Below are positions 1 to 64,000 of a DNA stretch of 64,000 nucleotides, piece by piece. The stretch comes from Phycisphaerae bacterium (GTDB lineage Bacteria; Planctomycetota; Phycisphaerae; UBA1845). The stretch spans positions 1 to 64,000 of the forward strand of contig JAJDDX010000046.1 of the NCBI GenBank assembly GCA_029260055.1, written 5' to 3'. The notes below the pieces were generated by a model. It worked only from the letters and a program-made list of their open reading frames with translations, did no database searches and was not told the DNA's origin. Numbering within the stretch: position 1 is the first letter of the stretch; each line of letters starts with the position of its first letter. The translations under genes were made by a program, and so were the position numbers.

Positions 1-1
1 C

Positions 2-214
2 ATCGTGCGCGGGACGGGCGTTCGGGCGGACAGCGTCGCCCCGGGCGGGGTGGCGAACACGACGACACTGACGGCCGGCAAGTTCGTGCCCTCGGCGACC
101 GGCGTGAAGGCGAGCTTCGACCGCCTGCCCGACGGCTTCACGACGTCCACCAATACCGGCTGGATGGAGTTCAAGGTCGGCACGAGCACCGCCATTGTTC
201 CCTACTGGACGTAA
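2..214 (+). CDS. C-terminal fragment of a hypothetical protein (5' end outside window)
   Basis: Open frame from the window edge to TAA at 212-214; ends ...WMEFKVGTSTAIVPYWT. Confidence 0.5.
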   Translation: MVRGTGVRADSVAPGGVANTTTLTAGKFVPSATGVKASFDRLPDGFTTSTNTGWMEFKVGTSTAIVPYWT

Positions 215-378
215 GCGCTGGGAGAATCGGCGGACAGATTGCCGGGCCGTCGAGTCGGCAGAAGGTGCTACCGAAACGGCACGAACGCACGGAAGAACGC
301 GCGATCGGGGGCGGCCATTTCTTTCTCTACCACAGAGGACACGGACGAGAGGGATCGCAGGCGCGCGGCGCGGTTGGA

Positions 379-2973
379 TCATTCCTTCGCGTCGGGCAAG
401 GCGTCGAGCCCGCCTTGCACCTTCTCGACCATGTGCGGGATACCGATCCGTGCGTAGAGGCCGCGGGCCTGGGTCCAGAGACGGCGAGCCTCGTCCGCGT
501 CGCCGCGCTGCTCGAAGATGATGCCGAGCCTGACATACTGGTTAGCCATGCCTTCTGACAATCCGAGCTTCTCATCGATCTCCAGGGACTTGCGGAGCAT
601 CTTCTCGGCCTCGTCCGGGTCGCCGCGCGCAAGAAAGACGTACGCGAGGTTGCCGTACGCAGTGGCCATGCCCTCGCGCAGCCCGAGCTTCTCAAGGATC
701 TCAAGGCACTTGCGATACATCCGTTCGGCCTCATCCAGGTCCCCGTGCTGTTTGAAGATGATGCCGAGGTTGCCGTATTCACTTGCCATACCTTCGAGCC
801 GCCCGAGCTTCTCGTCGATCTCCAGTGCCTTGCGGTGCATTCGTTCGGCCTCGCCCAGGTTCCCACGCGCCTGGCAGACGGTTCCGAGGGCGCAGTACAA
901 AGCGGATAGTTCTTGACGCCGGCCGAGCTTCTCTTCGATCGCCAGGGACTTGCGGACCATCCGCTCGGCCTCGTCGAGCTCGCCACGAGCTCTGAAGATG
1001 AGTCCGAGGTTGCAGTATGCTTTTGCAGTGCTCTCGCGACGCCCGAGAGTCTCCTCCATCTTCAGAACCTTGCGGTACATCTCCTCCGCGAGGCCCAGGT
1101 CACCCCTCGTCTGGTAGATCAACCCGAGATTGCCGAGGTGGTTTGCTTCCATGGGCGCGTCATCGAGGCGTTGGGCGGCGGCGACCGCGGCCTTGAACCA
1201 AGCGATCCGCTCGCTCGGTGCTTGGCGGAGCCTGGGACAGTTGAGACCGACAGCGAGATAGCCGGAGCATAGATGGGCGGCGTGTTCATCTGAATCGACA
1301 CGCGCGGAGACAGCCGCGAAGCCCGCCTGGATGTTGCCCCATTCTCGGTCAAACAACGCCAGGCCCTCGAACGTCTTCTCGCCGTGCTTGAGATAGAGAT
1401 CGTCTGCGGCGTTTAGCACATCACAATAGACGCGGGCGTGCCGCATCTTCAGTGCGACTCGTCGCTCGCCCGAAAGTCGGGCGTCCGCGAAGAGGCGGAC
1501 TAGGTCATGCATGCAGTAGCGCTTGGCCTCGTCATCCCACTGGAGCAGGCTGCGCCGTACGAGTTCATCCAGCGCGTCGTCGGCCGCATTCTGATAGAGT
1601 TCCAACACTCTCGCCGCGGCTTTGTGCTCGAAGCTCCCAGGAAAGATGGACAGCGCGTGGAAATGGCCTCGCAGGTATTCGTCCAGCAGCGCCTCGCTCA
1701 CCGCGATGGCGCGTTCGACTTCGTTCAGTTGCTCCAGTGGCTTGGCTTGGAGGCGTTCAATGAGTGACTTGGGTGTCATCGCCGGTCGCTCGGCCAGGGT
1801 CGAGGCGACCACGCGCAGGGCCAGCGGAAGCCGGCCGCAGAGTTCGGCGATTCGGGCCGCGCAGTCGCCGATGCGCTCGCAAATTCGAAGCAACAAATCG
1901 CGGGCGCCGTCTCCGTCGAGCGTGTCGAGGCTTAGCGGCGTATGGTCCGGCAGGACGAAGAACTGCCGCGAGGTGACCAGCAGCAGGCAAGCGTCCGGCG
2001 GGATGAGCGGTTCGACCTGGTCCTTATCCGCGGCATTGTCCATCAGCAGCAACGCGCGGCGGCCGCTCAGTTCATTGCGGTACACGATTTCCAGTGCTGC
2101 CGCTTCGTCCGGCAGCGTTCGCGCCGGATCGAAACTGACGAGGACGTGGCGCATGGCTTCGGCTGGAGTAAGCGGCGTCTGCTGATTCGGGTCGGCCCCG
2201 CGCAGGTCTAGATATATCTGGCCGTCGGGGTAGTCGGCCGCCACTCGCTTCGCCAACTCCAGCGCGAGCTGCGTCTTGCCCACGCCAGCCATGCCGGCCA
2301 CGCCGGAGATGGTCGCCCCGCCGCCGTCGACGCCTTCCAGCAACTCGGCCAACTCGCCGTCACGGCCCATGAAGTCGCCGACCGGAGCCGGCAACTGGCG
2401 CGGCGCGCCAGCCTTGCGGGCCTGCGGTGGCGCGACGCTCGCCCCGCCCGGCCCGGGAAGAGGTAGCGGACCGGGCGGCAGGTCAGGGATCGTACCGACG
2501 GGGCCCTTCACGACTCTTGGCTGTCCGGTGAGGATTCGCAGGAGGTGCTCGTAGCCGTCGTCGCTCAGTTGGGGCTTCCGCAATCGACACTGCGTCCACC
2601 CGTGAAGGATGCGGATGACGCTAGTTTCCGGCTCGTCGTCGAACAAGATCGGGATGAAGCGCGAGTTGCCCTTCTCGTCGTACAGCTCGTCGTCGAGCAA
2701 GGCTCCTTCCCAGTAGACGCCCTTGCCGCGTTCCGGAGGCACCTTGCCTTCGATGCGCGCGCTGTACTCGGCCGTGCAGACGCAGAGCACGAAGTCGGAG
2801 TGCTCCCTGCCGATCTGCCGTCCGCACCAGCGGGGCCAATCGACGATCTCGTCGTTATGGAACTGGTCGAGTTCGACGTGAATGCCGTCCTTGCCCAAAG
2901 CCATGGCGAGCGCGAGGACGCGATCACTGTGCGCCTTGGAATCGTGGCTATAGCTGATGAAAGCTCTGACCAT
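379..2973 (-). CDS. SEFIR domain - NB-ARC/STAND NTPase - TPR (about 40-aa repeats) protein
   Basis: N-term VRAFISYSHDSKAHSDRVLALAMALGKDGIHVELDQF...DFVLCVCTAEYSAR is SEFIR-like; Walker A GMAGVGKTQLALELA; Walker B-like RRALLLMDNA; C-terminal kinesin-light-chain-like TPRs (LGLIYQTRGDLGLAEEMYRKVLKMEE...). Start taken at the internal MVRAF; track ORF starts at 2997. Confidence 0.9.
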   Translation of the reverse strand: MVRAFISYSHDSKAHSDRVLALAMALGKDGIHVELDQFHNDEIVDWPRWCGRQIGREHSDFVLCVCTAEYSARIEGKVPPERGKGVYWEGALLDDELYDEKGNSRFIPILFDDEPETSVIRILHGWTQCRLRKPQLSDDGYEHLLRILTGQPRVVKGPVGTIPDLPPGPLPLPGPGGASVAPPQARKAGAPRQLPAPVGDFMGRDGELAELLEGVDGGGATISGVAGMAGVGKTQLALELAKRVAADYPDGQIYLDLRGADPNQQTPLTPAEAMRHVLVSFDPARTLPDEAAALEIVYRNELSGRRALLLMDNAADKDQVEPLIPPDACLLLVTSRQFFVLPDHTPLSLDTLDGDGARDLLLRICERIGDCAARIAELCGRLPLALRVVASTLAERPAMTPKSLIERLQAKPLEQLNEVERAIAVSEALLDEYLRGHFHALSIFPGSFEHKAAARVLELYQNAADDALDELVRRSLLQWDDEAKRYCMHDLVRLFADARLSGERRVALKMRHARVYCDVLNAADDLYLKHGEKTFEGLALFDREWGNIQAGFAAVSARVDSDEHAAHLCSGYLAVGLNCPRLRQAPSERIAWFKAAVAAAQRLDDAPMEANHLGNLGLIYQTRGDLGLAEEMYRKVLKMEETLGRRESTAKAYCNLGLIFRARGELDEAERMVRKSLAIEEKLGRRQELSALYCALGTVCQARGNLGEAERMHRKALEIDEKLGRLEGMASEYGNLGIIFKQHGDLDEAERMYRKCLEILEKLGLREGMATAYGNLAYVFLARGDPDEAEKMLRKSLEIDEKLGLSEGMANQYVRLGIIFEQRGDADEARRLWTQARGLYARIGIPHMVEKVQGGLDALPDAKE

Positions 2974-3248
2974 GCGTCGATCCCGCAAAGCGGTCACTCA
3001 ACGGACGTGATCAGTCTAGCCGAATCAGGGGAATGAGGCGAGGGTGCATTGATGAAAATGGCACTGCCGGAAGGCGGTTGCGCCTCCGTGTGCTCTGTGA
3101 ACTCTGTGGTGGGGATTCGGAGGCGCTGGCCAACGACGGTCCGTACGGAGCATGATTAGCCTGCGGCGCTGCGCAGGAAGAACTGCGCTACAGCCATCAG
3201 AAGCGCGCCGCGCGCGAGCGACTGATCAGCGCGGGAGTGGCAGGCGGC

Positions 3249-3416
3249 CTAGCCGGGGTTGATCGAGGCGTTGACGGCCGACGTGAAGACGGACGTCAGG
3301 AAGCCGGCGATACTGTTACGGGCGGCGTCTTGAACGACCGCGGTGCAACCCGTGGCTGCGACGAGGCTGAGCATGGCCACCAAACCGACCGCAACTGATA
3401 TACAACGACGTTTCAT
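3249..3416 (-). CDS. Small (55 aa) putative lipoprotein
   Basis: My translation (below the ORF-track cutoff): MKRRCISVAVGLVAMLSLVAATGCTAVVQDAARNSIAGFLTSVFTSAVNASINPG; signal peptide with lipobox-like ATGC. Confidence 0.65.
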   Translation of the reverse strand: MKRRCISVAVGLVAMLSLVAATGCTAVVQDAARNSIAGFLTSVFTSAVNASINPG

Positions 3417-3610
3417 GGTAAACTCCAAAGGGTCCAGGAGCGTTATCGGATGGCGCGCGGCCTGGCTGAAGAACGGGTTATCGCCCCGCGGGCCGGTGGG
3501 TCCGGGCCGATAACGATCGGGCTCGCAGGCCTATCCGGGTGAGGGCAAGGCGGGAGCGCGAGGCTGCGGCGCGAGACGGGCCCTCGCTCCGGTCAGAAGA
3601 GCGGCGGTGG

Positions 3611-4225
3611 ATGAGCGGAGTCATCGAGAAGATCGGCGGGATTGTGCTGTGCGGCGGCAAGAGCACGCGCATGGGCGAGTGCAAGGCGTGGCTTACCATC
3701 GGGTCGGAATGTGCGCTTCAGCGCGTCGTGCGGATCGTATCCGGTGAGGTTCGTCCGGTTGTCGTCGCCGGTCGACCCGGACAGGAACTGCCCCCCCTGC
3801 CCGCCGATGTTCGTGTGGTTCACGACGCCGTCACGGACGCCGGTCCGCTTGCCGGCATAGCGGCCGGGCTGGCTGCCCTCGAGGGCGAGGTCGATGCGGC
3901 GTTTGTCTGTTCGTGCGACCATCCGCTGTTGCGATCGGGCTTCATTCGGGCGGTTGCCGAGCGGTCGGCAGGAGGTCGGGCCGTCGTCCCGCTGTGCGAC
4001 GGCCGGCGCTACCCGCTTACGGCTGTCTATCCGCTATCGGCGCGCGTGATCGCGGATGAGCAGCTCGCGCATGGGAATCGGCGGGTCACCTCGTTTGCCG
4101 AGCGGTGTGATCCCGTCCTGATCGACGCCGACGGGCTGCGCGATGTCGATCCGTCGTTCGATTCGTTACTGAACGTCAACGACCCGGAACAATATGACGA
4201 GGTGTTGCGCCGCGTGCGTGGCTGA
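3611..4225 (+). CDS. mobA: MobA-like NTP transferase / molybdenum cofactor guanylyltransferase
   Basis: GGIVLCGGKSTRMGECKAWL nucleotidyltransferase signature; DAVTDAGPLAGIAAGL; CSCDHPLL. Confidence 0.8.
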   Translation: MSGVIEKIGGIVLCGGKSTRMGECKAWLTIGSECALQRVVRIVSGEVRPVVVAGRPGQELPPLPADVRVVHDAVTDAGPLAGIAAGLAALEGEVDAAFVCSCDHPLLRSGFIRAVAERSAGGRAVVPLCDGRRYPLTAVYPLSARVIADEQLAHGNRRVTSFAERCDPVLIDADGLRDVDPSFDSLLNVNDPEQYDEVLRRVRG

Positions 4226-4353
4226 TGCGCGCTGACTCGAGCGGGCGTGCCGGGAGTTGACCTCGGTCCGCCCGTCCAGTGGGATCGGTCGACGCCGCGC
4301 TCGGCTTGCACATGTTCTGGTGTAATCGGTCGCCGGAACCGCGACGTGAATAC

Positions 4354-4427
4354 TCAGAGCCGTGACCGTGATGGCGCGGACTCCTGGTAGCCCTGCTTCG
4401 TCCGCTCCGTTACGGTCGCGGGTCTGA
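4354..4427. repeat. Inverted pair of the TCAGtaCCGCGACCGTGAGGGAGCGGCC dispersed repeat family
   Basis: tcagagccgtgaccgtgatggcgcgga at 4354-4380 and tccgctccgttacggtcgcgggtctga (reverse orientation) at 4401-4427. Confidence 0.7.
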
Positions 4428-4484
4428 AGAGCGCCTTCCTTCCGCGATGCTGCGCTGATTCGCGTTTGCGCCGATGTGCAAGCA

Positions 4485-4526
4485 ACGAGGCTGCGAGTGC
4501 CAATGTTCTGGCACTCACAGCCTCGT
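4485..4526 (-). terminator. Long hairpin, probable 3' end structure of the 4547..6295 gene
   Basis: acgaggctgCgagtgcca-atgttc-tggcactcAcagcctcgt: 18-bp stem with one mismatch, just downstream of the minus-strand stop at 4547. Confidence 0.6.
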
Positions 4527-4546
4527 AGTCGAATCAACTCAGAATG

Positions 4547-6295
4547 TTACATCGGCTCTTCGGGTGCCACGGCCTGCTTGATGCGCTCGATCGCGCGAAC
4601 GGGGACGTGGATGTCGACTCTGGCCGGCTCCTGGCTCAACGAGATCGAAGCCGAGATCGGCGGACCCGGGGGAACAGGTCCGCCGGCCGGCATCCCCATC
4701 ATGGTGCCGAAGGTCGGGATGACGCTTGCGATATCGAAGAGGACGATGACGTTGTGCTTCGCCGGAAGCGCCGCGAGCGCTTCCTTGACGAACTTCGAAT
4801 CCGATAGCGGCGTCTTGAGCTTGGACGCGAAGACCTGCTGCATGTGGTCGTCCCCACCGAGGCAGAACCGCACGCGCTTATCCCTGATTCCCATACCGAG
4901 CTTGTTGTCCTTGCCCATGAATGCCGCGGCCTGGGCGGCGGCCGGGTTCGTTTCGTCGAGCGTGACGGCGAACGTCTCCACGTCGACATCCCCTATCTTC
5001 TGGGTGCCGAGTGGCTCGTAGCCGGCGGCGCCCATGCCCATATGCTGCATGGTCGAGCTGGCGCTGGCGAGTATCTTCTTGCTGAGTTCGAAGATCTTCG
5101 GCACGTCCTTGCCTGCGTAGTCGCCCATCTCCATGAGGCCGTTGGGCGTGAAGTGCAGCAGCATGTTGAAGCTGTCGATCGTCCCGTACAACTCGGTCGT
5201 CTGCTTGATCATCTCCTCGAACGCATCAGCCTGGACCTTGGCTTCGGCGGCGGCGGCTTCCGCGGCGGCCTTGGCGTCGTCGTCGTCACCCTCGGCGGGA
5301 GTCGGGGCGGCCGGAGCTGCCGGCTTCATGGCGGCGAAGACCTTCTCGATCATGTAGTCCATGAAGGGCGACTCATCGCCCGGCATGTCGTAGCCGGCGA
5401 CGAACATGTAGGGCTGGTCTTCGAGTTCGGTGAAGAAGGAGCCGCGCGCCGGCTTCTGCTTGGCGAGGTAGTCCTTGATCGTGCCCTTCTTGTAGCCGGT
5501 GGCGATGGTGGCGTCGATGGCCTTTGCGCCTACGTCGATGGTCACATCGATGTAGTCGACCTGCTCGGCGAATTTGGTGCCCGCGTCGACCATCGCTGTG
5601 ATCATGCCGGTGATCATGGCGGGATCGGCCCCGCTCTGCGGTCCGGCCATCATCGCGAGCATAGGTGCCATCTGCGCGGCACTTGCGAGCCCGCCGAGCA
5701 CGTCGTCACGGACGCGATTCATGTTGACGTGGATCAGGACGTTGCGGCCGCCGAGCACATCGCCCCGAGCTTTGAACTCGGCCGCGAGCGACTTCTCCGG
5801 CTGGCCAACGCCTTCCAGGAGCGCCTTGGACGTGGCGCCGAGGATGTAGGGTCCTTTGGCGGTCGCGTAAATGGTTTCGGCGCCCTCGCCTTCGCCATAC
5901 ACGATCTTCCAGACATCCCCTACCTTGCTCGCTCCTTCGATGGTCTTGGCCTTGCCCTCGAAGTCCGGGACGACACCACAAAACAGCACGCCGTTCCAGT
6001 CCGTCTCTCTCATGGCCAAGGCGAACGGCTTCGAGAAGTCGATCCAGTCGCCCATCTTGAGGTCGCGCTTGACGTCGTCGAGCGGGCCGCCAAACGGCTC
6101 GGTTTCGGGGTCGAGTTTCTTGGCGATTGCGGCGGCCGCGCTGTTAAGCGCCTCGAAGTCAGTGACGACGAACGTGAGGGCCATGTCGGACGGAATCATC
6201 TTCAAAAGCGTGTCCACGTCCGCGTCGCCGCCTCGAGCCGCGACGGCGAAAACCGGCAACAACAGGGCGCTTACCCATACTTTCTTTCCAAACAT
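4547..6295 (-). CDS. Secreted hypothetical protein, about 580 aa
   Basis: MFGKKVWVSALLLPVFAVAARG signal peptide then DADVDTLLKMIPSDMALTFVVTDFEALN...; no family recognised with confidence. Confidence 0.7.
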   Translation of the reverse strand: MFGKKVWVSALLLPVFAVAARGGDADVDTLLKMIPSDMALTFVVTDFEALNSAAAAIAKKLDPETEPFGGPLDDVKRDLKMGDWIDFSKPFALAMRETDWNGVLFCGVVPDFEGKAKTIEGASKVGDVWKIVYGEGEGAETIYATAKGPYILGATSKALLEGVGQPEKSLAAEFKARGDVLGGRNVLIHVNMNRVRDDVLGGLASAAQMAPMLAMMAGPQSGADPAMITGMITAMVDAGTKFAEQVDYIDVTIDVGAKAIDATIATGYKKGTIKDYLAKQKPARGSFFTELEDQPYMFVAGYDMPGDESPFMDYMIEKVFAAMKPAAPAAPTPAEGDDDDAKAAAEAAAAEAKVQADAFEEMIKQTTELYGTIDSFNMLLHFTPNGLMEMGDYAGKDVPKIFELSKKILASASSTMQHMGMGAAGYEPLGTQKIGDVDVETFAVTLDETNPAAAQAAAFMGKDNKLGMGIRDKRVRFCLGGDDHMQQVFASKLKTPLSDSKFVKEALAALPAKHNVIVLFDIASVIPTFGTMMGMPAGGPVPPGPPISASISLSQEPARVDIHVPVRAIERIKQAVAPEEPM

Positions 6296-6541
6296 ACTAC
6301 GCTCCCGTAATATCGGTCCGGCGCGCGAGAATCTGCGCACGTGCGCACGGTCCTGAAAACCATCGAAGCCCGAGCTCGTTAGTGCCAGACGCATGGCAGC
6401 AGAACGGGCATTGACGCTGTCCCAACGGCAGGAGCGTAGCCGAGGTTAGTGTGATGCGAAAGTAGGCCGTGTGAAAACTTGTGGCGCAGCGACAGGGTCC
6501 GACAAGTGCCGATGCGCGCATCGTCGAGGCGGCTTGGCGGC

Positions 6542-7483
6542 CTAGTCGTCCAGGTCGACCCCGAGTGCGGTGGCTATGCGATCGAAGTCGTCAAACGAGT
6601 AGTATTCGATGATGAGCCTGCCGCTGCCCTTCTTCTTGCCCTCGCGAATCGTGACCTTGGTCTTGGCGGCCTGCTCGAAGCGGTGCTCGAGGTCGCTGAG
6701 GTGGGCGGCTCGGGCCGGCCTTCCCGGTGGGGCCTTGGCACCGGCGTCTTCGGGCCTGGTCTTCTCGCGTCGGACGAGTTCCTCCAAAGCTCTTACCGAT
6801 AGCTGGTTCCCCGCCGCGGATCGGGCGAGCGTCAGCTGGTGTTCGGTGTCGGAAACCGCGAGGATGCATCGGGCGTGGCCCATAGAAAGCTGCTCGTTCG
6901 CGACGAGCTGGCGGATCTCATCAGGTAGATCCAGAAGCCGGATGTAGTTGACAACGGTGGTTCTATCCTCTCCCAGGCGCTTCGCGACTTCGTCCGGCTT
7001 CAAATCGAATTGTGTGCAGAATTGGCGATAGGCCATCGCGCGATCGATCGCGTTGAGGTCCTCGCGTTGTATGTTCTCGATCAACGCCAGTTCGAGCATC
7101 TGATCGTCTGTGGCTTGGCGGACGATGACGGGGACCGTAGCCAGCCCCGCCTCCCGTGCGGCCGCCCAGCGCCGTTCGCCCGCGATGATCTCGAAGCGAT
7201 TCCCGGCTTTCCGCACGGTGATGGGCTGAAGGATTCCGCTATGGCGGATCGAGTGGGCGAGCGAGTCGATGCTGGCGCTGTCGATCATGGATCTAGGCTG
7301 AAACGGGTTAGCTATGAGCTCGTCGATTTCGACCATGGCCGCTTGAACGGCCGGCTTGGAAGCCGGAGCCGGAGACGGCGCCGCGGACTGCGGGGAGGCT
7401 GCGGGTGCTGGCTGCTGCTCATGGGTTAGATCGGAGACGAGCGAGTTCAACCCGCGGCCAAGGCGTCGCGCTGACTTTGACAT
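6542..7483 (-). CDS. parB: ParB/Spo0J/Noc family chromosome partitioning protein
   Basis: MSKSARRLGRGLNSLVSD; IVEIDELIANPFQPR-type region; GERRWAAAREAGLATVPVIVR; LALIENIQREDLNAIDRAMAYRQF; HTH KRLGEDRTTVVNYIRLLDLP. Confidence 0.95.
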   Translation of the reverse strand: MSKSARRLGRGLNSLVSDLTHEQQPAPAASPQSAAPSPAPASKPAVQAAMVEIDELIANPFQPRSMIDSASIDSLAHSIRHSGILQPITVRKAGNRFEIIAGERRWAAAREAGLATVPVIVRQATDDQMLELALIENIQREDLNAIDRAMAYRQFCTQFDLKPDEVAKRLGEDRTTVVNYIRLLDLPDEIRQLVANEQLSMGHARCILAVSDTEHQLTLARSAAGNQLSVRALEELVRREKTRPEDAGAKAPPGRPARAAHLSDLEHRFEQAAKTKVTIREGKKKGSGRLIIEYYSFDDFDRIATALGVDLDD

Positions 7484-7645
7484 GGTTCCCTCCCTGGAAA
7501 GGTCCGTGCGGTGGGCCGCGTCCGTTTCGCGGACTTGCACGGCTCGACCACTAGAGGAGTTTTACTCACGTGCCGACAAACTGCAAACATTGTGTCGGAG
7601 GGGTCCTGCGTCGAGCTCTGGCCGAGCGGCTTGCGGGCGGCTGGA

Positions 7646-7661
7646 TGTTTCACGTGAAACA
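7646..7661. promoter_or_regulatory. parS site (perfect palindrome)
   Basis: TGTTTCACGTGAAACA, the canonical 16-bp parS. Confidence 0.93.
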
Positions 7662-7747
7662 GTGTTGCCGAGCTGGCTTTCGAGGGTTTCTCCCCTGCAT
7701 GTGCTGGCGGTTCGGCAACGTACAACGTGGACGCCCAAAAACGGGGC

Positions 7748-7763
7748 CGTTCCACGTGAAACG
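7748..7763. promoter_or_regulatory. Degenerate parS-like site
   Basis: CGTTCCACGTGAAACG, 13/16 match to TGTTTCACGTGAAACA, 102 bp from the perfect site. Confidence 0.7.
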
Positions 7764-8349
7764 TGCCTTTTGAGCCCGCACTCGAACGGCATGTTCGTGT
7801 CCGCCGGGTCGCGGACGCGCTTCTGCAAGGCGCCAGTCCGGACGACGTCTTCGCGGACGGCACGCCCGCTCTTCGGCTGTCCGAACGGTGATGCGCTGCC
7901 AACGATGTATTGGCCAGGCCACGCCGGTTTGAGCGGACCGGTCGGTGCGAGGTGCTCTCCGGCCCGCGTCTTCGCTGCGTCGGGTCGATCGGGGGCTCCT
8001 GAGCCGTCCTGGGCAAGACCGCCGCGCGTAGGAGGCGGTTTCAGATACGCGCCATCTCTTGGATCCGGTTGAGTCGCACCAGGCTGGCGCGGCCCCCGCC
8101 ATCGGCAAACCGGTCGCGCGACTCGAATGGGGTCACCGCGCAGCGGAGCTCGACTTGTAGGCAGGCATGCGAATAGGGCAAAGCAGCCGCGACGATTGGA
8201 TCACACGGGTAATACGGAAGGCGGCGCCGTAGGAGATCGGCGACCTCGGCTGCGGGTGGAAGGGGTCGCGCATGCCACCCGGTACGGCAGACACCGGAAA
8301 CAGAGGGCGTGCCGCGGGCAGTCGGGTGCGGCGAGGTCCGCCGGTTAGA

Positions 8350-10200
8350 ATGGCTGGGATGGCAAGGGATGATAGCAATGGCGCAGGGGGTGTCGCGGGC
8401 GGCAACTCGGGTCGTTCTGGAGTGCCAGGACGTGGCACTGGCGGGACTCGTGCGTCGTCTTGGGTTGCGCTAGCCGGGCTGGTCGTCGCGGCCTTTGCCG
8501 TGCGCTATCTATACGTGGCGCAGACCGAGGGAGTGCCATTCGTTCGGCAATTGGCGGGGGACGCCAAGGGGTATTACGAATGGGCGGCGCGCATCGCAGG
8601 TGGCGAGTGGGTCGGTGATGAAGCGTTCTATCAGGCGCCGTTGTATCCATACACTTTGGCTGTGGTGTTCCGGACGCTAGGAGAAAGTGTCGCGTGTCTG
8701 CGCATGACGCAAATCGCCTGGGGGGCTTTGGGGACCGTGCTATTGGCGGCGGCTGCGCGCCGTATGTTCGATGGGCGAGCCGGTGTCGTGGCCGGAGCGA
8801 TGGCTGCTCTGTACGCGCCGGCGATCTTCTTTGACGGCATCGTGCAGAAAGCGTCGCTTAGCGGTCTGCTGATCTGTGGACTGATGTGGGCGCTGGCACG
8901 TGCCGGCGGCGGACGAATATGGCGTGCGGCGGGCGTCGGCATCGTGGCGGGCTTGGTGGTACTGACGCGTGAGAACGCGCTGATCTGGTTGCCGATTCTC
9001 GGGGCGTGGCTGTGGATGGGGGCGCACCGGGTGGACAGAGAGTGTCCTCTGAAAGGCGGACACGGGGCGAACCACGAGCTAGGCGGGAGTGCGAATCGCC
9101 GGCCGCGTGGATTGTGGGCGGTTGGGGCGTTTGTTGCGGGTTTGGGTCTTGTGCTTGGTCCTGTGGGCATGCGTAACGCCGCGGTGTGCGGGGAGTGGTC
9201 GTTTTCGACGTTCCAGGCGGGGCCGAACTTCTACATCGGGAATCACGCGGGCGCGAGCGGGCGATACGAGCCGCTGGTACGCGGGCATGAGACGCCTGAG
9301 TTCGAGCGGGCTGACGCGACAAAGCTGGCGCAGGCTGTGGCCGGGCGAGAACTCTCGCCGCGCGAAGTCTCGGATTACTGGATGTCACGGACGTGGCAGG
9401 ACATTGGCTCGGACGTACCCGGCTGGCTCCGGCTGTGCGCGGTCAAGATGTTGATGGTGTGGAACCGGTACGAAGTCGGCGACGTCGAGAGTCAGTACGT
9501 GTATGCGCAGTACGCACCTGTTCTGCAGGGGCTCGGGAGCGTTTGGCATTTCGGTGCGCTGTGTCCGCTTGCCGCGGTGGGTGTGGTGGCGACGCGGCGC
9601 GAGTGGCGCCGGTTGTGGGTGTGGTATGCGTTGATCTTGTCGATGGCGGGTTCGGTGGCGTTGTTCTACGTCTTAGCGAGATATCGTTACCCGCTGGTAC
9701 CGCTTCTCATCCCCTTTGCGGCCGCCGGCTGTGTGCAGGTGTGGGATGGCTTGCGTCGTCGCGATGTGCGTCGCCTTGCGCTACCGATCGGGATGGGGCT
9801 GGTGGCAGCCGTCGTATCGAATCTGCGCATCCACGACGAAGCGCGTCTTGATGCGCTCGCTCGGATGAACGTCGGGGTGGCGTTGGCGCGCGAAGGGAAC
9901 TTGCCGGCCGCGACGGAGCACTTTGCGGCCTCCGTGCGTCTCCATCCGGGTTCGGCTGAGGGTCGTAACAACCTTGCGCAGGCACTGGCGATGCAGGGGC
10001 GGTTTGGCGCAGCGATCGAGCACTACGAAGCCGCGCTTTCGATCGAGTCCGGCTTGCTCGGTGTCGATTACAATCTCGGTGTCGCGCTGGAGCGGGTCGG
10101 TCGCCTGGATGCCGCGCTAGGGCACTATCGCCGAGCTGTCGACCTTGATCCGAGTGATGTCGAGGCCCGGCGGGCAATCGAGCGGCTACAGGGTGAGTAA
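8350..10200 (+). CDS. GT39-like multi-TM glycosyltransferase with C-terminal TPR repeats
   Basis: VRYLYVAQTEGVPFVRQLAGDAKGYYEWA...QAPLYPYTLAV, many TM helices, then TPRs (NNLAQALAMQGRFGAAIEHYEAALSIE). Confidence 0.75.
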   Translation: MAGMARDDSNGAGGVAGGNSGRSGVPGRGTGGTRASSWVALAGLVVAAFAVRYLYVAQTEGVPFVRQLAGDAKGYYEWAARIAGGEWVGDEAFYQAPLYPYTLAVVFRTLGESVACLRMTQIAWGALGTVLLAAAARRMFDGRAGVVAGAMAALYAPAIFFDGIVQKASLSGLLICGLMWALARAGGGRIWRAAGVGIVAGLVVLTRENALIWLPILGAWLWMGAHRVDRECPLKGGHGANHELGGSANRRPRGLWAVGAFVAGLGLVLGPVGMRNAAVCGEWSFSTFQAGPNFYIGNHAGASGRYEPLVRGHETPEFERADATKLAQAVAGRELSPREVSDYWMSRTWQDIGSDVPGWLRLCAVKMLMVWNRYEVGDVESQYVYAQYAPVLQGLGSVWHFGALCPLAAVGVVATRREWRRLWVWYALILSMAGSVALFYVLARYRYPLVPLLIPFAAAGCVQVWDGLRRRDVRRLALPIGMGLVAAVVSNLRIHDEARLDALARMNVGVALAREGNLPAATEHFAASVRLHPGSAEGRNNLAQALAMQGRFGAAIEHYEAALSIESGLLGVDYNLGVALERVGRLDAALGHYRRAVDLDPSDVEARRAIERLQGE

Positions 10201-10220
10201 GCGGCGCGCCGTTCGGTCGG

Positions 10221-10310
10221 CACTGGTGAGGCAAGCCACCAGTGGCACCCGGCAACGGCAAGCTGCCGCTTGCCCATACCACCCGTTCGGAGCACTGCTC
10301 AAGAGCAGTG
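10221..10310. repeat. Cluster of three REP-like hairpins between convergent genes
   Basis: cactggtg-aggcaagc-caccagtg (10221-10244); ggcaagc-tgcc-gcttgcc (10257-10274); cactgctc-aa-gagcagtg (10293-10310); stems 1 and 3 run into GTGGCAC. Confidence 0.75.
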
Positions 10311-10321
10311 GCACACGTCGG

Positions 10322-11377
10322 CTATTCCGTTGGCCGAGCCGGGCCTTTGACGCGGATGTGTGGCACGTCGACATCGACGGCGCGGTGGTCGTATTGCCGC
10401 TTCGCGCCTTCGACGGCCACCGTCACGCGGTAGGTGCCGGGCGCGGGGAAGACGTACTCGGGCTCAGCCACGGGTGACTGGGTGCCGTCATCGAACGTCC
10501 ATTGATAAGCGGTCGGCTCGTACGAGCTTCGCAGTTTGAAACGTACCTTGAGCGGATTGTCTCCGGCGGCGGGGAAGGCGTGGATGCGCAGAAAAGGATG
10601 CTTTCGGATGACGGTCTCGAAGAACTCGATGGCACGATGGGTCTCCGCTGCCCTCGCCGGTCCGATGCCGTCGTCTTTCAGCGTCGTGCCCTTTTCCCGC
10701 AGCCACTTGACGCAGTCGCGGGCGTTACGCCCGGTGATCGCGTCCGACGAACTGTAGTTCGCGTAGATCGGCTGGAACAGATCGATGCTGCCTTGGACAT
10801 CGGCCAGGAACCCGGACTGGAACCGTGGCTGCAGCAGGCTGATCGCGCGGAACACCTCGGGGTTCTTGAGGCCGGTGTAGAGCGCCGCGTACGCTCCGCC
10901 TGACCATCCGTGGATGAAGATGCGGTCGTCGGAGATGCTGTGCCCGCCGCGCGCGTGCTGGACAGCCGCCAGAATCCGCCGCTCATCCTCGCGCTGCAAC
11001 TCGATCTGCGTGGCCGCGTTGGGCGGCATCAGTCGTTTCGTGCCCCTCAGTTTGGGCGCGACGACGATGAAACCCTTCGACTCCGCCAGTTCCGTCCAAT
11101 TCCGAATCTGCTGGTTGGGCGAATCGGGAAAGGACGTGTGGCAGACGACGACCAGCGGCCACTGCAAATCGCGGCTGTAACTCGACGGGCGATAGAGAAG
11201 GTATTCCCGGTTGCCCTCGGGCTCGCGACAAGTTCGGATCGGCTCCGGCACCTTGGGATCGATGTCCTTCTGGCAGCCGGTCAGCATGCCGGTCGCCATG
11301 ATCAGCAAGGCAAGGCAGAAGGCGAGTGGTCGGTCGGTTCTCAGCGACGATGCGCTTGGCAATGGCACGGTATTCAT
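10322..11377 (-). CDS. Alpha/beta hydrolase (PHB-depolymerase/esterase-like) lipoprotein with C-terminal PKD-like domain
   Basis: ATGMLTGCQ lipobox; GWSGG nucleophile elbow; FDDGTQSPVAEPEYVFPAPGTYRVTVAVEG PKD-like. Confidence 0.75.
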   Translation of the reverse strand: MNTVPLPSASSLRTDRPLAFCLALLIMATGMLTGCQKDIDPKVPEPIRTCREPEGNREYLLYRPSSYSRDLQWPLVVVCHTSFPDSPNQQIRNWTELAESKGFIVVAPKLRGTKRLMPPNAATQIELQREDERRILAAVQHARGGHSISDDRIFIHGWSGGAYAALYTGLKNPEVFRAISLLQPRFQSGFLADVQGSIDLFQPIYANYSSSDAITGRNARDCVKWLREKGTTLKDDGIGPARAAETHRAIEFFETVIRKHPFLRIHAFPAAGDNPLKVRFKLRSSYEPTAYQWTFDDGTQSPVAEPEYVFPAPGTYRVTVAVEGAKRQYDHRAVDVDVPHIRVKGPARPTE

Positions 11378-11431
11378 GTCAACGTTACCTGCCGTCAGGC
11401 GGTTTTGGACCCGGAGGGGACACGGCCCGGA

Positions 11432-13834
11432 TCATGCGCGGATCTCGTAGCCGCATTGTTTGAGGTGCTTCTCGAAGTCGCTCCGCAACGCGTTGGTGTC
11501 GTCGTCGACGAGCGTGCGGTTGTCGTCACCGACAACCACCCTGAAGGTCAGGCTTCGCTTGTCGGACTCCACGGACCCGCCCTCGTAGGCACCGACGTAG
11601 CGCACGAGTTTGATGAGCGGATGTTCAAAGCGCTTGATGCCCGCTACGGCCTCGGCATACGGCGTCGTTTTCGTCACTTGAATGGAGAAGTCCATTTCCA
11701 CCAGCGGGTGCTCGGGGATTCTGCCGAGCGGTTCGGTGGCGTGCTCGAGCGTTTCGAGGCCGTCGAGCCGTAGTTCGGCCCAGGCGATCGACCAGGAAGC
11801 CAGATGTTCGTCCATCGCCCTTTTCAATGCCATATCGACGACGCTCGTGCGGCCGACGGTGACGTCGTCCACGACGACCGAGGCTGTCTGATGCGGGTGT
11901 TCCCACGGATGGTCGGCCGCGGCTGCGGCACGGGAGAACGTCACTTGCCTGGCGAATTGCTGCCAGGCCCAGGCCTCGATGGCACCCTTGAGCTCGCCGT
12001 GAAGCCGTTCCTCGGCGCGCTTGCCTCGTTGCGCAAGAATGAGGCCCACATGATGATGTTCATGGTCGGCATCGGTGCCCTTCTCGAACACGCTTCCGAG
12101 TTCGATCAGGGAAAACTCGGTGAAGTGGAACCGGTTCCGCGCCGTGGCCGCCAACATACCGGGCATGATGGTCTGTCGGAAGCGATGCAAGCCCTCGGCG
12201 GCCGGGTTCCGCAGCTCCACGCACGGGCCGGGGTCGACACCGATCTGCGCGAGCCACGCGGAATCGTACCAGAGGTAGCCGTGTATCTCGTTGAAACGGT
12301 GGGCCGTCGTGAAGTATTCGAGCGTGCGCTGCTGCAGCTCGTGTAGCGCGTTCGCTTCGAAGCGGCGCATCGAGATTTGCGGCATGGCCGGAGCGATAGT
12401 GCCGTAGCCGATGTACCTCGCCAGTTCCTCTATCACGTCCGCTTCGATGGAGACGTCGTTCGTGGCCCGATACGACGGGACGCCTACGTCCCACACGGTG
12501 TCGGCCTGTGACACCGTGAAGCCGAGCGGGCGGAGGATCTCGCCGGCTTCTTCGAGTGATACGTCCTTGCCGATCGAGCGCGCGACGTGTCGCGGGTTGA
12601 CGCTGACGGTGGTCGCTTCGTGCGGCGATGGGAAGCAATCGGAAAAGCGGCTCTCGATCTTCATGTCCGGATACACGGGCCGCGCCAGATGAACGAACCG
12701 CTGAATCGCGAGCGCCGTGTAGGTCGGGTCGAGGGATTTCTCGAAGCGAGCGCTGGCATCGGTCCGCAGTCCCAGCCGGGTGGCTGTCCGTCGTATGGTG
12801 GCCGGATCAAAGTTGGCCGATTCGAGCAACAGCTTCGCCGTCGATTCCGTGACTTCGGTTTCGATTCCGCCCATGACGCCGGCTAGCGCGATCGAGTGGC
12901 CCTGGCATTGGATCATGAGCTCCTTGTCGGTGAGCTTGCGTTCCGTGCCGTCCAGCGTCCTGAACGTCTCGTCCTCTGTGGACCAGTCGACCTCGATGGT
13001 GTCCGCCTTAGCGGCGTCGAAGGCGTGCATCGGCTGACCGAGGTCGGTCATGATGTAGTTCGTCAAATCGACGAGCCCGCTGATCGGTCGCAGGCCGGTG
13101 CGCCCCAGGCGAAGCTGCATCCAAAGCGGCGCTGGTTGGGTCGGCACGCCGCCGAGCAACAGGCCGCTGTACCGCCGACAGGCGCTGCCGTCGGCAATCG
13201 AGATCGGAATCTCCGGCATCGCGTCGTCGGCAAGCTCCGCCATGTCGACAACCGGATAAGGCTTGAGCGGCAGTTTGCAGATCGCGGCGATCTCTCGCGC
13301 GATGCCGTAGTGACCCCACATGTCGGGACGGTGCGTGAGCGACTTGTTGTCGACCTCGATGATCCAGTCATCGAACAGCTTCGGGTCGAGCGGCTGACCG
13401 GCCGGCGTATCGCCGCAGAGGAAGACAGCCTCCTGCGCTGCCATCTCGATGCCCAAAGCGTCGCCCGGCAGAATCATGCCTTCGCTGCGGTGCCCGGCGA
13501 CTTCGGTGCTGCCGATCGCGCCGATGGTGGCGATGCTCGCACCGTCCGGGGCGTAGACGACGGTATCGCCGACATGGATGACCGGTGCGGCGGTGACTGT
13601 TTCGACCGTCTTACCGTGACCGAGATCCAGCTTCGCCAGGTGAAGATTCCGTGTCCCCGGCAGCGGTGTGATCGTCTCGACGCGTGCCGCGATCAGTCCT
13701 GTCGCATCGAGCTTGATTCGCTCGACGCCTTCGACCTCGGCTGAGGTGCGCGTGAAGCGCTCAGCCAGCCCGCGCGGATCGATGTCGGCGGGCAGATCGA
13801 CGTAATCACGAATCCATTCAAGTGAGATCAGCAT
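11432..13834 (-). CDS. pheT: Phenylalanine--tRNA ligase beta subunit
   Basis: MLISLEWIRDYVDLP; LADDAMPEIPISIADGSACRRYSGLLLGGV; GLVDLTNYIMTDLGQPMHAFDA; C-terminal SLTFRVVVGDDNRTLVDDD. Confidence 0.95.
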   Translation of the reverse strand: MLISLEWIRDYVDLPADIDPRGLAERFTRTSAEVEGVERIKLDATGLIAARVETITPLPGTRNLHLAKLDLGHGKTVETVTAAPVIHVGDTVVYAPDGASIATIGAIGSTEVAGHRSEGMILPGDALGIEMAAQEAVFLCGDTPAGQPLDPKLFDDWIIEVDNKSLTHRPDMWGHYGIAREIAAICKLPLKPYPVVDMAELADDAMPEIPISIADGSACRRYSGLLLGGVPTQPAPLWMQLRLGRTGLRPISGLVDLTNYIMTDLGQPMHAFDAAKADTIEVDWSTEDETFRTLDGTERKLTDKELMIQCQGHSIALAGVMGGIETEVTESTAKLLLESANFDPATIRRTATRLGLRTDASARFEKSLDPTYTALAIQRFVHLARPVYPDMKIESRFSDCFPSPHEATTVSVNPRHVARSIGKDVSLEEAGEILRPLGFTVSQADTVWDVGVPSYRATNDVSIEADVIEELARYIGYGTIAPAMPQISMRRFEANALHELQQRTLEYFTTAHRFNEIHGYLWYDSAWLAQIGVDPGPCVELRNPAAEGLHRFRQTIMPGMLAATARNRFHFTEFSLIELGSVFEKGTDADHEHHHVGLILAQRGKRAEERLHGELKGAIEAWAWQQFARQVTFSRAAAAADHPWEHPHQTASVVVDDVTVGRTSVVDMALKRAMDEHLASWSIAWAELRLDGLETLEHATEPLGRIPEHPLVEMDFSIQVTKTTPYAEAVAGIKRFEHPLIKLVRYVGAYEGGSVESDKRSLTFRVVVGDDNRTLVDDDTNALRSDFEKHLKQCGYEIRA

Positions 13835-13882
13835 ATGAGTCAGTTACAGGTTCGAGTGTGTTCGGTTGCGATTTCGCCACGG

Positions 13883-14947
13883 TTACGAAAGGATCGGGCC
13901 GCCCAGACGCTCGGGCGGAACCAAAGCCCGCAAGTCTCCGGCGTTGAGCACGCGTATATCCCGAATGCCGAATTTCATCATCGCCAAACGGGTGAGGCCA
14001 AGCCCGAACGCGAAGCCGGTGTATTCTTCGGGGTCGATCCCTCCGGCTGTCAGCACGTTGGGGTGTACCATGCCGCAAGGCAGGATCTCGATCCACCCGG
14101 ACTTCTTGCAGGTTGGGCAGCCCTTCCCGTCGCAAATCTGGCAGTTCATGTCGATTTCGAGGCCGGGCTCGACAAACGGGAAGAAGCCGGGCCGCACGCG
14201 AAGCTTCACCTCGCGCTGCATCACCTCCGTCAGCAGCGTCTGCGACATGGCGATGAGGTTCGGGATCGAGATGTCCCGATCGATCATCAGGCCTTCGACC
14301 TGATGGAACGTGTTCTCGTGCGACGCGTCGATCGTTTCGTAGCGGAAGCATCGGCCGGGAACGATGACGCGCAGCGGCGCACCGAACTTCTTCATGGAGC
14401 GGTGTTGAACGGGCGACGTGTGCGTGCGCAGCACCATGCCGTTTTTCACCCAGAACGTATCCTGCATATCGCGAGCCGGGTGCGTCGCCGGGATGTTGAG
14501 CGCTTCGAAGTTGTTGTACTCGGTCTCCATCTCCGGGCCGCTCTCGACGGTGAAGCCGAGTCGCTCGAAGATGCGCTCGATCTCCCACTGGACGGCTGTC
14601 ACCGGATGGACGCTGCCCATCGGCAGACGAAGGCCGGGTAGGGTCGGATCGTACGCGCCGGCCGAGGATGCCTCAGCCGCGTCGGCCGCGCTTTGCAGGC
14701 CGGCCAGACGCTGGTTGATCAGCTCTTTGACCCGCCCTTTCGCCGCGTTGATGGTCTGTCCGACTTGGCCTCGCTGATCCGGCGGGTAGTCCTTGATGCC
14801 GGAAATCAGCGAGCCGAGCGTCCCCTTCTTGCCGAGGACTGACGTATCGAGCCCGCGTACGGCATCGACGGCTGTCAGGTCGGTAAGCGAGGCTGCCACA
14901 TCCGCTTCGATCTTCGCGATCGTCTGATTGAGTTGGTCGAGGTCCAC
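13883..14947 (-). CDS. pheS: Phenylalanine--tRNA ligase alpha subunit
   Basis: MGSVHPVTAVQWEIERIFERLGFTVESGPEMETEYNNFEALNIPATHPARDMQDTFWV; RTHTSPVQHRSM; EYTGFAFGLGLTRLAMMKFGI. Confidence 0.97.
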   Translation of the reverse strand: MDLDQLNQTIAKIEADVAASLTDLTAVDAVRGLDTSVLGKKGTLGSLISGIKDYPPDQRGQVGQTINAAKGRVKELINQRLAGLQSAADAAEASSAGAYDPTLPGLRLPMGSVHPVTAVQWEIERIFERLGFTVESGPEMETEYNNFEALNIPATHPARDMQDTFWVKNGMVLRTHTSPVQHRSMKKFGAPLRVIVPGRCFRYETIDASHENTFHQVEGLMIDRDISIPNLIAMSQTLLTEVMQREVKLRVRPGFFPFVEPGLEIDMNCQICDGKGCPTCKKSGWIEILPCGMVHPNVLTAGGIDPEEYTGFAFGLGLTRLAMMKFGIRDIRVLNAGDLRALVPPERLGGPILS

Positions 14948-15177
14948 GTTGTCTATTAGTCCCGAACGTTGTTAGTGCACAGCATTTCCAGGGCGTGGAA
15001 GCTTAGACGCCAGCCCGCGACCCCGCAAGGAATCGGCGGCAAAAACCGCACCACTTGGCCGCAAACCGTGGATCGGATGGCCCTCGACATGTGCATCTGG
15101 GCAGGATGGCACGGTCGCCGAGCGCCTTGGGCGCGAGGCGATCTGTAGGTGAGGCCAGGACCGGGGCTGCCCGCCGG

Positions 15178-17706
15178 TTAGTCGCGCAGCTGCTGCAACG
15201 CTTGCCCCGCTCGTTCTCTCACGCGATCCGAAGCTCCGTCGGCTTTGAGCGCGGCCGTCAGGTCGGCGCGCGCCTTGTCCGGCTGGTCCAGATCACCGTA
15301 CGCGAAGCCGCGGTACATCAGGGCCTTGGCCTTCGAGGCTTCCGGGGCGCCGGCCATCGCGAGCAGGGCCGTGAAGTCCGCCAGCGCCTTATTTGACTTG
15401 CCCAGGCTTCCGTACATGGCGCCGCGGCCGATCCGGGCGCCTGCCTTCCAATAGTCGCTCGCTTCGGGCGCCGCGAGCACTGTGGTGTAATCGGCGATTG
15501 CCTTCGTGGCGTTGCCGAGTTCTCGGTGATGCTGTGCACGTAGGTACAGGATCTTGATCTTGTACTCGGCGGATAGGTCCGGCAGTTTGAGGAGCTCCGT
15601 GTAGTCGTCGATCACCCTCTGTGGTTTGCCGATGTCGTAGTACGCCTTGGCGCGGTTGGTCAATCCATCGGCTCTCTGAGTTGCGGTGGCACCGGCAAGA
15701 GCTTGGATTGCCGTATAATCGGCAATGGCCTTCGGGTGTTCGCCGACAAATCCGTAGATGACACCGCGGCTGTGAAGCGCCTCTGCCTTCCAGGAGTCCG
15801 GCGCGTCCGGCAAGGCCAGCACTGCGGTAAAATCGGCGATCGCCTTGTCACGGGCTCCCTCGTCTCGGTGTTCAAGGCCTCGCTCCCACAAAGCTCGTGC
15901 TTTCGATTCGACCGGTGCGTCCGGCATCGCCAGGATGGCCTCGATGTCGGCAGCCGACTTTTGCGGCTCATCAACCGCATACGCGAAGCTCCGGTTGAAC
16001 AGGGCCTCGATCCTCACTTCCGTAGTGGCGTCCGGCATTGCCAATACCAGGGAGGAATCGTGGATTGCCTTCTTGTAGTGACCGCTGTCGCAGTGCAGCA
16101 TCCCGCGCCGGCTCAAGACCTCGGCCCGCAGCGAGGTGGGAAGGTCGTCCATGGCCAAGGCGGCTGAGTAGTCGGCGGTTGCCTTCTCCGCGTCGCCAGT
16201 GTCCTCGTACGTGAGGCCGCGCGAGTACAAGGCTTCGGCCTTTTGCTGGGTGGACGTGCCGGGCATCGTCAACACGGCGGTGTAGTCTACTATCGCCTTG
16301 TCCGGCTCGTCGAGGTCGCCGTACACGAAGCCGCGACCGTAGAGAGCATCCGCTTTCGATTCGCCGGATGCCTCAGTGATGGCCAGCAGAGCCGTGTAGT
16401 CTGCGACTGCATCGTGCAACTGATCGAGTTCGCTGTAATGGGAGCCGCGCGAGTAGAGTGCCTGCACCCGTTGTTCGGCGGGGGCGTTGGGCATCTCCAG
16501 CAGTGCCGTGTAATCGGCAAGTTCCTTCCACGTCTCTCCGAGATCACAGTAAAGGGCGCCGCGGTTTATGAAGGCCTGTGCCTTCAACGCCGCACGCACC
16601 TCGGCCGCCGCCAACAAAGCCGTATAGTCCGCAATCGCTTTCTCCGGTTCATCGTCATCGGCATGCGCGACGGCACGCTCAAACAGGGCTTCGGGCGTCA
16701 ACTTGCCCGGAGCGTCGCCTGTTCCAGGGTTTGTCGAACGGTCGGTGGTCTTCTTAGGGGCCAGGCCTTTCTCGAGTACGCCGAGCTGCTTGGTGGACAT
16801 CTTCGGGGCCTGCTCGTGAATGACCTTCATGAAATGGGCGATCTCGTGGGGCACTACGGGGAAACCGACGTTCTCGCCGCTCTTGTCGTGCGCGTCAGCC
16901 AGCTTCTTACCTTTCGAATCAAGCACGGCGAAATAGGGCAACCCGCCCTCTTCCGCGCCACGATACTTGGCGTCGACCTTCTTTCCGCCGGTCGTGCGGT
17001 CCACGTCGATCTTGATCGCCACGAAGAACTTTCCGAAGACCTCCGCGATCTCGGGCCGAGCGAGATAGTGATCCAACTTGTGGCAGTAGGGACACCAAGG
17101 CGCGCCGAAGTAGAGGAACACCCTCTTCGACTCCGCCGCCGCCTGCTTCAGGCCGGCCGCCAGTATCTTGTCTGCTGAGACCGGTTTCGCCTGCCACTTC
17201 TCCAGGAAGGCCATGACCTTCTCGGGCTTGTGGTGGTCGCCCTCTTCGAGTGAGCCGGTCTCCTGCGTGACGAGCCCTTTGCCGTCGGCGTCGAGCACGA
17301 CCAGCGCCGGCAGGCCGAGCTTGGCCGCGTTTCCGTATCGCTTGCTGACATCCTCGTTGTGCGGCTTGCCGTCGACGGTGTCGACATCGATCAGCACGAG
17401 TTCGTATTCGTAGAGGAGCTTCTTGGCGATCTCCTTGTCCTTCTCGAACAGATCGTGCAACCGATAGCACCAGATGCACCAGTTGGCGCCGAACTGAAGC
17501 AGCACACGCTTGTGGTCGCGCTTGGCCTTGGCGAGTGCGCCTGCGATCTGCTTGTTGCCGTCGGCCTTACGGTCGTAGATGTCGGGTCGCTTCTTCTTCT
17601 TACCCGGCGGATCGCCCGCGCGTGCGGCGGTCGGCATCATGCCGCCGGCAAGCAGCGTTGCGGCAATCAAGAGTGTCAGTGGTGCGATCCGTCGTCGATT
17701 GATCAT
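15178..17706 (-). CDS. Secreted protein with two thioredoxin-like domains and a long TPR array
   Basis: CxxC motifs GANWCIWCYRLHDLFE and GAPWCPYCHKLDHYLA, then about a dozen 34-aa repeats (KAIADYTAVLAMPDAP...). Confidence 0.85.
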   Translation of the reverse strand: MINRRRIAPLTLLIAATLLAGGMMPTAARAGDPPGKKKKRPDIYDRKADGNKQIAGALAKAKRDHKRVLLQFGANWCIWCYRLHDLFEKDKEIAKKLLYEYELVLIDVDTVDGKPHNEDVSKRYGNAAKLGLPALVVLDADGKGLVTQETGSLEEGDHHKPEKVMAFLEKWQAKPVSADKILAAGLKQAAAESKRVFLYFGAPWCPYCHKLDHYLARPEIAEVFGKFFVAIKIDVDRTTGGKKVDAKYRGAEEGGLPYFAVLDSKGKKLADAHDKSGENVGFPVVPHEIAHFMKVIHEQAPKMSTKQLGVLEKGLAPKKTTDRSTNPGTGDAPGKLTPEALFERAVAHADDDEPEKAIADYTALLAAAEVRAALKAQAFINRGALYCDLGETWKELADYTALLEMPNAPAEQRVQALYSRGSHYSELDQLHDAVADYTALLAITEASGESKADALYGRGFVYGDLDEPDKAIVDYTAVLTMPGTSTQQKAEALYSRGLTYEDTGDAEKATADYSAALAMDDLPTSLRAEVLSRRGMLHCDSGHYKKAIHDSSLVLAMPDATTEVRIEALFNRSFAYAVDEPQKSAADIEAILAMPDAPVESKARALWERGLEHRDEGARDKAIADFTAVLALPDAPDSWKAEALHSRGVIYGFVGEHPKAIADYTAIQALAGATATQRADGLTNRAKAYYDIGKPQRVIDDYTELLKLPDLSAEYKIKILYLRAQHHRELGNATKAIADYTTVLAAPEASDYWKAGARIGRGAMYGSLGKSNKALADFTALLAMAGAPEASKAKALMYRGFAYGDLDQPDKARADLTAALKADGASDRVRERAGQALQQLRD

Positions 17707-17821
17707 GGGTGCGTCTCCACCTCGTTGAAGCCTTGTGTTGGCATGTACGAGCCTACGGCTTCCGCCCGGCCGTACGACAACAGATTAACCGAAAGTGCCG
17801 AACGAGGCGACGACAGGGCGT

Positions 17822-17918
17822 TCAGTACCGCGACCGTGAGGGAGCGGCCAAGCGTCCCGTCGAGCTGTGCTGTGTGAACGCCCTCGAGGCCGCTCGCTTA
17901 CACTCGCGGTACTGATCA
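17822..17918. repeat. Inverted pair of the TCAGTACCGCGA..GAGCGGCC dispersed repeat
   Basis: tcagtaccgcgaccgtgagggagcggcc (17822-17849) and ggccgctcgcttacactcgcggtactga (reverse orientation), 24/28 identical by eye. Confidence 0.8.
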
Positions 17919-18046
17919 GAGATCTTGCGAGCGTTGTTGTCTTCTGAAGTCGCAGCACGACTCCTGGGGATGGGCGAGAATCTCGGGTAGCCAATGTCGC
18001 GTGTTGATCCGGTCGACTTCGCCGCTGAGGGCACATAGACTCCAGT

Positions 18047-18955
18047 GTGAGTGTTTCGTCCCCACAAACCAGGACCGAGTCTCCCAACGAGATCATCAAT
18101 CCCGGCGTACTATGCCCGTCATGCCGGTACTGCCTCAAGGGTCTGTCGTACAGGGGCGTCTGCCCGGAGTGCGGCCTCGCCTACGAGGCGGCTGACCCGG
18201 ACATTCCGGTGGCCGTCGGGTGTTTCACATCAACAGTTCCCAAGCACCGGCGATTGTGGCTCACACCTGACGAAGAACGGCTCGACTTTCCGCTCGGCAG
18301 TTTCCTTGTCATCCTCGCAGCCTATGCGGGTCTCAGTGGCCTCTTCGTGGCGGCCGGCGTGCTCACCTCCACCGTGGGCTATCATCTTCCCGGCGCGGCG
18401 CCTGAGGGAGATCGGTTCGGCTGGAATGCATTCGTGCAATCCGTGCCTTGGGACCGCGCCGACCTGCGTATCCACGGTGGTGCCTTCACCGTTGGATTCA
18501 TAGCCTTCTGGGGTCAGTTTCTAATCGGGGCGGTGATTTGGGCACGGTACGCACTTGCGGCGCGAAGGGCACGGGCCATGCGCTGGGTGCTGCGGCGCCT
18601 CGGTGTATTTGCCATGGCCAGCGTGCCTAGCCTCTTGGTTGTCCCGATGGCAGCCGTGGCGGCTTGGCAGGTAGTCAACGTGTCTGTCCACATGCGCTTG
18701 GGGTACGGGTCAGTCGCGATGATACTGAGACTAGTGTTTCCTCCAGCGTTCCGCCCTGACCTTGTCCAGCTACCAGCGATCGCGCTGATCGTCATTCCCG
18801 GTGCGATCATCGGCCTGTCGCTATACCGCATGCATCGCAGGGCGATTATCCAGGTCCGAAATACGCTCAACGGTGTCGTGGCCCGGCCAGTCGGGACGGA
18901 CCGGCAGCCGACTCCGGTTGATAGGGAACGACTTCGCAGCACGCCATCTCGTTGA
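18047..18955 (+). CDS. Multi-TM protein with N-terminal zinc ribbon
   Basis: LCPSCRYCLKGLSYRGVCPECGLAYE zinc ribbon, then several hydrophobic segments. Confidence 0.75.
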   Translation: MSVSSPQTRTESPNEIINPGVLCPSCRYCLKGLSYRGVCPECGLAYEAADPDIPVAVGCFTSTVPKHRRLWLTPDEERLDFPLGSFLVILAAYAGLSGLFVAAGVLTSTVGYHLPGAAPEGDRFGWNAFVQSVPWDRADLRIHGGAFTVGFIAFWGQFLIGAVIWARYALAARRARAMRWVLRRLGVFAMASVPSLLVVPMAAVAAWQVVNVSVHMRLGYGSVAMILRLVFPPAFRPDLVQLPAIALIVIPGAIIGLSLYRMHRRAIIQVRNTLNGVVARPVGTDRQPTPVDRERLRSTPSR

Positions 18956-18985
18956 CCCTAGCACGCCGCCATCCATAATGACCCC

Positions 18986-19651
18986 ATGCACGCCGAGCAC
19001 GATGGTGAAGGCCCGTCCGAACCGACCCAAGACACCGGGCCGAGCGACGAGTTCCTCATCACGAGCATGCTCGCGGGCGACTCAGCCGCCCTGCGGAAGC
19101 TGATGGACCGCTACGATCGGCTCGTGCGCTACACCGTTTTCCGGCAGTCGCGCAGCCGCTGCGCCAGAGACCCGCAATGGCTCGAAACGATCGCGTCCGA
19201 TACCTGGACCGGCTTTGTCCGGTCACTCCAACGCAATCCCGACAATCGACCAACCTCGGTCAAGGCCTATCTGACCCGCATCGCACGAAACCAGTGCGTC
19301 AGCGCCGTGCGGGGCACCGCTCCCAGCCACCAGTCCATCGACGCCGATGAATCCGATGCCGCGGCCTCGATTGAAGCGAAAACGGAAGAACCGGTAGAGC
19401 TACTTTCCAGAATGGAGCATCTTGAGGCCCTGCAGGGCTGCATCAATGATCTCGGCCCCGAGGATCAGCGACTCGCGGGCGAGCTCCCGGCTATCACCGA
19501 GCGACGCTGGAAAGACGCCGCAACCGCCCTGGGAATGAGCGAATCGACCCTGCGGTCCCGCTGGAAGCGAGTTGTGGAGGCCCTGAGGGCCTGCGTACGG
19601 CGAAAAACCGGAAAAACCCTCGCGCCAGGGCCGGATGACGGCGACTCATAG
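18986..19651 (+). CDS. RNA polymerase sigma-70 family (ECF-like) sigma factor
   Basis: DSAALRKLMDRYDRLVRYTVFR region 2; KAYLTRIARNQCVSAVRG; region 4-like RWKDAATALGMSESTLRSRWKRVVEAL. Confidence 0.85.
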   Translation: MHAEHDGEGPSEPTQDTGPSDEFLITSMLAGDSAALRKLMDRYDRLVRYTVFRQSRSRCARDPQWLETIASDTWTGFVRSLQRNPDNRPTSVKAYLTRIARNQCVSAVRGTAPSHQSIDADESDAAASIEAKTEEPVELLSRMEHLEALQGCINDLGPEDQRLAGELPAITERRWKDAATALGMSESTLRSRWKRVVEALRACVRRKTGKTLAPGPDDGDS

Positions 19652-19705
19652 GGTGGAGTGACGGCAACGGTGCCGCCGGTATTGGCGGTGCGGAAGTGGC
19701 AGAGC

Positions 19706-20140
19706 ATGACGCACGAACCGACACAGCTCGATGGCGTGGAAGACGCGATGCTGGAACTGACCGCGGCCAGGCAGGCCGGGCTGTTTTCGGAAACACGTGT
19801 CAGCGCCGACATGCTGCTTCGTCAGCCGGTCGCCCCGTCGAAGTTACGCGGCCTGTTCCGCCTCATGCCCGTGGCGGCTGCATTTGCGATGGCGGTCGGC
19901 GTCGGCTCGTGGATGCTCACGACCGAAAATGGCACGGGGCCGGTGCCCGGCAGTGGCTATGTCGCCGGTGGCTCCGAGTCGAGCCCGTGCGATGGACGGT
20001 TTTTGAATTGCTTCTCCGGTCCATCGAAAGTCGTACTCGCTTCGTGCAATGTGCATGACTACGATTTAGATGGAGACGTGGACCTAGCTGATTACGGTAC
20101 TTTTCAAGCACGTTGCGTCCGACCGATTCGGACGCACTAA
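19706..20140 (+). CDS. Single-TM protein downstream of the sigma factor, C-terminal EF-hand/dockerin-like loop
   Basis: TM LMPVAAAFAMAVGVGSWML; YDLDGDVDLADYGTFQARC. Confidence 0.6.
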   Translation: MTHEPTQLDGVEDAMLELTAARQAGLFSETRVSADMLLRQPVAPSKLRGLFRLMPVAAAFAMAVGVGSWMLTTENGTGPVPGSGYVAGGSESSPCDGRFLNCFSGPSKVVLASCNVHDYDLDGDVDLADYGTFQARCVRPIRTH

Positions 20141-20179
20141 CCGCTGCCGCCCGGTCGGGCAGGCAACGTTTCCATATAT

Positions 20180-20222
20180 GGGCGGCACTCGTTGGGAGAC
20201 GGATGCCGCCCGGTTTGTTTTT
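20180..20222 (+). terminator. Intrinsic terminator
   Basis: gggcggca...tgccgccc stem followed by ggtttgttttta. Confidence 0.6.
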
Positions 20223-20297
20223 ACACGCCGTTAGCTGATCGGCACGTCTCGTTCCTCGACGTGCCCTACCGATTCCGAACGTCTTTGGTGGCAGCTC

Positions 20298-20325
20298 GGC
20301 CGCTCCCTCACGGTCGCGGCTCTGA
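20298..20325 (-). repeat. Copy of the TCAGtaCCGCGACCGTGAGGGAGCGGCC repeat
   Basis: ggccgctccctcacggtcgcggctctga; followed by gaaagctgaaagctgagagctgacagctt mini-repeats. Confidence 0.75.
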
Positions 20326-20358
20326 AAGCTGAAAGCTGAGAGCTGACAGCTTCTACTC

Positions 20359-22359
20359 CTAGCTGCCCTCCAGTTTTCGCGGGCTCGGCCAGCGCGATTC
20401 GGACGACGGCGACGGCGGGATGTAGGGCTTCGGCTTGCGACCGACGATCAGCACCCACAGCAGAAGCAGGACCGCCCCGGCGCCGAGGCCGTAATACCAC
20501 GGCTGGTGGTAGACGTTACACACTACATCGCCCACGCCCATCGCCACGACGGCTGTCACCAGCGCGTACGGAATCTGCGTCCAGACGTGCTCCTCGTGGC
20601 GGCAGCCGGCTGCGATCGACGAGAGCACGGTCGTGTCGCTGATGGGCGAGCAGTGGTCGCCGAAGATGGCGCCTGCCAGCACGCTTCCAACGGCTCCGTA
20701 GAAGAGCGGCAGCGCGTGCTCGGGGTCGAGGCCCGCGGTAGCGAGCATCTTGGCTGTGACCGTGACGGCAATCGGGCAGAGTATGGCCATCGTGGTCCAG
20801 GACGTACCGGTGGCGAAGGAGATTCCCGCAGCGGTGATGAAGACTGCAAGCGGCATCCACTCCACGGGGAACTTGGCCGCCTCCAACTCGCCACCCACGA
20901 TCTTGGCGAGAAGTAGGTCCTGTTCGACCTGAGATATCGCCCAGGCAAGCGTCAGAATCACGATCGCGGGGAACATACGGGCCATGCCGTCGAGGCCGGC
21001 GTCGATGGCAGCTCTGGTGTTGCACGCGCGAGCCAGCAGAGTCAGTAGAACGGCGGTGATCGCCGCGAGAATGGCACCATAGAAGATGCAAAGATACGGG
21101 TCGGCTCCGGCGATGATGTCGGAGGCCTTCTCCCACCATTGCTTGTTCGCATCGTCAAGTATGCCCGTGCCCGTCTTTGCGAGGCCGGTCCAGATGAGAA
21201 CCGCCACGGTCACGCCGACAAGCATCAGGATCGGCAGGAGCCCCAGCCACCAACGCGGTTGAGGCGCCTCTTCATCCCCGAGCGAAACCGCAGTTTCGTA
21301 AGGGTGCTCGTCTTCGCCCCGTTGCGCGCGGGCCTGCGACTTCTTCATCGGTCCGAAGTCGCGCCCGAGAAGCGCGACCCAGAACACCAGCACGAGCGCC
21401 AGGATCGGATAGAACCGATAAGCGAGGCTATTGATGAAGATGCTCATGCCGTTCGGCAACGCGCCTGCGTCGTTGAGCAAGAACGCAGGTGCACCGGTGG
21501 CGGCAAGGTCCGTAAGGCCGTTGTTGATGTAGGTGATCTCGGCCCCGACCCAGGTGCCGACCAGGGCGATCGAGGCGACGGGCGCCGCCGTCGAATCGAC
21601 GATATAGGCCAGCTTGGCACGCGATATCTTCAGGCGGTCGAAGATGGGCCTCATGGTCGGGCCGACGATCATCGAGTTGGCGTAGTCATCGAAGAAAACG
21701 ACCAACCCCGCCAGCCACGCGGTTAACGTGCCGCGGCGCGGCGACTCTGTATCCCCGACCACCATGCGGACCAAGCCGGCTGTGCCGCCGTTGCGGGAAA
21801 TAACGCCCACCATGAAGCCGATCACGAGCGTGAAGATGATGACCTTGGCCTTGCCGTAGCCGTCTGCCGGGTCCACGACGGCTCCCAGGACGAACTCCTC
21901 AGCCGCGAGTCGGAGCCCGCCGATTACGGCATTGTCGCCATATGGACCGCCGGCCGGCAGGCACGGCACCATCATGTAGGCACCGGTCAGGATGCCCAAC
22001 ACAAGGGCGGGTACCACTTGTCGCGTGAAGATGGCCAGCAGAATCGCCACGGCGGCGGGCATGAGCACCCACAGCCCATAGCTCATGGGGTCCTTGACGA
22101 CGCGCTCGGCGGGTGGCGCTGTGGGGTCAACCTGCGCGTCCGGAGCAGACTGATCGGCCTGTGCCGGCTCATCAACCAGCCGGGCGGCTGCGTCCTGGAG
22201 CAGCTTGTCCGCACTTGGCGCGGTTTGGGTCTGGGTCGGTGGCGGTTGCTGCGCCGGTGCTGCGCTCGGCAGGGCCGCCCAGAAGGCGATCGCACCGAGG
22301 GCGAGGAGGTATCCATACATCCGATTCCGGCGTTTTCGGGTCGAGTCCATTCCGAGCAC
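20359..22359 (-). CDS. NhaC-type Na+/H+ antiporter family protein with N-terminal extracytoplasmic extension
   Basis: Many TM helices; FGDHCSPISDTTVLSS and WLAGLVVFFDDYANSMIVGPTMRPIFD typical of the NhaC superfamily. Confidence 0.88.
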   Translation of the reverse strand: MLGMDSTRKRRNRMYGYLLALGAIAFWAALPSAAPAQQPPPTQTQTAPSADKLLQDAAARLVDEPAQADQSAPDAQVDPTAPPAERVVKDPMSYGLWVLMPAAVAILLAIFTRQVVPALVLGILTGAYMMVPCLPAGGPYGDNAVIGGLRLAAEEFVLGAVVDPADGYGKAKVIIFTLVIGFMVGVISRNGGTAGLVRMVVGDTESPRRGTLTAWLAGLVVFFDDYANSMIVGPTMRPIFDRLKISRAKLAYIVDSTAAPVASIALVGTWVGAEITYINNGLTDLAATGAPAFLLNDAGALPNGMSIFINSLAYRFYPILALVLVFWVALLGRDFGPMKKSQARAQRGEDEHPYETAVSLGDEEAPQPRWWLGLLPILMLVGVTVAVLIWTGLAKTGTGILDDANKQWWEKASDIIAGADPYLCIFYGAILAAITAVLLTLLARACNTRAAIDAGLDGMARMFPAIVILTLAWAISQVEQDLLLAKIVGGELEAAKFPVEWMPLAVFITAAGISFATGTSWTTMAILCPIAVTVTAKMLATAGLDPEHALPLFYGAVGSVLAGAIFGDHCSPISDTTVLSSIAAGCRHEEHVWTQIPYALVTAVVAMGVGDVVCNVYHQPWYYGLGAGAVLLLLWVLIVGRKPKPYIPPSPSSESRWPSPRKLEGS

Positions 22360-22789
22360 GGTAAGCTCCTTTTCACCAAGCCCGAGGTGCGGTGCGGCGG
22401 GGCCGAGCAGCCCTCACGACACCCTTCTCACCGAATCTCATCGTCGGCGCTATTGGCCCGACAGGTCCGGCCTTATCCGATCACAGCCGCGAAGTGTAAG
22501 GCTCGGTTCCGCAAGATCAAATTCGCCGAAGGTCCGACCAAACAAGATTCGGCTTCGAACCGTCTAATATTGTAGGCGAACGTCGAAAACGGTGATGACG
22601 GGCGCAATATCGGGGTCCGACAACCGAAGGGTAGTCTATAATGCCGATTCCAGTTGATGTCGTTTCGGCGTGTCGCCGCAACGACTGGGTGATCGAGCCG
22701 CGGCGTGCGGGGCGGCTGGGAGCGGCGGAACGCGTCGACCGAGGTGCCAATCGGGTGTGTCAGTGCCTCTTACGGGCGAGCATGATGTC

Positions 22790-23563
22790 ATGAATGAAGC
22801 GGCGACGGGTGATGCCGTCCGACATCTCGACGACACCCGGGCTCCCGAGAGCCTGCGCCTGCGGCACGTGCCGCTGGTGTTTACGTCACCGCGGTCGCTC
22901 TTTGCGCGGGCCGAAGACACGGGTGCCTACGGTTGGGCGATGGCGCTGCTCCTTCTCTTGGTCACCCTGATCGGTTACGCCCAGGTGCAGACGGGCCTTT
23001 TGGACCGTGACGTGGACAAGCGGACCGAGCAGCGGCAGGCCGAACTCGAGAAGTCGCAGGGCAATCTGGTTGACCGTACCCGGCTGACGACCAATCTCGA
23101 AGAGCTGCGCAAGGCTGCCGAGTTCGAGAAGTTGATCATGCGGATCTGGGTCATCGGTGTGGCACCGGGATACTTCCTGGCGGCCTTCCTCTTGATTGCC
23201 GCGGTGCTCTACGCGATCGTCGCGCTGACCGGGCGCAAGCCGGAGTGGCACACGCTCATGTCGATCTGCGTCTATGCGGGTTTCGTGGAACTCGTCGGCT
23301 ACGGCGTGAGCCTGGCGATGATGTTCCACTATCGAACGATGGATGTAGATACGAGTCTGGCGGCGCTCGGCGCGCCGGGCCAGCCGACCGTGTGGGCGGC
23401 TGTCGATCCTTTTCGGCTGTGGTTCTGGGTTTTGGTCGCGATCGGCCTGATCGTGACGCGTCAACTCAGCCGTCGGGTGGCGATCGCCTCCTGTGTGGTC
23501 ATGGCGCTCGTGACATTCGGCGCGAGAGCGGGAATGCAATTCGCTCAAACAGGAATGGGGTAG
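22790..23563 (+). CDS. YIP1-like multi-TM membrane protein
   Basis: FTSPRSLFARAEDTGAYGWAMALLLLLVTLIGY...; TM-rich; first gene of an apparent efflux operon. Confidence 0.6.
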   Translation: MNEAATGDAVRHLDDTRAPESLRLRHVPLVFTSPRSLFARAEDTGAYGWAMALLLLLVTLIGYAQVQTGLLDRDVDKRTEQRQAELEKSQGNLVDRTRLTTNLEELRKAAEFEKLIMRIWVIGVAPGYFLAAFLLIAAVLYAIVALTGRKPEWHTLMSICVYAGFVELVGYGVSLAMMFHYRTMDVDTSLAALGAPGQPTVWAAVDPFRLWFWVLVAIGLIVTRQLSRRVAIASCVVMALVTFGARAGMQFAQTGMG

Positions 23564-23600
23564 CCCGTGTGGATCTTACTGCGGGCATGGAGATAGAGTC

Positions 23601-25037
23601 ATGAGAGGATTCCTGGCATTGGTGTTGCTGGCCGGCATAAGCGTCGGCGTGTTTGCGCTGAGCTCGCTTCGTAGCGAGACCGACGACAAGCCGTTGCTTC
23701 ACGTCGCGCAGGAGGTGCCGGTCACGGTCGCGGTCGACAAACCGCAGCGCGGCGAGATCACGCGCATCGCGCAGGCGCCCGGCGATGTGGAAGCCGTTCT
23801 TGAAGTCGACATCAGTTCCGAGATCGTCGCGAAGATTGTCGAGATGCCGGTCGAGGAGGGTGATCTCGTCAAGGAGGGTGATCTGCTGTGCCGGCTCGAC
23901 GACACGAGGCTTCTCGCCGAGGTCGAATCGGCGGAAGAGCGGATTGCGCAGCTCCAGGCCGCCATCGTCCAGGCGGAGGCGGACGTCGAAAAGGCCGAGC
24001 GCGACTGCGATCGCCAGATGCGGCTGTCCGAAGCCGACGCTACTTCGCGCAACGAAGTGCTCGACTACACGACCGTTCGCAAAAAGGCCAGGGCTTCCGT
24101 CAAGATGCGCACCCACGAACTGGCCCAAGCGGTCGCGATGCTCAAGCGCATGCGCGAGGACCTCAAGCGCACCATCATCGAATCCCCGATCGACGGCATC
24201 ATCGCGAAGCTCAACGCCAAAGCGGGCGAAGTCGTCATCACCGGCACGATGAACAACCCGGGCACGGTCATCATGACCGTCACCGACCTGTCGAGGATGC
24301 AGGTTCGCGCGCGGGTGGACGAAATCGAGGTGCCGCTGGTGAAGTCGGGACAGAAGGCTCGCATTTACCTGCAGTCCGAGTCGGACAAGCCGGTGCCCGC
24401 GAGCGTGTTGCGCGTCTCCTCCAAGGGTATCAAGCAACTCGGGCGGGATGTCGTGATCTTCGAAGCGATTCTCGACGTGCTGTCGACCGAAAAGCACATC
24501 ATGCCGGGCATGACCTGCAACGTCGAGATCGAGGTTGCGACCGAGCCCGATGCAATCACCATTCCGGTCGAGGCCGTCGTGCACCGCATGCGCAAGGAGC
24601 TCGACGATTCCATCGTCGCGGAATATGACAAGCGACAGGGCAGCCTCGACGTATCCGAGCGAGCGCGGCAAGCGCAGTACCTGAAAGTCGTCTACGTCAA
24701 GGACGGCGAGGCCGCTCACGTGCGGTTGATCGAACCCGGTATCGCGGACAGCCGGCGCGTCCAGGTGTGCAGCGGCTTGGAGATGGACGAGACGGTCATC
24801 ATCGGCCCGTACCGAAGCCTCGATCAACTCAAGGACGGCAAGAAAGTCGCCCTGGCGGAGGAAGAGAAGAAGGAAGGCGCTCCTGGCGACGAGGCAAAGC
24901 CCGAGGAGGGCGCCACGGATGAGCAACTCGCCGAGGACGAGACGGGCGAGGCGGACGGCGACGGATCGTCCAAGGCCGGTGACTCGAACGATGAACCGAA
25001 CAATGAGCAGACCGTAGCCGCGAGCACTACACCGTGA
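23601..25037 (+). CDS. HlyD/MacA-type periplasmic adaptor subunit with acidic C-terminal tail
   Basis: Lipoyl-like halves [26 protein letters not shown] and [19 protein letters not shown] with coiled coil between. Confidence 0.9.
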
Positions 25038-25777
25038 CAGCAGACGCACAAACCGTCATTGAACTTGCCGGGGTCGAGAAGATCTACCGCGTCGGCACCG
25101 AGATCGTGCGCGCGCTGCGCGGCGTATCGCTGACGATCGATCAAAACGAATTCGTCGCCATCATGGGACCGAGCGGGTCCGGCAAGAGCACGCTGATGAA
25201 TATCGTCGGGTGCCTCGACGTGCCGACGAACGGTAAATACTACCTCCGAGGCACGGATGTCTCGAAGCTCTCGCAATCCAAGCTCGCGCGCATTCGCGGC
25301 CGGCAGATCGGCTTCGTGTTTCAGACGTTCGAGCTGCTCGCGCGCACGACGGCACTCAAGAACGTTGAGTTGCCCTTGATGTATTCTCAGACGAGGCGCA
25401 AGCGGCAGCACGCCATGGACGCGCTCAAGCGCGTCGGCCTCGAAGATCGCGCGACGCACAGACCCAATCAACTGTCCGGCGGGCAGAAACAGCGCGTGGC
25501 GATCGCTCGTGCGCTCGCGCAGGAACCGGATATCATCCTCGCGGACGAACCGACGGGTAACCTCGACTCGCAGACCGGCGAGGAGATCATGGAGATCTTC
25601 GATACGCTGCACGCCGAGGGACAGACGATTATCGTCGTCACGCACGAAGAGGAGATCGCGGCTCGGTGCAAGCGGGTCATTCGCTTGCGCGACGGCTTGA
25701 TCGCTTCCGACGAGCGCACGGAGGCCGTGACGTTCGTACCCATCCAGGAGCCGGCGCGAAGCGTCGGTGTGTCATGA
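25034..25777 (+). CDS. ABC transporter ATP-binding protein (MacB/LolD type)
   Basis: [58 protein letters not shown]; 4-bp overlap with upstream gene. Confidence 0.97.
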
Positions 25778-27072
25778 TCCGGTGGATTCCCAGCTTCGCT
25801 CGTTGGAGCCTTCGCGTTCCTATGCGTCTGGTGCGTTGGTGCTTCGGCTCGATTGGGCGCCAGGCGCAGAACGTCAGCACCGCGCTGGTGCAGATCTGGG
25901 CCAACAAGGGGCGGTCGATCCTCACGACGCTGGGTATCATCATCGCGGTTACGTCCATTATTACGGTCATCTCGTTCGTGCAGGGCTTCGGTAATTACAT
26001 CACGGGTATGGTCAGCGGCTACGGCACCAAGTTCATGGTTGTGCGGCCTGACTACCCGCGCGGGTTTCGCGGCGCCGGTCTCGGGCGCGTGACGCTCGAC
26101 ATGCCGGACATCGATGCGGTGCGCACGGAATGCTCCAAGATCCACCGGATGACTCCGTTTATCTACACGCATAACGGCGAAGTTACCTTCGGACGCGAGA
26201 AGGCGGACGACATCCCCGTCCGTGGTGTGACCGAACATTACCAGACGATTCGAAACTTCTTCGTGGATGCGGGGCGCTTCTTCGGGCCCATCGATGTGGC
26301 CAACGGCGCGAATGTCGTCGTGCTCGGCCGAACCGTGCTCGAGCGGCTCCAGTGTGATGACTCGATCGTCGGAGAACATGTCTACCTCGATAACGAACGC
26401 TTCTTGGTGGTAGGACTGCTGGAGAAGAAAGGAAGCCTCTTCGGCGAGGATCAGGACGAGACGGTCATGATCCCCTATACCACGGCACTGAACCTCTACC
26501 CCGAGCGGCGCGATGCGGTCTTCTTCCTGGCTGAAGCAGCCAACGAAGATGAGATCGACGCCGCCGCCGCCCAGATCACGCGCGTACTTCGCCGTCGGCA
26601 CGGACTTCAGCCGGGCCAGCCGAACGATTTTCACATCGATCGGCAGGACCAGGCGGTCCGTGACTTCAAGCAAGTGCGCGACGTGGCGGGTGGCATTCTC
26701 GCAGGGATCGTCAGCATTTCGCTGCTGGTCGGCGGGATCGGCATCATGAACGTCATGCTCGTGTCAGTCACCGAGCGGACGCGAGAGATCGGTCTGCGCA
26801 AGAGCGTGGGCGGGCGCCGCCGCGACATCATGCTCCAGTTCCTGACCGAGGCCGTCGTGCTCTGCACGCTTGGAGGGATCGTCGGACTCGTGCTGGGCTA
26901 TGGCATCACCTATGTGGCGTCGTTGCACCCGCAGATGGTGGAGATCACCGTGCCGCTATGGTCGGTGGGGCTGGCGTTGGGGTTCTCCGCGGGAGCGGGG
27001 ATCGTCTTCGGCATCATTCCGGCGTTCAAGGCGGCCATTTTGCACCCGATCGATGCACTGAGACATGAGTAG
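25774..27072 (+). CDS. MacB/FtsX-type ABC transporter permease (copy 1)
   Basis: [67 protein letters not shown] overlap with the ATPase gene. Confidence 0.95.
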
Positions 27073-27100
27073 GCCCGATCGACAACCCGACCCCACGACC

Positions 27101-27126
27101 CGAGCCGCGGGCTTCAGCCCGCGCGG
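27101..27126. repeat. Palindromic dispersed repeat CGAGCCGCGGGCTTCAGCCCGCGCGG
   Basis: Identical 26-mer at 50511-50536; related pair at 45692-45746. Confidence 0.8.
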
Positions 27127-27174
27127 CCGAGCGGCGGTCGCGCACCTGCAGATCGACGGCGTGGAGGCTCGGAT

Positions 27175-28500
27175 GTGAACCCGCATGCCGATGACATCAA
27201 GATTCGTCGCGGTCGCGCTTTCCGGGCCGCGCGTTGGGTGATCACCGCGCCGTTTCGATTCGGTGAATGGCTCGCGGGGTCCACCGCCGCGCACGTGCGA
27301 AATGTCGTCACCGCCTTCGTGCAAATCTGGGCGAACAAGGCCCGATCCCTGCTGACGACCCTCGGGATCATCATCGCGGTTACCTCGACGATTACAGTCA
27401 TTTCGCTGGTGCAGGGGTTCGGCAACTACGTGACCGACATGCTCCGCGGGATGGGCACGAACATGATCTTCGTGATTCCCTATCAGCCGGGCGGCTTCCG
27501 CGGCCGCATGCTCGGGCGAGTCGAGATGGACATCGAAGATGTGCGCGCGGTCATCGGCCGATGCGACAAGGTCCGCCGTATCTCACCGATGATCTTCGCC
27601 CAGGTGACGATAGAGTACGGCCACGAGAAGGTCGAGAACCTCCAGATGCGCGGCGCCACCGAGCAATTCCAGACGATCCGCAACTTCTTCGTGGACGAGG
27701 GCCGCTTCTTCGGGCCGATCGACGTTGATAACTCCGAGCACGTCTGCGTGCTGGGACGCGACGTGCTTCGCGACCTCCAGGCGGACGAGCGCATCGTCGG
27801 CGACTACGTCTATATCAACAGCATGCGGTTCCGTGTACTGGGCCTGCTGGAGTACAAGGGCAACATGATGGGCGAGAACCAGGACGCCCTGGTGCTCATG
27901 CCCTACACGACAGCCGTCAAGATGACCCCGTTCTTCCGCCGCTTCATGCCCTTTATGGTCGAGGCCACCGGCGAGGAGGACGCGGAGGAGTGCTCGCTTC
28001 AGATCGCCCGCGTGCTGCGCGAGCGGCGACGACTCGAACCGGGTCAGCCGAACACCTTCCGCATCCTGCGGCAGGACGAGTTCCTGCGCGACTTCGAGCA
28101 GGTCAAGATGGTGGCGACCAGCATCCTGTCGGGGCTCGTGGGCATCTCTCTGATCGTTGGCGGCATCGGCATCATGAACATCATGCTGGTGTCGGTGACG
28201 GAGCGTACGCGCGAGATCGGCCTGCGCAAGAGCGTCGGCGGTAGGCGCAGAGACATCATGGCTCAGTTTCTGACCGAAGCGGTCGTGCTCTCGTCGCTGG
28301 GCGGCGGCATCGGCATCGTCCTGGGCTTTTCCATCTGCTATGTGGCCTCGCTGCACCCGGACATGGTCGAGGTAATCGTCCCGCCGTGGGTGGTCGTTCT
28401 GGCGATGGCCTTCTCCGCCAGCGTGGGCGTGGCCTTCGGCATCATCCCCGCCTTCAAAGCCGCCATCGTCCATCCGATCGACGCACTACGGTACGAGTGA
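27175..28500 (+). CDS. MacB/FtsX-type ABC transporter permease (copy 2, paralogue of copy 1)
   Basis: [66 protein letters not shown] start. Confidence 0.95.
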   Translation: MNPHADDIKIRRGRAFRAARWVITAPFRFGEWLAGSTAAHVRNVVTAFVQIWANKARSLLTTLGIIIAVTSTITVISLVQGFGNYVTDMLRGMGTNMIFVIPYQPGGFRGRMLGRVEMDIEDVRAVIGRCDKVRRISPMIFAQVTIEYGHEKVENLQMRGATEQFQTIRNFFVDEGRFFGPIDVDNSEHVCVLGRDVLRDLQADERIVGDYVYINSMRFRVLGLLEYKGNMMGENQDALVLMPYTTAVKMTPFFRRFMPFMVEATGEEDAEECSLQIARVLRERRRLEPGQPNTFRILRQDEFLRDFEQVKMVATSILSGLVGISLIVGGIGIMNIMLVSVTERTREIGLRKSVGGRRRDIMAQFLTEAVVLSSLGGGIGIVLGFSICYVASLHPDMVEVIVPPWVVVLAMAFSASVGVAFGIIPAFKAAIVHPIDALRYE

Positions 28501-28502
28501 CC

Positions 28503-28550
28503 GTCGAAACGCCCAAATGTCGAAACGTCGAAGCGTCCAAATGTCGAAAC
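28503..28550 (+). repeat. 24-bp tandem repeat, two units
   Basis: gtcgaaacgcccaaatgtcgaaac / gtcgaagcgtccaaatgtcgaaac. Confidence 0.75.
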
Positions 28551-28630
28551 GGCGACGCTTTGACCGTCCTTCCATCTCTCTCACACGGGTCCATCACGCG
28601 ATCGGCCGGTAGAGACGGTGGCACATCTGA

Positions 28631-28658
28631 TCAGTACCGCGAGCGTGAGCGAGCGGCC
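28631..28658 (+). repeat. Copy of the TCAGTACCGCGAGCGTGAGCGAGCGGCC repeat
   Basis: tcagtaccgcgagcgtgagcgagcggcc; same family as 4354-4427, 17822-17918 and 20298-20325. Confidence 0.8.
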
Positions 28659-28755
28659 CGCGATCGTTCCTGGCTAAGCCGTTCTGATACGATGTAGGGT
28701 GTATACTGTACGCAGAGTTCGATTGTCGCGGTCAAGGTGTTCGTGAGGGTCCCGC

Positions 28756-29418
28756 ATGAGTAATAAGGCCTGCGCATACTGTGGCGCTGCTGCCGACACG
28801 AGCGACCATGTCGTTCCGAAGTGCCTGTATAAAGGTGTGCCCAACATGGCGCAGGTACCGCGTATCACTGTCCCGTCCTGCCGGGAATGCAATGACGAGT
28901 TCTCGGAGGACGAGCCGCAATTCCGTGACATCTTGTCGATCGCGGGAGACCCGAACCCGGCTGTGAACTCACTCTGGGAAGGCCCGATTCCGCGCAGCTT
29001 CAAGGAGAAGGATGGGCGAGCACGCCTTGCTGCCTTGTTCGAACAGATGGTACCAGTGGTTGTGAATGGAGAAGAACGCCACATGGTCTACCCGGCGAAG
29101 GACGAACGGGTCATGCGCATCATCCGAAAGGTCGTTCGAGGGCTGGCATACCACCACGGCGTAGCGTCGGCCGTGCCGGACCGCTACGTGTGGGCCGATG
29201 TGCTCAAATACGAGATCCCGCCTACGGTGCAAGATCATCTGACGGCTGGCAACGCTGGCGAGGGTGTGCTCAAGTACCAATTCGGCGCCATCGGTACGGA
29301 CGGAATCAGCTCGGCTTGGCATCTGACGTTCTTCGAGCGGACGCCGTTTATTGGCTTGATCCTCGAGTCCCCGGATGCGAGTCGTATAGACGAGGCTTCG
29401 GCGGGCGACGTGCCCTGA
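28756..29418 (+). CDS. HNH-endonuclease-like protein
   Basis: KACAYCGAAADTSDHVVPKCLYKG...ITVPSCRECNDEFSEDE: CxxC-DHVVP-CxxCN pattern of HNH zinc-finger nucleases. Confidence 0.6.
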   Translation: MSNKACAYCGAAADTSDHVVPKCLYKGVPNMAQVPRITVPSCRECNDEFSEDEPQFRDILSIAGDPNPAVNSLWEGPIPRSFKEKDGRARLAALFEQMVPVVVNGEERHMVYPAKDERVMRIIRKVVRGLAYHHGVASAVPDRYVWADVLKYEIPPTVQDHLTAGNAGEGVLKYQFGAIGTDGISSAWHLTFFERTPFIGLILESPDASRIDEASAGDVP

Positions 29419-29553
29419 CGCACACGGCGTAGCGTAACGTCGGTAGTTCGGCATGACTGCACGCGAGACGCCGGGACGGCTGTCCCCAAGACGACGAACT
29501 CGCACAGTCTCCTCCCCGTTTGACATCGCCCATTCGTGTGCTACAATTGCATA

Positions 29554-29997
29554 ATGACGCAAATAAACAAGAAAAAGACGGATGATCAGTCCGCGGCCTG
29601 TTGTCCAACCTCAGGACGCAGCCTCGGGAAGGACCTTGGAGGGGTCATGGAACCCGGGTTCTTCAAGGCCCTGTGCGACCCCGGGCGGGTCGCCATGCTG
29701 GTTCGGCTGGCTCAGTGCTGCAAGCCGTGCACCGTGACCGAGGTAGCTGACGGCTGTCCGGTGGACGTGTCGGTCGTCTCGCGGCATCTGGCGATGCTCC
29801 GGGACGCCGGCGTGCTCGAAGCCAAGCGGCAAGGAAAAGAGGTCTACTACACCGTGCGATACTCGGCCATCATCGAGACGCTACGGGCTATTGCGGATTG
29901 CATCGAGGCGTGCTGCCCGCCGGGTGGCGAGCCCACGACGACGGGCGATCAGCCCACGACGCCGAGCGGCAAGCCCACGAAAGGAACCAAACGATGA
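29554..29997 (+). CDS. arsR: ArsR/SmtB-family metalloregulator with Cys-rich termini
   Basis: FFKALCDPGRVAMLVRLAQCCKPCTVTEVADGCPVDVSVVSRHLAMLRDAGVLEAKRQGKEVYYTVR. Confidence 0.88.
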   Translation: MTQINKKKTDDQSAACCPTSGRSLGKDLGGVMEPGFFKALCDPGRVAMLVRLAQCCKPCTVTEVADGCPVDVSVVSRHLAMLRDAGVLEAKRQGKEVYYTVRYSAIIETLRAIADCIEACCPPGGEPTTTGDQPTTPSGKPTKGTKR

Positions 29998-30848
29998 ACG
30001 AACATGACGAACTTCGCGGCCACGTGTCCAAGGCCTACGCCGAGGCCGTGACGAAGCAGGCCGGTAGCTGCTGTTGTGGTGGCGAGCCTGCGCAAAGCGG
30101 TGCGCTGGCCAAGCTGGCGGGCTACAGCAAAGAGGAACTCGACGCCCTGCCCGCAGACGCGGTGACCAACTCGTTCGGCTGCGGCAACCCGGTCATCTTC
30201 AGCGGCGTGAGCGAAGGTGACGTGGTCGTGGACCTCGGGTCGGGCGCGGGGATCGACCTGCTTCTGGCGGCCAAGCGCGTCGGTCCGACCGGCAGGGTCA
30301 TCGGCGTCGACATGACGGACGAGATGATCGAGCGGGCGAGCCAAAACATCGCAGCCGCCGGTCTTACCAACGTCGAGGTCCGCAAGGGGATCATCGAGGA
30401 CTTGCCGGTCGAAACGGGCACGGTCGACTGGGTCATCTCCAACTGTGTCATCAACTTGTCGCCGGAGAAGCCGAAGGTCTTCGCGGAGATCGCTCGCGTG
30501 CTCAAGCCCGGCGGCCGGATGCTCGTCTCTGACGTGGTCGTGCGGGATTTGCCCTTGGAGATTCGCGAGAACCAGGCTTTGTACAACTCGTGCGTGGCCG
30601 GTGCGATCAGCGAAGGTGACTACGTCGCCGGGCTCGAAAAGGCCGGGCTCGGGGATGTCGAGGTGCGCGACCGCATCACCTACGAGGCGTCGCAGCTCAC
30701 CGCGTTCATGCAGGGCGACCTGGCCGAGATCAACCGCACGCTGGCCGATTCGGGCAAGCCGCTGGTGGAGGCCGACGCGTGCGGGCTCGCGGAGTCTCTG
30801 GCCGGCAAGGTCTGGAGTGCGATCTTCTTCGCGCGACGCACGGAATAA
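29994..30848 (+). CDS. arsM: Arsenite methyltransferase
   Basis: NSFGCGNPVIFSGVSEGDVVVDLGSGAGIDLLLAAKRVGPTGRVIGVDMTDEMIERA; DWVISNCVINLSPEKPKVFAEIARVLKPGGRMLVSDVV; ATGA overlap with arsR. Confidence 0.9.
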   Translation: MNEHDELRGHVSKAYAEAVTKQAGSCCCGGEPAQSGALAKLAGYSKEELDALPADAVTNSFGCGNPVIFSGVSEGDVVVDLGSGAGIDLLLAAKRVGPTGRVIGVDMTDEMIERASQNIAAAGLTNVEVRKGIIEDLPVETGTVDWVISNCVINLSPEKPKVFAEIARVLKPGGRMLVSDVVVRDLPLEIRENQALYNSCVAGAISEGDYVAGLEKAGLGDVEVRDRITYEASQLTAFMQGDLAEINRTLADSGKPLVEADACGLAESLAGKVWSAIFFARRTE

Positions 30849-31154
30849 GTGCCGGCCGCCGTGGCGCTGTATTGGTTAATCTTACAGTGTTCCGATCACG
30901 CCTGCGCGGCAAACCCCTAGGCGGTGCGTCTATGGGCTATTGCACTGGTTCCCTTGCGCCTAATGTCCTGTCACGCCTGCGGCACGACGGATGCGCCTGG
31001 TATTGACCGTCCGCATTGGGTAGGATGGGCCTAGATGCGGTGGTGGTTGCGACGCCGGGCCCGTCGCACTTACCTTTCGACCGCCGCCAAGCCGCTTTTT
31101 AGTGGTTCACTAGCCACGCCGCGCGAACGCGCGAACGCGCGGAAGGAGGGAAGT

Positions 31155-33227
31155 ATGTTCATCCGGGCTACCATACTGCTCGCGACCTTGTGGTTTGCCG
31201 TCGGCTCCATTCCCATGGCGGCCGGGCAGACCGTCCACCATGTGGATGATGACGCGCTCGCCGGCGGGAATGGCGCGACTTGGGCTACCGCTTTTCGCCA
31301 TCTTCGCGACGCGCTGGCCGAGGCATCCGCCGGGGATGAGATTCGCGTGGCCGGCGGCATCTACAGGCCCGATCAGGACGAGGCCGGTAGCGCGACGCCC
31401 GGCGACCGCACCGAGTCGTTCCAGATTGTCACGGGTGCGACACTTGCCGGCGGATACCGCGGCTGCCCGGGCGGCAACTGCGCCGGCGGTGATCCGAATG
31501 AACGGAATCTAGCTCTGTACGAGACCGTGCTCAGTGGTGATCTGGCGGGCGATGATGTGGCCGACTTGGCCGGTTTCTTGGCCTGCTACTCCGGAAGCGG
31601 CAACGTCCGCGTGCCGGAATGTGCCCCATTCGATACCGATAGTGACCTGGACGTAGACGCGATCGACGGGCGTATTGACGACAACAGCTATCATGTGGTC
31701 GTGGCGAGCGGGACCACCGCGGCCACCACCCTGGACGGCTTTGTGATCAAGGCTGGGAACGCGGACGGTCCAGCGGCATCCGGCCAAGACAAAGGCGGCG
31801 GGATTTACAACGATGGCGGCGCGCTGACCGTGACCCGCTGCACCATCGTCGTCAACGCGGCTGAGCTTCGCGGCGCGGGCGCGTATAACCTCGGCGCCGG
31901 CGCGGTCATGACGGAGTGTGATTTCAACAACAACAGGGTGCTGGGCAACTCGAAGGAGTCCGGCGGCGGCGGCCTCTTCAACTCCGGCGGCAACCCGACG
32001 GTGTCCGATTGCGGCTTTACCGGCAACATTGCACCGTTTGCCGGCGGCGGACTGATGGTCGATGTCGGCGGTGGCCAGCAAGTCGTACGTTGCACGTTCA
32101 CCGCGAATGTGTCCTTTGGCGGCGCCGGACTCTCCTGCGTCAGCGGGCATACCGTCGTGGAGGATTGCACCTTCACGGAGAACCACGCGTTGCACGCGGG
32201 CGGGGGAATCGACTTGATCGGCGATAGCCTCACGGTACAGCGTTGCCGGTTCGAGCGGAACCTGGCTGACACCTACGGCGGCGCGATGTTTACCGACAAC
32301 AACGTCGGTTCGACGTTTGTCGATTGTACGTTCATCGACAACACGGCCATTGCCGAGGGCGGAGCGCTGTCCCTGCTGACGGGAACGCCGACCAGGATCA
32401 TCAACTCCCGTTTCTTCGGGAATGTGGCGGACCGGATTGACGGGATCGGCTCAGCAGGCGGGGCCATCGCGCTGGCCGCAGTCGACATCGCAGTGACGAA
32501 CTGTCTGTTCAGCGGTAACCTGTCGGAAAGGGGCGGGGCCGTCGAGTTTGTGTCCTCCACCAACAGCACGCTTACCTTTGACGGATGTACCTTCACGGCT
32601 AACACCGCACTGGATTCCGGGGGCGGCCTCTTCTCGTTTGGCAGTAGCGGCGTCACCACGCTACGGAATTGCATTCTCTGGAAGAACACTGACCCAAACG
32701 GCAGCGGCGTGTCAGCTCAAATATCTGCAATGGCCCCGAACGTCTTCTTCAGCGTCATCCAAGACGATGACCCCAACGATGCTTCGATACCCTTCGGCGG
32801 CGCGGCTCAGGGTAACATCGACGATGCGCCGATCTTCGTGGATGCCGACGGGCCTGACGATGTTCCCGGTACCGAGGACGACGACCTGCGACTCGCGGCG
32901 GGCTCGCCCTGCATTGACGCGGGCGACAGCTCAGCCGTCCCGCCTGATCTGGACGACATCGACGGCGACGGCGATACGGCCGAGCGAACGCCGCACGATC
33001 TTGGGCACGATGCTAGGTTCGTTGACGACCTGAGCGTCGTTGACTCGGGAGTGGCCGATCCGCCGGACTACCCGCAGGTAGTCGACATGGGTGCGCTCGA
33101 GGCGCCAGGCGTCGGCGGTCCTATTCCCGCGGTTTCCGAATGGGGCATGGGTGTGATGCTGCTACTGCTGCTGACCGCGGCGACGCTCGCATTGGGGCGG
33201 CGCGGTTTCGGCGTTCACAGCGTGTAG
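31155..33227 (+). CDS. Secreted right-handed beta-helix (Pmp-like) protein with C-terminal IPTL-CTERM-like sorting signal
   Basis: Signal peptide; repeated GGGI/GGGL-x-x-x-G-V/C-T-F-x-x-N rungs; C-term PIPAVSEWGMGVMLLLLLTAATLALGRRGF. Confidence 0.8.
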   Translation: MFIRATILLATLWFAVGSIPMAAGQTVHHVDDDALAGGNGATWATAFRHLRDALAEASAGDEIRVAGGIYRPDQDEAGSATPGDRTESFQIVTGATLAGGYRGCPGGNCAGGDPNERNLALYETVLSGDLAGDDVADLAGFLACYSGSGNVRVPECAPFDTDSDLDVDAIDGRIDDNSYHVVVASGTTAATTLDGFVIKAGNADGPAASGQDKGGGIYNDGGALTVTRCTIVVNAAELRGAGAYNLGAGAVMTECDFNNNRVLGNSKESGGGGLFNSGGNPTVSDCGFTGNIAPFAGGGLMVDVGGGQQVVRCTFTANVSFGGAGLSCVSGHTVVEDCTFTENHALHAGGGIDLIGDSLTVQRCRFERNLADTYGGAMFTDNNVGSTFVDCTFIDNTAIAEGGALSLLTGTPTRIINSRFFGNVADRIDGIGSAGGAIALAAVDIAVTNCLFSGNLSERGGAVEFVSSTNSTLTFDGCTFTANTALDSGGGLFSFGSSGVTTLRNCILWKNTDPNGSGVSAQISAMAPNVFFSVIQDDDPNDASIPFGGAAQGNIDDAPIFVDADGPDDVPGTEDDDLRLAAGSPCIDAGDSSAVPPDLDDIDGDGDTAERTPHDLGHDARFVDDLSVVDSGVADPPDYPQVVDMGALEAPGVGGPIPAVSEWGMGVMLLLLLTAATLALGRRGFGVHSV

Positions 33228-33245
33228 TCGGCAGGATGGGGCTCA

Positions 33246-33289
33246 GTGAGTAGGCCGGGCTACAAATAAGTGTAGCCCGCCGTGCTCAC
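33246..33289. terminator. Hairpin downstream of the beta-helix gene
   Basis: gtgagtaggccgggctac-aaataagt-gtagcccgccgtgctcac, 15/18 paired; no U-tract, so terminator versus REP is uncertain. Confidence 0.45.
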
Positions 33290-33660
33290 CGGTCAGGCCG
33301 ACGCTCATCTCCCCACAAGCGTCGTCCCAACTCGTGAACCCGGCGGGCCACCACATCGAAGCTGTGTTCCGCATCCGTGTAAGAATAGGAACCCGACTTC
33401 ATTCATCCCCCTCATGCAATCGCATGTGGTCGGCTCCCCGTGCCATTCCGCCGGTCAGTTTTGCATGTGGCGTGCCGTAGCGTCCGCGTCGCCGTCCCGC
33501 GGCGGCAGCCTTCCTATAAACGTTGATGAGTCAAGGACTTACGGGTTCGATCGGGGTGCGGCTGTGCGACGGCGGTGTGTCCGATTGTTGGGCTGTGACT
33601 ACCGGTACGCTGCCGAACTGGGCTTATCTGCACAGGTGGGAGAATAGGTAAGACGTGGTG

Positions 33661-34740
33661 CTACCCGCCTTCGTTGGCGCTGTCTTCGTCCTGGTCTTCT
33701 GAAACCACCAGCAGCGGAATCGCTTCGCCGAGTCGCGTGAGGGTGCCGAGTTCGGCAAATCGTTCGTTTTGCAGATGGCTGACCTTCTGCTCACACCATG
33801 AACGCTCGGCCTTGGAATCCTCGCCGGTCAACTTGGCCCGCCACGATTCGAGGATCTCGATCTCGACCAACGTGACCGCTCGGACGGCGTCGCCACGGGC
33901 TTGCTTGCCGGCGAACCACTCGTGGCACAATTCCTCCATCTGCGTAAGAAGTGCCAGGCCCGCGACGTGGCCGCCTCGGTTCGCCGTGAGCTGGCACCTC
34001 AATACGCGCGCGAAGAAAGTGTAGCGCATGGTCTCAGGCCGAAGTGTGGCAAGTGGACGATCGAGGATCGACAAGGCCGGGCCGGGATCCTCCTCATCCG
34101 CGCGCAGCGCGGCCTGCCACAGTGCCGCAGCGGCTGCGACTCGCGGGTCGCGGTCCTCGAGCAGGATTGACAGACGCGACGCGGCGCGGCGCGCGGTGCG
34201 CTTGCCATCATCCTGTTCGGCACTCAGAAACGCCCGCAGGCCGGCTGCGAAGGCGCCCAGTCTATTGTAACGATGATTCAGTTCCGCCCAGCCCTCGTTC
34301 TTCATATCGACGCCGTCATCGTCGAGGATCTTCGCAACCCGGGCGAGCGCGGCGTCAGCGCGCTCGCATGCTTGCATGATCACGGGCGCTTGCTCTGTGA
34401 CCGTTTCGTCGAGTCCCAGGAGCTTGGCCGAACACGCGGGCTCGAGTTCATACGCCAGGACGAGGTTGGCTGCTTTCAACAATGCGTCCGCCCGCGCGCC
34501 GGTATCGCCCTCGTCCTCGGCTCGCGCGAGAGCATCAGCCACACTCGCCTCGGTCGCCTTGATGAATGCGGCTTCATCTTCAAAGCCGTCAGGAGTCGCC
34601 AGTCGAGCCGGCACGGGTTCCGCTTTCGGACTGGCGGCGGACGTCTCGTCTTCCGGGCCGGGTTGCCCCGCGAGGGCGGCCAGCGCGGGCATGATGATCG
34701 CAGCCAACGAGACACATGTGATTGAAGTGTGAGCTACCAT
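33661..34740 (-). CDS. Secreted/anchored helical hypothetical protein
   Basis: MVAHTSITCVSLAAIIMPALAALAGQ signal; alpha-helical, TPR-like. Confidence 0.6.
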   Translation of the reverse strand: MVAHTSITCVSLAAIIMPALAALAGQPGPEDETSAASPKAEPVPARLATPDGFEDEAAFIKATEASVADALARAEDEGDTGARADALLKAANLVLAYELEPACSAKLLGLDETVTEQAPVIMQACERADAALARVAKILDDDGVDMKNEGWAELNHRYNRLGAFAAGLRAFLSAEQDDGKRTARRAASRLSILLEDRDPRVAAAAALWQAALRADEEDPGPALSILDRPLATLRPETMRYTFFARVLRCQLTANRGGHVAGLALLTQMEELCHEWFAGKQARGDAVRAVTLVEIEILESWRAKLTGEDSKAERSWCEQKVSHLQNERFAELGTLTRLGEAIPLLVVSEDQDEDSANEGG

Positions 34741-34971
34741 GATGGCTGCGAGTGTACCGACGAGCCGGCCTGACGGAAACCGCGCGAGGGCATGGATCTT
34801 GTCTCCGGGCAAGCTGGACTGTGACTACGTTGACGAAGCGGTTTGCCGTGCCTAGACTTCTGTGCATACGCGCCCGAAGCGGGCCGGGCACGGCGCGGCT
34901 CCGCCGCGACCGTCCTGCCTTACTGGTCTGACTTCTCCGGGTGTTGCTATCGGCATCACGGGACCGACCCA

Positions 34972-35919
34972 TTGACTCAATCGAACCTTGCACAGTCCGA
35001 AGCCGCTGAGAAACCCGTTGAGGGCCATGAGCACTCCGCCTCGACGACGCTCACGGGCCGAGCGGTCTTGTTCGTGTGGCTCATGTCGGTTCTGTTGCAC
35101 GTGGGCGGGCTTGCTTCGATGTTCGTGGTCGTCTTCCCCTACGCCTCGCGCGGCCAGGAAGAGCTGCCGTTGGCTCATGTGGATTTCGTCGGCTCGATCG
35201 ACCGGGAGCCGTTCATCAGGCCGGAACCAGAGTTGAGCTTGACCGCTACTGGTGAGGATCCTCTCGACACGCGCGTGGCCCCGAAGCCGGAAGACGGCCT
35301 GTCCGACGTCGCGATGACGAAGAAGCCCGAATTGTCGATCATCGGAATCGGTGCCGGCGGCGGCGACTTCTCCAAATACGGTCTGACGGCCGGGAAGGGC
35401 AAGGGTCCCGAGTTCTTCGGCATCGGGGGTTCGGCTCGCGGTGCTCGCCGAATCGTCTACGTGGTCGATCAGAGTGGATCGATGCTCGACACCTTCGTGC
35501 ATGTTCGTGAGGAACTCATGCGGTCGATCGGGGCGCTGCGACGCAGTCAGAAGTTCCATGTCATCTTCTTCAATGCGGGCGAGCCGCTGGAGAACCCGCC
35601 CAGGCGACTGGTCAGCGCCATCAGCGCACAAAAAACGGCTTTCTTCCGCTTTCTCGAGAATGTCTTCCCCGAAGGCAGTACGCGGCCCGGCCGAGCGCTG
35701 CGCCGCGCACTGGCCACCGAGCCGGATCTAGTCTACTTCCTGACTGACGGCGCGTTTGATGAGAGCGTCGTGGAGAAACTGGATCAATGGAATCGTGATC
35801 GTCGCGTGCGCATCTTCACGATCGCGTTCTTTGACCGCGGCGGCGCCGAGCTTCTCGAACGGATCGCAAGGGAGCACGGCGGCGAATTCAAGTTTGTGTC
35901 CGACGATGATCTTCCATAG
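34972..35919 (+). CDS. vWA-domain protein with N-terminal TonB-like TM helix
   Basis: MIDAS VVDQSGSM, LTDGAFDESV; TM VLFVWLMSVLLHVGGLASMFVVVFPY; TTG start inferred from frame. Confidence 0.75.
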   Translation: MTQSNLAQSEAAEKPVEGHEHSASTTLTGRAVLFVWLMSVLLHVGGLASMFVVVFPYASRGQEELPLAHVDFVGSIDREPFIRPEPELSLTATGEDPLDTRVAPKPEDGLSDVAMTKKPELSIIGIGAGGGDFSKYGLTAGKGKGPEFFGIGGSARGARRIVYVVDQSGSMLDTFVHVREELMRSIGALRRSQKFHVIFFNAGEPLENPPRRLVSAISAQKTAFFRFLENVFPEGSTRPGRALRRALATEPDLVYFLTDGAFDESVVEKLDQWNRDRRVRIFTIAFFDRGGAELLERIAREHGGEFKFVSDDDLP

Positions 35920-37030
35920 AGCTTCAGTTCCATCTTCGGCGCGCGTGCGCCCTTCCCGCCGTGCGGTCTTAGGAACGTGCATCGTTCTTCTTGCCGGCGC
36001 CGCCGATGCGCCGGCTGACCAAGTCGTGGTCACGGGCACAAGCTACTCGGGCGCGTCGATCCTCGGTTTGGAGGCGGGACGGCTTCGGTTTCTGACCGCC
36101 TCGGGCAAGGTACAGACACCGTGGATCAGCGAAGTAGATTGGATGATCATCGATCGCGGGGTCGCGTTGGCGGACTTGAACGAGGCCGAGCAATACGTCA
36201 GCCATGACGATCCGGGCAGAGCGATCGAGAGATACCGTCGCGCGCTCCGCACATCCGACCCCTCATGGGCGGAACTCATTGAAGTCCGGTTGCTTTCGGC
36301 GTGCGACCATGCCGGGCGTCTGGGAGAGTCCGCGCAGGCCTTCATTCGAGTCGTCCGTGGCGCGCAGTCAGGACCTGCGGTTGCGGCGCGCTTGATCCCG
36401 GATGTGCCGATTCGAAAGAAGAATGCCGCCGCCGGGCGTGCCGTCCAGATCCTCGATACCGCCATCGAGAAGGCCGAGACCGAAGAGACGAAGGCGATGT
36501 ACCGCCTGCTGAGATTCGATGTGCTCCGGTTGACCGATGATCAGCGGGCGGCGGCGGACGCACCGAACGTCGTCGCACTGACCGTGCCTTCCGATGCCCG
36601 GAGCCGGCGTGTTTTCGACATCAAGCTCGCCGCGCTGACGATCGTCGCCGCCGGCTCGGTGGATGCCGTGTGGTGGGACGGGCTTGATCGAGCGATCCGC
36701 GTGGCACCGCAGGAGAATCTGGCGGGTTTGCTGATGCTGAAAGGCCGGACGCTGGCCAAACATGCCTCCACGCGTGAGGATATGATTCGTGCCAGTTGGC
36801 CGCTCATGCGCGTGGCCATCCATTTGCGCGACGATCCTGCCGTGGCCGAGGCGCTGTATGAAGCCGCGCTCATCGTCGAGCGGCTCGGTCGACTGCAAAA
36901 GGCCGTGGTGCTCTTGGCCGAGTGCCTGGCCCACAAGAGTTGCGACGAGCCCGTGCGGGGACTCGCTTCCGAGGCCATGGTGCGCGTGCGCGAAGCTCTG
37001 GCGCGCGTGGGGCCGAGCAGTGGTTCATAG
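35906..37030 (+). CDS. Secreted TPR-like hypothetical protein
   Basis: Overlaps end of vWA gene by 14 nt; signal RAVLGTCIVLLAGAADAPA; helical repeats. Confidence 0.6.
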   Translation: MIFHRASVPSSARVRPSRRAVLGTCIVLLAGAADAPADQVVVTGTSYSGASILGLEAGRLRFLTASGKVQTPWISEVDWMIIDRGVALADLNEAEQYVSHDDPGRAIERYRRALRTSDPSWAELIEVRLLSACDHAGRLGESAQAFIRVVRGAQSGPAVAARLIPDVPIRKKNAAAGRAVQILDTAIEKAETEETKAMYRLLRFDVLRLTDDQRAAADAPNVVALTVPSDARSRRVFDIKLAALTIVAAGSVDAVWWDGLDRAIRVAPQENLAGLLMLKGRTLAKHASTREDMIRASWPLMRVAIHLRDDPAVAEALYEAALIVERLGRLQKAVVLLAECLAHKSCDEPVRGLASEAMVRVREALARVGPSSGS

Positions 37031-37038
37031 GGAGCGTG

Positions 37039-37057
37039 CTAACGAGAATCTCGTTAG
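37039..37057. promoter_or_regulatory. Perfect palindrome upstream of exbB, possible operator
   Basis: CTAACGAGA-A-TCTCGTTAG, 53 bp before the ExbB ORF start. Confidence 0.4.
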
Positions 37058-37091
37058 TGCGACATAGAGTGACATTAAGCGGGAGAACGAA

Positions 37092-37904
37092 GTGTTCTTA
37101 CGAATCGGTATGATGGCGGTTGCGGCCGCGGCGGTCGTGTGTCTTCTTCTCGCACTTCCCGCGGTGGCGCAGACCGGGTCGGGCGCCGTCGACGCGAGTG
37201 CGTCCGACATCAACTACTTCGACTTCTTCGTCACCAAGGGCGGCTGGATCACCTTCGGATTGATCCTGCTCTCCATCGTCACGATCGCACTCACGATCGA
37301 ACATGCCATGTCGATCCGCCGTGCCACGATCGTGCCGCCGGATGCGCTCGAACGCACGCGCGCCTATATCGACAAGAAGCAATACCTGGAAGCGATCAAG
37401 TTCACCGCCGACGAGCCCAGCATGTTGGGGCACGTGCTCCATGCCGGCCTGACGGAAGCGTCGAACGGCTTCACGGCGATGGAGCGGGCGTTGGAGGAAT
37501 CGCTCGAGGAGCGGTCAGCCAGGCTCTTTCGCAAGACGGAATACATGCACATCATCGGCAACGTCGCGCCGATGATCGGGCTGCTCGGCACTGTCACCGG
37601 CATGATCCTGCTGTTCGCCGAGATACATGCCGCGGACGCGTTCCCGGGCGCGCGGGACGTGGCCGATCGAATCGCCATCGCGCTGATCACGACGTTCTGG
37701 GGTCTGGCCGTCGCCATTCCCGCATTGAGCATATTCGCGATCTTCCGGAACCGGATCGACGTGTTGACGGCGGAGTGCGCTCTGGCGGCAGAGAGCGTCC
37801 TCGACGTCTTCAAACCGGGCTCGTCGGCAGCGCCGACCGCAACGGCCAAACCACCGGCCGGCGGCGCGGCTGAGACGACGCCACCTGGAACCCGCGCGAG
37901 CTAG
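37092..37904 (+). CDS. exbB: MotA/TolQ/ExbB proton channel family protein
   Basis: ITFGLILLSIVTIALTIEH; NVAPMIGLLGTVTGMILLFAEI; IAIALITTFWGLAVAIPALSIFAIFRNRID. Confidence 0.93.
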   Translation: MFLRIGMMAVAAAAVVCLLLALPAVAQTGSGAVDASASDINYFDFFVTKGGWITFGLILLSIVTIALTIEHAMSIRRATIVPPDALERTRAYIDKKQYLEAIKFTADEPSMLGHVLHAGLTEASNGFTAMERALEESLEERSARLFRKTEYMHIIGNVAPMIGLLGTVTGMILLFAEIHAADAFPGARDVADRIAIALITTFWGLAVAIPALSIFAIFRNRIDVLTAECALAAESVLDVFKPGSSAAPTATAKPPAGGAAETTPPGTRAS

Positions 37905-37909
37905 GTAAT

Positions 37910-38365
37910 ATGCGTATAGGACGCGATCGCTATTCCGGCCCCGCCACCTTGGCGTTCAATGCGACGCCGATGGTCGACATCATATTCATGCTGACCATCT
38001 TCTTCATGTTGGTCAGCCGCTTCTCCTCGGCGGAGCAGATCGCCATGCAGTTGCCCAAGCCGGACGAGAGCAAGGCGCGGGTCGAGAAGATCCGGGAGCG
38101 GGTGATCGTCAACTGTCGGCTCGAGAATCCGAACGATCCTACCAACAGCGCGGTCTTGTACAGTATCGGGCCGAACCGCCCGGAGCCGCTCGATGTACTC
38201 GCCGATCGCTTCGTGGCGATGAAACGCGAAACGCCGGGCATGAAGGTCGTCGTGCGTGCCGATCGTCGTCTGCCCTACGGCCCGGTTCGTGAAGTAATGC
38301 GGGTGATCGCGGGAAGCGGGGTCGAGGTGCTCAACGTGGTAGCGCATGTGGCGGAGGTCGAGTGA
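37910..38365 (+). CDS. exbD: ExbD/TolR family protein 1
   Basis: ATPMVDIIFMLTIFFMLVSRF; VVVRADRRLPYGPVREVMRVI. Confidence 0.92.
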   Translation: MRIGRDRYSGPATLAFNATPMVDIIFMLTIFFMLVSRFSSAEQIAMQLPKPDESKARVEKIRERVIVNCRLENPNDPTNSAVLYSIGPNRPEPLDVLADRFVAMKRETPGMKVVVRADRRLPYGPVREVMRVIAGSGVEVLNVVAHVAEVE

Positions 38366-38873
38366 CGTGATTCTGACTCCGGCGGCACGCAGACAGAGGC
38401 GACGCACCGGCATCGCGCATAGATTCCGGACGCGCGGGCGCCGCACCGGTCGACGCGGCATCTCGATCGCCGTCAACCTGGCGCCGATGATCGACGTTAC
38501 TTTCTTGCTCCTGATCTTCTTCTTGGTGACGACGACTTTCGAGCGAGCGGAAGGTCTGCTCTCCTCCGAAATGCCCGGGACCATGATGGCCCCGACCGTG
38601 GCGCTGCCGCTGAGCCCGATCGTCGTGAGACTGACGCCGGGCGACAATGGCATTGGGTCCGTGACTATACGGATCGACCGGATCGACACCCCGCCCGCCG
38701 ACTTCGAGGAGCTTGTCGCGTACTTGGGCGAGCTGCACGGGAAGCCCGGTTTCGACGAGGACACGCCCGTTGTCATCGTCGCGCATTCCGATGTGCAGTG
38801 GGATCACGTGGTCGGTGCGTGGAACGCCGTACTGCGCGCGGGCTGTACGCGAGTCGCGTTTGGAGAGCCCTGA
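38346..38873 (+). CDS. exbD: ExbD/TolR family protein 2
   Basis: NLAPMIDVTFLLLIFFLVTTTFERAEG; overlaps ExbD1 (a GTG start at 38367 is an alternative). Confidence 0.88.
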   Translation: MWRRSSDVILTPAARRQRRRTGIAHRFRTRGRRTGRRGISIAVNLAPMIDVTFLLLIFFLVTTTFERAEGLLSSEMPGTMMAPTVALPLSPIVVRLTPGDNGIGSVTIRIDRIDTPPADFEELVAYLGELHGKPGFDEDTPVVIVAHSDVQWDHVVGAWNAVLRAGCTRVAFGEP

Positions 38874-38875
38874 GC

Positions 38876-41620
38876 TTGGCGCCATGGTCACTCAAATTCT
38901 TCAGTGCGCTAGTGCTGGCGCTGTGCGGCACCAGTTACCTTCGCGCACAATCGGACGCGGAGCGAAAGCCCAAGTCCGCCGAAGCGGAACGCTTCAACAA
39001 CACGGCATTCCGCCAAGGCCTGAAGAAGCGAGGGCTGACTGAGTTGCTCGAGCTTCATCTGCGGGATCACCCGCCGACGGGCAGGACCGAGACACTGAAG
39101 CTGCAGCGCGACCTGAAACTGGCCGAGAGCGCCGATCCGAGCAAGTCACCGATCCAGCGTCGCGCGGCCGTCGCCGAGGCGAATCGCATTCTCGAGGAGA
39201 TCATCGCAGCAAACGCCGGCTCGATCGAGCGCTTCGAGTGGCGATTCGCCCTGTCGCATTCGCTCATTTACGACGAGGCTGAGCCGTTGTTCACGGCGAT
39301 TCTGTACCGTGGCGGCAACGCCGAGACGCGGCGCCGACTTCGCGAGCTCACGACGCGCGCGCTAAGTGTGCTGGCAACCCTGAACGAAGACATCGAGTCG
39401 GAATACGATCGCATCGACAACCTCGAAATCAGGGAGTTTGAGCGGCTGGAACGCAACGGGCACGTGGAAGCACTGGATCGCTTGGGCCCTAGAGCCACCT
39501 ACCTTACGCTCTGGACCCTGCTGTACGATTCCCTTTCGCGCGCTGAAGACGATTCCGTGCGGGCGAGTCGACTCAATCGTATCCTCGCCATGCTCGATTC
39601 GGATGCGTCGGTTATCGAAACGCCGCACGCGGACAGCAAGGTGCAGGTCCAAGCCTTGCTGCTTACCGGTATGGCCTACCGCCTCTTGAACGACCACCCT
39701 ATGGCACGCGAGTTTCTGGAGCGAGCACTGGCTGTGGCGTCACGGCTTGACGATCCGACTGAGCGGCTGCGCATCGAATGGGCGGTTCGTCTGGCTTCGA
39801 TCGAACGCATTCGCAACCACCGTGACGACGGCAGATACGAGCAAGCGCTCAAGCGGATTCGGAACTTGCGCCGTACGGTGGTCACGGACGAAGGTGACGA
39901 CTTCGGGTTGCTGCTTGTGGCGGCGTTGCTGGAACGCTCGGTATATACGGCCCGCGCCGACGCAGCCGACGATGCGACGACGGCACGGCGCATGCGCGAC
40001 ATGGCATGGCAGCCGCTGCTGGCGCTGATCCAGCGCCACGTCAACCGACGCGACGAAGTCTACGCGACGGTGTGTGAGACGATCGGACTCGATGCGAATC
40101 CTGCGCAGCTCGATCCGTTCGAACGTTGCGCACTGGTGGCGGGCTTGCTCTTCGAGGCCGACCGACAGGACCATGATGCCGCCGACCGACTCGCCCGGGC
40201 AATCGAGGTCGGCGAGCAGTTCGTGGCCGACGCGCCGGCGTCGGCGAAGGCGCTCGTGCCCGAGGCACTGTACAACGTGGCTGTGGCTCTCTATCGCAGT
40301 GACCGTGTCGCCGAAGCGGCTCAGCAGTTCCTTCGGGTTGCTCGAGACCACTCGGACTACGTCAACGCGGCACAGGCGGGCGTCTTCGCGGTACAGCTCG
40401 CGTCGTTGTTCTATGAGGACCCGAACCTGCGCGGCCGCCCGGACGTACTCTCGCTCTATCGTGACGCACTGGAGGTTCTCCTTCAGGAGTATGCCGACAC
40501 GGAGGCCGCTTCGTATTGGCGCTTTTACTACGCTCAACTGCTGGAAGAACTGGAATCGTTCGACGCCGCCGCGACGCAGTTTGCGCTCCTAGATCAGACC
40601 CATGAGCACTATCTTCGCAGCGTTCTGTCGCGGCTTCGGTGCATGGCGCGCGTGCTCGAGGCGCGCGCTAAGAACGAGGAGACTGACGGCACGGACTTGC
40701 GCCACCACAGTCACGAGTTCCTGGCGGTGCAGCGCGAGTTCGAGTCGCGACTCCGGCGCGAGCTCGCCCGTACGAACGATCCGGATCAAACGCTCATGTG
40801 GCGGAGCCTTCTCGCCCGGGCGACGCTCCTGCTGGCGGAGGTGCATGTCCTTCCCGGTATCGCGCGGCCCGCGCAGGCGCTGGACGTGCTCCTGGAGTTT
40901 GAGGCCACGCATCCGGCACTTACCCACCTCGCCGGAAGGGTGTGGCGTGTTCGCTTGATCGCCTACGAGAAACTCGGCCGCCTTCAAGAGGCGGCGCGGG
41001 CGATCCCGGCCTACATCGCATCGGATCCGAAACACGCGGGCCCGGCACTACAATCGCTCTACCTCGATCTGATAGACGATATCGAGCGAGCACGCACCAC
41101 AGGCAAGTCAGACGCCGCCATGGAAGAGGCGCAACTCGCACTGTTGCTGGCACAACAGGTGTACGCTTGGTCCCAGCAGCAGCCTTCTGCAGAACCGCAA
41201 GAAGATCGCCGCCTTTTGATTCAGCTTGCACAGGCTCATCTTCATGCACACAAGTATCAGCGCGCACGCGAATTGTTCGAGGATTGCGGCGCGGCTGAAT
41301 TGTCCGGCACTGCCGGTCACACCCTCGACATCGCGGTGGATTCCGGCTATGCCGAGGCGCTCTATCAGGCTGGAGATTACGCGGCCGCCTTGCCGTTGTT
41401 CAATCGCTTGGCCCTGCAACTCCCTGAGACGGATCGGCTGCGTTGGCGAGCCTTGTTGCGCGATCTTCAGTGCCGCACTGCCTTGAAACAAAGCCCTGAT
41501 GATGTGATCAAAGTGATCGAGCAGCAGAAGTACCTATACCCCAATCTTGGCGGTTCAGTGCTGGAGCCGCAATTCGACAAGCTTCTTCGCGAGAATCAGC
41601 GCCGAAAGGCGGGTGAATAG
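38876..41620 (+). CDS. Large secreted TPR protein
   Basis: TTG start 3 nt after ExbD2 stop; signal LKFFSALVLALCGTSYLRAQ; long helical repeat protein. Confidence 0.75.
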   Translation: MAPWSLKFFSALVLALCGTSYLRAQSDAERKPKSAEAERFNNTAFRQGLKKRGLTELLELHLRDHPPTGRTETLKLQRDLKLAESADPSKSPIQRRAAVAEANRILEEIIAANAGSIERFEWRFALSHSLIYDEAEPLFTAILYRGGNAETRRRLRELTTRALSVLATLNEDIESEYDRIDNLEIREFERLERNGHVEALDRLGPRATYLTLWTLLYDSLSRAEDDSVRASRLNRILAMLDSDASVIETPHADSKVQVQALLLTGMAYRLLNDHPMAREFLERALAVASRLDDPTERLRIEWAVRLASIERIRNHRDDGRYEQALKRIRNLRRTVVTDEGDDFGLLLVAALLERSVYTARADAADDATTARRMRDMAWQPLLALIQRHVNRRDEVYATVCETIGLDANPAQLDPFERCALVAGLLFEADRQDHDAADRLARAIEVGEQFVADAPASAKALVPEALYNVAVALYRSDRVAEAAQQFLRVARDHSDYVNAAQAGVFAVQLASLFYEDPNLRGRPDVLSLYRDALEVLLQEYADTEAASYWRFYYAQLLEELESFDAAATQFALLDQTHEHYLRSVLSRLRCMARVLEARAKNEETDGTDLRHHSHEFLAVQREFESRLRRELARTNDPDQTLMWRSLLARATLLLAEVHVLPGIARPAQALDVLLEFEATHPALTHLAGRVWRVRLIAYEKLGRLQEAARAIPAYIASDPKHAGPALQSLYLDLIDDIERARTTGKSDAAMEEAQLALLLAQQVYAWSQQQPSAEPQEDRRLLIQLAQAHLHAHKYQRARELFEDCGAAELSGTAGHTLDIAVDSGYAEALYQAGDYAAALPLFNRLALQLPETDRLRWRALLRDLQCRTALKQSPDDVIKVIEQQKYLYPNLGGSVLEPQFDKLLRENQRRKAGE

Positions 41621-41773
41621 GCTCCTCTGTACGCCGCGCGGACGTGGGCGACCTGTGGTCCCACTCCGCCGCCGGCATCGATGCGCCGGGTTTGCGCTTG
41701 CAGCGGGCACGCGTTTTCCCGATAATGGGATATGTCCGTTTGGGCCTGTACTGCGCTGTCTAAGGAGAACACC

Positions 41774-43072
41774 ATGACGCATTTCCTGTCGCCTTACAGG
41801 CTTCTTATTCCTGTCTTGGCTCTGTCCGCGGTCGCTGCCGTCGGCCTGGCAGCGGACAAGCCCGAGAAGAAGGCTAAGATTGATCCCAAGGCGGACGAGG
41901 TGCTGCACCGTTTGAGCGATCACATGCGCGGTCTCGACAGTTTTCGCTGCAAAGCGACGATGGATTGGCATGTCAAAGTGAAAGAGGGGCGCGGCCACAG
42001 GGGCCTGAAGTACAGCGTCGTACTCGACCGCCCGGATCGCATCGCACTCAGTCAAAAGGGTGGAAAGCACGGGAAGGTGGGCGCTACCGTCGTCGACGAC
42101 GGGACGAACCTCTTTGCCTACCTGCCGGAACGTCAGGCCTATTCACTCGAGGCTTCCGCCGAGACGTTCGAACCGGTTACGTTCGCGATCGGATTGGCTG
42201 CGCATGTAACCGCCATGCCCGCGATCAACGCGATCAACGCACTCGTTCAGGACGATCCGTACACTGCGCTCATGGAAGGCGTGACCAAGAGTGAGTACGT
42301 GGGCGAACAACGGCTTGATACATTCAACTGCGATCATGTGAAACTGATCGAGGACGACCTCGTACGGCAACTCTGGATCAGGCAGGGCGACGAACCGATC
42401 GTCGTTCGTTTCGAGAGCGATCTTCCTGAGAACGATACACGGATCGGCGACAACCGCTACGCCGTCAAAGCCGGCGAGAGGCTCTACGTCCGCGCCGCGT
42501 TCAAGAAGTGGAAGCTGAACATGAAGGCTCGCGACCGAGACTTCAAGTACAAGGTTCCCAAGAAGAAGGGCGTGCAGAAGATAGACGCAGTGGAGGCGCT
42601 CGCGCAGGTATATCCTCCCCATCCACTGCTCGGCAAGAAGGCTCCGAAGATCAAGACGGACCTGCTCGCCGGCGGTAAGTTCAATCTCTCCGATCACAAG
42701 GGCTCGGACATCGTGGTGCTCGACTTCTGGGCGACCTGGTGCGGGCCGTGCGTGATGGCACTTCCCGTGTTGATCGAAGTCACGGACGAGTACAAAGACC
42801 GCGGCGTGCGCTTCGTCGCCGTCAACCAGCGCGAGCAGAAAGAGCTGATCAAGGGCTTCCTCGAGGCGCGCAAGTTCGACTTCACCGTGGCTATGGACAA
42901 GAAGGGCGCCATCGGGCAGAAGTACTACGTGTCCGGCATTCCCCAGACGGTCATCATCGGTCCCGACGGCACCATCCAGGCGATACACAACGGCTTCTCG
43001 TCGGACATGAAAGAACTACTCAAGAAAGAGATCGAGACGCTGCTTTCCGGCAAGAAGCTGGTCAAGTCGTGA
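41774..43072 (+). CDS. DUF2092-like domain fused to TlpA/redoxin thioredoxin domain
   Basis: DEVLHRLSDHMRGLDSFRCKATMDWHVK...; VVLDFWATWCGPCVMALPVLIEV. Confidence 0.8.
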   Translation: MTHFLSPYRLLIPVLALSAVAAVGLAADKPEKKAKIDPKADEVLHRLSDHMRGLDSFRCKATMDWHVKVKEGRGHRGLKYSVVLDRPDRIALSQKGGKHGKVGATVVDDGTNLFAYLPERQAYSLEASAETFEPVTFAIGLAAHVTAMPAINAINALVQDDPYTALMEGVTKSEYVGEQRLDTFNCDHVKLIEDDLVRQLWIRQGDEPIVVRFESDLPENDTRIGDNRYAVKAGERLYVRAAFKKWKLNMKARDRDFKYKVPKKKGVQKIDAVEALAQVYPPHPLLGKKAPKIKTDLLAGGKFNLSDHKGSDIVVLDFWATWCGPCVMALPVLIEVTDEYKDRGVRFVAVNQREQKELIKGFLEARKFDFTVAMDKKGAIGQKYYVSGIPQTVIIGPDGTIQAIHNGFSSDMKELLKKEIETLLSGKKLVKS

Positions 43073-43117
43073 CGCGGCCGACGCGTTGACCGGGTGACGC
43101 CGGAGCCGTAGACTCCT

Positions 43118-43153
43118 GCACGTAACTTGGAGCATCGAAACGATGTTACGTGC
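43118..43153 (+). promoter_or_regulatory. Inverted repeat overlapping a start codon
   Basis: GCACGTAAC-N18-GTTACGTGC; ATG at 43143 abuts the 3' arm. Confidence 0.35.
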
Positions 43154-43721
43154 CGGCAAACTCGATACCGATCGCGCCTTCGTCCTCGTCATCGACTTGC
43201 AGGAAAAACTCCTGCCGCTCATCGATCGTAACGAACGGATCGTTCGCGCTACGCGGAAGCTGCTGGAAGGGGCGGCTGTCTTCGGCCTGCCGGTGCTCGC
43301 CACCGAGCAGTATCCCAAAGGGCTCGGATCAACGCACGCCTCGGTGCGCGAGCTTCTCCAGGCTGACGACCGACCCATCATCGAGAAGCCGACCTTCAGT
43401 GCCTGCGGAGCGGACCCGGTCCGCGAGGCGATGAATTCGATCGACCGGACGCAGGTCCTCATCGCGGGCGTCGAATCCCACATCTGCGTGCTGCAAACCG
43501 CACTCGACATGGTCTCGATGGACTACGATGTCTTCGTCTGCGCCGATGCGGTCGGTTCGAGAAGCGATGTTGACTACCGCGTGGCCATGGATCGGCTGCG
43601 ACAGGCCGGTGCTATCGTCACGACCGTGGAAAGCGCCCTGTTCGAGCTGTGTGATCGGTGCGACACAGCCGCCTTCAAGAAGATGATAGACATCATCAAG
43701 GCCGCACCGCCCACGCAGTGA
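43143..43721 (+). CDS. Isochorismatase-family cysteine hydrolase
   Basis: FVLVIDLQEKLLPLI; QVLIAGVESHICVLQTALDM; DAVGSRSDVDYRVAMDRLRQAG. Confidence 0.9.
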   Translation: MLRAGKLDTDRAFVLVIDLQEKLLPLIDRNERIVRATRKLLEGAAVFGLPVLATEQYPKGLGSTHASVRELLQADDRPIIEKPTFSACGADPVREAMNSIDRTQVLIAGVESHICVLQTALDMVSMDYDVFVCADAVGSRSDVDYRVAMDRLRQAGAIVTTVESALFELCDRCDTAAFKKMIDIIKAAPPTQ

Positions 43722-43756
43722 GTGAGCGGCCGCCCCGGACCGCGTTCACGCTTCGG

Positions 43757-44002
43757 ATGACAGCCGTGTACGAAGACTACGACGAAGAGGAATGGGTTGA
43801 GGAGGAGGACGAGTCCGAAGACGAGGACGACGTGCTCGTCTGCCCATCCTGCTCGCAGTCCGTGCACGAAGAGACGCAACAGTGTCCCCACTGCGGTGAT
43901 TGGATCGTGCCGGTCTATCCCGGCGCCGGCCTGCGGCGACTCGGGGCCATCGTAGTCGTGCTGGCGCTGCTGACGGCGTTCGTGCTCGTGTACGTCTTCT
44001 GA
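43757..44002 (+). CDS. Small acidic zinc-ribbon membrane protein (81 aa)
   Basis: EDYDEEEWVEEEDESEDEDDVLVCPSCSQSVHEETQQCPHCGDWIVP then C-terminal TM. Confidence 0.7.
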   Translation: MTAVYEDYDEEEWVEEEDESEDEDDVLVCPSCSQSVHEETQQCPHCGDWIVPVYPGAGLRRLGAIVVVLALLTAFVLVYVF

Positions 44003-44038
44003 CGCGGCGCCAGCGGGCACCCGCGGACGTTCGAGATC

Positions 44039-44810
44039 GGGTGCCACGGACAAGCAGCAGCTTGTCCGTGTCGTCCCGGCTGAGTTATGATCTGGGTGGC
44101 GTTCCCGGCCCAACACCGGGGCACGTTCATTGACTCTCATCGGCGCGGTCCGTCGCATGGGATCACTCAATGTCCGGCATTCGAACTCGACACCGAAAGC
44201 TGCGTCGTCCATGGAACGAGGCAGGCCATGCCCACGAACTGACCTTCTCCTGTAACGGTCGGCTGCCCTTGCTGGCCAACGACCGGGTGCGCCAATGGCT
44301 GCTCGACGCCATGGACACAGCGAGGAGGCGCTGGGACTTCGAATTGTGGGCCTACGTCATCATGCCCGAGCATGTCCATATGCTCGTATACCCACGGCGC
44401 CCGCATTACGAAGTCGCGGCCTTCCTGAAGTCCGTCAAGCAGTCCGTTGCCAGGAAAGCGATTTCGTGGCTGCGGCAGAGCAGTTCGGGCCTCCTTGGAA
44501 AACTGCGGATCGTTCGAGCCGGCCGCGTTGAGCATAGGTTCTGGCTGGAAGGCGGTGGTTACGATCGGAACATCTTCGATGAGGCGACGGCCTGGACGTG
44601 TGTTGAGTACATTCACCGGAATCCGGTACGCCGCGGTCTCGTCGACGCCCCGTCCGACTGGCTCTGGTCGAGTGCGAGGTGGTATGAGCAGCTCGATGGT
44701 GTGAAGCTCGAAATGGACGACTGCCCGCCGCCGGTACGAAACCCGATCACCGGCTGCCGACCTTCGCGCTAGCCCCGGCACGGACAAGCTGCTGCTTGTC
44801 CGTGGCACCC
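44039..44810. mobile_element. RAYT element: inverted REPs flanking a Y1 transposase
   Basis: gggtgccacggacaagcagcagcttgtccgtg (44039-44070) and its exact reverse complement (44779-44810) flank the ORF. Confidence 0.88.
44170..44772 (+). CDS. REP-associated tyrosine transposase (RAYT/TnpA_REP)
   Basis: WAYVIMPEHVHMLVYPRR HuH motif; FLKSVKQSVARKAISWLR; VEYIHRNPVRRGLV. Confidence 0.92.
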   Translation: MSGIRTRHRKLRRPWNEAGHAHELTFSCNGRLPLLANDRVRQWLLDAMDTARRRWDFELWAYVIMPEHVHMLVYPRRPHYEVAAFLKSVKQSVARKAISWLRQSSSGLLGKLRIVRAGRVEHRFWLEGGGYDRNIFDEATAWTCVEYIHRNPVRRGLVDAPSDWLWSSARWYEQLDGVKLEMDDCPPPVRNPITGCRPSR

Positions 44811-44813
44811 AGA

Positions 44814-45677
44814 TCAGACCTGAGTCGATTCCCCCCCCCCCACCACGACGATGCCCGCTGCGTCGGCGGATTGGATCATCTTCTCCCGCTCGACGATGAC
44901 CGACTTGCCGGCCTCGACGATCAGCATCTTCGCCCCGTGCTTGCTCAGCTTCGTGATCGTCTCGGGGCCGACGGTGGGTACGTCGAAACGCATGTCCTGA
45001 TCCGGCTTGGCCACCTTAATCAGCGTCCAGCCGCCCTGCGGGCATAGCTCACCCGCGCGGGCGATCATCCGGTCCGTGCCCTCGATCGCCTCGACCGCGA
45101 TGACCTCGGTCTCTTTCACGGCGATGGCCTGGCCGATGTCGAGCCGGCCCATCTCCTTGGCGATCCTCCAACCGAACTCGATGTCCTTGGTCTGGGCGTC
45201 GCTGGGTTGACGCCGAGTCAGCACGCCCGCCGGTGCCATGTGCTCTTTGGTGTAGGCCACGCAGTCGTCCATGATGATGCCGTGCTTGGCGAACTCGTCA
45301 GCGACAGCCGCCAGAACCGTATCGTTACGCTTGTCCGGGATGCCGAAGAACCAGATTCTGATCGCGGTCAGGTCGGGGAGCAAGCGGAGCAGGCGAAATC
45401 GCCCGAACATGTCCGCCTTGCGGACCGAACCGGCCAGGATTACCCGCGTCGCGCCCTGCCGCCGGAGCACGCGAATCCATCGCCCCATCCGCACCATCCC
45501 GCTCCAGCGAAACACGTCCGCCTTGTCGAACAGGGACGAATCCGCAAAGCCGCGAAGCCCGACGACCGTCACATGGCAGCCGGCGGCCTTCGCACCGTCC
45601 AGGACCATCTGCGGAAAGAGGCCGTGCCCGGCGATGATGCCGAGTCGCGTGGGTTTGCTTGAAGTCGTGTTCGGCAT
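44814..45677 (-). CDS. lpxI: LpxI-family UDP-2,3-diacylglucosamine pyrophosphatase (DUF1009)
   Basis: LGIIAGHGLFPQMVLDGAKAAGCHVTVVGLRGFAD; LAGSVRKADMF; C-term VGPETITKLSKHGAKMLIVEAGKSVIVEREKMIQSAD. Confidence 0.9.
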   Translation of the reverse strand: MPNTTSSKPTRLGIIAGHGLFPQMVLDGAKAAGCHVTVVGLRGFADSSLFDKADVFRWSGMVRMGRWIRVLRRQGATRVILAGSVRKADMFGRFRLLRLLPDLTAIRIWFFGIPDKRNDTVLAAVADEFAKHGIIMDDCVAYTKEHMAPAGVLTRRQPSDAQTKDIEFGWRIAKEMGRLDIGQAIAVKETEVIAVEAIEGTDRMIARAGELCPQGGWTLIKVAKPDQDMRFDVPTVGPETITKLSKHGAKMLIVEAGKSVIVEREKMIQSADAAGIVVVGGGESTQV

Positions 45678-45691
45678 CGCGAAGAAGGTCC

Positions 45692-45746
45692 CGAGCCGCA
45701 CGCTTTAGCCTGCGCGGACAGCCGCGCGGGCTAAAGCCCACGGCTC
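45692..45746. repeat. Inverted pair related to the GAGCCGCGGGCTTCAGCCCGCGCGG family
   Basis: gagccgcacgctttagcctgcgcgg-acag-ccgcgcgggctaaagcccacggctc between lpxI and lpxD. Confidence 0.75.
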
Positions 45747-45776
45747 AGATGGTCCCGAAACGTGTGAGGCGCGGTG

Positions 45777-46850
45777 CTACGGTGCGCCTTGCGGTGACGG
45801 GGTGTCCACCAGGCCGCGCAGTTCTTCGAGTTCGCGTTCGAGTTCCTTGACCCGCTTGGCCAATTCCGGAAGTCGCTTCTGAACGACCACCATGCGCTTG
45901 AACTCGGCGATCGGGATCGCCGGGTAGCCCAGCACGACACTGTCGGCGGGCACATCGTTCTTCACGCCGGACTTGGCCGCCACCGTGGCGTTGTCGCCGA
46001 TGGTCAGATGCCCGGCCACGCCGACATGCCCCGCGAGTGTCACGTGGTTGCCCACCTTGACCGAGCCGGCGATGCCCACGACGCCGACGAAGATGCAATC
46101 ACGCCCGACCTTCGTACCGTGGCCGATCACCACCACGTTGCCGAACTTGGATCCCGCTCCGATCTCCGTCGTGCCCAGCGTGGCGCGGTCGATCGTGCAG
46201 TTCGCGCCGATCTCGACATCGTCGTGCAGGATCGCACGTCCCACCTGCGGAATCTTGATCCACTTCTCGCCCAGCGGCGCGTAACCCAGCCCGTCCTCAC
46301 CGACGACCGAGCCGGCATGAATCGTCACGCGGCTGCCGATCTCGGAGTGATCGTACACCACGACATTGGGATAGAAGATGCAGTCGTTCCCGATTCGGAC
46401 GCCGTCGGCGATGTAGCAGCCGGGGTAGATCGTGCATCGGTCGCCGACGGTCGCGTTAGCTCCGATTGTCACCCCGGCGGCGATGTTGGCGCGGTTGCCG
46501 ATCGAAGCGGTCGGGTCGATGGCGGCGCGCTCGGAGACGCCCCACTGGGGATGCTCGCGGTAGCCGTGGATAGCGATGATCGCCACGGTCAACGCGCTAT
46601 ATGGCTCCTCACATCGAATCGCGGCGAGGCCATCGGGTACCGGCAACCCGGGCCTGAGGATGACAGCCGAAGCGCCGGTCGTCGCGACAGCGGACAGGTA
46701 CCTCTCGTTTGAGAGAAAGCTGATTTCGCCGTGCTTAGCGGCCTCGAGCGTGTTGACGGCGTCAATCAGACGATCCTCGCCCTCGACCGTCGCGGGGAAG
46801 CCGTGGTCGACGAGAATCTGGCAGAGCTGGGATAATCTAAGCTGTTTCAC
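45777..46850 (-). CDS. lpxD: UDP-3-O-acylglucosamine N-acyltransferase LpxD
   Basis: Left-handed beta-helix hexapeptides (IDPTASIGNRANIAAGVTIGANATVGDRCTIYPGCYIADGVRIG); NCTIDRATLGTTEIG; LAGHVGVAGHLTIGDNATVAAKSGV. Confidence 0.95.
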   Translation of the reverse strand: MKQLRLSQLCQILVDHGFPATVEGEDRLIDAVNTLEAAKHGEISFLSNERYLSAVATTGASAVILRPGLPVPDGLAAIRCEEPYSALTVAIIAIHGYREHPQWGVSERAAIDPTASIGNRANIAAGVTIGANATVGDRCTIYPGCYIADGVRIGNDCIFYPNVVVYDHSEIGSRVTIHAGSVVGEDGLGYAPLGEKWIKIPQVGRAILHDDVEIGANCTIDRATLGTTEIGAGSKFGNVVVIGHGTKVGRDCIFVGVVGIAGSVKVGNHVTLAGHVGVAGHLTIGDNATVAAKSGVKNDVPADSVVLGYPAIPIAEFKRMVVVQKRLPELAKRVKELERELEELRGLVDTPSPQGAP

Positions 46851-47098
46851 TTCGGTATCCGGCCAAGACCGTGAAAGTCGCGTTTCCGTCGCGGCGGCAT
46901 TCTACGGGCGTGATTTCAACGGTGTCAAACCCGACAATTCACGACGAAACGAGCTTTCGTGGCTGCACTGAACGTGCGATATCGGCGAAAACGCGGCCTC
47001 TTCGCTGGCGTGATACGATGGTCGAAGTACACTACCCCGTTCGGTGCGGGTAAAGGCCGGCACGAACCTGTCGGCCGCACGATGATCGATCCGGGCTC

Positions 47099-48013
47099 AT
47101 GGCACTCACGACACTCCAACGAAGTATTCTGGCGTCCGTCGGTTGCTTGCTCTGCGCGCACGCCGCCGCTCTCGACATTCCGGTCCCGTCCGGCGAGGGG
47201 TACGCGCCGGCCTGGGACAAGGTGGCTTTCGACCACGGATTGTGGAGCGCCGTCCTTGCGGATCACGTGGATGGGGCGGGTTTGGTCGACTATGCAGCCG
47301 TCCGCTCCGACAAGCGATTCGAGGAATATCTCTATCGGCTGGCGAATACCGACCCGGGGGCGTTGGCGTCGAGTGACGCTCGTCTGGCGTTCTGGATCAA
47401 CGCCTACAACGCCTTTGCGGTGCAAGGCGTACTCGCCACGTTGCCGGTCGAGCGGGCAAAATGGCCTGGCTACAGCGTGCTCGCTGTCGAAGTTCCCGGA
47501 ATCACAGCGGCCGGTAAGGGGTTCTTCGAGGGACTGAAGTTCACGGTCGGCGGGCGGAGGTACAGCCTGGACGAAATCGAGAAGGCGGTCTTACTAGGGC
47601 GAGCGGAGCGCAGGGCCCGAAATCAGGACCATTACCGGACCGTGAGTCCGACCGGCGTGGATCCGCGAATCCACTTTGCCTTGGTGTGCGCAGCCAAGGG
47701 CTGCGTGAAACTCCGCCAGGGTGCCTACGAGGGTGCGAGAATCGACACCCAGTTGGGCGAAGCGGTCCGTGGTTTTGCGCGAGATTCGCAACGAGCCACG
47801 TTTAAAAAGAGGGGGCGGACGATGCGGGTATCGCAGTTGCTGGACTGGTACCGTGCGGACCTGACGAACGCTCGGTACGATCCGCATGCGAAATCCGTGG
47901 CGGCTTTCTTGTCCGCGTATGTCGACGATCCCGAGCTGGCGCGGTCGCTCGAGAGGGATACGTGGAAAACGAGCTACATCGAGTATGACTGGAAACTGAA
48001 TCTGAAACCGTAG
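47099..48013 (+). CDS. DUF547-like secreted protein
   Basis: LVDYAAVRSDKRFEEYLYRLA...ARLAFWINAYNAFAVQGVL; VDPRIHFALVCAAKGCVKLR. Confidence 0.85.
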   Translation: MALTTLQRSILASVGCLLCAHAAALDIPVPSGEGYAPAWDKVAFDHGLWSAVLADHVDGAGLVDYAAVRSDKRFEEYLYRLANTDPGALASSDARLAFWINAYNAFAVQGVLATLPVERAKWPGYSVLAVEVPGITAAGKGFFEGLKFTVGGRRYSLDEIEKAVLLGRAERRARNQDHYRTVSPTGVDPRIHFALVCAAKGCVKLRQGAYEGARIDTQLGEAVRGFARDSQRATFKKRGRTMRVSQLLDWYRADLTNARYDPHAKSVAAFLSAYVDDPELARSLERDTWKTSYIEYDWKLNLKP

Positions 48014-48102
48014 CGATGTGTGCCACCGGCGGTAAGCCGCTCGTGATTCAAGCGCCCGCGAGACCATGTCTCGGTTCGCTCGGCTTGTAGTAGGTAGTTG
48101 AT

Positions 48103-49647
48103 TTGCAGTCCGTGTTGTTATTGACAGTGTTCGGTGTGTTTGCCGTGGCGACGCTTGCACTGGCGACGTATGGCATACACCTGTACGTGTTGCTCTACCT
48201 GTTCCGCCGGCGTGCGAGCGGTCGGCGTCGCGAACAGCGCGGCGTCATCGAGGCCTATCAGCGTGATCGCGCGCCCGACGACTGGCCCGTCGTTACGTCG
48301 CAAATCCCCATCTACAACGAGGCCGACGTGGCGGTGCGCGTGATCGAAGCAGTCGCGGCGATCGAGTATGCAGCGGGCAAGCACGAGATTCAGGTGCTGG
48401 ACGACAGCACGGACCACACGTGCGAGCTGATCGACCGAGTCGCCGAGAGGCTGAATGGGCAAGGCGCGGATATCAAGGTCGTGCGGCGACCCTCGCGCGA
48501 GGGATACAAGGCCGGTGCGCTGTCGTACGGATTGAGCCAGGCACGCGGCATCTACGTAGCCGTCTTCGATGCGGACTTCGTGCCGCCGGCGGACTTTCTG
48601 CGGCGGGCTGTGCCGCTGCTCGAGGCCGCACCGGACATGGCGTGCATGCAGGGCCGCTGGGCCCACCTGAACCGCAACGAGTCGTGGCTTACCTCCGCGC
48701 AGGCGCTGGGGATCGACGGCCATTTCGCGATCGAGCAGGGTGCGAGGGCGTGGAATGGCCTGATGATGAACTTCAACGGCACAGCCGGGGTGTGGCGCAA
48801 GGCCGCCATCGACGACCCGGCTGTCGGCGGCTGGAGTGGCGATACGCTCACCGAAGACCTCGACCTCTCCTACCGCGCTCAGCTCAGCGGATGGCGGCTG
48901 GGCTATTGTCTGGATATGCCCTGCCCGGCGGAACTGCCGAACACCATCAAGGCGCTCAAGAGCCAGCAGCGGCGCTGGGCCACCGGTTCGATACAGGTGG
49001 CGGTCAAGTTGCTGCCGCGCATCTGGAAGGCCAAGCTCTCGCTCGGGGAGAAGCTCGAGGCGACCTTGCATCTGACGCATTACTCCGTCTCGGTGTGGAT
49101 GTTGCTCTTGGCGCTGATCGCCCGGCCGATGTTGATGGTCTTCGCCGGAGGCATGCTGTTCCACGACTGGGCGTGGATCGCCTGGACGGTCATCCTCTTC
49201 GCCGCATTTGCACCGTCGTTGGTGTACGCCTACGCCAGATACAGCCTCGACGGCCGCTGGCTCGCTCTGCGGACCATTCCGTCGATGTTCGTGCTGGGTT
49301 GCGGTTTGTGTGTGAACAACGCGATGGCGGTCGTGCGCGGTTTGTACCTTCGCGGTGGAGAGTTCGTGCGCACGCCGAAGTCGGGAAGCGTCATCGGACA
49401 GACGAAGGGCTCGAGCTACGCCATCGCGCAAGACAAGCTGTGGCTGATCGAGATAGTGCTGGGCATCTATTCGGCCCTGTCGTTCATGGTCTATTACACC
49501 CAGTACCACAAGGCGTTCAGTTTCTTCCTCTTCATGTACGCCATCGGGTTTACCGTGGTCGGCTGGATGTCGCGTCCCCGGCGGCAACCGCAGCCGACGG
49601 ACTCACCCGCTCCGGCTCCGGCGCTCGTCGGGGCGGAGGCGACCTAG
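48103..49647 (+). CDS. Cellulose-synthase-like processive GT2 glycosyltransferase
   Basis: VTSQIPIYNEADVAVRVI; VLDDSTDHT; VFDADFVPP; TLTEDLDLSYRAQLSGWRL; QQRRWATGSIQ. Confidence 0.93.
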   Translation: MQSVLLLTVFGVFAVATLALATYGIHLYVLLYLFRRRASGRRREQRGVIEAYQRDRAPDDWPVVTSQIPIYNEADVAVRVIEAVAAIEYAAGKHEIQVLDDSTDHTCELIDRVAERLNGQGADIKVVRRPSREGYKAGALSYGLSQARGIYVAVFDADFVPPADFLRRAVPLLEAAPDMACMQGRWAHLNRNESWLTSAQALGIDGHFAIEQGARAWNGLMMNFNGTAGVWRKAAIDDPAVGGWSGDTLTEDLDLSYRAQLSGWRLGYCLDMPCPAELPNTIKALKSQQRRWATGSIQVAVKLLPRIWKAKLSLGEKLEATLHLTHYSVSVWMLLLALIARPMLMVFAGGMLFHDWAWIAWTVILFAAFAPSLVYAYARYSLDGRWLALRTIPSMFVLGCGLCVNNAMAVVRGLYLRGGEFVRTPKSGSVIGQTKGSSYAIAQDKLWLIEIVLGIYSALSFMVYYTQYHKAFSFFLFMYAIGFTVVGWMSRPRRQPQPTDSPAPAPALVGAEAT

Positions 49648-49668
49648 CCCGCCGCCACGCACACGCTG

Positions 49669-51312
49669 ATGTGCCCACAAGACCAACCCACATCGCCGCG
49701 TGACGACAACCCGCCCGCCTCGGACGCACTCCCTTCGAACGCGAATACGGCGGCCGCTGCTTCGACATCGGGTGGTTCTGCTTCCGTCCCCCCTTACCAA
49801 GGGGGGAAAGAGGGGGGTGGGGCGGAGTCCTCGGCGCAACGGCCACCAACGCGGCGTGCACTTGACTGGATGCTGCCCGCAGCCGGCTGGGTGATGCTCG
49901 GTTGGTTTGTGTTCACAGCCGCACGTCTTCACCACGTATCGACTGACGTGCGTTCGTTCCAGGTAGCGTACCTGATCGCGTTCGCGGGTTATGGCCTTCT
50001 TGTGTGGGCAGTGCTCCGGGCAACGGCAAAGAAGTTCCGGATTCCGCTCACTGGCCGGCGCCATGCCTCTCCCCTTGCCAAGGGGGGAAAGAGGGGGGTC
50101 GAGCGATCCGCGCTTGCGCCCAACGACGTGGCCCGCGCCAGCCGATCGTGGGTGTGGTGGCTGATCGCCTGCGCGGTCATCCGAATCCCCCTGCTCGGTA
50201 CGCAACCGTCCGACGACCTGCACCGCTACGTGTGGGAGGGCAAGGTTCAACTCGAGCACGTGAACCCGTTCGATACGCCGCCCGATGACCCGTCCTTGGC
50301 CCATATGCGTGATGCCAACTGGGCGCAGATCAACCATCCCGACTATCCGGCGATCTACCCGCCGCTCGCGCAGATGGAGTTCGCAGCCATAGCGGCTGTG
50401 CACCCGTCGGTGTTCGCGTTCAAACTCGTCCACGTCGTGTGGGACGTACTGACCATCGCCGTGCTGGGCGCATGCGTGGCGAGGCTCGGGAAGACTGCGG
50501 TAAGGCACCCCGAGCCGCGGGCTTCAGCCCGCGCGGACACGCGGACGGCGAACGCTCTCGATCTACGACCACACGCGGCGGTTCTTTACGGCCTTTGTCC
50601 GCTCGTGCTTACCTCGTTCGGGATCGACGGACACGTAGACAGCCTGATGTTGCTACTGATGGCGCTTATGGTCTGGGCGATGCTGGCTGGGCGTTGGGCG
50701 TGGGCGGGCGTCGCACTCGGTGGAGCCATCGCCACGAAGCTCATGCCGCTGATCCTCTTGCCGTGGCTCATCCTGCGAAAACCGCGTGCAGCCATCGCGG
50801 CGATGGCCGTCGTGGCTCTATGCTACCTGCCCTACATCGACGCGGGCACGATGCTCTTTTCCAGCCTGAGGCGTTTCGGCACCGGTAGCGAGTTCTTCAG
50901 CCTCACCGGTGTGCTCGGTGTCGCCGGCACGCTGCGCGACCTGCACCCTCTTGCCATGCCCGGGCTGCTCGGTGTCATCATCGTGGCGCTCGCGATACGC
51001 TCGGACGATTTCACGAAGTACGCCTCCCGCGCGTGGACGGCCACGTTGATGCTCTTGCCCGTCGTGCATTTCTGGTATCTGACCTGGGTGATCCTGTTTC
51101 TACCGTTGCGCATACGCTTCGCCTGGCTCGCAGCCGGCGCTGCCTTCGTCTGCTATTTCGAGGCGGAACAGCAACGAACATTGACAGGCCACTGGAACAT
51201 GCCAACCTGGGCTCCGGTGGCAGTGTGGACGGTGTTCGTCGTAGGCGCCGTCGGCGATGCAGTCATCCGATGGACGCGCGGGCGGCACGGCACACGACTC
51301 GATACCGCGTAA
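49669..51312 (+). CDS. Multi-TM GT87-like glycosyltransferase with in-frame repeat insertions
   Basis: DDLHRYVWEGKVQLEHVNPFDTPPDDPSL; YPAIYPPLAQMEFAAIAAV; VALGGAIATKLMPLILLPWLIL; TM-rich. Confidence 0.75.
   Translation: MCPQDQPTSPRDDNPPASDALPSNANTAAAASTSGGSASVPPYQGGKEGGGAESSAQRPPTRRALDWMLPAAGWVMLGWFVFTAARLHHVSTDVRSFQVAYLIAFAGYGLLVWAVLRATAKKFRIPLTGRRHASPLAKGGKRGVERSALAPNDVARASRSWVWWLIACAVIRIPLLGTQPSDDLHRYVWEGKVQLEHVNPFDTPPDDPSLAHMRDANWAQINHPDYPAIYPPLAQMEFAAIAAVHPSVFAFKLVHVVWDVLTIAVLGACVARLGKTAVRHPEPRASARADTRTANALDLRPHAAVLYGLCPLVLTSFGIDGHVDSLMLLLMALMVWAMLAGRWAWAGVALGGAIATKLMPLILLPWLILRKPRAAIAAMAVVALCYLPYIDAGTMLFSSLRRFGTGSEFFSLTGVLGVAGTLRDLHPLAMPGLLGVIIVALAIRSDDFTKYASRAWTATLMLLPVVHFWYLTWVILFLPLRIRFAWLAAGAAFVCYFEAEQQRTLTGHWNMPTWAPVAVWTVFVVGAVGDAVIRWTRGRHGTRLDTA
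49788..49820 (+). repeat. Dispersed repeat CCCCTTaCCAAGGGGGGAAAGAGGGGGGT (copy 1)
   Basis: Encodes VPPYQGGKEGGG in frame. Confidence 0.85.
50069..50099 (+). repeat. Dispersed repeat CCCCTTgCCAAGGGGGGAAAGAGGGGGGT (copy 2)
   Basis: One mismatch to copy 1 over about 29 nt; encodes SPLAKGGKRGV in frame. Confidence 0.85.
50511..50536 (+). repeat. Dispersed repeat CGAGCCGCGGGCTTCAGCCCGCGCGG inside the CDS
   Basis: Identical to 27101-27126; encodes PEPRASARAD in frame. Confidence 0.85.
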
Positions 51313-51358
51313 CACGCTCAGCTCAATACGGCGTACCACGTTTCGCAGTATTCTTCCT

Positions 51359-51815
51359 GAGCCCTGAAAGGGCGCAAGATAGTAGCCCGGGGTGAAACCC
51401 TCGTTGTTCTACACAACTCCGCGCGTCTGCTCCGTCATCGCAAGATGAGCGGAGGTGCTCTCTCTGCAGGCTGAAGGCCTGCACGATAGTAGCCGGCGGT
51501 AGGTCCGCCGAAGGCGGGCCACCGCCGGATCGCGTCTCCACCGAATACCACGACCCTGTAAGGGTCGGCCAGAGCCGGGCGTTCTTTCCGCCCCCTTCAG
51601 GGTCGAGTGGAGTGATATGAAGCACGATAACCGTGAGCGGCGTTCGCCTACGGCGAACTTGCACACGGCTACTGTCTATCAGCCTTTCAGGCTGGGGCCG
51701 GCTTGCACCTGCAAAGCCCGACGGGCACTACCGATCGACGCTCCTGGATATGTGTAGAAGAACGAGAGTGAAACCCCGGGTGGACGAGCACCCCCACCTC
51801 TCAGAAGTCCTGCAA
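51359..51815. repeat. Cluster of degenerate palindromic CCTGAAAGGGCGnnnGATAGTAGCCCGGGGTGAAACCC elements
   Basis: gagccctgaaagggcgcaagatagtagcccggggtgaaaccc (51359-51400); caggctgaaggcctgcacgatagtagccggcgg (51467-51499); reverse-oriented ggctactgtctatcagcctttcaggctgggg (51667-51697); gagtgaaaccccggg near 51770. Confidence 0.7.
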
Positions 51816-51891
51816 GGGCGGAACAACACACACCATCTGCGTGTATGCCGTCTTGGCTGGATTCCGCGCCTTTCCTGCCTATGATTAGGTC

Positions 51892-52347
51892 ATGCACTTC
51901 AGGATTGCCCTCATCGTGGTGGGCGTCATCGCCCTCACAGTTGCAGTGGCCTCTGTACTGCGCGTGCCCGAACTGTCGAGGCGGATCGCCTGCCAGCAAA
52001 ACATGAAGCACATCGCGATGGCCGTCAAGGTCTATGGCATGCCGGACGGACAAGACGCAGCCGCCCTGCTCCGGTTCGGCGAGTCAGCCGGCATGGCACC
52101 TGAAGAGATGATCTGCCCGTCGTCCGGGCTCGACAAGTGCAACTATGTGATCGTGCCGCACTCCCTCGTGACAAAACAGGGCGTCGACAATCGTCTCGTC
52201 GTGATGTACGAGCCGAAGTCCAACCATGGCGACGGCGGCAACATCTTCTTCGCCGACGGCCACGCGACGTTCGCCCGCGGCGCGCTGTATGACCGCTACG
52301 TGCGCAACCCGACGCGCTGGTGGGACGATGAAGGCAAGCAGCCATGA
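51892..52347 (+). CDS. Protein with prepilin-associated H-X9-DG motif
   Basis: NHGDGGNIFFADGHATFARG: H-X9-DG; N-terminal TM MHFRIALIVVGVIALTVAVASVL. Confidence 0.7.
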   Translation: MHFRIALIVVGVIALTVAVASVLRVPELSRRIACQQNMKHIAMAVKVYGMPDGQDAAALLRFGESAGMAPEEMICPSSGLDKCNYVIVPHSLVTKQGVDNRLVVMYEPKSNHGDGGNIFFADGHATFARGALYDRYVRNPTRWWDDEGKQP

Positions 52348-52663
52348 TCCGCAGGGTTGTCATCATGCTGATTGCCGCCATGGCAGCCTGGTTCGTCGTT
52401 CCCCAACTCGCGTTTTGGCGCTCGATTTCGTCGGTTGTCCGCCCGGTGATCCGTCGGGCGGTATCTTCAGCTTGCTCTCTTACCTCTTTCTCTCTGTGTT
52501 GGCGCCGGTGGCAGCGGTCGCGGGCGGAGCTATTGCCTTTCGACTCCAGGGCGGGACGATGGCCTTCCGTGGACGGTTTCCGCCCGGACGCTGTCAGACA
52601 TGCGGCTACGACCTCACCGGTAACGCATCCGGCGTCTGCCCGGAGTGCGGCGCGGAGATCTAG
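52344..52663 (+). pseudogene. Frameshifted zinc-ribbon membrane protein
   Basis: MIRRVVIMLIAAMAAWFVVPQLAF (frame of 52344) continues as LALDFVGCPPGDPSGGIFSLLSYLFLSVLAP...CQTCGYDLTGNASGVCPECGAEI in the -1 frame; shift near TTTT at 52413-52416. Confidence 0.7.
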
Positions 52664-52854
52664 AAGGCGTGATTCGCAGAGCGATCTTCGTGGTGCTGAC
52701 ACTGGCGGCTGCAGGAGCAAGACAACTGTGACGAACCGACCCCGACGGCGGAGTTGAGCTCTTTTCGTTGAATCGGACGGGGCGCCCGGGTACGATCGCG
52801 CGTCGAATCTGGTGCCCGGGACATGTCGGCTGTAACTCGAAGGGAGTAACGAAG

Positions 52855-53298
52855 ATGGCTCCGAGAAGGCCGGATGACGATCATTGGTCCCCGGGTGCGG
52901 CGCTTGTCCGAGCGGTGCTTTCCGGGGTGGCAGCCGGCCTCGCAATGGGGCTTGCTTACTTTCTGCTGACCTGGCTACTGCAAGACTGGATCAGGTCGAC
53001 GGACTTCCGCCGAACTTACTACGGAAGATACTACACGCCGCTCGTGCTTCTGCCGTTCTTCGTGACCTCGGGTATCTTCGCGGTAATCAGCCTCCGACTC
53101 GCCGAGCGGACCTTCGGCGGTCACGGCATCTTGCTGATGATCCCGATCGTCGCGACGACGGCCGCCGCCATGGCCGTTGCGGTGGGGCTCTGCCGGCTGA
53201 TGATCACGCCGTGGCCGGAACGTCTCTGGTGGGTCCTGCTCGCCCTCGGTGTCGGCATGCTGGGCGGCGCTGTGATCAAGATGCTGCGATCCGGTTGA
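52855..53298 (+). CDS. Multi-TM hypothetical protein
   Basis: Four hydrophobic segments: AVLSGVAAGLAMGLAYFLLTWLL, LVLLPFFVTSGIFAVISL, ILLMIPIVATTAAAMAVAVGL, LWWVLLALGVGMLGGAVI. Confidence 0.6.
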   Translation: MAPRRPDDDHWSPGAALVRAVLSGVAAGLAMGLAYFLLTWLLQDWIRSTDFRRTYYGRYYTPLVLLPFFVTSGIFAVISLRLAERTFGGHGILLMIPIVATTAAAMAVAVGLCRLMITPWPERLWWVLLALGVGMLGGAVIKMLRSG

Positions 53299-53350
53299 CC
53301 GCGGAGGGCTCCGGCGTTGGCTCCGAACGCGCTACGGAGATCAAGCGGGC

Positions 53351-53812
53351 ATGATGCGCAAGGCCGTTATCGTGGTACTGACGCTGGCGACACTGGCTAC
53401 AGCCGTTGCGTGGATAGTGACGGTCAAGTGGAGGTACTGCCACTGCAACCGGCAGTCGCTGATTACGGTCTGTGGTGGAGGTATCTCGGTGAGCAGATTC
53501 AGCCTGCCCGTACAGGCAGTACTGCCGATGATGCCCGTCGAGGGATGGAGTCGCCGCCCTGACTACCCATTGGTACCGCCGTCAAATATCGGTTGGCCAC
53601 GGTACCAAGCCACCCTCGGCACGTACGTCTACGTGCCGTATTGGCTGCTGATTGCGCTGTTCGCCCCCTACCCGGCGGCCGCCTTTGTCTGTGGTCCGTT
53701 GCGGCGGTTCCGCCGGTGCGATCGCGGCCTTTGCAGCACGTGCGGATACAATCTGACCGGCAACGAATCGGGACAGTGCCCGGAGTGCGGCACGGAGATC
53801 AAGCGCGCATGA
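53351..53812 (+). CDS. Membrane protein with C-terminal zinc ribbon (tandem paralogue)
   Basis: MMRKAVIVVLTLATLATAVAWIVTVKW...GLCSTCGYNLTGNESGQCPECGTEIKRA. Confidence 0.75.
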   Translation: MMRKAVIVVLTLATLATAVAWIVTVKWRYCHCNRQSLITVCGGGISVSRFSLPVQAVLPMMPVEGWSRRPDYPLVPPSNIGWPRYQATLGTYVYVPYWLLIALFAPYPAAAFVCGPLRRFRRCDRGLCSTCGYNLTGNESGQCPECGTEIKRA

Positions 53813-54591
53813 TTCGCAGGGTAGCCATCTTGGCGCTGGTGGCGGCGGCGGCCGGAGCGACGGTGCTGTGGATCGCCAGCCTCCAGGCGCCGCTCCACTG
53901 GGTGTGCTTCACATCGCAGCGCCGGCACATGTGCGTCGAGATCGACAAGGGCAACTGCTTCTTTCATTACGTCTACTCGGATCAGCAACGCTTCATCAAC
54001 AGCGTCGACAACCATGAAGCCGCGTACCCACGACACTTTCTTCCGACCATGGTCAGCTACGGTGAGGGCGAACATGGATATTATCCGGGAGAAACGCCCC
54101 CGCCGACGCGGACCTATGCCTGGTCTCACCGGTTCGGCTTCCCTCTTATCGTGATGATCGCCCTTCTGGTCTCTTGGCCGGCCGTCGCGTTCGTCCGCAG
54201 GCACTCCCACCGCAGAGTGCTGGGATTCGATCCGAGGATCACGAGCACCACGACGCGCATGCTGGTGGCCACGCTGATCGGCACGGTCATGATACCGATC
54301 GGCTATCTTCCCGGCAGCCACTTCGGCTTGTACTGGCTGCGCGGAGTACAGGGTGTGCCTATGTGGGTCGTGATGCCGATCGTCGTTGTTGTCAGCTTTT
54401 CGCCCGTTCTCTGGTGCGCTGTGTGGTCGTTTTGGCGGCTGACACCCGGTGACCACGGCGGAATGTTCTGGCGACGAAGGCAACGCCTGCTTCGTCAGCG
54501 CGGCCTTTGCCTGACGTGTGGTTATGATCTGACCGGCAACGACTCGGGCGCGTGCCCGGAGTGTGGCAGGCCAACGGAGTCCACCGTATGA
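53809..54591 (+). CDS. Membrane protein with C-terminal zinc ribbon (tandem paralogue)
   Basis: MIRRVAILALVAAAAGATVLWIASLQ...GLCLTCGYDLTGNDSGACPECGRPTESTV; ATGA overlap with previous gene. Confidence 0.75.
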   Translation: MIRRVAILALVAAAAGATVLWIASLQAPLHWVCFTSQRRHMCVEIDKGNCFFHYVYSDQQRFINSVDNHEAAYPRHFLPTMVSYGEGEHGYYPGETPPPTRTYAWSHRFGFPLIVMIALLVSWPAVAFVRRHSHRRVLGFDPRITSTTTRMLVATLIGTVMIPIGYLPGSHFGLYWLRGVQGVPMWVVMPIVVVVSFSPVLWCAVWSFWRLTPGDHGGMFWRRRQRLLRQRGLCLTCGYDLTGNDSGACPECGRPTESTV

Positions 54592-54784
54592 AGCGGAGCC
54601 ACAGGCTTCAAATGGGCCTGCCCGGTGGGACATGCGTGCCATCACATCAGCCATTTGCCGCCGGCGCCGCCTTCCGCCTATGGCCCGAAGAAAACTCGGA
54701 AAGCCGTATCAGGTCTTGGCTTTCGGCGTGTAACCCCTGTGACAACGGTTAACAGGTTCAAACACGAAACGAAAGGATAAGACG

Positions 54785-54991
54785 ATGAAGACTTCAGGAT
54801 ACAAGAATGTCGTTCGGATGGCGGTCGTCGGGCTGATCGCGGTGGCGGGCCTGATGAGCACGACGGGTTGCACGCCGACGATGTCGAGCCTGGCAGGTTT
54901 GGCGGGTATGGGCGGTGGCACGTCCTACGGGGCACCCGTGCTGCAGCTTCCGCCGCTGCCCCGGTTGCCGATACCGTTCTTTCCGTTCTAA
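54785..54991 (+). CDS. Small (68 aa) putative lipoprotein
   Basis: MAVVGLIAVAGLMSTTGCTPTMSS lipobox; proline/aromatic tail LPPLPRLPIPFFPF; good RBS (cgaaaggataag). Confidence 0.65.
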   Translation: MKTSGYKNVVRMAVVGLIAVAGLMSTTGCTPTMSSLAGLAGMGGGTSYGAPVLQLPPLPRLPIPFFPF

Positions 54992-55023
54992 AGAGACGTG
55001 GCACACCACGTGACCACCCACGA

Positions 55024-55062
55024 CCGCCGGTCGGCTCAGAGTCGAACCGGCGGTTTTGTTTT
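55024..55062 (+). terminator. Intrinsic terminator
   Basis: ccgccggt...accggcgg stem followed by ttttgtttt. Confidence 0.7.
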
Positions 55063-55145
55063 GCGCGATGGCGACAGCCCGGCACCGGGACATTCCGGAG
55101 TCGTTCCGGGTTCTTGGATGCACACAAACCCGATCGCGACATCAG

Positions 55146-56513
55146 TCAGGGCCTGTTCTCCTTGATGAAGGAGCGGGTGCGCGCCCCGGTGTGGGCGTTT
55201 GCGTCGTACTCGTAATCGGGCTCGAGTATCAGGCCGGTCCATTCGGGCGTTTCCGGCGAGATCAGCTTGTCGCTAAGCATCCTGGCTCGTTGCTGTTTCC
55301 GCAGGTCCGACATTAGTCTCACGAAGTTGTCCCTGGCGAAGTTCCGGCGCACGACGTTGTCTCGATCAAGTGAAATCTCATCCATGAGCGCCTTGAACTT
55401 GCCGAGTTCGGTTCCCATGTTCTTCCCGCTGCCCACGACGTCCGACCCGAGCATGAAGCTCTCCGGGTACTTCTTGATGAGCGCGGCCCAGGACTCGAGG
55501 TCATCGAGGACATAGTCCTCGTAGACAACCCACGACAGGTCGACGTACACCTGGCCCTCGAAGCGAGCCAGTACCGCATCGACCCAATGGGTCAGATTCT
55601 CCACGACAACGCGCCGGCTGATCCCGGAATGACGCCAGATGAACTTGGTCTCGTACTTCGCATTGGGCTTGCGGCAGTACTCGACGAGTTCTACAAGCTC
55701 ATCCAGATAGACCGGTTCCTTGACTTCCGTCGGACTTCGAGAGATCGGGGCGATGTTGTGGTGGATACTGACCGGAAGAAACGCCTCGCCCGCGAAGCGG
55801 CTGAGGCGCTTCAGCGCCGGATGATCTCCTCGGGGACGCTCACCCGTGGTGAGGTTGGTCAAGTCGTCATGACGCGACATCACCTCGCCGACTCCCTTCC
55901 ACACGCCGGGGAACTCCTTGATCCGCTTGATCACGAGGTCCACGGCGCCCAAATCCGTGCCATCGAAGCCGCAAACGAACGGGTAGAGTCTTTCGAGCTT
56001 GCGCAACGCCTGCTCGTCGTTGGCGAACTTCCTCTGGTAGTCAATGACCGCCGCCCCGATGAGAAAATCGGTGTCCCGCGCGCGAACCATCCGAGAGCCG
56101 CTGTCAAGGTAGTACTTGGGCCGTGCAAAGGGCTCATTGGCCGACCATTTCTTCAGGAACGGCATCCCGGAGACCATCGCGTGGTCCACGCCGGCGGCCT
56201 CCATGTCCGTAAGGAACAAGGTCAGCCGCCGCCACTGCTCGCCGTAAGGAAGCGCAAGATAGCGCAGGGGTAAGACATCCGTGATCTGGCCTCGATCGCC
56301 CACGCCCGGGAACCGACCATCGCTGTTATCGAACGCGCCATTTTGGAGGAAGTCGATGATGTGAACATGCGAGTCCGAGAGTCGGTCGAGGTGCGAGGCC
56401 TGGCCGCGGTCTGGCTGCACGTTCTCGCTCGCGAGGATTGGCTGGCGCTGGGCGCAACCGAGCAGACACAGAAGCAGCGAGAGGACGATTGGCGTTCCCT
56501 TGGTCCGGGACAT
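55146..56513 (-). CDS. Amidohydrolase-family lipoprotein
   Basis: LLLCLLGCAQ lipobox; DSHVHIIDF; LPVSIHHNIAPIS; ESFMLGSDVVG. Confidence 0.75.
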   Translation of the reverse strand: MSRTKGTPIVLSLLLCLLGCAQRQPILASENVQPDRGQASHLDRLSDSHVHIIDFLQNGAFDNSDGRFPGVGDRGQITDVLPLRYLALPYGEQWRRLTLFLTDMEAAGVDHAMVSGMPFLKKWSANEPFARPKYYLDSGSRMVRARDTDFLIGAAVIDYQRKFANDEQALRKLERLYPFVCGFDGTDLGAVDLVIKRIKEFPGVWKGVGEVMSRHDDLTNLTTGERPRGDHPALKRLSRFAGEAFLPVSIHHNIAPISRSPTEVKEPVYLDELVELVEYCRKPNAKYETKFIWRHSGISRRVVVENLTHWVDAVLARFEGQVYVDLSWVVYEDYVLDDLESWAALIKKYPESFMLGSDVVGSGKNMGTELGKFKALMDEISLDRDNVVRRNFARDNFVRLMSDLRKQQRARMLSDKLISPETPEWTGLILEPDYEYDANAHTGARTRSFIKENRP

Positions 56514-56568
56514 TTTCTTGTCTCCTTGGAGAATCAGTCGAGGCCGTGTTCCGGGAACCGAGCCGATA

Positions 56569-57684
56569 CTACGGCTGATCGGAAGCCTGGGCGCCGACGG
56601 GAAAGTCCTCGGTGAACGTGCCGACCGGCGTGATCTGGCCGACCGTGATGTAGCCATCTTCCTCGATCTTACCGGTGATGCGCTCGATGTTGCCGAGCAC
56701 CTTATCGAGCCGTTGAATCGCCAGGACCGCCGCCTCATAGAGCCGCTCGTCTTTGGCGATCAGCCCGGCTGTCCCCTTGCCCTGCTCGATGGCGTGCATG
56801 ACGGTGGCGAGGCTCCGCGAGGCCTCGTCCACGCTCTTGAGGAACGTGTTGAGGTACGCGAAGGACTCCTCGAGCTTCTCCTCGGTGCGGTCGATCGCGT
56901 TGTTGGTGTTGTCGGCGAGCTTCTGCGACTCCGACCGCCACATCGTGATCATCTCCTTCAGATCGAGCGTGGTGTCCTTCAGGTCGCGCACCACGCCTTT
57001 GACATCATCCTGGACGTTCACGTCGCCGAGGATGGCGTTGAGGTTGGCGACGAAGTTGTCGATTCGCTCGACGACCGTCGTGACGTTGGCCTGCTGGTCG
57101 CCGCCGTGCTTCTTCAGGTCGGCGACACGGCGTTGTTCGAGCATGGTCTCGAGGTTGGCTGCCACCGGCTCGGCGGCGGCGGCGAAACTGCCGATATTCT
57201 CGACCGTGCGCTGCACGGAGTCGATCATGTCCTTCGTGACCACCTCGCCGAGCATGCTGGCCATTTGGCCATGGAGCCGCGCGGTGCCGTCCTTGGGCAC
57301 CGGCGTCGGGTCGCCGCCTTTTTCCACGATGATGTTGACGTGGCCACTGCCGAGCCCGAGCGTAGCGCCGTAGATCTTGGCCAACGAGCCGCGTGGAATG
57401 GAGTAATCACGATCGATGCGCGCGATGACGACCACGCCTTGTTCGGGCCGTGCGCGGTCGACGAAGTCCAGTCCGGTCACCCGCCCGATCTCGACGCCGT
57501 TGAGGTTCACCGGGGTCCCGTCGCCGATACCCCGAAGGTCCGTGACGCCGCGAATCTCGACGGTCCATTCACTGGTGCGAAGCCATTCCGGCGTCTCACC
57601 GAACCAGACCATCAGGATACCGAGTGCGGCCAACGACGAAATGACGAACGTGCCGACCAGGAAATTCCGAGTTCCCTCTTTCAT
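56569..57684 (-). CDS. mlaD: MlaD/MCE-family protein
   Basis: MKEGTRNFLVGTFVISSLAALGILMVWFG; GVTDLRGIGDGTPVNLNGVEIGRVTGLDFV MCE core; coiled-coil C-term. Confidence 0.9.
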   Translation of the reverse strand: MKEGTRNFLVGTFVISSLAALGILMVWFGETPEWLRTSEWTVEIRGVTDLRGIGDGTPVNLNGVEIGRVTGLDFVDRARPEQGVVVIARIDRDYSIPRGSLAKIYGATLGLGSGHVNIIVEKGGDPTPVPKDGTARLHGQMASMLGEVVTKDMIDSVQRTVENIGSFAAAAEPVAANLETMLEQRRVADLKKHGGDQQANVTTVVERIDNFVANLNAILGDVNVQDDVKGVVRDLKDTTLDLKEMITMWRSESQKLADNTNNAIDRTEEKLEESFAYLNTFLKSVDEASRSLATVMHAIEQGKGTAGLIAKDERLYEAAVLAIQRLDKVLGNIERITGKIEEDGYITVGQITPVGTFTEDFPVGAQASDQP

Positions 57685-58499
57685 GAATCACCCTGTTTGT
57701 AGAGTTCGCGGAGGACCTCCTCCTCACATCGCCCCTCGACGAAGCATTTGACCCGCGGGTCCTGGCACGCCTGTATCTCCTCCGGGGTCCCGTCGAAGAT
57801 GAAGTCGCCGTCGTAGAGCATCACGATGCGGTCTGCGACCTTGCGGGCACTGGCCATGTCGTGCGTGACGACCACGCCCGTCACGTGCAGCTCCCGTTTG
57901 AGCTTGAGGATTAGCTCGTTGATCTCGTCGGCGCGCGGCGGATCGAGCCCCGTCGTCGGCTCATCGTACAGAATCAACTCGGGGTCGACGGCGATGGCTC
58001 GTGCCAGCGCCACGCGTTTCTTCTGGCCACCGGACAGTTCGGCCGGCCACTTCGACTGGGTCCCGTCGAGTCCGACCATGTCGAGCTTGGTGCTGACGAT
58101 CTCGTCGATCTCCGCACGACTCTTCTTGGTGTGCTCGCGGATGGGAAACGCGATGTTCTGCCCCACGGTCATCGAGTCGAACAGCGCACTGAGCTGAAAC
58201 AGAAACCCGAAGCGGCACCGGAGTTTGACGAGTTCACGTTCAGGCAACGTGTCGATCCGGCGGTCGCGGTAGTGAACCTCGCCGCTGTCCGGCCGGAGTA
58301 ATCGCACGATGTGCTTGAGAATGACGCTCTTTCCGGCGCCGGACTCACCGAGAACGACGGTCGTCTCGCCGGCTCGCAGGTCGAGGTTGACGCCCTTGAG
58401 CACGTCGAGCTCGTCGAACGACTTATGTACGTCGATCAAGCGGATGATCGGCACGCCGTTGCTGGGGGCCGGGTTGTCGGCTGTGTTGGATCCACCCAT
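57681..58499 (-). CDS. mlaF: MlaF-like ABC ATPase
   Basis: LGESGAGKSVILKHIVRLLRPDSGEV; LSGGQKKRVALARAIAVDPELILYDEPTTGLDPPRADEIN. Confidence 0.93.
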   Translation of the reverse strand: MGGSNTADNPAPSNGVPIIRLIDVHKSFDELDVLKGVNLDLRAGETTVVLGESGAGKSVILKHIVRLLRPDSGEVHYRDRRIDTLPERELVKLRCRFGFLFQLSALFDSMTVGQNIAFPIREHTKKSRAEIDEIVSTKLDMVGLDGTQSKWPAELSGGQKKRVALARAIAVDPELILYDEPTTGLDPPRADEINELILKLKRELHVTGVVVTHDMASARKVADRIVMLYDGDFIFDGTPEEIQACQDPRVKCFVEGRCEEEVLRELYKQGDS

Positions 58500-58501
58500 C
58501 G

Positions 58502-59356
58502 TCACACCAACGATTTGAAGCCGTAGATTCCGCGATAGAGGCCCGAGAGGAACGTGCCGAGAAAGAAGTCCGTCACCAGGATCATGATGAAGCTGGCGAC
58601 GAAAGACTCCGTGCAGGCCCGCCCCACGCCCTCGGCACCGGTGCGGCAGTGGAACCCCTTGTAGCAGGCGATCATCCCGATCCCGCCGCCGAAGACGATG
58701 CTCTTGACGAAGCCCACACCGACATCCCAAGTCTGGACGGCATCCGCTACGTGATACCAGTACGGGTTCGAGGGGATGCCCTTGAGTACCACCGCGATGA
58801 ACCATCCGGCCATCGAGCCGCACACGTCGCAGAAGAAAGTCAGTAACGGCGTCAGCAGGATGCAGGCGAGGAAACGAGGTACGACGAGCTGGCGAATCGG
58901 GTCCGACCCCATGACTCTTAGCGCGGAAATCTGCTCAGTCACGCGCATCGTGCCGAGTTCGGCGGTCAGCGCTCCGCCGACCCGGCCGGCGAGCATCACG
59001 CCGGCCAGCACGGGGCCGAGCTCCTGTACGAGCGACAGCGATACCAGCACACCCATGTGCTGCTCGAAGCCCGCCGCCCGGAGTTGGTCGTAGCTCTGGA
59101 TCGCCAACACCAGGCCTACGAAGGTCCCGGTGATCATGATCACCGGGAGCGTCCGGTTTCCCACCTCGTAGAAGATGGGCATGGTGCGAACCCAGGTTCG
59201 CCATTGAAACAGCCCGGGAACGAGCCAACGGATCATTTGCCATGTGAACAGGGCAAACCGACCGAAGGCGGTCATGGAGTGGATCGTCTTGCCGCCGATT
59301 GCCTTGAAGAGCACCGGATCAATCCGTTGATAAAAGAGCGGGCGGCGGCGTCGCAT
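58502..59356 (-). CDS. mlaE: MlaE-family ABC permease
   Basis: GTFVGLVLAIQSYDQLRAAGFEQHMGVLVSLSLVQELGPVLAGVMLAGRVGGALTAELGTMRVTEQISALRVMGSDP. Confidence 0.95.
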   Translation of the reverse strand: MRRRRPLFYQRIDPVLFKAIGGKTIHSMTAFGRFALFTWQMIRWLVPGLFQWRTWVRTMPIFYEVGNRTLPVIMITGTFVGLVLAIQSYDQLRAAGFEQHMGVLVSLSLVQELGPVLAGVMLAGRVGGALTAELGTMRVTEQISALRVMGSDPIRQLVVPRFLACILLTPLLTFFCDVCGSMAGWFIAVVLKGIPSNPYWYHVADAVQTWDVGVGFVKSIVFGGGIGMIACYKGFHCRTGAEGVGRACTESFVASFIMILVTDFFLGTFLSGLYRGIYGFKSLV

Positions 59357-59546
59357 ACATGCGCCAGCCGCGTACCGCTATGTATCTGGCCACCCGGCGC
59401 CTGTCAAACGCCGGTTTTCTGCTTCGTCAGCGCCACGCCGCCGCAGACTGACGGTCGCCGGTACCAGGCGCGACGCGAACGGGCGACTTTGCCTCGCAAC
59501 GCAATGAGATATTGTCCCGACGGCGGTGGACGCTATCATTTTCTAC

Positions 59547-60323
59547 ATGTCCACCCCTCCCCCGGCTGCATCCATTATCGTGCCGACCTTCCGAGAGGCT
59601 CCAAACATCATGCCGCTGGTGGAGCGACTGTTCGCCGCCGTCTCAGATGCCGGAATCGAGGCTGAGCTGATCATCGTGGATGACAACTCGCGGGACGGCA
59701 CGGTTGAGGCCGTGGACGCCCTGTCGGCACATTATCCGGTTCGAGTCGTCGTCCGGGAGGATGAGCGCGGCCTATCAGGGGCGGTTCTTGCCGGTTTCGC
59801 TGAGGCGAAGTACGACCGGTTTGTGGTGCTGGACGCGGACCTGCAGCACCCGCCCGAGAAGGTACCCGAACTCCTAGCTCGTCTCGAGCGCGAGGGCTGC
59901 GATTTCGTCATCGGTTCGCGCTACGGCGCGGGCGGAGCGATCCGTCAGGACTGGCCGTTGATCCGACGGCTCGGGAGCAAAGTAGCGACGATGCTGGCCG
60001 CCCCGCTCGTGCCGCTGTCCGATCCGATGTCCGGGTTCTTCGGGCTTCGGCGTGAAACCTGGGCCAGCGCCGCCCGCATCGATCCGATCGGTTACAAGAT
60101 CGCGCTGGAGCTCTATGTGAAGGGCGGGTGTCGCGCACCTGGAGAAATTCCGATCGAGTTCTCGGCGCGAACGGCCGGCAAGAGCAAGCTCGGGGCGGGC
60201 GTGTTCTTCAAATACCTCCAGCACCTTGCGCGCTTGTACCGGTTCCGGTTTCCCTGGCTGCCGTGGTGCGTAGCTGTGGCGCTCGTGGCCGCGGTTGTCG
60301 TTGTCGTGCTACTTGCACGGTGA
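59547..60323 (+). CDS. Polyprenol-monophosphate mannosyltransferase-like GT2
   Basis: ASIIVPTFREAPNIMPLVERL; LIIVDDNSRDGTVEAV; VVLDADLQHPPEKVPELL; FVIGSRYGAGG; C-terminal TM. Confidence 0.9.
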   Translation: MSTPPPAASIIVPTFREAPNIMPLVERLFAAVSDAGIEAELIIVDDNSRDGTVEAVDALSAHYPVRVVVREDERGLSGAVLAGFAEAKYDRFVVLDADLQHPPEKVPELLARLEREGCDFVIGSRYGAGGAIRQDWPLIRRLGSKVATMLAAPLVPLSDPMSGFFGLRRETWASAARIDPIGYKIALELYVKGGCRAPGEIPIEFSARTAGKSKLGAGVFFKYLQHLARLYRFRFPWLPWCVAVALVAAVVVVVLLAR

Positions 60324-60373
60324 AGGTGTACCGTCGCGTCGTCCGCTTGAATCAGCATGGAGTATCACGAGCT

Positions 60374-60766
60374 ATGAGTGACAAACTGAAGCCACCGACC
60401 GACGAGCCGGCCATCCGCCTCGTCACCATGCCGCGCGACACCAACGCCGACGGTACGATCTTCGGCGGGCTGATTCTCTCTTTGATCGACCAGGCGGCCT
60501 ACGTGGAGGCGATGCGACAAAGTCATGGCCGATACGTGACCGTATCGTTTCAGCAGGTCGAGTTTCACCAACCGGTCTACGTGGGCGATCTCCTGACACT
60601 CTACGCAGAGACGATTCGCGTTGGCCGGACTTCGATCACTATTCGCGTCAAAGTTTGTGCCCGTAGGCGGCGGCAGCCGGACACGAACGTCAAAGTGACG
60701 GAGGGCGAAGTGGTATTCGTCAAAGTCGGCGAAAACGGCAATCCTGCGCCCATCTTTGGCGATTGA
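60374..60766 (+). CDS. Hotdog-fold acyl-CoA thioesterase
   Basis: RLVTMPRDTNADGTIFGGLILSLIDQAAYVEA; VSFQQVEFHQPVYVGDLLTLYAE. Confidence 0.88.
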   Translation: MSDKLKPPTDEPAIRLVTMPRDTNADGTIFGGLILSLIDQAAYVEAMRQSHGRYVTVSFQQVEFHQPVYVGDLLTLYAETIRVGRTSITIRVKVCARRRRQPDTNVKVTEGEVVFVKVGENGNPAPIFGD

Positions 60767-61113
60767 GCCGCTGCAGGGCCTATGCGTAACGTCTTCGGGA
60801 GCGTTCCCGAGCGTCTCCGGAGTGCCAAGACGGTGACGAGGAATATCGTTGCGTTATGGTGGAGTCGAGGATACCCTGGTTTCTACCGAGACGTGAGTGG
60901 AACTTACTTTCGTCTGACGGCGGCAAGTACGTAAGCGCGAGGGGCTGGTAGCGCAATTCACCATGAGGGTGACGCGCGCTGAGCCGGTGGGATGGAGACG
61001 GGGAAGGATCCCCTCGCGACGCTGAAGCACATCGTCGGGTCAAGCGTCGCTGATCAACATTCCTGCCGACGCCGTGACTCCGCGCGTGGCCGGTCGAAGT
61101 CGGATTTGCCACA

Positions 61114-64000
61114 ATGCGCTCGACGGCACGAATCATAACGCTCGGCGCGTGTCTCACGCTTGGTCTCCAGGCTCGCGGCGACGATATCGCGCTTTCCACA
61201 TTTCAGCCGACAGCGGGACCGGCCGGCGTCTGGCGATCGCGCGCGGGCGATGATCTTGCGTGGGCCGATCCGGAGTTTGATGACTCAACCTGGCAAACCG
61301 TGCCGATTCCCGCCACCTGGACCGAGCAGGGATACGACGAACACGACGGGTACATTTGGTATCGATGCGAGTTGCCCGTGCATCGCATGGACGGGGCGAC
61401 TTCGGATTCGACGAAGTTGGGCCTGCTCGTGGGGCCGACGCGGCACGGCAGCTATGAGTTGTACGCCGACGGGAAGTCGATCGGGCGCTACGGCTCCGAG
61501 TCTCTGCGCCGACCGGTGCCCGCCGCGCGCGCGTATGAAATCCCACCCGGCGCCGTGAATTCGCAGGGGCGGTTGGCGCTCGCCCTTCGGGTGTGGCGCG
61601 TGGGTTGGGCTTCGGCTCGCGCCGAACGCTTGGGGTACGAAGCCGGACCGGCCGGCACGACGATCGAACTCGGCGACTACGACCTGCTGCGCGATCGCGC
61701 GGCGCTGATGCGGCAGCGAGCTCTCAAGGCCGACGTGCCACGGTTGATGTTCGCAGCCATGTTCGCGCTTGTCGCCCTCGCGTATCTCCAGCGCTTCCTT
61801 CATCTGCGCACGCGCGTGGAACACTTCTGGTTCGGTATCACCGCGCTGCTCTTAGCCGCCAACACCATCCTCGTGACCGCATGGCCTTTCGAACTCACCG
61901 ATCGCATCGGACTCGTTCACCGACTCAATAACGTCGTGATCCACTTGGCAGTAGCGGCGTCGATACAGTTCCTTTGGCCTTTCCTGTCGAAGGAGATCGG
62001 CCGGCTCCTGCGCGGTTATCAGTGGGCTCACATAGCTATGGCATGCGCAGTCGCCGCCGTGCTGAGTCCCGAACTAGTGGCCGCGACGAAGGGTGTCCGT
62101 TGGGCCTTCTTGCTTCCGTTGCTTGTCGCGGCGCCCGTACTGATCATCCAGCGCGTCCGCCGTGGCGATCGCGAGGCACGGACGATCGGTATGGGTGTCC
62201 TGATTCTGGTCGCCACGGAGTTCCACGAGTGGGGTACGCAGGTCCTCCATCTTGCGCCGATCACGTCGATTCCTCTGCCGTCCTTCGGCTTCGCGGCACT
62301 TGTCCTGACTATGGCAATCTCGGTATCGAACCGCCATCGGCGTGACTACCGCGAACTCGCGGAGCTGCGGCGGGACTTACAGCGCAAAGTCGAGCATCGA
62401 ACGGTCGCGCTCTCGGCGGCGAACGATCAACTGATTGCGGAAGTGACCGATCGCACGAGGGCCGAGGCTGCAATGCGAGACAGCGATGTCCGCTTTCGGC
62501 AGATAGCCGAGAACATCGAGGACGTATTCTGGCTGACCGATTGGGTGCGACACAAGGTCCTTTACGTCAGCCCGGCCTACGAGCAAGTGTGGGGTTGTCC
62601 CCGTGGAGAACTGTACGGCGACATGCGGAGTTGGGCGCAGTACCTGCACCCGGAAGACAAGGAGCGTGTCCTGGACATCGCCAATTCCGGTGAGGCGCGA
62701 AGTCGGAGTGACTTGGAGTACCGGATCGTCCGCCGTGACGGTGAGATTCGCTGGATCCACGAGAGGGCGTTTACCGTGTGCGACGAAGCCGGCGAAATCC
62801 GTCGTATCGCCGGAATATCGCGGGACATCACGCAGCAAAAGCGAGCGGAAGAGGCGCGGCGGGCGGCCGAAGAGAGGCGTTATCAGAGCGAGGTCCTCTT
62901 GAAAGGCGCGCAGCGTGTGGCTCGCATGGGGTTTTGGGATTGGAACATTCGAGAGGACGAACTCTATTGGTCCGATGAGATCTACCGCATCTTCGGGTTG
63001 GACGCCGGTGAGGTCACCGCCACGAACCGTGTCTTCGTGAACTCGGTCCATCCGGACGATCGGGCCCGCGTCCAGGCGAACGTCGACGCTACCTTGAACG
63101 ATGATGCCGATTACGCCATTGACTATCGCGTCGTGCTTCCCGGCGGCGACATTCGTTATGTCTATGAACAGGGTGAAGTGACGCGCGACAGCGACAGCCG
63201 TCCGATCCGGATGCTCGGCACCGTCATCGATATCACGGAGCGAAGGCAGGCCGAGGAGACCGCACGCGACCTGTCGCGTATTCTGGACACCTACTTCGAT
63301 TCGACGCTCACCTGTCTGGCGCTGCTGGACCGCGACTTCAACTTCATCAGGGTCAACGAAGCCTACGCGCGAGCGAGTCAGCGGGAGGTGGCGGAGTTCG
63401 TGGGGCGCAATCACTTCGAGTTATACCCTTCGGATGCCGAGGCGATCTTCAAGCAGGTCGTCGAGACCAAAGAGGCCTTTCAAGTTGAAGCCAGACCCTT
63501 CGTCTATCCGGATCAGCCCGAACGAGGCGTCACCTATTGGGATTGGACCTTGGTGCCGATTCTCGATGACGGCGGAGAGGTTGAACTGCTGATCTTCTCA
63601 CTCGTCGATGTGACCGAGAAGAAGAACCTCGAGGATGGACTGCGTCACGCGCACAAGCTGGAAGCCGTCGGAACGCTGGCGTCCGGCGTCGCTCACGATT
63701 TCAACAACGTGCTTACCGCCATCGTCGGCTACAACGAAGTAGCCAAGCAGATCATGCATGATGACCCGATGGCCGCCGAGGCGCTCGAGGGGATTACCAT
63801 GGCTGCCGACCAGGCCACGGCGGTGACCCGATCTCTGCTCGCCTTCAGCCGCAAGTCGGCGAGCGTCAAAGTGCCCCTCGATTTCCGGAAAGTTGTTGGT
63901 GAGTCGGTCACCATGCTGCGCCGGATGATGCCGGCCGCCGTGGAGATCGTGCAGGACGTCGACTCCGGTCGGCGGCTCTTTGTCGAAGGTGAGGAGACGC
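61114..64000 (+). CDS. Membrane PAS-domain sensor histidine kinase (3' end outside window)
   Basis: My translation; not in ORF track (no stop in window). Signal; jelly-roll-like domain (EFDDSTWQTVPIPATWTEQGYDEHDGYIWYRCELPV); 7TM-like block; PAS repeats (RFRQIAENIEDVFWLTD..., VARMGFWDWNIREDELYWSDEIYRIFGL...); H-box GVAHDFNNVLTAIVGYNEVA. Confidence 0.93.
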   Translation, partial: MRSTARIITLGACLTLGLQARGDDIALSTFQPTAGPAGVWRSRAGDDLAWADPEFDDSTWQTVPIPATWTEQGYDEHDGYIWYRCELPVHRMDGATSDSTKLGLLVGPTRHGSYELYADGKSIGRYGSESLRRPVPAARAYEIPPGAVNSQGRLALALRVWRVGWASARAERLGYEAGPAGTTIELGDYDLLRDRAALMRQRALKADVPRLMFAAMFALVALAYLQRFLHLRTRVEHFWFGITALLLAANTILVTAWPFELTDRIGLVHRLNNVVIHLAVAASIQFLWPFLSKEIGRLLRGYQWAHIAMACAVAAVLSPELVAATKGVRWAFLLPLLVAAPVLIIQRVRRGDREARTIGMGVLILVATEFHEWGTQVLHLAPITSIPLPSFGFAALVLTMAISVSNRHRRDYRELAELRRDLQRKVEHRTVALSAANDQLIAEVTDRTRAEAAMRDSDVRFRQIAENIEDVFWLTDWVRHKVLYVSPAYEQVWGCPRGELYGDMRSWAQYLHPEDKERVLDIANSGEARSRSDLEYRIVRRDGEIRWIHERAFTVCDEAGEIRRIAGISRDITQQKRAEEARRAAEERRYQSEVLLKGAQRVARMGFWDWNIREDELYWSDEIYRIFGLDAGEVTATNRVFVNSVHPDDRARVQANVDATLNDDADYAIDYRVVLPGGDIRYVYEQGEVTRDSDSRPIRMLGTVIDITERRQAEETARDLSRILDTYFDSTLTCLALLDRDFNFIRVNEAYARASQREVAEFVGRNHFELYPSDAEAIFKQVVETKEAFQVEARPFVYPDQPERGVTYWDWTLVPILDDGGEVELLIFSLVDVTEKKNLEDGLRHAHKLEAVGTLASGVAHDFNNVLTAIVGYNEVAKQIMHDDPMAAEALEGITMAADQATAVTRSLLAFSRKSASVKVPLDFRKVVGESVTMLRRMMPAAVEIVQDVDSGRRLFVEGEET

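Follow-up and report, generated by a model that had tools for sequence, protein, structure and literature searches.

In other bacteria, membrane motors of the ExbBD type drive the uptake of nutrients and the maintenance of the outer membrane, and to our knowledge the transmission of force from the inner to the outer membrane is known in detail for TonB and TolA only. A gene cluster from a Phycisphaerae bacterium (GCA_029260055.1, contig JAJDDX010000046.1, positions 1-64,000, the whole stretch of DNA analyzed here and hereafter the window) raises the question of which protein would serve as the arm of such a motor when neither is encoded beside it. The original prediction was that a vWA protein replaces TonB or TolA as the transducer, and its observation that tonB, tolA and receptor genes are absent from the cluster was borne out. 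The genome that holds the window comprises 7.6 Mb in 500 contigs, and the closest relatives of the window ExbB in named records come from Phycisphaerae and other Planctomycetota MAGs.

The co-directional gene set lies on the forward strand, with its open reading frames confirmed where they had been predicted. It opens with the vWA force-transducer candidate (34972..35919, +, with a TTG start assumed), which consists of a TM helix, a linker and a vWA domain (Pfam VWA, 8e-8), and continues with a small secreted TPR protein (35906..37030, +) built from a signal-like segment, a beta domain and a TPR solenoid. An ExbB/TolQ-like pentamer subunit (37092..37904, +) was assigned by Pfam (MotA_ExbB, 1.6e-27) and by conserved residues, and is followed by two TolR-like subunits, ExbD1 (37910..38365, +) and ExbD2 (38346..38873, +), which match Pfam ExbD at 8e-18 and 7e-15, belong to different subfamilies and carry an invariant TM aspartate at equivalent positions (Asp23 in ExbD1). 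The set closes with a large secreted TPR protein of 914 aa (38876..41620, +) that has a signal peptide and no clear lipobox. Pfam TPR models match both TPR genes, weakly in the case of the small one. The predicted divergent secreted helical protein is likewise present beside the vWA set (33661..34812, -); it has no Pfam match over the cut-off and no NCBIfam match, and is equally placed in the family of the window and in one neighbouring family. The downstream thioredoxin/DUF2092 gene (41732-43072) is not conserved alongside the vWA-ExbBD set. No RNA families were found in the window, and reading the translations by eye revealed an arsenite-methyltransferase-like gene behind that of an ArsR-type regulator at 29536-30848.

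A three-domain topology is predicted for the vWA protein by AlphaFold2 (59 homologues), with a TM helix at residues 29-58 (pLDDT about 95), a disordered linker at about 60-155 and a vWA fold at residues 158-310 (pLDDT about 97). The TM helix contains no Asp. Previously proposed vWA transducers have a motor-box beta strand behind this helix (PMC12204202); the window protein has a beta-prone stretch there (LPLAHVDFVG), which forms no strand in the AF2 monomer. Across the homologues the linker spans 97-143 residues (median 108). The vWA domain harbors a complete MIDAS (D166, S168, S170, T237, D259), with D166 and D259 kept in 59/59 aligned homologues, and a Foldseek search with it (match E 5e-11) identified the vWA domains of inter-alpha-inhibitor, calcium-channel alpha-2/delta, CLCA1 and bacterial BatB as the closest solved folds. 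An adhesive role for this tip, as originally proposed, is conceivable. In the small TPR protein, a small beta domain (residues 38-81) precedes a TPR-like helical solenoid (AlphaFold2, mean pLDDT 91.8) for which a fold search returned generic TPR matches only, while the large TPR protein has a weak match, below the cut-off, to TIGR02795 (YbgF/CpoB).

The TM helix carries the feature that first suggested a TonB-like arm. The S-x3-H motif claimed for it was located within the helix at S39 and H43, and is present in the TM of 59/60 vWA homologues examined: a motif-blind hydrophobicity scan to pick the TM segment recovered it in 56/60, three more were recognized by inspection, and the remaining one is a secreted vWA protein that lacks such a helix. 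(The 59/59 occurrence in the alignment is partly by construction, its rows having been trimmed by the motif.) Against this stands a background of 2/618 hydrophobic segments in other, unrelated ORFs of the same loci, and 0/3 among three further vWA proteins encoded in the same genome as the window. Exceptions within the phylum comprise A-x3-H in both vWA genes of one locus (L132) and T-x3-H in another (L151). Only the S-H half of the longer SHLS motif is conserved in the sequences of the Phycisphaerae vWA homologues, the +11 Leu being present in 12/59 and the +15 Ser in 1/59; the window protein has M50 and V54 at these positions.

The residues expected of a proton-driven motor are similarly well kept. 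In ExbB, T167 and T201 are invariant (30/30), P210, which we equate with the TM3 Pro, is found in 26/30, and S61 of TM1 is kept in 28/30 and aligns with the TM1 Ser of TolQ/ExbB; the TM Asp of ExbD (D23) is present in 43/43. The TM1 Ser of TolQ/ExbB, named together with the TM1 Trp, has been connected to the Ser and His of SHLS (PMC12905483), and in the vWA-linked ExbB family the Trp position is mostly Ile, Val or Leu. Some relatives carry a single ExbD, so the ExbD pair is not obligatory, and the two ExbDs of the window may form a heteromeric ExbD1/ExbD2 dimer. In-frame stops within some ExbB matches were taken as an alignment artefact, as in the case examined (G011/L060) the match overruns the gene's own stop. 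Four ExbB-family matches exist in the genome, namely that in the window, an ExbB-ExbD pair on contig C226 and matches on C168 and C498; the C168 match was rejected as a further transducer motor as it is the flagellar MotAB, and the weak one on C498 is an ORF of 205 aa, MotA-like and situated in the vicinity of complex I genes.

Transducers with this architecture have been proposed before. In planctomycetes and further phyla, Williams-Jones et al. 2025 (PMC12204202) recognized vWA 'force transducers' of the inner membrane that consist of a TonB-like TM helix, a linker of ~100 residues and a vWA tip; their genes neighbour TPR and tolQ-like genes and a pair of tolR-like genes. Their AF3 model docks the TM helix of relatives on the motor, the phenotype is not known, and SHLS is described for many members (PMC12204202), so that the full motif is not obligatory. 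The idea of a vWA transducer was thus already published in 2025, the original prediction matches it, and the window provides an additional member of that family; added here are the class-wide distribution, the exbB linkage, the conservation of S-x3-H and the motor-side residues. The window shares with the published family the Ser/His TM helix, the disordered linker of about 100 residues, the vWA tip, the TPR, tolQ-like and paired tolR-like neighbours, and Planctomycetes among its hosts. It differs in gene order, with vWA leading the set instead of following the motor, and in having two TPR genes; in Phycisphaerae, moreover, neither the L nor the final S of SHLS is conserved, and tandem vWA copies and motor-less paralogues occur. 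Members of the second family in that study, the TPH-vWA proteins, also place a TM-tethered vWA beside a tolQ-like gene, but have no exbD and carry a proton-binding Asp in the vWA TM (PMC12204202), in contrast to the two exbD genes and the Asp-free TM helix found here.

To establish how widespread the set is, we surveyed 150 Phycisphaerae genomes, counting ExbB relatives at E <= 1e-18. A vWA relative is found in 145/150 and an ExbB relative in 142/150, and of the 90 genomes with coordinates listed for both, 79 have the vWA gene no more than 2.8 kb from ExbB; ten of the 11 unlinked cases are on different contigs and one has the genes far apart on one contig. This neighbourhood check had been set beforehand, and its outcome is that vWA homologues are generally linked to exbBD. 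In one layout, vWA is followed by a TPR gene of about 350-390 aa, ExbB, ExbD and ExbD, often with a large TPR gene added; in the other, vWA directly abuts ExbB. A TPR gene of the small kind sits between vWA and exbB in 33 loci. In several loci a single motor is preceded by two or three vWA genes, and in one of these (L066:9037-17869) three tandem vWA and two TPR genes stand ahead of one ExbB and three ExbD. The linked vWA-motor set also extends to other families of the phylum, in which further vWA copies lack a motor gene in the 20 kb retrieved and nonetheless retain S-x3-H, which suggests that several arms share one ExbBD motor.

The pattern of the known transducers across the same genomes is quite different. 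TonB_C is detected in 68/150 and TolB_N in 1/150, making the vWA set the most widespread ExbBD-type transducer detected in Phycisphaerae; at the level of sequence, the gene set, its linkage, its conserved residues and its distribution are all established. The window's genome harbors no TolB_N, and neither TonB_C nor TonB_2 has a match over the cut-off in the whole assembly, which led us to reject a canonical TonB elsewhere in the genome. Across the class, a co-varying canonical TonB was sought and none emerged, with vWA present in 66/68 TonB-positive and 79/82 TonB-negative genomes; together with the 79/90 linkage, this supports the vWA protein as a transducer in place of TonB or TolA. A Tol-Pal system in disguise was also rejected, given the single TolB_N and a Pal model over the cut-off in 0/150 genomes, the matches in the window's genome all being below it. 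Weak Pal-like matches of the OmpA type do occur in 148/150 genomes, so a diverged tether between outer membrane and peptidoglycan may exist in the class. Tol-Pal in Planctomycetes has been described as largely reduced (PMC8871954).

The window can also be compared with the well-known systems. In common with TonB-ExbB-ExbD it has the ExbB and ExbD motor residues and an N-terminal S-x3-H TM helix, linker and globular tip, but it lacks the TonB C-terminal domain and a linked receptor, and has a vWA/MIDAS tip and paired ExbD instead. In common with Tol-Pal (TolQRA-TolB-Pal-CpoB) it has a TPR partner gene and near-universality in its class, and the best-scoring model is TolQ for its ExbB and TolR for each of its ExbDs, with all scores far below the cut-off; in contrast, there is no TolB, no Pal equivalog over the cut-off and no TolA C-terminal domain.

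We consider it probable that the gene set specifies a 5:2 ExbB-ExbD motor, powered by the PMF, in which the vWA protein serves as the pulling arm in place of TonB or TolA. We infer that the N-in TM helix of the arm would use its Ser and His to dock beside one of the ExbB subunits, and that protons passing the aspartates of ExbD and the threonines of ExbB would turn or wrap the ExbD pair against this arm. Force would pass along the linker to the vWA tip, which could hold a periplasmic or outer-membrane partner through its metal site, with the two secreted TPR proteins likely acting as adaptors or coordinators in a role comparable to that of CpoB. The most likely job would be general, Tol-Pal-like upkeep of the outer membrane and envelope rather than uptake of a single nutrient, an argument from distribution, as TolB is essentially undetected, TonB is patchy and the vWA set is near-universal.

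Other readings of the same parts have to be weighed. The vWA protein might energize TonB-dependent receptors in the stead of TonB. Receptors do occur elsewhere in the window's genome, with three in tandem on contig C150 (L098:9041-15392) and no detected TonB, and 24/150 genomes, that of the window included, have plug domains without a TonB_C match. However, of the 150 genomes, 60 contain plug domains, and vWA is equally frequent with them (58/60) and without them (87/90), indicating that its presence does not track receptors. Moreover, the vWA fold is not known to bind a TonB box, motor genes are absent from the receptor loci retrieved, and a diverged TonB may have escaped detection, and we therefore regard this reading as very unlikely.

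Two further alternatives were considered. The AglQRS-Glt system combines one TolQ-like and two TolR-like subunits with TPR proteins and a vWA protein, a part list similar to that of the window, and the motor could drive a surface motility or adhesion machine like that of Myxococcus, with the vWA tip on or as an adhesin; a gliding role has been suggested for the vWA family (PMC12204202). The vWA protein of the window is, however, held at the inner membrane by a TonB-like helix rather than being an outer-membrane lipoprotein, and near-universality in the class fits housekeeping better than motility, making such a machine unlikely. Proteins with a vWA/MIDAS domain also often serve as assembly factors with partners, BatB is among the structural matches, and the full SHLS motif is not kept, all of which would suit a protein that is anchored in the membrane and acts as a chaperone for the motor or the TPR proteins, or helps to assemble them, with S-x3-H making some other contact. 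This we judge quite unlikely, since S-x3-H is nearly invariant at the TonB/TolA spacing, the serine on the side of ExbB is retained and the linker agrees in length with domain II of the transducers proposed in PMC12204202. If the vWA protein is indeed the arm, a class with no detectable TolB (the single TolB_N aside), patchy TonB and a near-universal vWA motor would mean that tip and target are exchangeable while motor and docking helix stay constant, and Phycisphaerae would be a natural setting for finding the partner of the vWA arm.

A second candidate non-TonB arm is found in the window's genome itself. The C226 locus (L095:4548-13307 in genome G000) encodes a TPR protein, ExbB, ExbD and a 1429-residue protein composed of PD40 repeats, three TM segments, a long linker, a squalene-hopene-cyclase-like domain and CarboxypepD_reg, with S-x3-H in the third TM helix. 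Relatives of this arm are present in 27/150 class genomes, adjoin ExbB and ExbD in 20/20 loci around the best matches and keep S-x3-H in 19/20, the exception (L121) having A-x3-H; we found no description of an arm of this type in the open-licence literature. A tentative joint reading, possible though we would not favor it, is that vWA-ExbBDD took over the Tol-Pal job and that the S-x3-H helix is a modular plug for several arms, namely the linked vWA, the tandem vWA, the motor-less paralogues and the PD40/squalene-cyclase-like arm. If that were true, TonB and TolA would be two among a wider set of arms. Among genomes of the window's order, those with plug domains more often have the squalene-cyclase-like arm as well (10/11 genomes with a plug versus 4/13 without; Fisher p 0.005, relatedness ignored), and class-wide the association is not clear (p 0.08). 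One locus (L158:9058-19672 in G170) unites in one cluster vWA-ExbB-ExbD-ExbD and an ExbD with the squalene-cyclase-like arm behind it.
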